This document shows, one piece after another, positions 1-43,169 of a stretch of DNA of 43,169 nt. The stretch's first letter is position 1; every line of letters starts with the position of its first letter. The notes below the pieces were generated by a model. It was not told the origin of the DNA and did not search any database. It saw only the letters and a program-made list of their open reading frames with translations. The stretch is from Candidatus Zhuqueibacterota bacterium (GTDB lineage Bacteria > Zhuqueibacterota > Zhuqueibacteria > Zhuqueibacterales > Zhuqueibacteraceae), in contig QEVD01000007.1 in NCBI GenBank assembly GCA_003576975.1, positions 1 to 43,169 on the forward strand, written 5' to 3'. The position numbers were made by a program, and so were the translations under genes.

Positions 1-129
1 AGCCAGCGCCATGTAACCATCGCGTTTGCGCAGGAAAGCTTGTTCACCCAAAGAGCCGGAGATCGTTTTCTGACGCGCGCGCAATATAGTTATTTGAATT
101 TAGTTGTGCAAGCACGTTTCTTAGATTAA
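1..129 (+). CDS. Possible C-terminal tail of an unidentified protein, cut by the window edge
   Basis: A frame open from base 1 to a TAA at 127-129 encodes about 42 residues ending in QARFLD. Third codon positions in the GC-rich first 90 bases lean to G/C, as in neighbouring genes, and the stop falls where the sequence turns AT-rich. This supports the end of a gene that begins outside the window. No family motif is recognisable. A minus-strand frame over bases 1-80 also reads as plausible protein, so the strand is uncertain. Confidence 0.25.
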   Translation, partial: SQRHVTIAFAQESLFTQRAGDRFLTRAQYSYLNLVVQARFLD

Positions 130-182
130 ATTCCCGCGCAACATCAAACCACCCAAATTGTGAAAATTTTTGGGAGCCCTTC

Positions 183-464
183 ATGCAATGCTATTCGTGT
201 GGAACGGATATTCAAATCAAAGAAAAAATCCGGCGACCGGATACCTGCCCCAAGTGTTCGGCTTATCTGCACTGCTGCCGCAATTGCCGCTTTTATGATG
301 TCAATGCGCATCATCAATGCCGCGAACCGCAGGCTGAGTTCGTGCCGGACAAGGAAATGGGCAATTTTTGTGACTACTTTGAGCCGGTAACGGGGCCGCG
401 GCCAGCCGTAAATGATCGAGCCGCCGAGGCGCGCAAAAAACTGGAGCAGCTTTTCAAGAAGTAA
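183..464 (+). CDS. Small cysteine-rich, probably zinc-binding protein
   Basis: The gene encodes 93 residues. Cys pairs sit at positions 3/6 (CxxC), 22/25 (CPKC) and 31-35 (CCRNC), with further Cys at 46 and 63, so one or two zinc ribbons are likely. The tail is charged and may be helical (EARKKLEQLFKK). GGGAG lies 6 bases before the ATG, which fixes the start. No catalytic motif is visible. Short proteins of this pattern occur as conserved hypotheticals in several bacterial phyla; I cannot assign a role. It stands alone on the plus strand, with the next gene convergent. Confidence 0.8.
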   Translation: MQCYSCGTDIQIKEKIRRPDTCPKCSAYLHCCRNCRFYDVNAHHQCREPQAEFVPDKEMGNFCDYFEPVTGPRPAVNDRAAEARKKLEQLFKK

Positions 465-866
465 TCTTGTGAATTTTGACGGTCACGATCGGTGATCCCG
501 GCTCCTTCGGCAACGGCTTGGCCGGGCATCTACGATGATCGAGCCATGGCCAGCCTGGTTATAACATTTTTGCCGGGATATCGGTTCATCAAGCGAAAAA
601 GCCGCTTCGCATTTTTTCTTGCAAAGCGGCTTCTCGCTCACGGCAAAAGTACCGTTCCTGGCACTTTATCGAGCCACCCGTTGGGGCGTTTTTTGTCGAG
701 ACAAGAACGGGGCGAACCAAGAGATTGAGTCCGCCCCGTACCCCCATCCCCCCTTAACTTCCAACAGGGTGGTTTTATCTATTCGCATCTCACTTAGAGA
801 TCGAGATGCTCTCTCACCCTGCATTAGCAAAGACTCTCAAAAAGTTAATTTTCTCACAGAGGTTTT
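465..866. other. Intergenic region with hairpins, no convincing gene
   Basis: This lies between two convergent genes. It holds the terminator-like hairpin at 596-630 and a second 8-bp inverted repeat (707-714 with 732-739, ACGGGGCG/CGCCCCGT, 17-base loop). Short open frames here lack ribosome-binding sites and protein-like composition. Confidence 0.6.
596..630 (-). terminator. Hairpin terminator for the anti-sigma gene
   Basis: GCCGCTTCGC (601-610) pairs with GCAAAGCGGC (621-630) with one mismatch across a 10-base loop. On the minus strand the hairpin is followed by TTTTT (complement of 596-600). It lies about 240 bases beyond the stop of the minus-strand gene ending at 867. Confidence 0.5.
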
Positions 867-2024
867 CTAAAAATTTTGTGAATCTGCAAATTCTGATTTG
901 CGTTCTTCCGCAACGTCACGCCATGCTGCGGTATCCTGCAATTCGGCATAACGTTTCCACGCCGCTTGCGCCTCCTCAAAGCGTTTTAGTTTTTGCAAAA
1001 CAGCGGCGCGATTGAAACGCGCTTCGACAAATTCCGGATTTATTTGCAAAGCTTTTTCGAAATATCGGAGCGCCGCTTCCTCCTCACTTTCGGCGGCAGC
1101 CACCGCGCCTAAATCATTCAGAATGATGGGATTGTTCGGCTCACCATCGAGCAACTCTGAAAGCAAATTTTGGGAAGCCGCAAAATCGCCGGCAAAGAAC
1201 AAGGCCAAAGCTCTGCCCCGCTTTGCCTCGCGATTGTCGTCATTCCACCATAAACTCTTTTCGAATTGTGTTGCCGCGGTTTGTTGGCCGGGGTCCGACT
1301 CTCCTTCCCCTCGCGTCTGAATAATCGCCGGCATAAAATTGCCTTTGAGGCGAAAACCATCCCGGCTGATATCTTGATGTTTCTCTAAATTTTGCAACCC
1401 GGCAGCGGCCAGACTGTTGCTTCGCCACAACATGAAGCTGCGGCCCCCAACGAACGATATTACCAAAAAAACGGTAAATGCGACGGCATACCGGGGAGCT
1501 ACATGAAGAACTTCGTCTAACACATCCCTGAGATAGGAAACAAGCGAAAGCCCTCGACTGCGCAAATCTGCAAACCCGGAAGACCCGGCTTGAGCAGCGG
1601 CATTAAGCTCCGGCCGTTGCGCAAGTTTTTTGACGTGTTGATCCGCGTCTACCAGCGTTTGAACCTCAAGTTTTTCATCTTCGGGAGTTACTGTTTCGGC
1701 TTCCAGCCTGATCTGGCGGGCCAGCGCAACTCGGCAATCATGACAGTTGGCCAAGTGCCGTTCGAGTTCGCGCTTTTGGAAGAAAGGCAATTCTCCGGCG
1801 AAATAAAGTCCGAGGGTTTCTGCTTCAGGGCAGGCGGTTGTTACTGCTCGAGGCTTTTCTGGTTTGTGCTTTGCAGCAATGCGACCGATATGGCCGGCCA
1901 GCTCGTCGAGTTGGCGGCAGGCTTCACAATTCGCAAGATGATCGCCTATCGCCTGCTCTTCTCGCGCTTCCAGCGAGCGACGCCGTCGATCAACCCACGC
2001 AGTTAAATTAAAATGTTGCTCCAC
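867..2024 (-). CDS. Membrane anti-sigma factor with two zinc-finger modules and a periplasmic TPR domain
   Basis: The 385-residue protein starts at a GTG with GGAG 7 bases upstream. Two copies of the HxxxCxxC anti-sigma zinc-finger motif (zf-HC2) are present: H29/C33/C36 and H90/C94/C97, each in an HLANC-x-x-C context. One membrane segment spans about 178-196. The C-terminal third, about 265-370, reads as TPR repeats (for example an LGAVAAAESEEEAALRYFEKAL-type helix pair). By family knowledge the zinc fingers would hold an ECF sigma factor at the inner membrane face, and the TPR part would sit outside it. The likely partner is the sigma factor encoded upstream on the same strand, although 404 bases separate them. 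The duplicated finger is unusual, since most family members have one. Confidence 0.8.
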   Translation of the reverse strand: MEQHFNLTAWVDRRRRSLEAREEQAIGDHLANCEACRQLDELAGHIGRIAAKHKPEKPRAVTTACPEAETLGLYFAGELPFFQKRELERHLANCHDCRVALARQIRLEAETVTPEDEKLEVQTLVDADQHVKKLAQRPELNAAAQAGSSGFADLRSRGLSLVSYLRDVLDEVLHVAPRYAVAFTVFLVISFVGGRSFMLWRSNSLAAAGLQNLEKHQDISRDGFRLKGNFMPAIIQTRGEGESDPGQQTAATQFEKSLWWNDDNREAKRGRALALFFAGDFAASQNLLSELLDGEPNNPIILNDLGAVAAAESEEEAALRYFEKALQINPEFVEARFNRAAVLQKLKRFEEAQAAWKRYAELQDTAAWRDVAEERKSEFADSQNF

Positions 2025-2428
2025 ACCCGATCTCCATTAAAATACTCCAACGTTGAGCGTTAGAAACTAGTAGGAATGTTGTTCAAAGCCTTCGCGCGGG
2101 CCAGACCATGTCAGTCCGTTAAATGCGGCGATACCGGCACAGCCCAAGCTTTCAACAACCGTTAATTTAGGAACGCCATTTAAATAACTTACTCATTTGG
2201 GGAACCGCTAATAAACGCGAATATTCGCTAATCTTAAAATTCGCGTTTATTGGCGTGCATTCGCGGTGTTGTCGAAGGAAGCTAAATTCGCCTTCGATGA
2301 GCGCAGCCTACCTTCAAATCAAAAATTCTCAAACAGTTTAGTTGCTACGAGACAATCTATCGTTCGCTTGGGAAGACACCAAATTTGCAGATCAAATCAC
2401 AAGTCACCCTTTTCAAGAATTTTCCCTG
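2025..2428. other. Spacer between sigma and anti-sigma genes holding repeats
   Basis: No gene is supported. The region holds the 13-bp inverted repeat and the 10-base period repeat described separately at 2210-2268. It also holds a 7-bp hairpin, TCGAAGG (2272-2278) with CCTTCGA (2291-2297), downstream of the sigma gene stop. Confidence 0.6.
2210..2268. repeat. 13-bp perfect inverted repeat with a 10-base period ATTCGCG repeat
   Basis: AATAAACGCGAAT (2210-2222) is the exact reverse complement of ATTCGCGTTTATT (2239-2251). The right arm starts three tandem 10-base units, ATTCGCGTTT, ATTGGCGTGC and ATTCGCGGTG (2239-2268). The pattern looks like a dispersed intergenic repeat rather than coding or operator DNA. 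Confidence 0.6.
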
Positions 2429-3223
2429 TCACATTTGATCGGCAAATTGCGCGAGTTTCTTGCGTACCCGGCTGATCACCACTTCAATGGCGTGCGGCAT
2501 CATATTAATGCCAGGCATGCGGGCAATTTGGGTTGGCGTAAGTCCTTCGAAGTATATAAGTTGGAAAAGCAGTTTGTCGCGATGCTGAAGCGGCCCGTGC
2601 AAGACAAGATCCAAATAGTAATTAATTTGATCCTGTAATTCCATCATGCGCGTCGCGTCATCTGTGGTTTCGTGCGCGGGGAGATTTTGGCGGATGCTTC
2701 GCACCGTTTGTTCACTCCCAGAGTCGTTTTCTTTATCCAGCGATCGTTCGATGCGCGGGCGTTTTTGGGCGTGCTTCGCGCGCAGAATGTTGAGTGTGAC
2801 GTGACGAGTAATGACACGCAGGTAGCAAAACCAGGATTCCTCGGTTGTACCCTTAAACACGCGAAACGCCCGTCCTTGTTTTTTGAAAAATCGCGCGTAA
2901 ACTTCCTGCGCGATGTCATCCACGTCTTCGATGGCGTTTGCGATTTGCTTCTGACCGTCTTGCAACAAAACCCGGGCAATGACGCGGCGAATGCGCTCCT
3001 CATAGCGGCGTATAAATTCCTGCCAGAGACGGTGATTGCACGGATCGTTCGCACAGCGGCGCACAAAATCGACATGCGTCCACTCCGAGATCAAAAGCAT
3101 AGCCCCAAAACAAGTGGCCATCCACCAATTATCCGGTTGCCAATAGACGATGGCGGAGATCGTCGCGATCCAAAAAAGTTTTGACCGTAGTACTGGAGGT
3201 GTGAAGAGAGGCTTTTTTTGCAT
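2429..3223 (-). CDS. ECF-type RNA polymerase sigma factor with hydrophobic N-terminal extension
   Basis: The protein has 264 residues. From about residue 51 it is a normal ECF sigma factor. Region 2 reads DFVRRCANDP..., then EFIRRYEERI, IEDVDDIAQEVYARFF and WFCYLRVITRHVTLNILR. Region 4 contains QLIYFEGLTPTQIARM and a helix ending in SRVRKKLAQF. Ahead of this lie about 48 residues with two hydrophobic stretches (about 15-28 and 33-48, Trp-rich). If translation starts at 3223 the sigma factor may be membrane-associated. An in-frame ATG at 3100 (MLLISEWTHVDF) would remove most of this extension; neither start has a strong ribosome site (AGAGA before 3223, GGGG before 3100). The likely antagonist is the zinc-finger protein at 867-2024. 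Confidence 0.82.
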   Translation of the reverse strand: MQKKPLFTPPVLRSKLFWIATISAIVYWQPDNWWMATCFGAMLLISEWTHVDFVRRCANDPCNHRLWQEFIRRYEERIRRVIARVLLQDGQKQIANAIEDVDDIAQEVYARFFKKQGRAFRVFKGTTEESWFCYLRVITRHVTLNILRAKHAQKRPRIERSLDKENDSGSEQTVRSIRQNLPAHETTDDATRMMELQDQINYYLDLVLHGPLQHRDKLLFQLIYFEGLTPTQIARMPGINMMPHAIEVVISRVRKKLAQFADQM

Positions 3224-3541
3224 TGTATCTCTTTACATTTAAAATACTTACGACCGTCACTCCGATAACGCGAGAAATTTTAGATTAACCGCCTTATTGT
3301 GCTTTTTCCCAACCAGTTCTGGAAATTTAATTCGATAGTCATAATAATTTTTTTACAGCCAAATTCAAGTGCAAAAAATTGTCAGGGAAATAAAAAACCC
3401 CGGGGACTTTCACGCAATGTAAAACACATGCCAGTGAAAGCACCCGGGGTTGATGAAAATAAATCGCGATTCGTTTTTCAATCCCCAACACAACCGGGGA
3501 TAATCTCAAGGTGTAACATGATTTTGTGACGTCACTCCTTC
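3224..3541. other. Upstream region of the sigma gene plus a strong hairpin
   Basis: The part next to 3223 is AT-rich and must hold the sigma gene promoter; no clear -35/-10 pair stands out. The rest is the terminator at 3392-3451. No gene is supported. Confidence 0.5.
3392..3451 (-). terminator. Strong hairpin terminator after the 3542-3868 gene
   Basis: AACCCCGGGGACTTTCAC (3396-3413) pairs with GTGAAAGCACCCGGGGTT (3434-3451) over 18 bp with two mismatches and a 20-base loop. On the minus strand it runs into a six-T tract (complement of 3392-3397). It lies about 90 bases past the stop of the small minus-strand gene. Confidence 0.7.
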
Positions 3542-3868
3542 TCAAACATACATATCATGCGGGAAGTAACGCTTATAAATGAGATTAGAAAACATTGCGG
3601 CGTCTTTGAGGTAAGGATTGATCTGATGCCGTTTGAAATGCTGGCGAATCAGGCGATGCGCCTGCGACCAATCCGGGGCGGAATCAAGCACGATCAACAG
3701 TTGATCAAATGAGGCCAAATCGCCGCCAAAGACCACTTTCACAAAACGTTGCCGCTGCTGCGGAGAAATCAGTTGTGAGAGGCTCGCCAATGCGCCGGCA
3801 TGCGCAGGGTTGAACGCGTTATTTCTCACGACGAGGTTTTCCACGTCAGCAAATCTTTGAGTCGTCAT
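3542..3868 (-). CDS. Small protein of unknown function
   Basis: The gene encodes 108 residues. AAGGAG lies 6 bases before the ATG and a strong terminator follows, so it is very likely a real single-gene unit. The protein is soluble, without signal peptide or membrane segment. It looks helical in the first two thirds (SLSQLISPQQRQRFVKVVFGG) with an Arg/His/Tyr-rich end (NLIYKRYFPHDMYV). I do not recognise the family. It lies between the sigma/anti-sigma pair and htrA, all on the minus strand, but with its own terminator. Confidence 0.75.
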   Translation of the reverse strand: MTTQRFADVENLVVRNNAFNPAHAGALASLSQLISPQQRQRFVKVVFGGDLASFDQLLIVLDSAPDWSQAHRLIRQHFKRHQINPYLKDAAMFSNLIYKRYFPHDMYV

Positions 3869-4240
3869 GTCATGCTCCTTTTAACAAACAATACGAAGGG
3901 TGGTCATCCCTGGAACAATTCTTTGACTACTCTTGCATGAATAATCAACAGACGGATTTTAATGCAGAGAACGGAAGGAGGTGATGATGTTTAACTCGAT
4001 TTTTTAGTTGGTTAGAGGCACGAACAAGCGGAAAAACACCCACAATGGCCGGTCAAGTCGGCCGCAAGAAAAATAATCGCCAGAGGCGGAGACGGTGGCA
4101 ATATGCTGGAATTGTCAGACCGGAGAGATTCATCAAAATTATCGGTTGATCGCTTAAAGGAAAAAACCTGATTCATCAAGACTTATGTGTGTTCATGAGG
4201 TGATGAATCAGGTTTTTTGCGCGTTTACGAAAATTTACAA
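3869..4240. other. Intergenic region with a perfect Shine-Dalgarno and mini-ORFs
   Basis: AAGGAGGTGAT (3975-3985, plus strand) is fully complementary to the usual 16S 3' end. It is followed by ATG at 3987 and a five-codon frame ending at TAG 4005-4007. Downstream is a 34-codon frame at 4045-4149 coding an Arg/Lys-rich peptide with no ribosome site, then the terminator at 4161-4218. Whether any of this is translated is unknown. Confidence 0.3.
4161..4218 (-). terminator. Perfect 18-bp bidirectional terminator after htrA
   Basis: AAAAAACCTGATTCATCA (4161-4178) is the exact reverse complement of TGATGAATCAGGTTTTTT (4201-4218), with a 22-base loop and A/T tracts on both sides. It begins 23 bases beyond the htrA stop. 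It would also stop plus-strand transcripts. Confidence 0.85.
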
Positions 4241-5755
4241 TTATAACTCAAATGCCAAAAACTGAGTACCATCATTCCGCGCAATTTGCAGAAGCACGGT
4301 GTCGCCTTTTTTTGCATTTTGCACCATACCACTAAATTCCGTCACATTTGCCACGCTTTTGCGATTGACTTTAACGATGAGATCGCCTTCGCGCAGGCCC
4401 GCGCGATAGGCTGAGCTGACAGCATCGATATTTGTTACCACGACGCCGCGCCGAGTTGCATCCAAATCATAGCGCTGCGCCAATCGGTTGTTCAGCGTTT
4501 CGACAGTAAAACCGAGCAATTCGTCCGGCGACGGCTCGAATCCACGCACACCGAAATTGGCAGGCTGCTCACCGAGCGTCACGGCAATTTCCCGCTTGCG
4601 GCCATCGCGCAACACCGTAAGATTCGCCTGCGAACCGGGCGCCATCGCCGCAATATCCGCGCTGAGCTGGCTGTTGTCCTTCACTTTGCGACCGTTCAAC
4701 GCCAGAATCACGTCTTCCGTCTGCAGGCCGGCTCTTTCCGCAGGACTATTCTCAACCACTTGACTGACAACTACGCCGCCCGGGCCTTCCAAATTCAAGC
4801 CTTTGGCAAGAGACTCATCCACCGTTTGAATCGATACGCCGAGCCAGCCGCGCACGACTTTTCCGTTTTTGATTAAGGACTCCATCACATGACGCGCCAT
4901 GTTAATCGGCACAGAAAAGCCGATGCCCTGAAAACCGCCGCTGCGTGTTGCAATCGCCGTGTTGATGCCGACCAGCTCGCCGTCAAGATTGATCAACGCG
5001 CCGCCGGAGTTGCCGGGGTTAATGGCAGCATCCGTTTGAATGAAGTCTTCGTATTGCGCCAGGCCAACGTTCGAGCGGCCTTTGGCGCTCACAATGCCCT
5101 GCGTTACCGTGCTCGCGAGATCGGCGCTGAGCGGGCTGCCAATCGCCAACACCCACTCACCAACACGCAATTGTTCACTGTCACCCAGGCGAATCGCCGG
5201 CAGGTTTTTGGCATTGACTTTAATGACGGCGATGTCGGTTTTAGGATCGGTGCCGATCACTTTTGCCGGCAAGGTGCGGCCGTCGGTCATGCGAATGGTG
5301 ATGCTATCCGCTTCGGCAATCACATGATTGTTGGTAAGAATGTAACCGTCGTTGCTCACAATCACGCCCGAGCCTAAGCCTTGTTGGCGAAACTGCTGCT
5401 CCGGAGAGTCCTGGCCCCGGCGGCGATTGCTGTCGCCAAAAAAATCTCCGAAGGGATCGAAGAAAAAAGGCGAGGCAAACGGGCTGCGATTGCGGAACCG
5501 CAGAACCTTTTCCGTGGATACTGTAACCACAGTGGGACTCACCGCCGCGGCAATATCCACAAAAGCATTGTTCAAATCACGCAAAGAGGTAATGGCTTTA
5601 TCACGCGCCGGCGGCACCGTGGCCGTTACTGCCGGCTCCGAGACATTGAATGCCCGGGCTTCCGGTCCTTTGTAAAAATTTGAAAAGGCCAAACCGCCAA
5701 TGACGACGCCTATGAGTAGAAAAATCATGCTTGAATATGTTTTGGGTTTACTCAT
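4241..5755 (-). CDS. htrA: HtrA/DegP-family periplasmic serine protease
   Basis: The protein has 504 residues. An uncleaved or cleaved N-terminal membrane segment spans 9-25. The trypsin-like domain runs from about 65 to 295 with the full catalytic triad: H144 (TNNHV), D174 (TDIAVIKV) and S250 (NPGNSGGAL). PDZ1 spans about 302-395 and PDZ2 about 412-500. Length and order match DegP/DegQ-type enzymes, which degrade or refold damaged envelope proteins. AAGGAGA lies 7 bases before the ATG. The linker (85-125) has a Phe/Arg/Gln-rich LA-loop-like stretch. It is a monocistronic unit with a perfect terminator downstream, and an 11-bp inverted repeat lies in its upstream region. Confidence 0.95.
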   Translation of the reverse strand: MSKPKTYSSMIFLLIGVVIGGLAFSNFYKGPEARAFNVSEPAVTATVPPARDKAITSLRDLNNAFVDIAAAVSPTVVTVSTEKVLRFRNRSPFASPFFFDPFGDFFGDSNRRRGQDSPEQQFRQQGLGSGVIVSNDGYILTNNHVIAEADSITIRMTDGRTLPAKVIGTDPKTDIAVIKVNAKNLPAIRLGDSEQLRVGEWVLAIGSPLSADLASTVTQGIVSAKGRSNVGLAQYEDFIQTDAAINPGNSGGALINLDGELVGINTAIATRSGGFQGIGFSVPINMARHVMESLIKNGKVVRGWLGVSIQTVDESLAKGLNLEGPGGVVVSQVVENSPAERAGLQTEDVILALNGRKVKDNSQLSADIAAMAPGSQANLTVLRDGRKREIAVTLGEQPANFGVRGFEPSPDELLGFTVETLNNRLAQRYDLDATRRGVVVTNIDAVSSAYRAGLREGDLIVKVNRKSVANVTEFSGMVQNAKKGDTVLLQIARNDGTQFLAFEL

Positions 5756-6240
5756 TTTGAAATCTCCTTTATGCGATTAGCTTTTCGAACGTTGAATAAA
5801 ATTCTAACTTTTATCCAGCGAATAGAAACAACCCAGCGGTTGAAAAGCCCTTTATCAGTTGGGTTGTTTCAATCCGTTGGAAAATCTTTTTGCTGTCCGA
5901 AAGTCCACGTTTTCAGCTTGTCTGAAAAACTTGTTTAGTCCATTAAAAGTAAAATCGTTGCTTTGAAAGCAAAAACATCTCACCGCCCGGACGCAACCGC
6001 ACCGCCATTTTCAATGAAAGAATCACCTACCGCCTGAGCTTGCGCCTCGTACAACATATTTTCGTTGTGGAATATTAGACTGTTGTATGCCGCGAAATGC
6101 CTTAATTCGGATGAAAAAATTTCCCACAGGGCAGACTTGCGCGACAAGTATTTTTTGCGTATTTGTCTTAGCGAAGAGTCTTGTTCAGTGATGCTTGCCG
6201 GTATCACAGAATTTTATGAACCCTGTCGAGCCAAAACACT
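5756..6240. other. Divergent upstream region of htrA and the DUF523 gene
   Basis: It holds the 11-bp inverted repeat at 5825-5870 and a 15-base palindrome TTGCTTT-G-AAAGCAA at 5958-5972. Both could be operators. No clear promoter box was identified, and a 75-codon minus-strand frame at 5980-6207 has a GTG start with no ribosome site and looks non-coding. Confidence 0.5.
5825..5870. promoter_or_regulatory. Inverted repeat upstream of htrA, possible operator or leader hairpin
   Basis: GAAACAACCCA (5825-5835) is the exact reverse complement of TGGGTTGTTTC (5860-5870), 24 bases apart, and lies 70-115 bases upstream of the htrA start. Stress-responsive control of htrA would be expected from the family, but the binding factor is unknown. 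Confidence 0.4.
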
Positions 6241-7200
6241 ATGCCTGATGATTCAGCCAAAATCCGCCTCGGTATCAGCTCGTGCCTGTTGGGTGAAAAT
6301 GTTCGCTTTGACGGCGGGCACAAAAAAGATCACTACATCGTCAAAACCCTGGCGCAGTTTTTTGAATGGGTGCCGGTCTGTCCGGAGATGGAGATCGGAT
6401 TAGGCGCGCCGCGCGAGTCGTTGCGCCTCATTGGACGCGCCGAGGCTGCGCGTTTGGTGGCCAGCAAAACCGAGCGCGACTACACCGAGATGATGTCGAG
6501 CTATGCGCGCGCGAAAGTCGCCCAGCTCGAACATCTTTCGTTGAATGGTTATATTCTCAAAAAGGACTCGCCCACTTGTGGCATGGAACGCGTGAAGGTT
6601 TACGATGAAAACAACATTCCCGCCAAAACCGGGGTAGGCATGTATGCGCGAGTTTTATTGGAAGAAATGACGCATCTGCCGATTGAAGAGGAGGGCCGGC
6701 TCAGCGATGCCCGCCTGCGTGAGAATTTCATCGTGCGCGTGTTTTGCCATTTTCGCTGGCAGCAATTAACACAGGCGCCGCTGCGCGTCAATGATCTCGT
6801 GCGCTTTCACACACAGCACAAATACTTGATTATGGCGCACAGCGTTAAAGCGCTCAATGCCATGGGCCGGTTGGTCGCGGAGGCAAAATCACACCCGCCG
6901 GACGAGCTAAAAGCAAGCTACGCCGGACTTTTCTTCGGCGCGTTGCGCCGCCCGGCTTCCCCCAAAAAACACACCAATGTGCTGCAGCATCTCGCCGGTT
7001 ATTTCAAAAAAAATCTCAATGAACGAGATAAAAGCGAGCTGCATGCGACCATCACGGATTATCACGCGGGCCTGCTGCCCTTGATCGTGCCGCTCACGCT
7101 CATCAAACATTACGTTTACAAACTCGACATCAAATATTTGCAAGATCAGATTTACCTCAACCCTCATCCCAAGGAATTGATGCTCTTGAATCATGTCTGA
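6241..7200 (+). CDS. DUF523-DUF1722 two-domain protein
   Basis: The protein has 319 residues. Residues about 9-150 are DUF523, with the typical start GISSCLLGENVRFDGGHK and the later Cys motif DSPTCGMERVKVY. Residues about 190-310 are DUF1722 (YbgA-like), with RWQQLTQAPLRVNDLVRFH and HKYLIMAHS. The fused form is common in bacteria; in some it replaces or sits beside photolyase or thiouracil-desulfurase genes, but none is nearby here. Conserved cysteines of DUF523 suggest a metal or Fe-S site (family knowledge). The ribosome site before the ATG is weak. Its end faces gcvP. Confidence 0.9.
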   Translation: MPDDSAKIRLGISSCLLGENVRFDGGHKKDHYIVKTLAQFFEWVPVCPEMEIGLGAPRESLRLIGRAEAARLVASKTERDYTEMMSSYARAKVAQLEHLSLNGYILKKDSPTCGMERVKVYDENNIPAKTGVGMYARVLLEEMTHLPIEEEGRLSDARLRENFIVRVFCHFRWQQLTQAPLRVNDLVRFHTQHKYLIMAHSVKALNAMGRLVAEAKSHPPDELKASYAGLFFGALRRPASPKKHTNVLQHLAGYFKKNLNERDKSELHATITDYHAGLLPLIVPLTLIKHYVYKLDIKYLQDQIYLNPHPKELMLLNHV

Positions 7201-7219
7201 GCGCCAACTCTCATTCGTT

Positions 7220-7239
7220 TGTTGCGTCTGGACGCAACA
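7220..7239. terminator. Hairpin between convergent genes
   Basis: TGTTGCGT (7220-7227) and ACGCAACA (7232-7239) form a perfect 8-bp stem with a 4-base loop. It lies between the DUF523 gene and gcvP, which end toward each other. There is no long T tract, so termination strength is uncertain. Confidence 0.45.
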
Positions 7240-7259
7240 CATTCGCGACCATCTTTCCT

Positions 7260-10145
7260 CTATCCTCGCTCATCGCTTTCATATGCCTCCATCGGCGGGC
7301 AGGCGCAAATCAAATTGCGATCGCCATACGCGTTATTGATGCGCCCAACGGCGGGCCAGAATTTATGCTTCCGCAACCAGGCCGCTGGAAACGCCGCCTT
7401 CTCCCGGCTGTACGGCATATCCCAGCGGTCTGCCACAACCGTTTCCGCCGTATGCGGCGAATGGGTTAGCACATTATTGCCGCGCTCGGCCTTGCCGTTT
7501 TCGATCTCCGCAATCTCACTCTTAATGGCTATCAAGGCTTCACAGAAACGATCCAACTCGGCTTTCGACTCGCTTTCCGTCGGCTCGATCATCAGCGTGC
7601 CGGCCACCGGAAACGAAACCGTGGGCGCATGAAAACCATAATCCATCAACCGTTTGGCAATGTCTTCGACTTCAATGCCGGCGCTGTTTTTGAAGCCGCG
7701 CATGTCGAGAATGAATTCGTGTGCGACGCGGCCGTTCACGCCTTTGTATAACACGGGAAAATATTTTTGCAGACGCTGCGCCATATAGTTGGCATTGAGA
7801 ATCGCCATCTTCGTTGCCTGCGTCAAACCTTCGCCGCCCATCATGGCGATATAGGTCCACGAGATCACAAGAATGTTAGCGCTGCCCCACGGCGCTGCGG
7901 ACACCGGTCCGATGCCTTGTTTGCCGCCGGTCGCAACCACAGGATGCGTCGGCAAAAATGGCGCGAGATGCGCGGCTACTCCGATCGGGCCCATGCCCGG
8001 GCCGCCGCCGCCATGCGGAATACAAAATGTCTTGTGCAGATTCAAGTGGCAAACATCCGCGCCTAATTCTCCGGGACGGCAAAGGCCAAGCTGCGCGTTG
8101 AGATTCGCGCCGTCCATGTACACTTGCCCGCCGTTTTTGTGAATACTGTCGCAAATATCTTTAATCGCCTCCTCGAATACGCCGTGCGTCGATGGATAAG
8201 TCACCATCAAAGCCGCGAGTTTGTCGCGATGCTGCTCGGCCCGGGCTTTCAAATCTGCAACATCGATATTGCCCTTGTCGTCGCAGCGTACGACGACGAC
8301 TTCCATGCCGGCCATGACGGCGCTAGCGGGGTTGGTGCCGTGCGCGGATTGCGGAATCAAGCACACGTTGCGCTGGCTTTCGCCGCGGCTGTGATGATAG
8401 GCGCGAATCACGAGCAAACCGGTATACTCGCCTTGCGCGCCCGCGTTCGGTTGCAATGAAATCGCGCTGAAGCCTGTGGCCTCGGCAAGCCAGTTTTCCA
8501 GTTGTTGAAACATTTCCTGATAACCGGCAGCCTGCTCAGCCGGCGCGAAGGGATGCAATTTCCCAAACTCCGGCCAGGTCACCGGAAACATTTCACTCGT
8601 GGCATTAAGCTTCATGGTACACGAGCCGAGCGGAATCATGCTGGTTGTGAGCGATAGATCTTTTGCCTCGAGCCGGCGCAAATAGCGCAACATTTCCGTT
8701 TCAGAATGAAAACTATTGAAGACCGGATGCTGCATGAACGCGGAACGGCGCTGCATCTTGCCGGTATATCCCGGTTCTTCAGAAGCAGCGATATCTGCAA
8801 CTATGAATCCGGGCGTCTGTGACAACGCAAAAATTTTTATTACCTCACTCACTTCCTCGGCGCTGGAGATTTGATCAAGCGCGATGCCGAGCGTGCCATC
8901 ATCATATTGGCGAAAATTGATGTGCCGCGCTTCCGCCGCTGCAAGAATTTGAGGCAATTTAGTTTTGCTGACCTTGACATGCAGCGTATCAAAAAAATCC
9001 TGGTTCAAAAGCTGATAACCGAGCTGCTGCAGCCCTTTCGCCAAAACCTTTGTCATGTTGTGAATGCGGGTCGCGATGCGCCTCAGGCCGTCCGGACCGT
9101 GATAAACGCCGTACATGCCCGCCATCACGGCCAGCAACACCTGGGCCGTGCAAATGTTGGAGGTTGCTTTTTCACGTCGAATGTGCTGCTCACGCGTTTG
9201 CAAAGCCATGCGCAAGGCGGGTTTGCCGTGGGCATCGATCGAAACACCGATGATGCGCCCCGGCATGAGGCGCTTGAATTCATCACGGGTCGCGAAGAAG
9301 GCTGCGTGCGGGCCGCCATAACCCAACGGCACGCCAAAGCGCTGAGAATTGCCGAGCACAACATCTGCGTCAAATTCGCCGGGGGGCGTTAGTAACACCA
9401 GGCTCATCAAATCAGCCGCCACCGCCACCAGCGCGCCGGCGGCATGCGCCCGCTCGCAAAACGCGCGATAGTCATGCACCGCGCCGTCGGTTGCGGGATA
9501 CTGCAATAACGCGCCGAACACCTCGTTCGTGAATTCGAATTTTTCATGATCGCCGACAATGACTTCAATGCCAAGCGGCAGCGCGCGTGTTTGCACCACG
9601 GCAATATTTTGCGGATGGCAATGCTGCGAGACAAAGAAACGCGCCGGTTTTAGCTCGCGCTTTGTGTGATAGAACATCGCCATGGCTTCCGCCGCTGCAG
9701 TGGCCTCGTCGAGCAACGAAGCATTCGCCACCGGCAAGCCGGTGAGATCAATGATCATCGTTTGAAAATTCAGCAATGCTTCCAGGCGGCCTTGTGCAAT
9801 TTCGGCTTGATAGGGGGTATATTGCGTATACCAGCCGGGATTCTCCAAAATGTTGCGCTGCACCACCGGCGGCGTGATGGTATCCGAATAACCCATGCCG
9901 ATGAGCGAACGATAGATTTTATTTTTTGCGGCAATTGATCGCAGACGGGTTACGGCTTCGTATTCAGTTTGTATCCCGTCCAGCCGTAACGCGCGTTTGG
10001 TGCGGATATTTTCGGGAACGACGCTAGCTATAAAGGCGTCAAGCGACGGCGCTTCCAAAACCATGAGCATCTGGGCTGTCTCATCCGCGCTGGGCCCGAT
10101 ATGCCGGCGCGTGAACGCATTGGTGCGGGAAAGATCAATCGACAT
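7260..10145 (-). CDS. gcvP: Glycine dehydrogenase (decarboxylating), P protein of the glycine cleavage system
   Basis: The 961-residue single-chain P protein corresponds to the fused P1 and P2 halves. It decarboxylates glycine with pyridoxal phosphate and passes the aminomethyl group to the lipoyl arm of H protein. The PLP lysine is K705 in NLHKTF, followed by the Gly-rich loop [12 protein letters not shown]. The N-terminal half opens with [12 protein letters not shown], typical of the family. I choose the ATG at 10145 because AAGGAG lies 8 bases upstream; an earlier in-frame start at 10202 has none. A sigma-70-like promoter at 10214-10242 serves it. No gcvT or gcvH lies in the window. The leader of about 60 bases is too short for a tandem glycine riboswitch. 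Confidence 0.97.
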
Positions 10146-10213
10146 GAAAAAGACTCCTTGATGTAGGCAACAAGCTATGAAACCTTGGCGGGATGCGCTC
10201 AAAAAACGAAACT

Positions 10214-10242
10214 ATCATAACAAAATAAGCCATGAATATCAA
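10214..10242 (-). promoter_or_regulatory. Sigma-70-like promoter of gcvP
   Basis: On the minus strand TTGATA (10242-10237) and TATGAT (10219-10214) are spaced by exactly 17 bases. The predicted transcript start is about 60 bases before the gcvP ATG. Confidence 0.6.
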
Positions 10243-10250
10243 GGGCGAGC

Positions 10251-10279
10251 TTGACTAATTCGAGCGTATCTTGTACTTT
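10251..10279 (+). promoter_or_regulatory. Possible promoter of the HupE-like gene
   Basis: TTGACT (10251-10256) and TACTTT (10274-10279) are spaced by 17 bases, back to back with the gcvP promoter. The -10 match is only moderate. Confidence 0.35.
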
Positions 10280-10409
10280 GCGCTTCGCTTGATATTTATT
10301 CATCCCGCAGCGTGTTCATTCGCGCCATGCTTTTGCCCAAGCAGAGCAGGCGTTACTAGTGTTATCGCGATACCGGTTTGCACTGTTGCACAACAGTTCG
10401 GAGACTCTG

Positions 10410-11528
10410 TTGAAAAAAATCTTTATTCTAGCCAGCGTCTTTCTGCAAATTGCAGATATGCCAGCCCTGCACGCGCATCAGCTCAACAGCAGCTATTCCA
10501 CGCTTGAAATCGCACACCATCAGATCAAACTCACGTTGATGTTCGACATTTCCGATCTTGAGCGTGTTTTCCCGTTGGATGAAAACCGCGACGGCGCCGT
10601 CGATCGCGAAGAAGCGCAAAAAGGCATGCCGGAGATGTATGCGTATTTCGCCGAGCATTACAGCGTGGCGCTGGGGTATACCCCGGTAGAAATGGAGCCA
10701 CAAGAAGGCAATTTTTATCTTGATGAATTCGGCAACATGTTCATCAATTTTATATTCACCAAAAATGTTTCTGCTGCGCCCGAGGAAATCGGCTACCGCA
10801 TCGATTTTTTCGAGAAATTCGGCCAGGCACACAAGAACCTGGCAAAAGCGGTGGCCGGTGATACGTTGCAAACAGCGATTCTCACCGCCGACCAGCCGCG
10901 CCACCGTTTTGTGCTGGGTGAGGAGGTTTCCTTACTCGCACGCTTCCGCGAGTTCATTGTGCTCGGCATCGAGCATATTTTTTTGGGGTATGATCATATC
11001 ATGTTTCTTCTTGGCCTGATTGCCATCGGCGGGCGCTTTATCGATCTTATAAAAATCGTCACCTCGTTTACCATTGCACACAGCATCACATTGATTCTCG
11101 CGGCGCTCGAAGTCGTGGCGTTGCCGGGCCGGCTGATCGAATCCGGCATTGCCTTGAGCATTGCCTATGTGGCAGCGGAGAATTTCATCATTTTCACCGG
11201 CAATAACAGCGCTGAAGCGGAAAACCTGACGCGACATCGCTGGGTTCTCACATTCTTTTTCGGCCTGGTACACGGCTTCGGCTTCGCGAATGTCCTGCGT
11301 GATCTCGGCTTGCCCGGTCGCGGCTTGATCGGGTCGTTGCTGTCATTTAATATTGGCGTCGAGCTTGGCCAGATTGCGATTGTCGGCGTGCTCTTCCCCA
11401 TCATTCTGAACCTAGCAAAGACGAAATTTCAACGCCAAGTCGTTTATGCAGTGTCTTCGATTATTTTCGTGTTCGGCCTCTCGTGGTTCATCGAGCGCTC
11501 GTTCGCTTTGAGTTTCATGCCGTTCTAA
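10410..11528 (+). CDS. HupE/UreJ-family membrane protein with a periplasmic EF-hand loop
   Basis: The protein has 372 residues if the TTG at 10410 is used; GGAG lies 6 bases before it and the product then starts with a proper signal peptide (LKKIFILASVFLQIADMPALHA). An ATG at 10359 would add 17 residues. After the signal comes a soluble domain (about 22-180) with a perfect EF-hand loop at 57-68, DENRDGAVDREE (D1, N3, D5, G6, V8, D9, E12). The C-terminal 200 residues hold about six membrane segments with the HupE signature pieces GIEHIFLGYDHIMFLLGL, TIAHSITLILA and FGLVHGFGFA. The His-rich segments are thought to handle nickel or cobalt in related proteins; the substrate here is not shown. Confidence 0.82.
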   Translation: MKKIFILASVFLQIADMPALHAHQLNSSYSTLEIAHHQIKLTLMFDISDLERVFPLDENRDGAVDREEAQKGMPEMYAYFAEHYSVALGYTPVEMEPQEGNFYLDEFGNMFINFIFTKNVSAAPEEIGYRIDFFEKFGQAHKNLAKAVAGDTLQTAILTADQPRHRFVLGEEVSLLARFREFIVLGIEHIFLGYDHIMFLLGLIAIGGRFIDLIKIVTSFTIAHSITLILAALEVVALPGRLIESGIALSIAYVAAENFIIFTGNNSAEAENLTRHRWVLTFFFGLVHGFGFANVLRDLGLPGRGLIGSLLSFNIGVELGQIAIVGVLFPIILNLAKTKFQRQVVYAVSSIIFVFGLSWFIERSFALSFMPF

Positions 11529-11867
11529 AGCTTCTTGCCGATAAAAATATTCAAATCGGCACAAAGTCACGCCCTTCCGAAAATGCTCCAACTCCCGCGT
11601 GTGAACGTCGCCCACAAGAAATTTAACTCCTGCCCAAAAGACCTTTTTAGTGGAATCTCATTTTCGTGGGCGAAACACCTGCGGAATTTTATGATAGCCT
11701 CCAGCAGGTAATCGTGTAATGCACCGGCCAAGCCGTTGCAGGAACATTATCAAAAAATTACCCGCTTGCAGACTGGCACAAAAATAAAAAGGCCGGGAGC
11801 ACGATTGATTGTGCTCCCGGCCTGAATTTTGTCAGTTCAAGGAAAAGATGCGCGGCGCCTGCGGCCG
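11529..11867. other. Intergenic region between convergent genes
   Basis: Apart from the strong terminator at 11781-11822 it holds a weak hairpin, GCCGAT/ATCGGC near 11536-11559, just after the HupE-like stop. There is also an imperfect long inverted repeat (CGCCCACAAG near 11609 with TTTCGTGGGCG near 11672). No gene is supported. Confidence 0.5.
11781..11822 (-). terminator. Terminator of the STAS-ExbB-TonB operon
   Basis: GGCCGGGAGCAC (11791-11802) and GTGCTCCCGGCC (11811-11822) form a perfect 12-bp GC-rich stem with an 8-base loop. On the minus strand it is followed by TTTTTATTTTT. It lies 46 bases past the stop of the last operon gene. Confidence 0.9.
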
Positions 11868-12890
11868 TTACTTGATCTTCAACGAAGCAACCATCTTCTC
11901 GAAGGTCGGCAGAAAGTCGGAACGCCGGGTCTGATCATAATTCATGATCACGCGGTAGATCTTATCATTCTTCACCAAAAAGTAAACCCGGCTTTCAATG
12001 CCACGCACCGGCGAATAAACACGATAGATGGCCTTGACGCCGTCAATTGTGCTTTCGCTCTGGCCTCTGCCCTTGAAGAATTTCTCATTCTGCTCAAAAA
12101 CTTTTTCCACGCTCAAGCCTTGCGCGGGCAACACATCGACTTGAACCGTGCAGTCCTGACGATAGCCTTTGAATTGAATCGAGGCTTCGGCGGGTGCTTT
12201 GGGCTTTAATGCATTGGCGCTGAAATTATCAGGATGATTGATGCTGATCAGGTTATTGGAAAACGCCACAAATGTCTCAGAGGGCAAGGTCGGATCAGCG
12301 GCCGCGGCAGCCGCTTGTTTGGTGGGCAGTCGCATCGAGGCCAGAAGCGTATCGATCGTTGCACGATAAGGCTCGAAGTAATCGTTGAACGCATTGTATT
12401 CGATGGTATAAAGCACCGAATCCTTGAGCGTCATGGTTTGCACGACGTACTTTTTTGTCTCTTTATCATAAGCGCCGCTGTAGACGATTTGCATGGCTTC
12501 GGTGCCGTCAACGGTTTTTGTGTCAACCGATCGAATTTGGAAGCCTTCTGCAGCGCGCGCTTCCTTGAACGAATCAATATATTGCGCGAGCGCCTGCACC
12601 GAGTCAAGCCGCTGATAGCTTACGGCAAGTTGAGCGCCGTCTTTGCCGGTTTTGGAGGTGGGGTTGTAGAATTTGTCAACGACATTCGGATCATTCGAGG
12701 AATAGATATTAACCTTGCCACCTTCTTCAATAACGTGCCAACCCTTGGGATAACTAAACGTGCCTTTAAAATAGGGGTTTTGATAAAGTTCGTATCCGGT
12801 TACTGCCGGAATTTGTGGCTTTGATGAGCAACCAGACAGCACCGCCAGGGTGGCCAAACCCAAGAGGTGCACGATGATAGTCTTGCGCAT
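11868..12890 (-). CDS. Lipoprotein of unknown function, last gene of the ExbB/TonB operon
   Basis: The gene encodes 340 residues from the ATG at 12890, chosen because GGAGG lies 6-8 bases upstream and the product then starts MRKTIIVHLLG with lipobox LSGC. The mature protein has two similar halves, each opening with a short fold reminiscent of PsbP/DcrB-like domains: FSYPKGWHVIEEGGKVNIYSS near 45-65 and SINHPDNFSANAL near 215. It is likely anchored to a membrane in the periplasm. It follows the TPR gene by 29 bases and precedes the operon terminator. No enzyme motif is seen. Confidence 0.8.
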   Translation of the reverse strand: MRKTIIVHLLGLATLAVLSGCSSKPQIPAVTGYELYQNPYFKGTFSYPKGWHVIEEGGKVNIYSSNDPNVVDKFYNPTSKTGKDGAQLAVSYQRLDSVQALAQYIDSFKEARAAEGFQIRSVDTKTVDGTEAMQIVYSGAYDKETKKYVVQTMTLKDSVLYTIEYNAFNDYFEPYRATIDTLLASMRLPTKQAAAAAADPTLPSETFVAFSNNLISINHPDNFSANALKPKAPAEASIQFKGYRQDCTVQVDVLPAQGLSVEKVFEQNEKFFKGRGQSESTIDGVKAIYRVYSPVRGIESRVYFLVKNDKIYRVIMNYDQTRRSDFLPTFEKMVASLKIK

Positions 12891-12919
12891 AAACCTTCCT
12901 CCTTGAACGGACATTTTAG

Positions 12920-14584
12920 TTATTGCCCTAGCAGCTTCAACCCTTCCACGGCGTCTTTGTGACCAGGGCTAAGTTTCAAAACACGATTATACTCCCGCTT
13001 GGCGTCCTCACGCTTGTTTTGTAAAGCGTAGGCTTGCGCCAACCAAAGATGGGTTTGGGCGTCACTATCGTCCAGCTTGAGCGACGCGAGCAGATAGCTT
13101 TCCGCGCCCGCGTATTTTTTGTCCAACAAATTGATGAACCCAAGTTGGCGATTGGCTTCCGCCAATTCCGCTTTATACTTTTCGCGGTCTTCTTCCGCGA
13201 GGGTAATGACTGCTTCATATTGCTTGCGCGCTTCCTGTACCGAGTCAACCTGGCTCAAGCAGAGGCCGAGCGAGTTGCGTCCGCGCAAATATTTCGGTTG
13301 CAACACCACGGCTTTGCGAAATCCGGCGCGCGCGGCATCCCATTGCCGGAGCGCCATTTTGCAATTGGCATAGTTAATGTAAACGGTGGCCATTGCAGGC
13401 GCATCAGGATCGCGGGTGAATTCTTTTTCGAACATGTCAGCCGCAATATCAAATTTCCGCATGCGCATGTAAAGCGCGCCAATATCGCTGTAAAGCTCCC
13501 ATTGCTCGGGATCCGCCTGCACGACTTTTTCGTAGGTTGAAGCCGCCAAAGAATCCTGGCCGCTGGCCATATACGCGCGGCCCAATCGCTTTAAGTCATC
13601 CGTGCTGAGCGGATCGACGCCGCGCAAACGATCATACGCGGTGATCGCTTCCGGATAATTCTTCAATTCGGTTTGCGAGGCCGCCAGTGTGCGCAACGCG
13701 TTTATCTCGTTGGGGTTGAGCTGCAACACATGCTGCGCCGCCTCCGTCGATTCCTGAAATTGCCGGCTTTGGAACATGGCATCCATATAAAGCGGCCAGG
13801 CCTCTTCCACCTTGGGAAAACGGCGAACATGCGTTTTAAAAACACGCGCCGATTCGCGCGGTAGCTTGGCGGCGGTATAAATCTTTCCCAACTCGAACAA
13901 AGCGGCTTGATTAGTGGTATCAATGCTGGTCAACCGCTCGTAAGTGCGGGCCGCTTCCGTGTATCGCCGTTCTTTGAAGTAAGACTTGGCGAGTTTGTGA
14001 TAAAGATCGGCTTGCAAAGAGTCGATTTCAAGCGATTTTTCATATTGCAGAATGCCCATACCCATGCTGCCCATCTTGGCGTAAGCATCTCCCAGGCCTT
14101 CATAGGCGGTAACATTGTTGGCGTCTGCTTCTTTTGCCAAGGTGTAGGCGGCAATTGCCTGTTCCGTTGAATCATTCGCCATGTAAACATTGCCCAACTG
14201 CACCAATAGCGCCGCGTTATTGCGAATATTCTTGCGGCCTTTTTTGATCGTGCTGTAGGCCAGATCGAAATCCTTTTTTGCCAATGCCGCTTTTGCAACC
14301 ACGACGTAACCTGTCGCATCTTTGCCGTTAATATCGATGGCTTTTTGGCCGCCAACCAGGGCCGAATCCGGTTGCGAAGCCTGCAAATGCGCTTCACCAA
14401 GCAATGCCCACGCTTCCAGGTCGCGCGGATTTACCGTGGTTGCCTGTCGCAAAGCCTTCAAAGCTTCCTGAGTTTTACCTTGCGTTAATAACTCTCGGGC
14501 TTCTGAAACCTTGTTATTTTGACTCAGAGCCGTTGACGCGGCGCTGAGTCCCATGAGCACAATCAAAGTGATTAAGCGTTTCAT
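12920..14584 (-). CDS. Periplasmic TPR-repeat protein
   Basis: The gene encodes 554 residues from the ATG at 14584 (MKRLITLIVLMGLSAASTALS, a clean signal peptide). The start lies 7 bases past the stop of the PstS-like gene, so translation is probably coupled. The whole mature part is tandem tetratricopeptide repeats, about a dozen 34-residue units (for example NVTAYEGLGDAYAKMGSMG and AQTHLWLAQAYALQNKREDA). Such proteins act as scaffolds for envelope complexes. The gene order ExbD-TonB-PstS-like-TPR recurs in FCB bacteria as far as I know, which suggests it works with the TonB-type motor. Confidence 0.88.
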   Translation of the reverse strand: MKRLITLIVLMGLSAASTALSQNNKVSEARELLTQGKTQEALKALRQATTVNPRDLEAWALLGEAHLQASQPDSALVGGQKAIDINGKDATGYVVVAKAALAKKDFDLAYSTIKKGRKNIRNNAALLVQLGNVYMANDSTEQAIAAYTLAKEADANNVTAYEGLGDAYAKMGSMGMGILQYEKSLEIDSLQADLYHKLAKSYFKERRYTEAARTYERLTSIDTTNQAALFELGKIYTAAKLPRESARVFKTHVRRFPKVEEAWPLYMDAMFQSRQFQESTEAAQHVLQLNPNEINALRTLAASQTELKNYPEAITAYDRLRGVDPLSTDDLKRLGRAYMASGQDSLAASTYEKVVQADPEQWELYSDIGALYMRMRKFDIAADMFEKEFTRDPDAPAMATVYINYANCKMALRQWDAARAGFRKAVVLQPKYLRGRNSLGLCLSQVDSVQEARKQYEAVITLAEEDREKYKAELAEANRQLGFINLLDKKYAGAESYLLASLKLDDSDAQTHLWLAQAYALQNKREDAKREYNRVLKLSPGHKDAVEGLKLLGQ

Positions 14585-14591
14585 CACAAGC

Positions 14592-15521
14592 CTATTGTTG
14601 TTTGAGCTGAACCAAACGAACGGGCATGGTTGCAGGAACCAACCCAGCATCTAAAATAATTTTCTGCCCCGGGCCGCTTGCCACAAACGTGATAAAGCCG
14701 GTGGCCACGCTCCGGCTGATGGGCCGCCAGTAAAAGTAAACAGGATAATGCAGCGGATACCGTTCCTGATAAATGTGAGCCTGATGCAATGTAACGAATG
14801 AAACGGCATTGGTTGAGTCGGCGGCGCCTTCAACCGCCAGAACGCGCAGCGTCGTCGTTGAATCGTGAGGCGCGGGATGGCCCACGCTGTCCGCCAAACA
14901 ACTCAACGAAACGATGCCAACGGCACGGGAATGCGTCGCGACGTAATGCAGGACTTGATTTTGGCTGGCCGCGAGATGGGTAAGAACCAGATCTTCCTTA
15001 AAATCAAAAAAATGCCTCTGCAAAAGCTCATAAGGGCCAGAGTTGCGCCCGGTGAGACTTAACTCGATGGGGCCGAACCATTTGGATTCCGGGATTTCAC
15101 TCCAATCGGAAGCCTGGCGCAGCAGGATCATTTCGAGCGAACGTCTGGAAATATTGGTAATGGGATTTTTTTGGTGCGTCACAATCGCCAAGGCATCTTC
15201 GGCAATGCGAAGATGATTCACCTCGAGCTGGGCCTCATCAACGACCTGCTGTTCCTCCTCGTTGAAGGTCCGATCAATAACGATTGCACTCACGCTGTCA
15301 TTGAGCAAATGCACAATGGCTTCGCGCGTCGAGGTCGCATATAACTCGACTTTTCCCTTGGGATAAAGACTGTGAAATTGTTCCGCTTCCCGCTGCATCA
15401 ACCGGAAGTGGGAATCATTCACCAATAGTGAAACATAGCCGCGCGTCGGATTTTCCGTTTCTTCAACCGAACATCCGACGATCCCGGCGAGCAGGACGCC
15501 GCATAGAAAGATCTTCTTCAT
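14592..15521 (-). CDS. PstS-like solute-binding lipoprotein without an ABC transporter
   Basis: The gene encodes 309 residues. The start MKKIFLCGVLLAGIVGC carries a signal peptide and lipobox ending at C17. The fold reads as a phosphate-type periplasmic binding protein: an N-terminal LLVNDSHFRLMQREAEQF segment, VSAIVIDRTFNEEE (the usual di-acid/SR region), then LTGRNSGPYELLQRHFF, which corresponds to the RxxSGT anion-binding loop but is altered. No pstC, pstA or pstB genes lie near it. Instead it sits inside an ExbB-TonB operon, so uptake through an ABC permease is unlikely and a sensing or cargo-capture role is possible. The start overlaps the preceding gene by 59 bases. Confidence 0.82.
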   Translation of the reverse strand: MKKIFLCGVLLAGIVGCSVEETENPTRGYVSLLVNDSHFRLMQREAEQFHSLYPKGKVELYATSTREAIVHLLNDSVSAIVIDRTFNEEEQQVVDEAQLEVNHLRIAEDALAIVTHQKNPITNISRRSLEMILLRQASDWSEIPESKWFGPIELSLTGRNSGPYELLQRHFFDFKEDLVLTHLAASQNQVLHYVATHSRAVGIVSLSCLADSVGHPAPHDSTTTLRVLAVEGAADSTNAVSFVTLHQAHIYQERYPLHYPVYFYWRPISRSVATGFITFVASGPGQKIILDAGLVPATMPVRLVQLKQQ

Positions 15522-15744
15522 CGCTATCTTCAGATCGCGCCGCTTGAAAGCGCATCATCACCAAACGATAAACGCCCATCAACACCGCCACAATACCAAA
15601 CATCACTCGCAATTGAATCGGCACATAGTCCGGCACAAGCGCCCAATCGGGAAAGAGTAACCCGATAAAGATGGCAAGGCCGAATCCCAGCGTCACCGCG
15701 ACGACGGTGTAAGCGAGGATATTTGCAAGTTTCGGCCTTGACAC
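15463..15744 (-). CDS. Small two-helix membrane protein
   Basis: The gene encodes 93 residues from a GTG at 15744, 3 bases after the TonB stop, with AGGG in the end of tonB as ribosome site. Two membrane helices lie at about 8-30 and 47-65, joined by a short Pro-rich loop (PDWALVPDYVPIQ). The tail is highly charged (EDSDEEDLSMRRPARRDRR) and presumably cytoplasmic. The last 59 bases overlap the start of the PstS-like gene in another frame. The family is unrecognised; its position suggests a fixed part of the TonB-type complex. Confidence 0.75.
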   Translation of the reverse strand: MSRPKLANILAYTVVAVTLGFGLAIFIGLLFPDWALVPDYVPIQLRVMFGIVAVLMGVYRLVMMRFQAARSEDSDEEDLSMRRPARRDRRMFG

Positions 15745-15747
15745 GCT

Positions 15748-16497
15748 TTATTTCCCTGAAAGCTTAAACCGGAAGGGGATGGAAATCCAAACCGCGACCG
15801 GGCCATTCTGTTGCAAGGCAGGCGTAAAAACCCACTGCGTCGCCGCATCAATGGCCGGCTGGTTAAAAATCTCTGCGTCGCTTTTTTGCACAACGGCTTT
15901 GCGAACTTTACCTTCCTTGTCGACCCAAACCTTGAGCCAAACCGTGCCTTCCAATCCGGCTTTGCGGGCGATTTCAGGATAGGTTGGGCTGGGCTTCTTG
16001 ATCGCTACCGGTTCTTTTTCAAAGGGCACGAAATCCGGCGGCGGGCCGTCTTCTTCGATTTGAATGTCTTGCTCAAAAACAACTTCACCGCCAGTGCCCG
16101 TGCCTTCTCCAATCGGACCCACGGCCTGCGCCAACTCTTCTTGCGAGGCGAAGGTTTGTTCGGGACTGACTTCCGCATCCGGAACCGGAATCGGAATACC
16201 AACGCTTGGGCGCACGGCCGGCGCAGACACCGAAATGGCCGGCGCAGCAGCGCTTTGATTGGTGAGAGAAGGCGGCGGCCCGAGTTCGCTATACTTCATG
16301 ATGCGAACCGTCACCATCGGCTCTTCTTCTTCCGGAAACAACAGCGGAATCACATAATAGGCGCCCAAGGCCCCGGCATGCAGCAGCGCGGCGATGATGA
16401 GTCCGGTAGTCGCATACTTCTTGTAATTCTTGACCAACTCCGGGGCGCCGTAGGGAAAAAGTTGTTCTAAAATTGCAACTTCTGAAAGTGCAGCCAT
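15748..16497 (-). CDS. tonB: TonB-family energy transducer
   Basis: The protein has 249 residues. A single membrane helix spans about 30-54. A Pro/Ala/Glu-rich periplasmic spacer follows (60-160), and a TonB C-terminal domain spans about 165-249 (PTYPEIARKAGLEGTVWLKV, ATQWVFTPALQQNGPVAVW). TonB proteins carry ExbB-ExbD energy to outer-membrane partners. GGGAG lies 6 bases before the ATG, and it follows exbD by 15 bases. No TonB-dependent receptor is encoded in the window, so its partner is unknown. Confidence 0.93.
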   Translation of the reverse strand: MAALSEVAILEQLFPYGAPELVKNYKKYATTGLIIAALLHAGALGAYYVIPLLFPEEEEPMVTVRIMKYSELGPPPSLTNQSAAAPAISVSAPAVRPSVGIPIPVPDAEVSPEQTFASQEELAQAVGPIGEGTGTGGEVVFEQDIQIEEDGPPPDFVPFEKEPVAIKKPSPTYPEIARKAGLEGTVWLKVWVDKEGKVRKAVVQKSDAEIFNQPAIDAATQWVFTPALQQNGPVAVWISIPFRFKLSGK

Positions 16498-16512
16498 AGC
16501 TGTCTCCCTGAG

Positions 16513-17082
16513 TTACGGCCCGGCAGCCTGAATCGGCGGCCCGGCATATCCTGCTTTTTCTAATATCTTCTGATCGTCGGAAATCATCGGGGCGATACTG
16601 AATCGGGTGATGTTGGCAAGGTTCAACTCATCAATGATGTCAACCAGGTAGATGTATTGCCCCTCCCGATGCACTTTAATGAGGGTGATCAGCTTCGGGT
16701 TGGCGTTGCTGCGCTCTACCATCAGCGAGCGAAATTTTGCCAGGGCCTTCACCTTTTTGTCCACATCCTTAAGCTCATCACCCGCCACCACCACTTCCGG
16801 CACATCGTTTCCCATACTGCAATAAACGGTGCCATCTGGGACGATGCGCACGGTCATCAGATTCGATTCCGCCACATCGACCTTGGATTCATCCGGCGGG
16901 AGGTTGATTTCCATGGTTTGCGGCTTGCTGAACACCGTCGTCAGCATGAAAAATGTGAGCAGGAGGAAGGCAATATCCACCATCGGCGTCATGTCAATGC
17001 GGATGCCAAGGCGGCGTTTTTTCTTGTGCTTTTTTCCAGCCCGTGCATGACTTCTGGATTCACCAGTTTCGACAGCAGCCAT
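16513..17082 (-). CDS. exbD: ExbD/TolR-family proton channel subunit (second copy)
   Basis: The protein has 189 residues. A basic cytoplasmic N-terminus of about 30 residues (KKHKKKRRLGIRIDMTP) is followed by a membrane helix with the essential aspartate D36 (PMVDIAFLLLTFF), then a periplasmic domain. It is longer than the neighbouring ExbD (189 versus 155) mainly through the basic start and a longer end (ISDDQKILEKAGYAGPPIQ). GGAG lies 7 bases before the ATG. Two ExbD paralogues in one operon are typical of FCB TonB systems. Confidence 0.93.
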   Translation of the reverse strand: MAAVETGESRSHARAGKKHKKKRRLGIRIDMTPMVDIAFLLLTFFMLTTVFSKPQTMEINLPPDESKVDVAESNLMTVRIVPDGTVYCSMGNDVPEVVVAGDELKDVDKKVKALAKFRSLMVERSNANPKLITLIKVHREGQYIYLVDIIDELNLANITRFSIAPMISDDQKILEKAGYAGPPIQAAGP

Positions 17083-17094
17083 AGTGAAACTCCG

Positions 17095-17562
17095 TCAGGT
17101 TCTCTCAATATCCGTCACGAGGTTGAACCGCGTGATTTTGGTTTTTTGCAATGTATCCATGACGTCCTCGATGGTGCCGTACGGAGCGGAGCGATCAGCC
17201 TTAACGACGGTACGGAGTTTGGGATTTTTGACGCGCGCGTCAATCAGCAGGCGCGCGAGTGTTTCTTTATCCGCAACTTCCGTGCTCAGCTTCAAGCGGA
17301 ACTCCGGGCCAAAGACGGCCATGCGCAATTGCTGCGAGTCCAGGCCAAGGAAAATCTTGCCTTCCTCGTTTACCGACACTGTCATCACGTCCGTTTCCGG
17401 CAATTTGATCACCGAATGCGAGCTGGGAATAACCACGCTCACATCCTCCGGCGGACGGAATTGGGTGGTCAACATGAAAAAGGTTAGCAGCAAAAATGCC
17501 ACGTCCACCATGGGAGTCATGTCGATCTTGATGCCGATTCGACCTTTTTTAATCTTGGGCAT
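17095..17562 (-). CDS. exbD: ExbD/TolR-family proton channel subunit (first copy)
   Basis: The protein has 155 residues. D20 lies in the membrane helix motif DMTPMVDVAFLLLTFFMLTTQF, which is almost identical to the second ExbD; the periplasmic part differs more (VSVVIPSSHSVIKLPETD, ARLLIDARVKNPKLRTVV). It ends 12 bases before the second exbD and starts 22 bases after exbB, so the three are co-transcribed. Both copies keep the proton-carrying aspartate, which argues for a mixed ExbD dimer rather than one inactive copy. Confidence 0.93.
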   Translation of the reverse strand: MPKIKKGRIGIKIDMTPMVDVAFLLLTFFMLTTQFRPPEDVSVVIPSSHSVIKLPETDVMTVSVNEEGKIFLGLDSQQLRMAVFGPEFRLKLSTEVADKETLARLLIDARVKNPKLRTVVKADRSAPYGTIEDVMDTLQKTKITRFNLVTDIERT

Positions 17563-17584
17563 AGTCTTGACGCCTCACGTTTGC

Positions 17585-18310
17585 TTATTCTTTCGAGCGT
17601 GTTGCCAGGGTTTGCACGATGGAGTAGCTCGCCTCGTCAATCATGTAGGTGAAATTGTCAACGCGCGTGGTGAAAACGTTGTAGAACACGATGCCCAAAA
17701 TTGCCGCGAAGATGCCGCCGGCCGTGTTGATCAGGGCTTCCGAGATACCCAGCGAAAGCTGCACGGCGTCTGGCACACCGGCTTGCGCCAGCGCTTTGAA
17801 CGCGCGAATCATGCCGATAACCGTGCCGAACAAACCGACCATCGTGGCGATGGAGGCGATGGTGGAAAGCACGACCAGGTTTTTCTCGAGCAGCGGCACT
17901 TCGAGCAGCATGGCCTCTTCGATCGCATGCTGCACGTCGGCCATCATTTCTTTTTGCTCTTTTACCTTGCCACTCTCTTTCAATTCTTTGTAGCGCGCCA
18001 AACCATTGCGAATAACGTTTGCCAGCGAGCCGCGTTGGCGATCGCACGCTTCAATGGCGCCGTCGATGTTACCCGCGTGAATCTCTTGCTGGATTTTTTT
18101 CAAAAAGACCGTCATGGCGGTGCGGCCTTTGGCGCGATTCAATGACAACAACCGCTCAAAAATGAAGGTGACGACCATGATGGTCAACGCAATCAAAACC
18201 GAAACCACCGGACCACCATCCCGGATGAACTTGGGCAATTGCGTATAGATGGCATAACCGATAATCATGGAGATGACAACGACTGCCATGGTGAAGAAGC
18301 CTTGCTTCAT
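17585..18310 (-). CDS. exbB: ExbB/TolQ/MotA-family proton channel subunit
   Basis: The protein has 241 residues. Membrane helices lie at about 7-25 and 33-50, with further ones at about 140-165 and 185-208 (IASIATMVGLFGTVIGMIRAF and GISEALINTAGGIFAAILGI, the signature GTVxGM...EAL region of the family). A cytoplasmic helical domain lies between. GGAGG is 7 bases before the ATG. With ExbD it forms the proton-driven motor. The gene follows the STAS gene by 42 bases. Confidence 0.94.
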   Translation of the reverse strand: MKQGFFTMAVVVISMIIGYAIYTQLPKFIRDGGPVVSVLIALTIMVVTFIFERLLSLNRAKGRTAMTVFLKKIQQEIHAGNIDGAIEACDRQRGSLANVIRNGLARYKELKESGKVKEQKEMMADVQHAIEEAMLLEVPLLEKNLVVLSTIASIATMVGLFGTVIGMIRAFKALAQAGVPDAVQLSLGISEALINTAGGIFAAILGIVFYNVFTTRVDNFTYMIDEASYSIVQTLATRSKE

Positions 18311-18352
18311 GTGCAGACCTCCGCTTGGATGTTTGGTTGGAAAATCAGTGAG

Positions 18353-18694
18353 TTAAAAATTCATAATCGCCGCGTCACGCGTCTCTTCCACATCAAAGAC
18401 GCTCGTGAGTTTGGTAATCACAAAAACGTTTTGCACGCTTTTACCCATGTTGCACAACTTGATTTTCCCCTGGCCCTTGGTGTACATGGCATGCAGGCCG
18501 ACCAGCGCTCCGATGCCGGTACTGTTGATGTACGTCACCCCGCCCAGATCCACCACGAGCTTACGATTGCCTTGCTCGAATAGATCTTTGGCCTTCTCTT
18601 TCAACTCATCCGTCTCTTTGCCGCCGATAATCGACCCGCGCGGCTCCAGCACGGCTACTTCTAAATTGTTCAGAGTTGTTACTTTAACTGACAT
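18353..18694 (-). CDS. STAS-domain protein (anti-sigma factor antagonist type), first gene of the operon
   Basis: The gene encodes 113 residues from the ATG at 18694 (GAGGA upstream). It is a single STAS domain in the SpoIIAA/RsbV style: RKLVVDLGGVTYINSTGIGAL carries S58 at the usual phosphorylation site, with Asn instead of Asp before it. Such proteins are switched by serine kinases and phosphatases and bind anti-sigma factors or other partners. It lies just after the sigma-54-type promoter and before exbB. A STAS domain leading an ExbB-TonB operon is unusual and suggests a regulatory input to the complex or its expression. Confidence 0.9.
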   Translation of the reverse strand: MSVKVTTLNNLEVAVLEPRGSIIGGKETDELKEKAKDLFEQGNRKLVVDLGGVTYINSTGIGALVGLHAMYTKGQGKIKLCNMGKSVQNVFVITKLTSVFDVEETRDAAIMNF

Positions 18695-18770
18695 AGGAAT
18701 CCTCGCGAAAAGAGGTTTATCCGTTCGGCCTTGCGCCATCAGCGCGTTAAATTTTTTTAATCTCTGTTAC

Positions 18771-18785
18771 GCAAAGCCGGTGCCA
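18771..18785 (-). promoter_or_regulatory. Sigma-54 (-24/-12) promoter of the STAS-ExbB-TonB operon
   Basis: Minus-strand TGGCACC-GGCT-TTGC matches the consensus TGGCACG-N4-TTGCW at all key bases, with the GG and GC pairs separated by exactly 10. Transcription would start near 18759, about 65 bases before the STAS ATG. Confidence 0.75.
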
Positions 18786-18910
18786 GTGAATCCCGGAAGC
18801 ATTGCAGCTCTAACGTTATGATTTTTTGAGAGTGATATTGCAACCCACGTGTGACATTGTTTGAAAAATGCAATAGTATTTTCGATCACGCCGGTCTTGG
18901 ACTACCTAAT

Positions 18911-18953
18911 TGTTTAAATTTCTAAACAGATAAGTCATCTTGCATTTTGCAAG
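18911..18953. promoter_or_regulatory. Two palindromes, candidate enhancer sites for the NtrC-type regulator
   Basis: CTTGCATTTTGCAAG (18939-18953) is a perfect 6-3-6 palindrome. TGTTTA (18911-18916) and TAAACA (18923-18928) form a 6-6-6 palindrome. They lie about 130-180 bases upstream of the sigma-54 promoter, a usual enhancer distance. Confidence 0.4.
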
Positions 18954-19139
18954 GTGAGCATGTCACCGTAAAATCCAAGAAACTAATACTTTGGAAAAGT
19001 GGTGGACAAAGAATTCGCTAAAATGGAACAACATGAATTGTCAGCGTGAAGTAAATCTGCTTCACAATTCTGTCGCAGGGGAACCGCGGTATGGCAGGAT
19101 GAGGTTGGATATATTTTCTATGGAACGGCGCTGCCGCAA

Positions 19140-20468
19140 TCACAAATCAAATTTTTTGCGCTTGCGCCAAAGCGTGGCAGGATCGATGCCGAGAATCTTT
19201 GCGGCCTCATCGTAATCTTTCGCATGTTGCAGCACGCGCTTGACATGCAATTTTTCGATCTCTTCCAGAGAAAGCTCGTGTTGCGGCTTGTCGCGCGCAG
19301 AACGAACCTCCTCGGGCAGATGCGTCAATTCGATGAGATGGTTTTTGGTGAGCAACACCGCGCGTTCGATGACATTTTCAAGCTCACGCACGTTGCCGCT
19401 CCAGCGGTAGGCGCGCAGCGCTTGCAACGCCTCCGGCGAGATTTCGAGAACTTTATCGGGTGAGAATTTATTGAGGAAATGCTGAATCAACAGCGGAATG
19501 TCTTCCGGGCGGTCGCGCAGCGGCGTCAGCTTCAAACGCATGGTATTCAAGCGATAAAACAAATCTTCGCGAAAAGCGCCTTCTTTGAGCGCTTCATCCA
19601 GGTTGCGGTTGGTCGCTGCAATCACACGCACGTCCACCTGCGTGGTTTTGCTTTCGCCCACGCGCTCGAATTCCTTGTTCTGTAGCACGCGCAGCAGTTT
19701 TGCTTGAATCGCGGGCGAAAGCTCGGCGATTTCATCGAGAAAAATCGTGCCCCCGTCTGCCAGCGCGAAGCGGCCCTGGCGGTCTTTCACCGCGCCGGTG
19801 AACGCGCCCTTGACGTGTCCAAACAATTCACTTTCTAGAAGATTTTCCGGCAACGCCGCGCAATTGATTTTGATGAACGGCTTGCCGGACCGCGGGCTTT
19901 TTTGATAAATGAGCTGCGCCACCAGTTCTTTGCCGGTGCCGCTCTCGCCCTCGATCAACACGCTGATGTTGCTCTCGGCGACGCGGCCGCCAAGCTCGAG
20001 CATGTCGAGCATCTCGCGATTGCGCGTCACAAATTCGCCGGTGCCGCGCGACGCGGCAACCTGTTCGCGCAGTTCGCGAACTTCACGCGACAGCTCGTGA
20101 TGCTCCCAGGCTTTTTGCGCAAAGATTTGCAGTTCTTTGTAATCGAACGGCTTTTCGAGATAATGATATGCGCCTTTTTTAACGGTTTCGATGGCGCTGT
20201 CAATCGAGCCGTGCGCCGTGATGATGACTACCGTGGTCTCCGGCGAATGGCGTTTAATCTCCGCCAATATCTCCATGCCGTCCATTGGCCCCATTTTCAG
20301 ATCCACAAAGGCGAGATCAAAGCGTTCTTGCTGCAAAACTTCCAGCACTTCTTGCGGCTTCGAAATCAACCGCGTCTGAAAGCCGATCGCGTCGAAACAA
20401 ATTCCCATGGTTTTTAGAATATTCGTCTCGTCATCGACGACCAGGACTTTGGGGCGAATTTCAGGCAT
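19140..20468 (-). CDS. Sigma-54-dependent response regulator (NtrC/AlgB type)
   Basis: The gene encodes 442 residues from the ATG at 20468 (an upstream TTG at 20480 has no better ribosome site). The receiver domain spans 1-120 with phospho-acceptor D56 ([12 protein letters not shown]) and the acidic pair VVDDE. The AAA+ domain spans about 140-370, with Walker A GESGTGKE, the sigma-54 contact loop GAFTGA, and [12 protein letters not shown]. The C-terminal Fis-type helix-turn-helix is [19 protein letters not shown]. It follows the histidine kinase by 72 bases and is surely its partner. An obvious target is the sigma-54 promoter only about 360 bases downstream, before the STAS-ExbB operon. Confidence 0.95.
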
Positions 20469-20540
20469 AGTCAACAACAAAAATGAAGCATGTTATTCGA
20501 TTATTAGAGGGCAAAACTGTGGCGCCATTGGCTCACACGC

Positions 20541-22475
20541 TCAGCCTTCCGGCAGCTCCGGCGCAACGGGAATGGTAAAATTGAACTTGCTGCCCACCCC
20601 CACTTCGCTTTCCACCCAAATTTTGCCGCCGTGCGCCTCGATCACTTCCTTTGCAATCGCCAATCCCAAACCAACGCTGCCCGGCGTCGCATCTGTAGGC
20701 TCTTTCACCTGCACGAATTTTTCGAAAATCGTATCCAGGGCGGCTGCCGGAATGCCACGGCCCGTATCTGCCACGCACACTTGAATGACGCCATTGCTGC
20801 GCTCGGCGCTGATCGTCACGTTGCCGTGCGCCGGCGTGTAGCGCAGCGCATTGCTGACGAGATTGTTGATCACCCAGGAGAGTTTCTCCTGATCGCCCGG
20901 CACTTCCGGCAATGCCGGCGCGAGCGCAATATTGAGACTGACTTCTTTTTCTTCGAACAACAGCCGCAGCGGCCGCAGCGCGTGTTCGAGCAAACCCGGA
21001 AGGTTGAGAGACTCGCTCTTGATCTTATATCGCCCGGATTCCAGGCGCAGGAGATCGAGCAGCTCGCGCACCAGTTTCTTCAGGCGTTCACAATCATCTT
21101 TGGCGGCGTTCAGCAGCTCATGCTGGCGCGCGTTCATCTTTCCCAACACTTCCTGCGACAGAATATCGATCGTCATGTTGATCGCCGTCAACGGCGTGCG
21201 GAACTCATGAGACACGGTTGCCATGAATTCCGATTTCATTTGATCGAGATTCTTGAAGCGCGTCACATCCTGCAACAGCGTCACCACGCCCTGCACCTGA
21301 CCCTGCTCATCGGTGATCTTGGTCTGGCGCGGGCGATAATAAAATGTTTTGCCCTCGCGCGCCACCGCCAACAAAAAATCGTTGTGCTCCGGATCACCCT
21401 GCTTGTCTTCTTTAACCTCCATGAGTTTGGCCCACAAATCATTGTTCTGCAGCAGGCGCAAGGGCTGGCCCTGCCAGCTCGCGCCTTGCACGCCAATCAT
21501 GGTCGCCGCCGCCTCATTCATCAAAAGAATGCTGCTGTTTTCGTCGGTGACGATGATGGGGTCAGCGATGCTTTCGACGATGGTTTCGGATTTTTTCTTT
21601 TCCGCGATCAATTGGTGGATGTTCAACTCTTCGTAGCTGCGCAGCCGTTCCGTCATTTTGTTGAACTCGCGGCTCAACTCGCCGATTTCGTCTTCGGTTT
21701 GGATGTCGATTTTCTGGTTCAAATTGCCTTCGCCAATGCGCCGCACGGTTTGCGTGAGCTTCTTCAGCGGTTTGAGAATAGAGCCGGTGAATTGCAAACT
21801 GCCGAGGATGCTGAGCAAAATCGCGATGACCAGGGCGACGATCACGACTTGCGTGGCCTGGCCGGTAATGTCTTTCGCGCGGCGATCCATGCTGCTGATG
21901 GCTTCTTGATTCGTTTCCAGCAGCGTTTTGCAATATCGATTGATTTTGACCAGGCTGGGTTCGATCTCGGCGCGCTGGAAGGCGCGCAACTTCGCGAAGG
22001 GTTGCCGCTTTTGCACCATGTGATGCAACGAGTCTGAGACGGCAAGAAAATGCCGGTAGGCAAAAATGATGCTATCCAACAAGGCGTGTTCGGAGGGCGA
22101 AGTAATAACGCTGTTCGTTTGCTCGAACCATTGCAAGAACTCGTCGCGATTGGTATTGAACACCGCCAACGGCAACTCCAAGCTGCGGTTGGCGTCGTAA
22201 ACCACCAGCGAGCGTTCTTCGCTGCGCTCGGTGTTGAACAACACCAGCGTGGAGTCGCCGCTTTGCACCAGCATGGCGAGCAGCGCGTTCTCTTGATTGT
22301 CGAGCGCCTTCAGCATGTTTTCCGCGGCGAGCACGTTCTCGTAGTTCTGCTTCAAAATGCCGCCCACCGAATTGCTCAATTGCGAAAAATCGTGCACCGC
22401 GAAAATGCTCGTGACCAGAATGATGGCCAGCAGCACGACGTAACCCGTCGCAATTTTGTAACGCAGACCTCTCAT
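20541..22475 (-). CDS. Membrane sensor histidine kinase with HAMP and PAS domains (KinB-like)
   Basis: The protein has 644 residues. Order: membrane helix about 8-28, a long helical periplasmic sensor (30-210), second helix about 210-232, HAMP about 232-285, PAS about 300-410 ([20 protein letters not shown]), and HisKA with phospho-acceptor H423 ([12 protein letters not shown]). The ATPase domain about 530-640 carries N box [12 protein letters not shown] and G boxes DTGRGIP and [11 protein letters not shown]. This layout and its NtrC-type partner resemble Pseudomonas KinB/AlgB. The signal sensed is unknown. No clear ribosome site precedes the ATG. Confidence 0.93.
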
Positions 22476-22576
22476 GGCGAAAATCTTATTTTGTCAACCT
22501 ATTTCGTCATCAAGATAATCGAATGAACCGGCGTAAACAACGATTTATTTTTACGCCCGGTCAAATCCGGCAGAAC

Positions 22577-23518
22577 TCAGCGTGTTTTCTGCAACACCAC
22601 CACCAGCGTTGCGCCCCGGAAGCGGCCGGGGAAAAACCGGCTGCCGGCGATCAACGAAGTGGCAGCAACTGCCCCCGCGCACGCGAAACGCAGCGGCAAA
22701 AACCATGAACGTGACTTTCTTGCTTGTGCCTGCAATTGTTCACTCATCATGGCATTAAAAAAAGCGTCGAGCGGCAATTGCCGGCAAGCGAGCAAGTGAA
22801 AGCCGCACGTTTCCGCCAGCCGCTGCAAGGCTGGCAGCGTGAAATGATTCACATGGCGCGGCACATCGAGCGCGATCCAATCGCTGCCATAAACTCTGGC
22901 ATCGAAGCTTTCAATATGAGGCGCGGCGATGATAAGCTGGCCGCCCTCGGTCAATTGATCGCGCAAATGCAACAGCGCGGCTTTGGGTGAATAAAGATGT
23001 TCCAGCACATGCCAAAGCGTGATCACGTCGGAAGGCGATCCTGCCTTCAAATCCTGCACACTGCCGGTTTCGATGTCGAGTTGGAAGTTGCGCCGGCCCC
23101 AATCCGCGGCAGCCGGGTCGCGCTCCAATCCTCGCACTTGCCAACCGGAAGCGCGCATGAACGCGAGAAACTCGCCGGTGCCGCAGCCCACGTCGAGCAG
23201 GGCGCCGCGAGCACAGAATCGCGAAAGCAACCGGCGTTTCCATCTGAGATTGATTTGGCGGAGATAATCGTAAAGCTTTTGCGTCGCGGTTGGCCGGGCG
23301 GCAAGGCTGGCGAAAGGCAAATAAGCTTCGTGTTGATAATAACGGCCGCTCATGGCTTCGGCGGGACGGGGATTCAAGTAAATCATGCCGCACACGCGAC
23401 AGCGCTGCAGATCATACGACGGACCCTCGGCCAACGCGAAGCGATCCGCGACACGCATGTATAACTCACCGGCGTCTTCGGCGCAAACCGGGCAGGCGCA
23501 ATGCTCGAAATCAGACAA
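22577..23518 (-). CDS. Class I SAM-dependent methyltransferase with N-terminal zinc ribbon
   Basis: The protein has 313 residues. The N-terminal Cys pairs CPVC and CRVC (with CAC before) suggest a zinc ribbon at about 8-45. The Rossmann methyltransferase core starts at LLDVGCGTGEFL (motif I), with ITLWHVLEHLYSP as the post-motif, typical of Methyltransf_23-type enzymes. A hydrophobic stretch near 280-298 may be a membrane anchor. Enzymes of this type often sit in cell-surface polysaccharide clusters, and a glycosyltransferase gene precedes it. The MITE-like element separates the two genes. Confidence 0.88.
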   Translation of the reverse strand: MSDFEHCACPVCAEDAGELYMRVADRFALAEGPSYDLQRCRVCGMIYLNPRPAEAMSGRYYQHEAYLPFASLAARPTATQKLYDYLRQINLRWKRRLLSRFCARGALLDVGCGTGEFLAFMRASGWQVRGLERDPAAADWGRRNFQLDIETGSVQDLKAGSPSDVITLWHVLEHLYSPKAALLHLRDQLTEGGQLIIAAPHIESFDARVYGSDWIALDVPRHVNHFTLPALQRLAETCGFHLLACRQLPLDAFFNAMMSEQLQAQARKSRSWFLPLRFACAGAVAATSLIAGSRFFPGRFRGATLVVVLQKTR

Positions 23519-23671
23519 CGGTTATCTCTTTTGCGTTCGTGTTCAAATGTGCAGGAAGATCACACCACTTCCGCAGAGGTGTTAGAGGTGTTCTTGGAAC
23601 GAAACCCCTTATCATTGCAGAAAGGCTTCGTTCAGAATGGACTCGCCACAACGCGGCTTCGCATGATCATT
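23519..23671. other. Spacer between methyltransferase gene and the MITE
   Basis: It contains the methyltransferase upstream region and a direct repeat GAGGTGTT-A-GAGGTGTT near 23576-23592. No gene or clear promoter is visible. Confidence 0.4.
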
Positions 23672-23820
23672 CTAGTGCGCTGTTACCTTGAAAAGTATAT
23701 CCCACCGGTATGTCATCCAGGAGGGAACTTGTGAAGTTGCAGGCATTATGCCGAGTACTTCACAAGATTCGTCTGACATTTCGAGGGGCACTCCTACAAA
23801 ATAAGGTAACAGCCCACTAG
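23672..23820. mobile_element. 149-bp palindromic MITE-like element with TA flanks
   Basis: Terminal inverted repeats CTAGTGCGCTGTTACCTT (23672-23689) and AAGGTAACAGCCCACTAG (23803-23820) match at 17 of 18 bases. Further paired blocks lie symmetrically inside: ATGTCA (23710-23715) with TGACAT (23774-23779), CTTGTGAAGT (23728-23737) with ACTTCACAAG (23757-23766), and the apex GGCATTATGCC (23742-23752). Both ends are flanked by TA within CTAG, the duplication and preferred target of IS630/mariner elements. There is no transposase inside. The right TA is part of the TAG stop of the glycosyltransferase gene, and the pre-insertion site would give the same stop. Confidence 0.72.
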
Positions 23821-24863
23821 CTGGGCAAGTCAGAAAACCGTTTCTTGCCGCCTGCGAAATAATCCCACACAATACAGCGCGAATAAAATTTGCTCAGCAT
23901 TGCCGCATGCGTAATTTTTCGGCATTTCCGGGTTTGCTTGCGCTGTCGCCAAATCTGCCGTGCGTGTGTGACGAGGTAACCACACGCTGCAAAAACCTTC
24001 ACCGCCTGCCTCCATTGCAAACGGAGCAACATGCGCAACGCCGCGAGCACATCCAACAACAAACGCAGCGGCAATACCTTGAACAAGCCCGCTGCCGGCA
24101 TATTTTTGAGCAGCAGAATCAGGCCGTTGCGATGATTCAGATAAACCTTGCGCGGGGATTCCGCTTGCAGCGTCGAACCGGCTTGATGATAAACCGCCGC
24201 ACTTGGCACCGCAAGCACGCGATAACCTGCCCAATGCAAGCGCCAGTTGAGATCGATTTCTTCCATGTGCGCGAAGAAATGTTCATCCAACTCGCCGGTT
24301 TCCGCCAGCGCCGCCTGCCGCAGCAAGCAGCACGCGCCGCTCGCCCAAAAAATATCGACTTCATCGTCGTACTGGCCGCGATCGTGTTCGAGCGTAAAAA
24401 ATATTCTGCCGCGGCAAAACGGATAGCCGAGCCAATCCATAAAACCGCCAGCCGCGCCGGCATAATCAAACTGATCCGGTGCATCGAGAGCGAGAATTTT
24501 TGGCTGGCAAGCAGCGACGCTTTCATTACGCTCCATCGCGGCCACCAGCGGCGCAAGCCAGCCGGGTGTAACCACCGCGTCATTATTGAGCAGCGCGGCA
24601 TACTTGCCCCGGCTTGCACGCAATCCGAGATTGCAGCCGCCGGCGTAACCGAGATTCTTTGCGCTCGCCACAACTCTTACTTCGGGGAAATGAGGCAACA
24701 CTTTCGCAACGCTGCCGTCATCGCAGGCATTGTCAATGAGCAAAATCTCAAAGGGGCGATAATCCGTGGCTTGCAAGCTTTGCAAGCATCTTTGCAATAT
24801 TTCCGCGCCGCGCCAATGCGGAATGATAATCGACACCAACGGCCATTTTTTATCATCAGGCAC
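23817..24863 (-). CDS. Family 2 glycosyltransferase
   Basis: The protein has 348 residues. The GT-A core begins VSIIIPHWRGAEILQRCLQSL and has LLIDNACDDGSV, the nucleotide-binding region ALLNNDAVVTPGW, and acceptor-side HMEEIDLNWRLHWAGYRV. This is the usual rhamnosyltransferase-like (WbbL/WcaA) pattern. A hydrophobic C-terminal segment (about 265-290, LLLDVLAALRMLL) may bind the membrane. It transfers a sugar to a surface glycan by family knowledge; the sugar is unknown. It starts 18 bases after the DUF2723 gene, and a MITE-like element sits in its stop codon. Confidence 0.9.
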   Translation of the reverse strand: MPDDKKWPLVSIIIPHWRGAEILQRCLQSLQATDYRPFEILLIDNACDDGSVAKVLPHFPEVRVVASAKNLGYAGGCNLGLRASRGKYAALLNNDAVVTPGWLAPLVAAMERNESVAACQPKILALDAPDQFDYAGAAGGFMDWLGYPFCRGRIFFTLEHDRGQYDDEVDIFWASGACCLLRQAALAETGELDEHFFAHMEEIDLNWRLHWAGYRVLAVPSAAVYHQAGSTLQAESPRKVYLNHRNGLILLLKNMPAAGLFKVLPLRLLLDVLAALRMLLRLQWRQAVKVFAACGYLVTHARQIWRQRKQTRKCRKITHAAMLSKFYSRCIVWDYFAGGKKRFSDLPS

Positions 24864-24881
24864 GGCGGTTCAGCCTCGCGC

Positions 24882-27692
24882 TTAATTCGAGGAATGGCTG
24901 GTATCAACCGGCGCGGGCGCCGCGGGCGGGGCGCTGCCACGCAACTGTTCCAACTGCGTGCGCGCTGCTTGATCGTCCGGGAAGCGCGCTAAGAGTTGCT
25001 CCAAAGCCGTCACCGCTTTATCGCGCTCGCCAGTCATACTGTAAAGGCGCGCCAACCACTGATACCCTTCACGCTGCGCCGGATTTTGCTTGATCACGTC
25101 TTGCGCCAAGGATTCGGCCAGCACCCTTTGCCCGCGATAGTTCAAATAATCGGCGAACGACAGCTTATCATTCACAGCAGTCAGCCGGTCATATTCATTT
25201 TCAATCATGTTGCGATAACGCTTGGTCAGTTCTTCCGGGCGGCCGGCCTGCGCATACATCAAGCCAATCGCTTCGTTAATGCGAAAATCGCTGGTCGGAA
25301 TGACATACTCCGGCATGACTTGTCCCATGCGATCGAGCGTTTTTACAACCTCGTCATTCTCACGGCGGGAGAGATGATATTGCGCCAAGTGCAGGAACGC
25401 GGAACGGTAGTTTTGCAGCAGGTTCAACACGTTGTCGCTGTAATACACCTCGGAATTGTCAAGGTTGCGATAGCGAAACTTATCGTTCAAATTCGTCCAC
25501 ATGATCGCGGGGTCAACTGTGCCGCGCTCGATTTTCGTCGGCAGCACGCGAAACGCGAGGCCATCCATGCGCATGTAGGGGTCCAGGCCAATTTTATTCT
25601 CGGGCGAAACCGTCACCGCAAAATAAACCGGCCGGCGGAATTGATTGTCTTCGAGAATTTTCAAAATCATCAAATCCTGCACGCGAATCGCAACGCCTTC
25701 ATAGGTTGGCTTCACTTCGATGCGCACTGCCGGATTTTCTTCAAAGTTGATGGTGGGATCGAGCTTGAGCGCTTGCTGGTATTCCCGCTCGTAAATCTCT
25801 TTCGGCACCGGAATCGCAACGGTTTTAGCTTTCCATTCGATGGGCCGAATTGCTTCAATGCTTGCATCCGACATGCGAATCGCCACCTTCGGCGCGTCAT
25901 CACGGAGTTGTTTGATATACCAATCCGTGTTGAGCAGGCTGAGATTGACCACGCGAATATCCGGGCGAATGTTGTGGACGTATTGCAAAAACCAGAGCGG
26001 GAAGGTGTCGTTATCGCCGTTGGTAAAAATAATTGCGTCCTTCTCGCACGATTGCAGGATGTTATAGGAATAGTCGAAAGCAACATAATCGCCCTTGCGG
26101 TTGTGCTCGCGGAAATTCGAGAGCCAATCGACGCCCGGCAATATCGAAAACAGCATGTTGCCCGGCACCAGCACGAGCATCAAACCGGCAACACCGACGG
26201 CCAGGCCGCCGTGTTGTTTTTCGAAGGAGGCCGCCGGCTTGCTGGTTTGGTCCACGGCCTTTTTGCTGAACAAAAATTCGCGTGCCCCCTCGATAAGCGC
26301 GGTCACGCCGATGCCGATCCACAGGGCAAACGCAAAGAACGCGCCGGTGTAGGCATAATCGCGCTCACGCGGCTGCGGATCGTCTTGATTGAGATAAATG
26401 ATAATTGCCAGTCCGGTCATGATGAAGAGGGTAAAAATCGGCAGCGCGCGTCGCCAGTCCTTAAAAAAATGATAGAACATGCCAATTAATCCCAGAAAAA
26501 ACGGTATGCCCCACAAGCCGCGCATCGAAAAAACTTCGACAATACGCCCGTGTTGATCGAGCGTCTCACCCTTGCCGATGAATTGCCAATTGAAATATCG
26601 AATAAACATCTTTTTGATTTGATACTCCCACAACGGGGCGCGGCGCGGCGTGATGGGCACGTCGCCATATTGCTCGCGGCCGAGATATTTGATCAAGCCC
26701 TCGGCGGTTTCGGGATTATTTTCGTCAATTGCGGGATCGAGTTTGGACCGGAGATAAATCGCGGTATACGTCGAATAGCCGATGATAATCAGCAGAGCAG
26801 ACATCATGGTGAGCGCAAAAATACGCTGTTTGTTGGCAATGGCCATGCTCGCCGCCACCAAAATCGCGATCAAGAGCAAGAACACGGCGAGATAGCCGCC
26901 GGCGTGCATGAGCGCGGGTAAACCTTGCACCACGCCGGTATTCACGCCGAAATAAAGCGTCAGGCCGCCGAGGCCGGCCACCGCCATCATCTTCATCATT
27001 TCGCCGAACAAATCTTTTTTATCGCTGCGATAGCGCCGCGCAAAGATGATCATCGCGATGGTTGGCAACGCCAGCAGGTTGAGCAAGTGCACGCCAATCG
27101 CCAAGCCCACGAGGTAGAAGATCAGCAGAATGTAGCGATCGGACTTCGCGGATTCGGCTTGATCCATCCACTTTAAAATGAGCCAGACGACGATCGCGGT
27201 AAAGAACATTGAACCGGCATAAACTTCCGCCTCGACCGAGTTGAACCACTGGCTGTCGGAGAAGGCAAAGCCGAGCGCGCCCACAATGCCGGAGGCGTAG
27301 AGAGTGATTTTTTCGGTGAGAGAATCCGGCTCTTTCTTCCAAAAGAGCAGAATCAAGCGCACGATGATGAGGTAGGTCAGCATCGCCGTGAAGGCGCTGA
27401 AGATCGGCGAAATCATATTCACGCGCAAGGCAATATTCTCCGTCCAAACGCCGGGAATCTGCGCCGGATCGAGACTGGCATCAACGCCAAGCGGGATCAT
27501 CGAGAACAGGCGCCCAAGGAGAACGTAGAGCGGCGCGCCCGGCGGGTGCGGCACGCCGAGAATATACGAACAAGCGATGAATTCGCCGCAATCCCAAAAC
27601 GAGGTTGTGGGTGCAACTGTCATCGTATAAACGATAAACGAGACGGCAAAAACGAAAACGGCCATCCCGGCGTTTAGTTTGCGATGAGACAT
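24882..27692 (-). CDS. DUF2723 multi-pass membrane protein with C-terminal TPR region
   Basis: The gene encodes 936 residues from the ATG at 27692 (AGGAG 10 bases upstream; the in-frame start at 27767 has none). The N-terminal 540 residues contain about ten to twelve membrane helices and the family motif FWDCGEFIACSYILGVPHPPG (broken here as FWDCGEF, then VPHPPG), including the Asp-Glu pair typical of GT-C mannosyltransferase folds. A soluble part follows with ITNGDNDTFPLW-like residues, and TPR-type helices close the chain (WLARLYSMTGERDKAV). DUF2723 proteins are thought to glycosylate exported proteins; this is inferred, not shown. It lies between recG and the glycosyltransferase. Confidence 0.9.
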   Translation of the reverse strand: MSHRKLNAGMAVFVFAVSFIVYTMTVAPTTSFWDCGEFIACSYILGVPHPPGAPLYVLLGRLFSMIPLGVDASLDPAQIPGVWTENIALRVNMISPIFSAFTAMLTYLIIVRLILLFWKKEPDSLTEKITLYASGIVGALGFAFSDSQWFNSVEAEVYAGSMFFTAIVVWLILKWMDQAESAKSDRYILLIFYLVGLAIGVHLLNLLALPTIAMIIFARRYRSDKKDLFGEMMKMMAVAGLGGLTLYFGVNTGVVQGLPALMHAGGYLAVFLLLIAILVAASMAIANKQRIFALTMMSALLIIIGYSTYTAIYLRSKLDPAIDENNPETAEGLIKYLGREQYGDVPITPRRAPLWEYQIKKMFIRYFNWQFIGKGETLDQHGRIVEVFSMRGLWGIPFFLGLIGMFYHFFKDWRRALPIFTLFIMTGLAIIIYLNQDDPQPRERDYAYTGAFFAFALWIGIGVTALIEGAREFLFSKKAVDQTSKPAASFEKQHGGLAVGVAGLMLVLVPGNMLFSILPGVDWLSNFREHNRKGDYVAFDYSYNILQSCEKDAIIFTNGDNDTFPLWFLQYVHNIRPDIRVVNLSLLNTDWYIKQLRDDAPKVAIRMSDASIEAIRPIEWKAKTVAIPVPKEIYEREYQQALKLDPTINFEENPAVRIEVKPTYEGVAIRVQDLMILKILEDNQFRRPVYFAVTVSPENKIGLDPYMRMDGLAFRVLPTKIERGTVDPAIMWTNLNDKFRYRNLDNSEVYYSDNVLNLLQNYRSAFLHLAQYHLSRRENDEVVKTLDRMGQVMPEYVIPTSDFRINEAIGLMYAQAGRPEELTKRYRNMIENEYDRLTAVNDKLSFADYLNYRGQRVLAESLAQDVIKQNPAQREGYQWLARLYSMTGERDKAVTALEQLLARFPDDQAARTQLEQLRGSAPPAAPAPVDTSHSSN

Positions 27693-27814
27693 TGAAAAGA
27701 ATCTCCTGATTGATGGATTTATCGATAGGTTAATATGATCCAGCGCCAAAATATCCGAAAATTCCAAGAATCCGTTAATCTATCCGTTGACAGCTTAAAT
27801 GTCAATGCTTGATT

Positions 27815-29938
27815 TTAGCCGATGCGGACAGATTCCAGATGCTCACGATAATGCTGCAGCAGATGTTCGCGAATCGCGGCATGTTCCGGCTGCTGCAAAC
27901 GCGGATCATGTTTCGCCAGGGCAAAGGCTTCATCGCGCGCCGCGATTAAAATGCGGCTGTCGGTGAGAATGTCAGCGATTTTCAACTCCGGCAGGCCGTG
28001 CTGGCGCGTGCCGAAAAACTCGCCCGGCCCGCGCAACTCCAAGTCCACTTCGGCAATGCGAAAGCCGTCGGTGGTGTCGACCATCGTTTGCAGGCGTTTG
28101 CGGGTTTCGAGGCTCACCGGCTCATCCGCAATGAGAATGCAGTACGATTGCTTCTCCCCTCGGCCAACGCGACCGCGCAATTGGTGCAATTGACTCAACC
28201 CAAAGCGTTCAGCGTGCTCAATCACCATCACGGTCGCATTCGGCACATCAACGCCGACCTCGATCACGGTGGTGGCGACAAGAACTTTGTGGATTCCGGC
28301 TTTGAAGGCGGCCATCGTCGCCTCCTTTTCCGCAGTTTTCATGCGACCGTGCAACAGCGCGGGCTGCAACTCGCGAAACAGGCCCTGGTGCAATTCTTCA
28401 AAGCTTTGCGTCGCCGCGGCGAGATCGCTTTTTTCCGTTTCCTCCACCAGCGGAAAAACAAGATAGGCTTGCGCACCCTTGAGCGTCTCGCGTTTCACGA
28501 ATTCATAAATCTCTTTGCGCTTCGTCGACGAACGCCAGGCCGTGCGAACCGGCTGCCGGCCAGCCGGCAGTTGATCGATAATCGAGACATCAAGATCGCC
28601 GTAGAGTGTCATGGACAGCGAGCGCGGAATCGGCGTGGCCGTCATCACGAGAACGTCGGGCTGTTCGCCCTTCTCGCGCAGCGCGGCGCGCTGCATCACG
28701 CCGAAGCGATGCTGCTCATCCACCACCACAAAACCGAGCCGTTGAAATTGCACACCGGATTGAATGACGGCATGCGTGCCGATCACAATGTGCGCATTGC
28801 CGCTGGCGATCTCCGCCAGTTTCTCCTCGCGTTCGCTTTTCCTTTGCCCGCCGATGAGCAACACGACTTTAATGCCGAGCTGCTCCAAAAACTGATGACT
28901 GGTAAGATAATGCTGCTCCGCGAGAATTTCCGTGGGCGCCATCAGCGCGGCTTGATAACCGTTCTCCACCGCCATTAACATGGCGATCAACGCCACCACG
29001 GTTTTGCCGGAACCGACATCGCCCTGCAGCAAACGATGCATCGGATGCGGTGATTTCATATCTGCGCGAATTTCGCGCAACACCCGGCGCTGCGCCTCCG
29101 TGAGCTTGAATGGCAGCCTCTCGACCAGTTCCCATGTGCGCTCGCCGACCTCAGAGAAGACAATGCCCTTCTGCTCCGCTGCCAGCGCCGCCTTGCGGCA
29201 GGCAAGAAAAAGTTCGAGAAAAAACAATTCATCGAATTTCAAACGGCTGCGTCCCGCGATCAGCGCCTCTTCACTTTCCGGAAAATGAATTTGCGCAACT
29301 GCCTCGGTGAGCGCGATCAAGCGATGACGGCGGCGCACGCTTTCCGGCAGCGGTTCTTTCAGCGCAGCCGCATAGTCATCAACTGCCATGCGCAGGATGC
29401 GGCGGAAGCCGCGACTATCCAGGCCAACTTTGCCGAGCGCTTCCGATGATCGATACAGCGGGATTATCTTGCCGGTGTGCAGAAAACGCGCTTCGCCTTC
29501 TTCACCCAGTTTGTCAAAATCCGGGTGAATCATGCCGTAGCCGTCGAAAAAAGTAACCTTGCCGTGAAACGCAACGTTTTCACCGCGGCTGAAGATCTTC
29601 GGCCAGAGATTGGCGCGATTGAACCACACGCATTTCATAAAACCGGTGCCGTCGGCGAGCGTCAGCTCATAGCGCTGGCGCCGGCCGCCATAGATGATTT
29701 GACCGGACATGACTTTGCCAACCACGGTCGCTTCAATGCCGTCGCGCAAATCGCGGCATTTGAGAATGGTGGAACGGTCGAGATAGCGCCGCGGCAAATA
29801 AAACAAAAGATCGGCAATCGTTTTGACGCCGATCTTTTCCAATTCTTTGCCGCGCGTCTCACCCAAGCCACGCAGATGGCGCACCGGTGTGAGGGCGGGA
29901 TTCTTGTCAGCCTTTGCGGAAATCGTTTTTAAAGCCAT
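27815..29938 (-). CDS. recG: ATP-dependent DNA helicase RecG
   Basis: The protein has 707 residues, the usual length. The wedge/OB region spans about 60-165. Helicase motifs are Walker A GDVGSGKT (306-313), DEQH box (407-410), MTATPIPR (432-439), and the C-terminal TRG-like segment with [15 protein letters not shown] and the Arg-rich [15 protein letters not shown]. RecG remodels stalled forks and Holliday junctions. The ATG at 29938 has only a weak ribosome site. It is the first gene of a minus-strand run toward the DUF2723 gene (122-base gap), so co-transcription is possible but not certain. Confidence 0.97.
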
Positions 29939-30052
29939 GAGAACTTCAAATCGTCAACGATAAAGCTGAAGCAGAAGTGAGTCAGACTTGGAAGCTATTA
30001 CGTTTAGTTTTTTTGAATTGGTTGCGTCCAGCCTGACTTCGCCTAATTGTTC

Positions 30053-31402
30053 TTACCAGGTGCGAAAACATGTGTATGTCACCTCGGCTTTGCCACGCGC
30101 GGGAACACTCAAACGCCACTCCGCCGTCGTGGCATCTTTCTTGGCGTGTTCGGCGGTTTCGCGGCGAATCGTCCAGTCGCCGTAAAAGTGTTCCAGCACA
30201 TTCACGGTTACGGCCTCACTCTTGTGATTCCGGATTTCGACTTTCACATCGATTTCCTCGGCGCGATCGCCGGCTTTGCGCGTGCTGAGCACGGTACGTT
30301 CGCCCACGATGTCAAAGGCATCACCGACATTCAAGCGCAACTCTTCATCGCGCGGGGTGTGATCGATAAAATCCTCGCCGACCAAAATTTGGGCTTCGCC
30401 TTCCGGTTTGTACAAACGAATTTTGCCGGCCGGCAAGGCCATGCCCAAGCCGTTTTCCTTGCTGTTCTTGAAGCGCAACGTGACCTTGACTTTCTTGGCG
30501 TCGCGCGAGCCGTCGTAAGCATATTCTTTGTTAACCGGCGTCTGGCTGGCAGGAATCAACTCAATTTGCTTGACCTGGCGGTCTTTGAGCGTTGACGGGC
30601 GTGAAAGCGTGTACAAATGATATTCAAAAAATTCCTTTTCTTCAAAATCGCTGCGGCCAGCCGCCATCTCCATCGTGCGCATCATTTTCGGCGTCGGACG
30701 TTGTGGCTGCGCGCGATGAATTGAGCCGGCGACCAGCAACAACTGCGCCTCCGGAAACGTCACGCCGCATTGATTGTCAATCGACACCCAACCGGCAAGA
30801 TTGAGATTCGCATCTTTTTCGTCCAACACGCCGACATATTCCGCATGCCAATTCATGCCGCCGGTCAGATACGAAACCTCGACCTTTTGCTTCACCGGGC
30901 CGTTATTTGCCACCAGCCAAACCAATGTCGGCCGCGTAATCAGGCCTTCGGGCAGCTTGGGCAAATCCGTCGCCACAATCTCGCTGCTGCTGAGAATTTT
31001 GATGGCGCCGTCCTCCGACTGCAACACAACATTGCCAAACGAATTGAGCAGCGTGCCGGAAATCGTGTTGCCTTGTTTGGTGGTCAATTGAACTTTTTGA
31101 TCCAGATAGCGCTGCAAAATTTTGTCCGCGCTTACCAAATCATACTCGAAATTCTGTTCGAGCACACGCACCTCAGCCGCATGCGACAATGATTTGAAAT
31201 GCACGGAGGTCGGGTCGATTTGGGCGGCGACATCTCGAAACGAACAAATGCCGGTCGGTTTCGGCAAATCAATCTCGCGCATCTCATGCACCAGCGCGAG
31301 ATTGTCGTTGTAGACTGTGACGCGCACTTCTGATTTTTGAGCATTCACGATGGTCGAACTCGCAAATAAAGTTAGAACGGCCAAAAGAATTTTTGATTTC
31401 AT
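30053..31402 (-). CDS. DUF4139-domain periplasmic protein
   Basis: The gene encodes 449 residues from the ATG at 31402, chosen because the signal peptide MKSKILLAVLTLFASSTIVNA begins there and AGGA lies upstream; a longer frame to 31495 lacks both. The mature protein starts with VTVYNDNLALVHEMREIDL and continues with the DUF4139 hallmark YLTGGMNWHAEYVGVLDEKDANLNLAGWVSI-type strand region (about 175-210) and late beta-rich repeats ending WRLSVPARGKAEVTY. No catalytic residues are known for the family. It has a predicted upstream region shared with the divergent gene at 31970. Confidence 0.88.
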   Translation of the reverse strand: MKSKILLAVLTLFASSTIVNAQKSEVRVTVYNDNLALVHEMREIDLPKPTGICSFRDVAAQIDPTSVHFKSLSHAAEVRVLEQNFEYDLVSADKILQRYLDQKVQLTTKQGNTISGTLLNSFGNVVLQSEDGAIKILSSSEIVATDLPKLPEGLITRPTLVWLVANNGPVKQKVEVSYLTGGMNWHAEYVGVLDEKDANLNLAGWVSIDNQCGVTFPEAQLLLVAGSIHRAQPQRPTPKMMRTMEMAAGRSDFEEKEFFEYHLYTLSRPSTLKDRQVKQIELIPASQTPVNKEYAYDGSRDAKKVKVTLRFKNSKENGLGMALPAGKIRLYKPEGEAQILVGEDFIDHTPRDEELRLNVGDAFDIVGERTVLSTRKAGDRAEEIDVKVEIRNHKSEAVTVNVLEHFYGDWTIRRETAEHAKKDATTAEWRLSVPARGKAEVTYTCFRTW

Positions 31403-31969
31403 AACGGCAAATCCTGAGAATGATGATGTGAGATTCACGGCGCGGGGAGAGCGTCTGGCGCGCCCAAAACTCCTCCCGCCCGCGCATGACTGCATGTCAT
31501 ACGACTGTTAGCCATACTATACTTTTGCCAAATTATTCCATGTTCCCGGAGATTTTTTTATGCGCAGGCAGATAACGGCCGGCGACTTGAACGTTTCGGC
31601 AGTTTATCGGATGACTTTTTCTAACGGCGGGGAGTGTATGATTCCCTTCACACATTTTGATGATTCGTTTGCCTGAGAGTCATTTTAATTCGAGCCGCAA
31701 TATAAGCATCGCGGCTCTGAGAGTCAAGGCAGCAGGCCCTCGCCGCTGCGCCCGCAAGGCAATCCGGAAAACACAAATCGCAGCCGCAAACGCGCGCAGT
31801 GATTCGCAAAATCGTATGAGGATTACATTCCTGACTGGCAAATCGGTATTGGTGTGGCCACAGGCATGAGAATCATTGCGTTTTCGCGGCGCCATAACGT
31901 GGCACTTTTTCTGCTGTCGCATGAAAGGATCAAACGATGCAGTAAAACACGTTATGAAAGGATGAAATC
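31403..31969. other. Divergent intergenic region with a sigma-54 promoter
   Basis: Apart from the sigma-54-type site at 31900-31914, the region holds a 7-bp hairpin GAGCCGC/GCGGCTC (31692-31698 with 31711-31717). Open frames at 31657-31869 (+) and across 31680-32252 (-) look non-coding: no ribosome site and unlikely composition. Confidence 0.5.
31900..31914 (+). promoter_or_regulatory. Sigma-54 (-24/-12) promoter of the TM/TPR gene
   Basis: TGGCACT-TTTT-CTGC followed by T matches the -24 box perfectly and the -12 box at GC plus flanking T, with exact GG-N10-GC spacing. Transcription would start near 31926, about 44 bases before the GTG. Confidence 0.7.
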
Positions 31970-32914
31970 GTGAAAAGGATTTTCTGCAGAACAACATGGT
32001 TGTTGGCGCTCGCGCTGGGCATGACGGCAGCCACGATGGCTTTGTCACAAACGCCCATGATGAAAACACTAGAATCCGAAGAGGATCACTCCCCAAACAA
32101 GACATTGACAGAAGCGCCTGACAAAACTGAAGTCGAAAAAAAACCGGGGCTTTTGACGGCGGCCAATGATGCGAAACATGATGCGGTTGTGCAACACACC
32201 CAGCCTCAGGCACAACGCATTCAGAAAAATTCAACCGAGGCGTTCGAACCATTTTATGCCGGCGGTGCAGCGACGCTCACCAGCAACGTCAGCGCGAACG
32301 CGCATGAAGCGCCGCCGAATCTACCACAGAATTTGAAGCAACAACTCGACAATATCGAAACAAAGAGTCACGCAACCTCTTCACAACAACTCGAACCGGT
32401 AAACGGTATTGTCAACACTACACGCAGACAACAGGCCGTTGCATCGGCTGCACCTCAACAAGCGCTGGCGCAGCGCAGCTCTGCCCTCATGCAACTCCCG
32501 TCTCAAAAATTCTACCCCCTCAACCCGCAATTTCCGGTTGATTTCTTTATAAATCGTTATGTGCTGGTCATTATAATCAGCGTCATTCTTTACACCGGGG
32601 CCGCGTATTCCGGAGCCTTACTCATGCATATCCTCATGTGGAAGGGTCACTTCGAGCATGCCGCCAGAATTGCAGAGCGCCGCCTTAAGCGCCGCCCGCA
32701 TGATGCCAAACTTTGCGCAACCCTGGCCAACATTTACCTGGCGCTGAATCGCCACGACGAACGCGCCAATGAAATTTATCGCAAAGCGTTGCGCTTCGAC
32801 CCGGCGACGGACAATCGCAGCAAAATCACATCGCTGATTGTGCAGTACTGCAAACACGAAGAAGAAATGGATTCGGAGGTTTGGAAGGTTTGCGGAGGCG
32901 CGCTGAGCGCATGA
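31970..32914 (+). CDS. Membrane-anchored TPR-like protein of unknown function
   Basis: The gene encodes 314 residues from a GTG with AAGGATG upstream. A signal peptide spans 1-26 (MKRIFCRTTWLLALALGMTAATMALS). A long disordered Gln/Thr/Ala-rich periplasmic stretch runs to about 180, then one membrane helix at about 196-222 (YVLVIIISVILYTGAAYSGALLM). A cytoplasmic tail carries one or two TPR-like helix pairs (ARIAERRLKRRPHDAKLCATLANIYLALNR and EIYRKALRFDP). I do not recognise a family. It is preceded by a sigma-54-type promoter, so it may belong to the same regulon as the ExbB operon. Confidence 0.8.
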   Translation: MKRIFCRTTWLLALALGMTAATMALSQTPMMKTLESEEDHSPNKTLTEAPDKTEVEKKPGLLTAANDAKHDAVVQHTQPQAQRIQKNSTEAFEPFYAGGAATLTSNVSANAHEAPPNLPQNLKQQLDNIETKSHATSSQQLEPVNGIVNTTRRQQAVASAAPQQALAQRSSALMQLPSQKFYPLNPQFPVDFFINRYVLVIIISVILYTGAAYSGALLMHILMWKGHFEHAARIAERRLKRRPHDAKLCATLANIYLALNRHDERANEIYRKALRFDPATDNRSKITSLIVQYCKHEEEMDSEVWKVCGGALSA

Positions 32915-32927
32915 GTTCTTTGGGTGT

Positions 32928-32965
32928 TCTCACTCCTGCCCGCCTTAACACGGGCAGGAGTGAGA
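32928..32965. terminator. Perfect 15-bp hairpin between convergent genes
   Basis: TCTCACTCCTGCCCG (32928-32942) is the exact reverse complement of CGGGCAGGAGTGAGA (32951-32965), with an 8-base loop. It lies between the stops of the TM/TPR gene and mutM, so it likely ends both transcripts even without a T tract. Confidence 0.7.
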
Positions 32966-32971
32966 GTCGTA

Positions 32972-33802
32972 CTAACGCCGTTTTTGACACTTCGGACAAA
33001 AATAACTGCTGCGCCCCACCTGCACGATGCGCTTGATGATCGTGCCGCACACCTCGCAGACCTCGCCCTCACGGCCATACACTTTGAGATGCTGCTGAAA
33101 ATAACCCATCTCGCCGTCGCTGTTGTAAAAATCGTTTAGCGTCGTTCCGCCGTTGGCAATCGCCAGCTCCAGCGTTTCGCGCACCGTGGTCGCCAGGCGG
33201 CGCCAATCGTCGAGCGTCAGCTTGCCGGTATTTTTTTGCGGATGAATGTTCGCGCGAAACAAGGCTTCGTTTGCATAGATGTTGCCGACGCCCACAATTT
33301 TGCTGGCATCCATCAGATGATTTTTGATCGGCCGCACCGAGTTGCGCGCCTGTTGAAAGAGTGGCTCTGCAGCAAACTGCTCAGAGAACGGCTCGATGCC
33401 GAGATGCTGGAAATGAACATATGCCGCCAGCTTTCCCGGAGCAACGGCATCGACCAGGCCGAAGCGGCGCGGATCGCGAAAGCGTAACTCCTCGCCGCCC
33501 GGCAATAAAAATCGAATGTGATCATGTTTGTCAAGCGCGAGCTTTTGGCTGCACCACAACAAGCGTCCGCTCATGCCCAGGTGAATAACGAGATGCGCGT
33601 CATTTTGCATGCGGCAGAGAACATATTTTGCCCGCCGATCAATGGCAGTAACTCGTTGTCCGGCGAGCCATCGTTGCAATCGCCTCGCGTTGACCGGCAC
33701 GCGCAGGCGCGTTTCGCGAACTTGAATCGCCGTGATCTTTTTGCCGATAATTGCGCGTTGCAGGCCGCGGCGAACCGTTTCGACTTCAGGAAGCTCAGGC
33801 AT
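32972..33802 (-). CDS. mutM: Formamidopyrimidine-DNA glycosylase
   Basis: The protein has 276 residues. It begins MPELPEVETVRRGL with the catalytic P2 and E3, and K59 is the conserved beta-clamp lysine. The helix-two-turn-helix region has VGVGNIYANEALF. The C-terminal zinc finger is CEVC ... CPKC with the base-contacting Arg in VGRSSYF. It excises 8-oxoguanine and nicks the DNA. The start ATG at 33802 is fixed by the P2/E3 chemistry. It follows the broken DUF4249 gene by 27 bases. Confidence 0.97.
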   Translation of the reverse strand: MPELPEVETVRRGLQRAIIGKKITAIQVRETRLRVPVNARRLQRWLAGQRVTAIDRRAKYVLCRMQNDAHLVIHLGMSGRLLWCSQKLALDKHDHIRFLLPGGEELRFRDPRRFGLVDAVAPGKLAAYVHFQHLGIEPFSEQFAAEPLFQQARNSVRPIKNHLMDASKIVGVGNIYANEALFRANIHPQKNTGKLTLDDWRRLATTVRETLELAIANGGTTLNDFYNSDGEMGYFQQHLKVYGREGEVCEVCGTIIKRIVQVGRSSYFCPKCQKRR

Positions 33803-33829
33803 CGATGCGGTACTCGTTGGGTTTGATTT

Positions 33830-34787
33830 TCAAGGTTCTGATTTCGGACCCTTGGCGACATAGACGCGCAACGTCACTTCCGAATACGAAGCAAAAATGC
33901 CAAAGCCGCCGGCAATGTTGCTTTTCGGCGTCTCGCGAATGGGATTGTCGTCAAATTGTCCTTGCATGTAAATCGCATACGCTTCATCCATCGCGAGCAA
34001 GCGCATCGTATGCCAGCCGTAGAAATAAAAATAAAGCCATGAGATTTGGCCGCGCATGGGATTGTAATCCGGTGTGTACGCAATGTTGAATGCGAACGGC
34101 TCTTCGCGCTTTTCCAAATCACCTTTGAAAATGTTGGCGGCGGTGGTGGTATCGCGAATGATATTGCTAAAATCACCGTTGTCGGCGTCGGCAATGATGC
34201 GATAAATCGTCACGCCGGGCAGCGGCGGCCAAAACACGCTGAAAAGCGGAGCATCCGCAAAGCTTTTGCCGATCGCCGCTGGCAAACAAGGGCCGGTCGC
34301 CATAGCGTTCGCCGCGATTCATTTCAACGATGCTGATCTGCGGCGGCACGGTGGTTTGTGCGCCCACCTCCAGGCCTAGCGCGGCAACACTCAACTCATA
34401 CGTTTGGCCGCTCTCCACGCGCAGCGATTCTGGAGGCAAAAAATAAATGCCGCCGACTTCATCGATAACATTGCCTTGATCATCGCGCACGATTGCCGGC
34501 GGATATTCTGCCAGCGTAAACCAACGGTCGCCCGCACGCCGGACACGCACCACTGCGCCGCGCACGCGGGAAATTGCCGCGTCAAATTTTTCTTCGATGG
34601 GAATCGTTTTGCTGACCATAATGCTGTCCACCCCGCCGCCGGCTTTGAGAAAGCCATTCACCACCAACTTCTCTTCAAACGCCGGTTCGGTGGGCTGGCC
34701 GCTGCAGGAGACTAAAGCAAAACAGATTACAAAGATGATAAATATAGGGAAGCGGACTTCATTGACTATTTGCTGCATCAAAGACAT
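33830..34787 (-). pseudogene. DUF4249-type lipoprotein gene with a frameshift
   Basis: The first part, from the ATG at 34787 (MSLMQQIVNEVRFPIF...LVSC lipobox), reads through VVNGFLKAGGGVDSIMV and PPQISIVEMNRGERYGDR to about 34270. Sense then continues in another frame (KSFADAPLFSVFWPPLPGV) to the stop at 33830, ending with the DUF4249-like SNIAGGFGIFASYSEVTLRV. The break falls at an AAAA run near 34258-34262; removing one base joins both halves into about 318 residues. Either the gene is decaying or the sequence has an indel error. DUF4249 lipoproteins of Bacteroidota accompany outer-membrane receptors; no receptor gene is near. Confidence 0.75.
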
Positions 34788-34944
34788 TCGTTTTTCCAAA
34801 AATTAATCTCGTCGGTTACAAATGGAACAGGTTCATGGAAATCTCCCAAAATCAAAAGCCTTTCTTGGTGAGATTTCAATTCTGTGGCCGGAGGACTTTT
34901 TGAATTTCATTCTGTCGTCGAGGCTCACATCAAACAAATCATTG

Positions 34945-36303
34945 TTACCCCTGCGCGCCGCTGGCCAAATAATCCAGTAGATCGATGCGCGTCAAAATCG
35001 TCACGGGTTTGCGCGCAGCATCCACAACCACAACGGCGTTGCTTTGCCGCAACGATTCTTGCAGCGTCGAAATCGGGGTATGCAAGCCCACCACCGCCAC
35101 CTGGCGATTCATGCACTTCGATACCAGCGCGTTGGTGTCGCCCGCGCCCGCGGCAATGAATTCCATCAAATCTCTTTCGGAAATGATACCCACCAGCACG
35201 CCACCGGACGTCACGGGCAATTGCGAAATCCCCTTCTGGCGCATGATGGCGACGACGTCGCGGATGGTTTGCACATCTTCGGCGCACACCAGCGCCGGAC
35301 GATTTGATTCTTTCTCTAAAATATCACCGACTTGGCCCGCCGCCATTTTTGATTCGAAAAAGCCATTGTCGCGCATCCATTTGTTGTCGACGAATTTCGT
35401 CATGTAATTGCGCACACCGTCAGGGAGTACCACGACACAATTCTGCCCGGCTTTGAGCTTGGGCGCTTTTTGCAATGCGGCGAACAACACGGACCCACTC
35501 GAGCCGCCCACCAACAAACCTTCTTCGCGAATCAAGCGCCGCGCCAGCAGAAACGAGTGCTGATCCGTCGTCTTCACCCATTCGTCCACCACCTCGCGCT
35601 CCAACACCTCCGGAATGAAGTCGTAGCCGATGCCTTCAACTTTATAAGTGCCCACCTCGGTGCCGCCGGCGAGAATAGAGCCGACCGGGTCCGCGCCCAC
35701 GATAATGCAATTGGGGCGAAGCTCTTTGATGCGCTTGGCAACGCCGGTAATCGAGCCGCCGGTGCCTGCGCCCATCACCACCATGTCAACCTGGCCATCG
35801 AGATCATTCAAGATTTCTTGCGCGGTTTCTTCGTAATGCACGCGGGGATTGTTGGGATTGGAGTATTGATCGAGAATGTGGGCATTCGGCAGCTCGGATT
35901 GCAAGCGCCGCGCCACGCTGATGTGGCTTTCCGGTGAATCGAAAGCCGCTTCGGTGGGGGTACGAATGATTTCCGCGCCCAGCGCTTCGAGCACAACCTG
36001 TTTCTCGCGACTCATTTTTTCCGGAAGGGTGATGATGACGCGATAGCCGCGCACCGCGCCCGCGAGCGCAATGCCAATGCCGGTATTGCCGCTGGTGGGT
36101 TCGATCAACGTATCGCCGGGTTTGATGCGGCCTTCACGCTCGGCCGCCTCGACCATCGATTTGCCGATGCGATCCTTGAGCGAACCGCCGGGATTCATGA
36201 ATTCACATTTCGCGTAGAGATTGCAGGCCAATTGCGAACCGACGCGATGCAGCTTGACCATCGGCGTTTTGCCGATCACTTGCAGAATGTTTTCGAACAA
36301 CAT
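34945..36303 (-). CDS. cbs: Cystathionine beta-synthase with tandem CBS domains
   Basis: The gene encodes 452 residues from the ATG at 36303 (GAGGA upstream); the frame remains open far upstream, but that part overlaps the terminator and the next gene. PLP-fold residues are K43 in GGSLKDRIG, the substrate loop EPTSGNTGIGIA and the PLP-phosphate loop GAGTGGSITG. Two CBS domains fill about 335-452 (QLPVTSGGVLVGIISERDLMEFI and the last 60 residues). No heme-binding N-terminus is present, as expected for bacterial enzymes. The reaction is serine plus homocysteine to cystathionine; a cysteine synthase role cannot be excluded. A sigma-70-like promoter precedes it. Confidence 0.9.
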   Translation of the reverse strand: MLFENILQVIGKTPMVKLHRVGSQLACNLYAKCEFMNPGGSLKDRIGKSMVEAAEREGRIKPGDTLIEPTSGNTGIGIALAGAVRGYRVIITLPEKMSREKQVVLEALGAEIIRTPTEAAFDSPESHISVARRLQSELPNAHILDQYSNPNNPRVHYEETAQEILNDLDGQVDMVVMGAGTGGSITGVAKRIKELRPNCIIVGADPVGSILAGGTEVGTYKVEGIGYDFIPEVLEREVVDEWVKTTDQHSFLLARRLIREEGLLVGGSSGSVLFAALQKAPKLKAGQNCVVVLPDGVRNYMTKFVDNKWMRDNGFFESKMAAGQVGDILEKESNRPALVCAEDVQTIRDVVAIMRQKGISQLPVTSGGVLVGIISERDLMEFIAAGAGDTNALVSKCMNRQVAVVGLHTPISTLQESLRQSNAVVVVDAARKPVTILTRIDLLDYLASGAQG

Positions 36304-36405
36304 GATGTCCTCGCTTTGCTGAATAATGGCCCGCCGCGATGCCGTGCGTGTTGCCTGCTGCAAATCTGCCGAACAGAAGGCGGGCAAGACTGCCAAAAAC
36401 GTGCG

Positions 36406-36434
36406 ATGATAGGAAAATTGGCGGCAAGAAGCAA
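36406..36434 (-). promoter_or_regulatory. Sigma-70-like promoter of the cystathionine beta-synthase gene
   Basis: On the minus strand TTGCTT (36434-36429) and TATCAT (36411-36406) are spaced by 17 bases, giving a leader of about 95 bases. Confidence 0.45.
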
Positions 36435-36460
36435 GGACGTCTTTGATTAAAATCTCCGCA

Positions 36461-36494
36461 AAAAGAAAAGCCCCTGCAACCTGCAGAGGCTTTT
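36461..36494 (-). terminator. Terminator of the YXWGXW gene
   Basis: AAAAGCCCCTGCA (36466-36478) and TGCAGAGGCTTTT (36482-36494) form a 13-bp stem with one mismatch and a 3-base loop. On the minus strand it is followed by a T-rich tract. It lies 44 bases past the stop at 36539. Confidence 0.75.
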
Positions 36495-36538
36495 CCGTGA
36501 TGTATGTAAAAGGAGCAGTTAAGGAAGGGAAGCAAAAA

Positions 36539-36859
36539 TCAGCAGCGTCGCCAATATCCCTCAACCCAGTACCAGCCGCGACGATCGCGCGCCCAGTAGC
36601 CATCAACCCAAACAAAACCGCGCCTGTGCGCGACATAACGCCCTTCATGCCAAACATGCCTGCGACCATTCCATCTCCAATAGCCGGAAACCCAGACGTT
36701 GCCTTTGCGATGCGAACGTTGTTTGACAACCACGACGCGCGGCGGAGACGGCGGCCCGACACGCACATGAACACGAATTTGTGCAGCACTCGTTTCAGGC
36801 AACCACAACATCCCGCTTGCAAAAGCCGCACAGGCCAGCATGATTTTGAACGACTTCAT
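36539..36859 (-). CDS. Small exported protein with YXWGXW-type Trp/Tyr repeats
   Basis: The gene encodes 106 residues from the ATG at 36859 (GGAG 8 bases upstream). Signal peptide MKSFKIMLACAAFASGMLWLPETSAA is followed by a basic linker and three similar repeats: NVWVSGYWRWNGRRHVWHEGRY, GFVWVDGYWARDRRGWYW and VEGYWRRC (each opening with WV-x-GYW). These belong to the YXWGXW repeat type found in exported proteins of many Gram-negatives; the role is unknown. The promoter region carries a sigma-54-type site. Confidence 0.88.
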   Translation of the reverse strand: MKSFKIMLACAAFASGMLWLPETSAAQIRVHVRVGPPSPPRVVVVKQRSHRKGNVWVSGYWRWNGRRHVWHEGRYVAHRRGFVWVDGYWARDRRGWYWVEGYWRRC

Positions 36860-36930
36860 TTTCAAATCTCCGGTTTGAGTGTGTGCTTTGCACAATGCTT
36901 GACTTTGCTCGCCCTGCGTTTTTCCCTTTT

Positions 36931-36945
36931 GCAACGATGATGCCA
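36931..36945 (-). promoter_or_regulatory. Sigma-54-type promoter of the YXWGXW gene
   Basis: Minus-strand TGGCATC-ATCG-TTGC followed by A matches the consensus except for one base in the -24 box, with exact GG-N10-GC spacing. Transcription would start about 60 bases before the ATG at 36859. Confidence 0.6.
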
Positions 36946-37155
36946 AGTGATGAACGATAAGCGCAAGAATTGTAAACTTAAAAATTCCAATCAACAATTT
37001 TTGAGCTTGCATATTCAAAAATTAAACTTGTTGTAGAAATTCTGTAGAATTTTATTCGCTATTGCAGGCGACCACCACAGGTGGAAAGTTAGTTGATACC
37101 AGATGACAATAGGCCAACGCCTGTTGTGTCCTCGTTGCTCTATACTTTTTAAATT

Positions 37156-37186
37156 GGTCACCGATGAACACGGAGGTGCAGAGATT
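37156..37186. repeat. CACGGAG-type intergenic repeat fragment
   Basis: GGTCACCGATGAACACGGAG followed by GTGCAGAG resembles the dispersed CCACGGAG/ACACGGAG repeats seen between genes in many environmental genomes. A related copy in the other orientation lies near 41195-41216. Confidence 0.35.
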
Positions 37187-37252
37187 TTTGCTTACCGGCG
37201 GCCAGTGTGAATAAAAGTTTTGTCCGCAACTATGCGCTTGCGAACTTACATT

Positions 37253-37356
37253 TAGGGGGTGGAATAGAATAAGTCATCCATTAAATTCATTGAGTCATTC
37301 GATTTGCCCGCCCAATCGGGGCAATTTGTAAAGGTTGATTTATTCCACGCCCTTTA
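37253..37356. repeat. Imperfect inverted-repeat element upstream of acs
   Basis: TAGGGGGTGGAATA (37253-37266) and TATTCCACGCCCTTTA (37341-37356) form imperfect terminal inverted repeats bounded by TA. A shorter inner pair TTGCCC/GGGCAA lies near 37302-37324. It may be a degenerate non-autonomous element or a large leader hairpin. Confidence 0.35.
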
Positions 37357-37468
37357 GCCATTACCAGTGCTGCTTTGTCCGCTTGCATTTATGAATTCGA
37401 TGCCTTATCATTTGTGCGATGTGCCTGGCAAGTCGTCTATTCGCTTCAATCAAATCAGGAGTGGCCTC

Positions 37469-39406
37469 ATGAGCAATCCGTTGAAATTCCACCCACCGGA
37501 AGATTTTACCCAACGTGCACATTTGAAATCGTTGGATGAGTATCACGAACGCTATCAGCAATCCGTTGCCGATCCCGCCGGCTTCTGGTCGAACGTCGCG
37601 GAGCGCTTGCATTGGTTTGAGAAATGGAACGAGGTGGTTTCGTTTGATTTCGTCAATGCGAACATCAAATGGTTTGACGGTGGAAAACTCAACGTCAGCT
37701 ACAATTGCCTGGATCGCCACGTGGCGGCGGGCCATGGCAATCAAACCGCCCTGATTTGGGAAGGCAACAACCCGAGCGAATCACGGCGATTGAGTTATGC
37801 CGAATTGTTGCACGAAGTGCAGAAATTTGCCAATGTACTTAAAGAGAATGGCGTGCGTAAAGGCGATCGCGTGTGTATTTATCTGCAAATGGTGCCAGAA
37901 CTGCCGATTGCCATGCTCGCTTGTGCCCGCATCGGTGCAGTGCATTCCGTGGTCTTTGGCGCCTTCAGCTCGCGCTCGCTGCGGGATCGCATCAATGATT
38001 CCGCGTGCAAGCTTCTCATCACGCAAGACACCGGCGTGCGCGGCGCCAAGCAGGATATCCCGATGAAAGGCAATGCCGATACCGCCGTTGCCGAATGCCC
38101 TTCGATTGAAAAAATCGTCGTCGTGCGCCGCACCGGTGAGAAGGTGAATATGCAGCCGGGCCGCGATTTCTACTGGCAAGACGCGATGGCAACCGCTTCC
38201 GCAAATTGCCCCCCGGAGCCGATGCATGCCGAAGATCCGCTTTTCATTCTTTACACCTCCGGCTCCACCGGCAAGCCGAAAGGCGTGCTGCACACCACCG
38301 GCGGTTATCTCGCTTATACTTCCTTCACACATGAATTGGTGTTCGATTATCATCCCGGTGACATTTATTGGTGTACTGCCGATATTGGCTGGGTCACCGG
38401 ACATTCTTACATCGTTTATGGCCCGCTTGCCAATCGTGCGACCTCGGTGATGTTCGAAGGCGTGCCGAATTATCCTGACTACGGCAGATTCTGGCAGGTC
38501 GTTGCGAAGCATAAAGTGAATACATTTTATACCGCACCCACCGCGTTGCGCGCGTTGATGAAAGAAGGCGATACCTGGCCCAATCAACACGATCTTTCCT
38601 CGCTGCGCTTGCTCGGCACGGTCGGCGAGCCGATCAAAGAACCCGAGTGGTTGTGGTATTATCGCGTGGTCGGCAAAGAAAGCTGCCCGATTGTCGACAC
38701 CTGGTGGCAAACCGAAACCGGCGGCATTTTGATTACGCCACTGCCCGGCGCGATTCCAACCAAGCCCGGATCTGCCACGCTGCCGTTCTTCGGCGTGCAA
38801 CCTGTGATTCTCGATGAAACCGGAAAAGAGCTGCAAGGCCCGGCGCAAGGTTATCTCGCCATCAAAACCGCTTGGCCGGGTATGATGCGCACGGTTTATG
38901 GCGATCATGAACGTTTTCGCCAAACCTACTTTGATCGTTTTCCGGGATATTATTTAACTGGAGACGGCGCGCGCCGCGATGAAGATGGCTATTATTGGAT
39001 CACCGGCCGCGTCGATGACGTGTTGAATGTTTCGGGGCATCGCATCGGCACCGCGGAGGTAGAGGGCGCGATCGGCAAAGCAAATGGAGTCGCCGAAGCC
39101 GCGGTGGTGGGATTTCCGCATGACATCAAAGGCCAGGGCATTTATGCTTATGTGACGTTGATGACAGGCGTGGCGCCCAACGAGGAAATCCTCAACGAGA
39201 TCAACAAAACGGTGCGCCAGCAAATCGGGCCGCACGCGGCGCCGGATAAGATTCAATTCACGCCGGGCTTGCCCAAAACGCGCTCCGGCAAAATCATGCG
39301 CCGCATTTTGCGCAAGATTGCCGAAGGCGATGTCGAGCATTTGGGCGACACCTCAACACTGGCAGATCCGATGGTGGTGGATGAGTTGGTGGGAGGGCGG
39401 AAGTGA
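37469..39406 (+). CDS. acs: Acetyl-CoA synthetase (AMP-forming)
   Basis: The gene encodes 645 residues from the ATG at 37469, with AGGAG 7 bases upstream (an in-frame ATG at 37367 lacks one). The ACAS_N domain spans about 25-85. The AMP-binding P-loop is [12 protein letters not shown]; further motifs are [26 protein letters not shown] and the A8 hinge [13 protein letters not shown]. The catalytic and acetylation lysine is K608 in PKTRSGK, matching K609 of the Salmonella enzyme. It activates acetate to acetyl-CoA. Length and motifs are complete. It is a single-gene unit by appearance. Confidence 0.97.
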
Positions 39407-39496
39407 GAGAGAACAAACAGGGCAATGTGAGTCGAGTGGCGGGCAGCAGTCACTCGTACGTCAAGAATCATATTGAGCTTCACGAAAGGGCTTCCG

Positions 39497-40300
39497 ATGG
39501 ATACTGCTGGAGGCTATCAAGAGTATGCTTTCATCGCTGATCTTTATGATTATGTCGTACCATATCGCACGCGCCCCGATGTCGATTTCTATGTCCAGGC
39601 CGCTCAAGCCTCTGGTGGCTCCGTCTTGGAAGTCGGTTGCGGTACGGGGCGCATCTTGCTTCCCACTGCGCGGGCCGGAGTCGACCTAGTCGGCCTCGAC
39701 TTATCTCCGCACATGTTGCAGGTATGCCAGAAGCGATTACTTGACGAACCGGAAACGGTGCAGTCCAGAGTCCGGCTGATTCAAGCTGACATGCGAGGCT
39801 TCGACCTGGCTCAAACTTTCAAATTAGTCACCCTGCCGTTCCGGCCGTTTCAGCATCTGACTACTGTTGCGGATCAACTTTCCTGCTTGAAATCAATTCA
39901 CCGGCATTTAGCCGAGGACGGCCGCATGATCCTTGACCTTTTCAATCCTTCGTATGAAGCGCTGGTGCGGGACAATCTGGGGCAGGAATTTGGAGATGAG
40001 CCTGAGTTTATCAGCGCAGATGGTCGGCGAGTGGTTCGCCGCCACAAGATCGTCTCTCGAGATTTTGCTAACCAAATCAATCAGGTCGAACTCATCTACT
40101 ATGTCACGTATCCCAATGGCGATGAGGAGCGCTTAGTACATGCGTTTCCGATGCGGTACTTATTTCGTTATGAAGCAGAGCATTTGCTGGCGCGTTGCGG
40201 ATTTGAGGTGGAGCACTTGTACGCCGACTATCAAAAACATCCATTTGGATCGACGTATCCGGGTGATTTGATCTTTGTGGCAAAAAAGATGAGGAATTGA
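39497..40300 (+). CDS. Class I SAM-dependent methyltransferase
   Basis: The gene encodes 267 residues from the ATG at 39497 (GAAAGG upstream). Motif I is VLEVGCGTGRILLP, followed by VDLVGLDLSPHML (motif II acidic Asp), ADMRGFDL (motif III) and MILDLFNPSYE. The core is followed by a beta-rich tail (VELIYYVTYPNGDEERL), as in small-molecule methyltransferases; the substrate is unknown. It starts 90 bases after acs on the same strand and converges on the ABC genes. Confidence 0.85.
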   Translation: MDTAGGYQEYAFIADLYDYVVPYRTRPDVDFYVQAAQASGGSVLEVGCGTGRILLPTARAGVDLVGLDLSPHMLQVCQKRLLDEPETVQSRVRLIQADMRGFDLAQTFKLVTLPFRPFQHLTTVADQLSCLKSIHRHLAEDGRMILDLFNPSYEALVRDNLGQEFGDEPEFISADGRRVVRRHKIVSRDFANQINQVELIYYVTYPNGDEERLVHAFPMRYLFRYEAEHLLARCGFEVEHLYADYQKHPFGSTYPGDLIFVAKKMRN

Positions 40301-40375
40301 GCCAAAAGTACGGCGTCACCGGCTTATGTTATCATTTTCAATTAAACGATGCTGTCGCCGCAATGATATAGTTGA

Positions 40376-41113
40376 TCAAGATAGCATATTCGCGCCTTCC
40401 GCGACCAGCTTCATAAATTCCTTCTCAAGCGAAGAGCCTTGCTGGCGAAAGCTTTCCCACGCCTCACGCCGCAATTCCCGCAATACCCGCCCTTGATGCA
40501 AGATGATAATACGATCACACAAGTGTTCGATGGTTTCGATGATGTGAGAGGAAAACAAAACCGTTCCGCCCTTGCCGCAAAACTCCCGCAAATATTCTTT
40601 CAAGCGATAGCTGCTTTCCGGGTCGAGGCCGTTGGTGGCCTCGTCGAGCAAAAGAATGTCAGGCTTGCCGAGCATGGCCGCGCACAGGCTAATTTTGCGG
40701 CGCATGCCATGAGAATATTCCAAAATCAATTCATCTGCTTTTGGTGCAAGATCAAAAAACTCCAACCACTTTGCGATATCATCTGCTCGCGCTTCTCGTG
40801 CGAGGCGCTTGGCCGCCGCAATGAAATTGAGAAACTCGCGACCGGTCAAATAGTCATACAAAATCGGGCTTTCCGGCGCGAAGCCTATTCTACGTTTGTA
40901 CTCGACCTCGCCAAAATGAATTTGTTCACCGGCAATCGAAATTTCTCCGGCCTCCGGCGCCAATAATCCCATCACAATTTTAAACAAAGTCGATTTGCCT
41001 GCGCCATTTGGACCAAGCAGGCCGCATAATTCGCCTTGGCGCACGGCAAGTGTCACATTCTGCAATGCCTGCACGTGTTGAAAGGATTTGTTGAGATTTT
41101 GAATGATGACCAT
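40376..41113 (-). CDS. ABC transporter ATP-binding protein (ABC-2 exporter type)
   Basis: The gene encodes 245 residues from the ATG at 41113; a TTG at 41140 is possible but less likely. Walker A is GPNGAGKS, the Q-loop region FAPESP (Gln replaced by Glu), signature YSHGMRRKISL, Walker B ILLLDE, and switch His in FSSHI. The divergent signature (SHGMR) is typical of ABC-2 multidrug or gliding-type exporters. It likely pairs with the permease encoded 155 bases upstream on the same strand. Confidence 0.92.
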   Translation of the reverse strand: MVIIQNLNKSFQHVQALQNVTLAVRQGELCGLLGPNGAGKSTLFKIVMGLLAPEAGEISIAGEQIHFGEVEYKRRIGFAPESPILYDYLTGREFLNFIAAAKRLAREARADDIAKWLEFFDLAPKADELILEYSHGMRRKISLCAAMLGKPDILLLDEATNGLDPESSYRLKEYLREFCGKGGTVLFSSHIIETIEHLCDRIIILHQGRVLRELRREAWESFRQQGSSLEKEFMKLVAEGANMLS

Positions 41114-41194
41114 AGAACATTCCGGCTTTATCCGCGCCAACTTCCGCGTGAGGCAGAGCAGTTGTTGAAATCTACTTACGACTTTTTGACTTTA

Positions 41195-41216
41195 TCCGTG
41201 TCACTCCGTGGTCAAA
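41195..41216. repeat. CACGGAG-type repeat fragment between the ABC genes
   Basis: TCCGTG-TCACTCCGTGG followed by TCAAAA reads on the minus strand as two CACGGA units, the same motif type as at 37156-37186. It separates the permease and ATPase genes. Confidence 0.35.
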
Positions 41217-41268
41217 AACCTCACTTCATTGCTCTTCCAATCTACGTAAAACGGCTTCAATTCTAGTC

Positions 41269-42630
41269 TCATGTGATTTCAAACGCCTGAAAATGACGTT
41301 GCGCTTTACGGATCCACAACAATGCCAGCCCCGGCAGGATGATCGTGCCGAACGGCATAAAGAACCAAAAAAGAAACATCAACACCAAAGACACATTGAG
41401 CATGAGGCCGGCCAGCCGGAGATGGGGAAACATCGCAAAGCCGGCCGTGCAATACAGCAGCGCGAGCATCGCCGGCAGGAGGAAAACACCAAATGCAATG
41501 AACAGCACATATGTTTTATCGAGGGGAAATTTGAAGGGTAGAATCAGCGCCGGGAGCAACACCGGCAATGCCAAACAGCAAGCTGCAAACAGCCAGCGCG
41601 AGCGCCACAACCGTTTGACCTCAAGCGGCAACGAGCGCAAGAGCCCTGCGGTTTTCACTTCCTCTTCGAACAGTTGCAGCAGGCTATTGATCAAGATCAT
41701 GCCAAAAAGCAGTTGCACAAAAAGGCTGCCGGCAAAAGCGGCCCGCATATCAGTTTGCGAGACACCCACCAACGCGCAAATCAATATCGCACAAAAAAGC
41801 AATACAAAAAACGCCCGCCGGCGTCGCCACAAAAAAAGTACGTCGTGCAGAATAAACACTTCCGCCAGGATTGCCAACCGGTTTTGGCGCAAACGCCGGG
41901 CGAAAGTTTTTCTCTCGCCAACTGCTGCGAGTGCCGGATCGTGCCTGCGGCGGATATACAACCACAGGGCAATAACCAAAAGCCAGCTCAATGACAGGCC
42001 CAGCAATGCCGGTGAAGCAGGTTGCATCAACTTTGCTTGCAGCCAGCTTGCGCTTTGAACCAAGAGAAAAATCATGCCACCTTCGACGACGAGCCAGCGC
42101 GAAATTTTCAGAATCGTATTTGATCGTTGCGCACGCAACACACTCGCTTGCGCGAAACCCACAAGTTGAAGCGCCAACATGAGGCCTGCTGCCGCCCAAG
42201 ATCGCAAAAGCGCTTCGACAACGTCCCGTGTATCGAACAAAAACAGGATGGTTCCACAGAACAACCAAACAAATGTCTTGCTGGCGTGGCGCAACAAATG
42301 ATAACGCGTCATCATGTCGCGACTGAAAGGCAGGCTGCCGAGCAATTGCCATTCGCCGCTACGCCGCAACGTTATCCCGGCCATGAACTCCGCAAAAAGA
42401 TAGAACGCCGGCAAAAGGGCAACCCACCAAGCAACCCAACGTGAGGAAAAGCCCGGTGAAGTAAAAGCAGATAAACGAAAGCCAATATCAGCCGGTGAAC
42501 GTCCCACCAGATATAAAAAGATGAACAGAATAAGGATAATTTCAACGATGAAGCGGCGATCAAAATGATGCCGGAGATAATTGCGATAATAACGCAGGCG
42601 AGTGTGAAGCAGCAGAAAAAGACCCGACAT
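41269..42630 (-). CDS. ABC-2 type permease, multi-pass membrane protein
   Basis: The protein has 453 residues with about ten to twelve hydrophobic helices spread over its length (for example IILILFIFLYLVGRS, YALLPAFYLFAEFMAGITL-like segments and MLNVSLVLMFLFWFFMPFGTIILPGL). Arg-rich loops face the cytoplasm. There is no ATPase motif. The next gene downstream encodes the ATPase. Cargo is not predictable. The ribosome site before the ATG is weak. Confidence 0.85.
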   Translation of the reverse strand: MSGLFLLLHTRLRYYRNYLRHHFDRRFIVEIILILFIFLYLVGRSPADIGFRLSAFTSPGFSSRWVAWWVALLPAFYLFAEFMAGITLRRSGEWQLLGSLPFSRDMMTRYHLLRHASKTFVWLFCGTILFLFDTRDVVEALLRSWAAAGLMLALQLVGFAQASVLRAQRSNTILKISRWLVVEGGMIFLLVQSASWLQAKLMQPASPALLGLSLSWLLVIALWLYIRRRHDPALAAVGERKTFARRLRQNRLAILAEVFILHDVLFLWRRRRAFFVLLFCAILICALVGVSQTDMRAAFAGSLFVQLLFGMILINSLLQLFEEEVKTAGLLRSLPLEVKRLWRSRWLFAACCLALPVLLPALILPFKFPLDKTYVLFIAFGVFLLPAMLALLYCTAGFAMFPHLRLAGLMLNVSLVLMFLFWFFMPFGTIILPGLALLWIRKAQRHFQAFEIT

Positions 42631-42692
42631 CTTGCAATGTTGTCCAATGAGATAAATTTCGGAGAGCCAATGCCAGCGCTACAAAAATAAAA

Positions 42693-42820
42693 TGGCATCC
42701 TTGGCCGTTTGCGAAGCTCGATGGTCTCTAATACCTCATTAGATTTCGGCTCCGTTCCAACTCAGCTCCGCATTCCGTAAGCCTCACTGAGTGGCAACGA
42801 TTAGTGGCGCAAGGATGCCA
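42693..42820. repeat. 128-bp inverted-repeat element, possible MITE
   Basis: TGGCATCCTTG (42693-42703) and CAAGGATGCCA (42810-42820) are perfect 11-bp inverted repeats, extending to 14 with one gap (GCC/GGCGC). AAT flanks both sides if the termini are GGCATCC. An internal CTAAT/ATTAG hairpin lies near 42737-42751. It sits upstream of the permease gene. Confidence 0.4.
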
Positions 42821-42901
42821 ATCTTAAACTCGAATTGCTTATCGACGTTTCGACCTAAAAGACAACTTCCGGCTGAAAGCGTTTAATTCCCGCCGGAAAT
42901 T

Positions 42902-43169
42902 CTACTCCGCCGCCGCGGGCGCTTCCGCTTTGGTGAGTTGAATCACCGGACTGGTTTCGCTGCCGATACCGTGCGGCCGCCACTTCGATTCATCCTCGCT
43001 GCGCAGGCGATGTTTCGCACCGCCGCGCGCATGCGTCTTCTCGAAATCCTTTGGCTCGATGAGTAGCTCGTGCCCTTCCAGCAAGCCGAGCACGCCTTCC
43101 TGGCCCGGCTCGGGACGGCGCACGATTTGTTGATCGAGCGGCTTGACGAGATTGGGATCGTAGGCATCC
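42902..43169 (-). CDS. C-terminal part of a gene cut by the window edge
   Basis: The frame is open from the window end (43169) to a stop at 42902, giving about 88 residues with no start codon needed. The sequence DAYDPNLVKPLDQQIVRRPE... ends with a charged Ala/Glu-rich tail (LTKAEAPAAAE). It reads as a real protein, with high third-position GC and no hydrophobic helices. I do not recognise the family. Another frame over the same bases (43167-42943) is Arg/Ser-rich and looks like its shadow. Confidence 0.55.
   Translation of the reverse strand, partial: DAYDPNLVKPLDQQIVRRPEPGQEGVLGLLEGHELLIEPKDFEKTHARGGAKHRLRSEDESKWRPHGIGSETSPVIQLTKAEAPAAAE

Follow-up and report, generated by a model that had tools for sequence, protein, structure and literature searches.

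The operon that runs from the STAS gene to the PsbP-like gene is very probably transcribed from a sigma-54 promoter at 18785-18771 on the minus strand, with the adjacent NtrC-type response regulator as its dedicated activator. The candidate promoter, a pair of upstream sites, the fixed spacing of this pair and its linkage to the regulator are all established by computational comparison of orthologous loci. The whole stretch of DNA analysed, referred to here as the window, has 43,169 nucleotides and is contig C21 of a metagenome-assembled genome of 7.25 Mb (G000). Its relatives with names belong to candidate division KSB1, and more orthologs were found in assemblies of Ignavibacteria/Bacteroidota; many of the compared genomes are fragmented metagenome assemblies.

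The genes of the module all lie on the minus strand, in the order histidine kinase, response regulator, a gap of 445 bp, STAS, ExbB, two ExbD, TonB, small membrane protein, periplasmic binding protein (PBP), TPR and PsbP (Table 1). The order kinase, regulator, sites, STAS, ExbB, ExbD, ExbD, TonB, PBP and TPR is kept across the orthologous loci. ExbB, ExbD and TonB C-terminal domains occur together in one operon, which identifies a TonB-ExbB-ExbD system, and no partner receptor is encoded within the operon. The PstS-like PBP with its lipobox sits inside the TonB motor operon at a position conserved over two phyla, and the cluster that holds it in the window has no ABC permease.

Table 1. Coordinates of the genes and DNA elements of the module in the window.
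Feature	Position	Strand	Basis
Membrane histidine kinase (predicted four-helix-bundle periplasmic sensor, HAMP, PAS, HisKA, HATPase)	20541..22475	-	Pfam, AlphaFold2, Foldseek
NtrC-type response regulator (receiver D56, Walker A, GAFTGA, Fis-type HTH with helix DPATLWRK)	19140..20468	-	Pfam/NCBIfam, motifs, orthologs
UAS1, distal candidate activator site TTGCAAAATGCAA (TTGCATTTTGCAA), perfect TTGCA-N3-TGCAA palindrome	18940..18952	-	Conserved to Bacteroidota/Ignavibacteria
TGTTTA-N6-TAAACA inverted repeat	18911..18928	.	Within genus only (G000/G506/G001/G002)
TTAG element midway between UAS1 and UAS2	18906..18909	-	TTA at midpoint in lineage representatives
UAS2, proximal candidate activator site TTGCATTTTTCAA (TTGAAAAATGCAA), one mismatch	18861..18873	-	Conserved pair spacing
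Sigma-54 -24/-12 promoter TGGCACC-GGCT-TTGC = TGGCACCGGCTTTGC	18771..18785	-	Exact match and conservation
STAS protein, anti-sigma-antagonist superfamily	18353..18694	-	Pfam/NCBIfam
ExbB/TolQ-type proton channel subunit	17585..18310	-	Pfam/NCBIfam
ExbD/TolR 1	17095..17562	-	Pfam
ExbD/TolR 2	16513..17082	-	Pfam
TonB	15748..16497	-	Pfam
Small membrane protein, putative start codon	15521..15747	-	Kept in place across loci
PstS-like periplasmic binding protein with lipobox	14592..15521	-	Pfam/NCBIfam, conserved order
TPR protein	12920..14650	-	Domain search, conserved order
PsbP-like protein, final conserved gene of cluster	11868..12914	-	Domain search, conserved order

The first-pass annotation of this DNA had placed a minus-strand -24/-12 element with GG-N10-GC spacing in front of STAS, and the exact match confirms it: TGGCAC-N5-TTGC occurs once in the whole window, at this position. 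The transcription start is predicted near 18759, giving a leader of about 65 nt up to the STAS ATG at 18694. Shuffled windows contain at least one exact match in 22 of 100 cases, with a mean expectation of 0.25, and we rejected the single-window match as evidence. Since the match in one window is weak on its own, orthologous loci were gathered. An element of this kind lies upstream of STAS in all 31 loci of KSB1 and Ignavibacteria/Bacteroidota whose genome carries the regulator. It reads TGGYAY-N5-TTG exactly in 28 of them and deviates only at the first T in the remaining three, and it stands 62-133 bp from the start codon in 29 loci; in the other two, which are sister species, the distance is about 231 bp. 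That the -24/-12 bases are a chance match beside unrelated palindromes, as the shuffled windows might allow, has a negligible probability, and it is already refuted by conservation, which covers the position, the sequence and the linked sites across two phyla. We regard the predicted promoter as secure through this conservation. The first-pass annotation had staked its proposal on conservation of the -24/-12 bases and palindromes in orthologous loci; this comparison was run, and the proposal came through it.

The promoter is present or absent together with the regulator. None of the 10 loci without regulator has the element, ortholog absence having been checked genome-wide in six of these and in the neighbourhood only in four. 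Co-occurrence of promoter and regulator gives a Fisher p of 3e-6, uncorrected for kinship, against a chance rate of about 0.4% per locus; both values come from a narrower upstream interval, in which 26 of the 31 regulator-bearing loci were counted. A single RpoN is encoded in the genome of the window (E=1.6e-60), and rpoN was found in 27 of 29 related genomes searched. It is also present in all five regulator-less genomes that were searched for it; therefore it is the promoter that is missing there and not the sigma factor, and loss of sigma-54 was rejected as the cause of missing promoters in the regulator-less Ignavibacteria. Six of the 10 regulator-less loci (L077, L078, L079, L122, L123 and L124) share a conserved block, TTTCTTATTGCAA-TTGA...TTTATCTT, upstream of STAS, which is probably a replacement housekeeping promoter.

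This block bears on the reading that the sigma-54 promoter is real but works as a secondary booster, with the main expression coming from read-through from the kinase and regulator genes or from a housekeeping promoter. Read-through fits the location of all genes on one strand and the lack of a minus-strand terminator-like site between regulator and STAS. In Ignavibacteria without the regulator the sigma-54 site is lost, and the block stands at a similar place in most of them; in addition, TonB-ExbBD is highly expressed in all conditions in Flavobacterium psychrophilum (PMC9723704). However, a simple scan of 18300-19200 gave no minus-strand sigma-70-like site, and the sigma-54 module is retained over two phyla, which implies that the module matters. 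We consider a secondary role unlikely, and keep to the sigma-54 element as the main promoter of the operon.

Upstream of the promoter are two sites of the TTGCA-N3-TGCAA type, 79 bp apart in the window. Two palindromes had been noticed from the sequence at first, and both exist; the distal one (UAS1) is conserved beyond the genus, but the TGTTTA-N6-TAAACA repeat is conserved in the genus only and was rejected as activator site, and the proximal site (UAS2) had been missed. The spacing of the pair is 76-80 bp in nearly all loci across two phyla. A matrix trained on KSB1 pairs only finds pairs 76-80 bp apart in 10/10 Bacteroidota-side loci with DPATL/DRATL helices, each at p<=1/401, a value limited by the 400 shuffles per locus. 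Two loci are exceptions: in G004 two perfect sites are 102 bp apart, and G077 has weak sites (p = 0.03), no rpoN was found in it, and its genome is 76% complete. The palindrome pattern is rare, with only 10 sites in the 7.2-Mb genome. Pattern and profile searches of this genome returned the paired module only once, so the regulator looks, from these searches, dedicated to the TonB operon there; a broad regulon was rejected on the same searches. A TTGCAAATTGCAA site on contig C639 of this genome sits within a long open reading frame, has no sigma-54 site close to it and was taken as chance.

The gene next to the promoter had been proposed to encode a sigma-54 activator, and its product indeed has a receiver with phosphoacceptor Asp, an AAA+ domain whose GAFTGA is encoded at 19791-19808, and a Fis-type HTH, which together make it an NtrC-type enhancer-binding response regulator. 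Its scores are below the NCBIfam equivalog cut-offs for AtoC (450/714), NtrC (406/559) and ZraR (362/760), and also for GlrR. The recognition helix varies together with the sites. Regulators with a DPATLWRK or DRATLWKK helix pair with TTGCA-type sites, and all six loci with a DRKTLLNK helix have GGGGAATTTTTCCCC-type pairs, spaced as in the others. On a regulator tree built without the HTH, in which a group of four has support of 95/98, the DRKTLLNK regulator of L057 falls among the DPATLWRK regulators, apart from the other five DRKTLLNK rows. This placement indicates that the helix/site switch arose at least twice, and we count two independent events, a small number, as the minimum suggested by the tree. 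The pair of L057, outside the training set of the second matrix, still beats all 400 shuffles.

The link between regulator and sites also persists when the genes are apart. Three genomes, G004, G006 and G037, encode the regulator at an unlinked place, and all three retain helix and sites. The G037 ortholog (L162, contig C200) spans three frames (1-286, 285-391 and 393-442), which is either an assembly error or a decayed or recently broken gene. Moreover, the site pair and the sigma-54 promoter precede second, stand-alone tonB paralogs in one KSB1 genome (G006) and two Bacteroidota genomes (G217 and G412). These second modules are located at L044:17118-18117 in G006 and at L177 and L178 in the two Bacteroidota genomes.

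Could a different NtrC-type regulator activate the promoter through the paired sites? NtrC paralogs are indeed numerous in KSB1 genomes (G037 has 23 at E<=1e-85), and the adjacent regulator gene is missing from its place in the three genomes where it is unlinked. Nevertheless, helix-site covariation and shared presence and absence indicate this ortholog, and the unlinked orthologs retain the same helix, making another regulator very improbable. The earlier proposal that the adjacent regulator acts at this promoter is thus supported by co-retention and co-loss, helix-site covariation, persistence of the sites where the regulator is unlinked, and the tonB-paralog modules. Since the species compared are related and do not count independently, most weight falls on the out-of-sample tests, on the two helix switches and on those modules that are unlinked or duplicated. 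Helix-site covariation and co-retention strongly support the predicted binding of the regulator to the palindromic sites upstream of its target promoter.

The membrane histidine kinase expected as partner of the regulator is present as the HAMP-PAS-HisKA-HATPase gene of Table 1. Apparent membrane helices flank its predicted four-helix bundle (AlphaFold2, mean pLDDT 78.6), which resembles chemoreceptor (Tsr/Tar), NarQ and KinB-like sensors in Foldseek searches. Conservation is highest in HAMP, and the sensor is variable. From the predicted structure, an envelope signal is a plausible input to the kinase.

Phosphorylation, binding, hexamer formation and looping are established steps of NtrC-type activators. 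For the window we infer that phosphorylation and looping take place, that the regulator activates and does not repress, and that a signal starts the chain. The kinase would sense a periplasmic ligand or condition via its four-helix bundle and phosphorylate the regulator at D56. Regulator dimers would bind UAS1 and UAS2, and the AAA+ hexamer would form, loop to the sigma-54 polymerase and open the promoter. The outcome would be transcription of the TonB motor operon.

The geometry of the paired sites may have a function of its own. Enhancers are usually freely spaced, and the classical paired NtrC sites of glnA are about 32 bp apart, in contrast to 76-80 bp here. The step from activator site to promoter is 58-86 bp in most loci. 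In 9/12 lineage representatives, versus 1.4 expected, a TTA lies exactly halfway between the two sites; this midpoint element is likely but provisional, because the motif was chosen after looking. The fixed 76-80 bp, about 7.5 helical turns, the midpoint TTA and the 58-86-bp promoter step lead us to a tentative reading, which we hold as the less probable one: the sites may be a rigid higher-order enhancer that carries a nucleoprotein complex of defined shape, in which a DNA-bending protein may occupy the midpoint, and that couples the periplasmic signal specifically to the supply of the TonB motor. The 76-80 bp geometry and the midpoint element are unusual, and a shaped enhancer as their origin is possible but unproven.

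The STAS protein scores 60.2 bits against TIGR00377 (cut-off 53.45). Its Ser58 is invariant and aligned with the phosphoacceptor Ser of SpoIIAA, which we take to be Ser58, and the STAS fold together with a phosphoacceptor Ser classifies it as an anti-sigma-factor antagonist. Pfam searches of the operon and neighbouring genes gave no partner anti-sigma kinase. All these operons, whether or not they have the sigma-54 module, begin with a STAS gene ahead of ExbB, which suggests that the STAS protein acts together with the ExbB motor, perhaps in its regulation. A literature search on a STAS-ExbB partnership or on sigma-54 in KSB1 found nothing.

ExbB-ExbD-ExbD-TonB operons are known in Bacteroidota and Xanthomonas. 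The present operon is similar in its motor gene set with two exbD genes, but differs in the leading STAS, the trailing PstS-like PBP, TPR and PsbP-like genes, and the dedicated sigma-54 switch. The switch itself resembles NtrC/AtoC/ZraR-type activators in domain order, GAFTGA, paired kinase, palindromic upstream sites and -24/-12 promoter; here, in contrast, the target is a TonB-ExbBD operon and the regulator falls below the equivalog cut-offs. Judged by sequence, the mechanism would thus be of standard NtrC type, its target is unreported, and the enhancer geometry appears unusually rigid. In Flavobacteriia, TonB (COG0810) stands out in the sigma-54 regulon predicted by a 2025 survey, which called this unconfirmed (PMC12316311). 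Both cases have sigma-54 sites before tonB genes in Bacteroidota, but the survey reports enrichment and gives neither an activator nor enhancer sites, and its main text names neither KSB1 nor Ignavibacteria. In F. psychrophilum, sigma-54 promoters serve envelope stress and gliding genes (PMC9723704), and the same paper cites an exbD reference for this species. The sections seen of studies on Clostridiales (PMC6615313) and Desulfovibrio (PMC4641369) describe UAS similarity that tracks similarity of DNA-binding domains and many activators that adjoin a single target; they concern other phyla and other targets, and no TonB-type target appears in those sections. We found no report of the present sigma-54/TonB module in the literature search.

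Work on TonB systems usually treats them as controlled by iron or nutrients. In the module described here, a TonB motor would have a dedicated two-component sigma-54 switch, which is shared by two phyla and retained even where the regulator gene has moved. For the sigma-54 control of TonB that the 2025 survey left unconfirmed, the present comparison provides a candidate activator together with its sites and a specificity switch, and the natural swap of helix and site is well suited to working out how Fis-type recognition helices read DNA.
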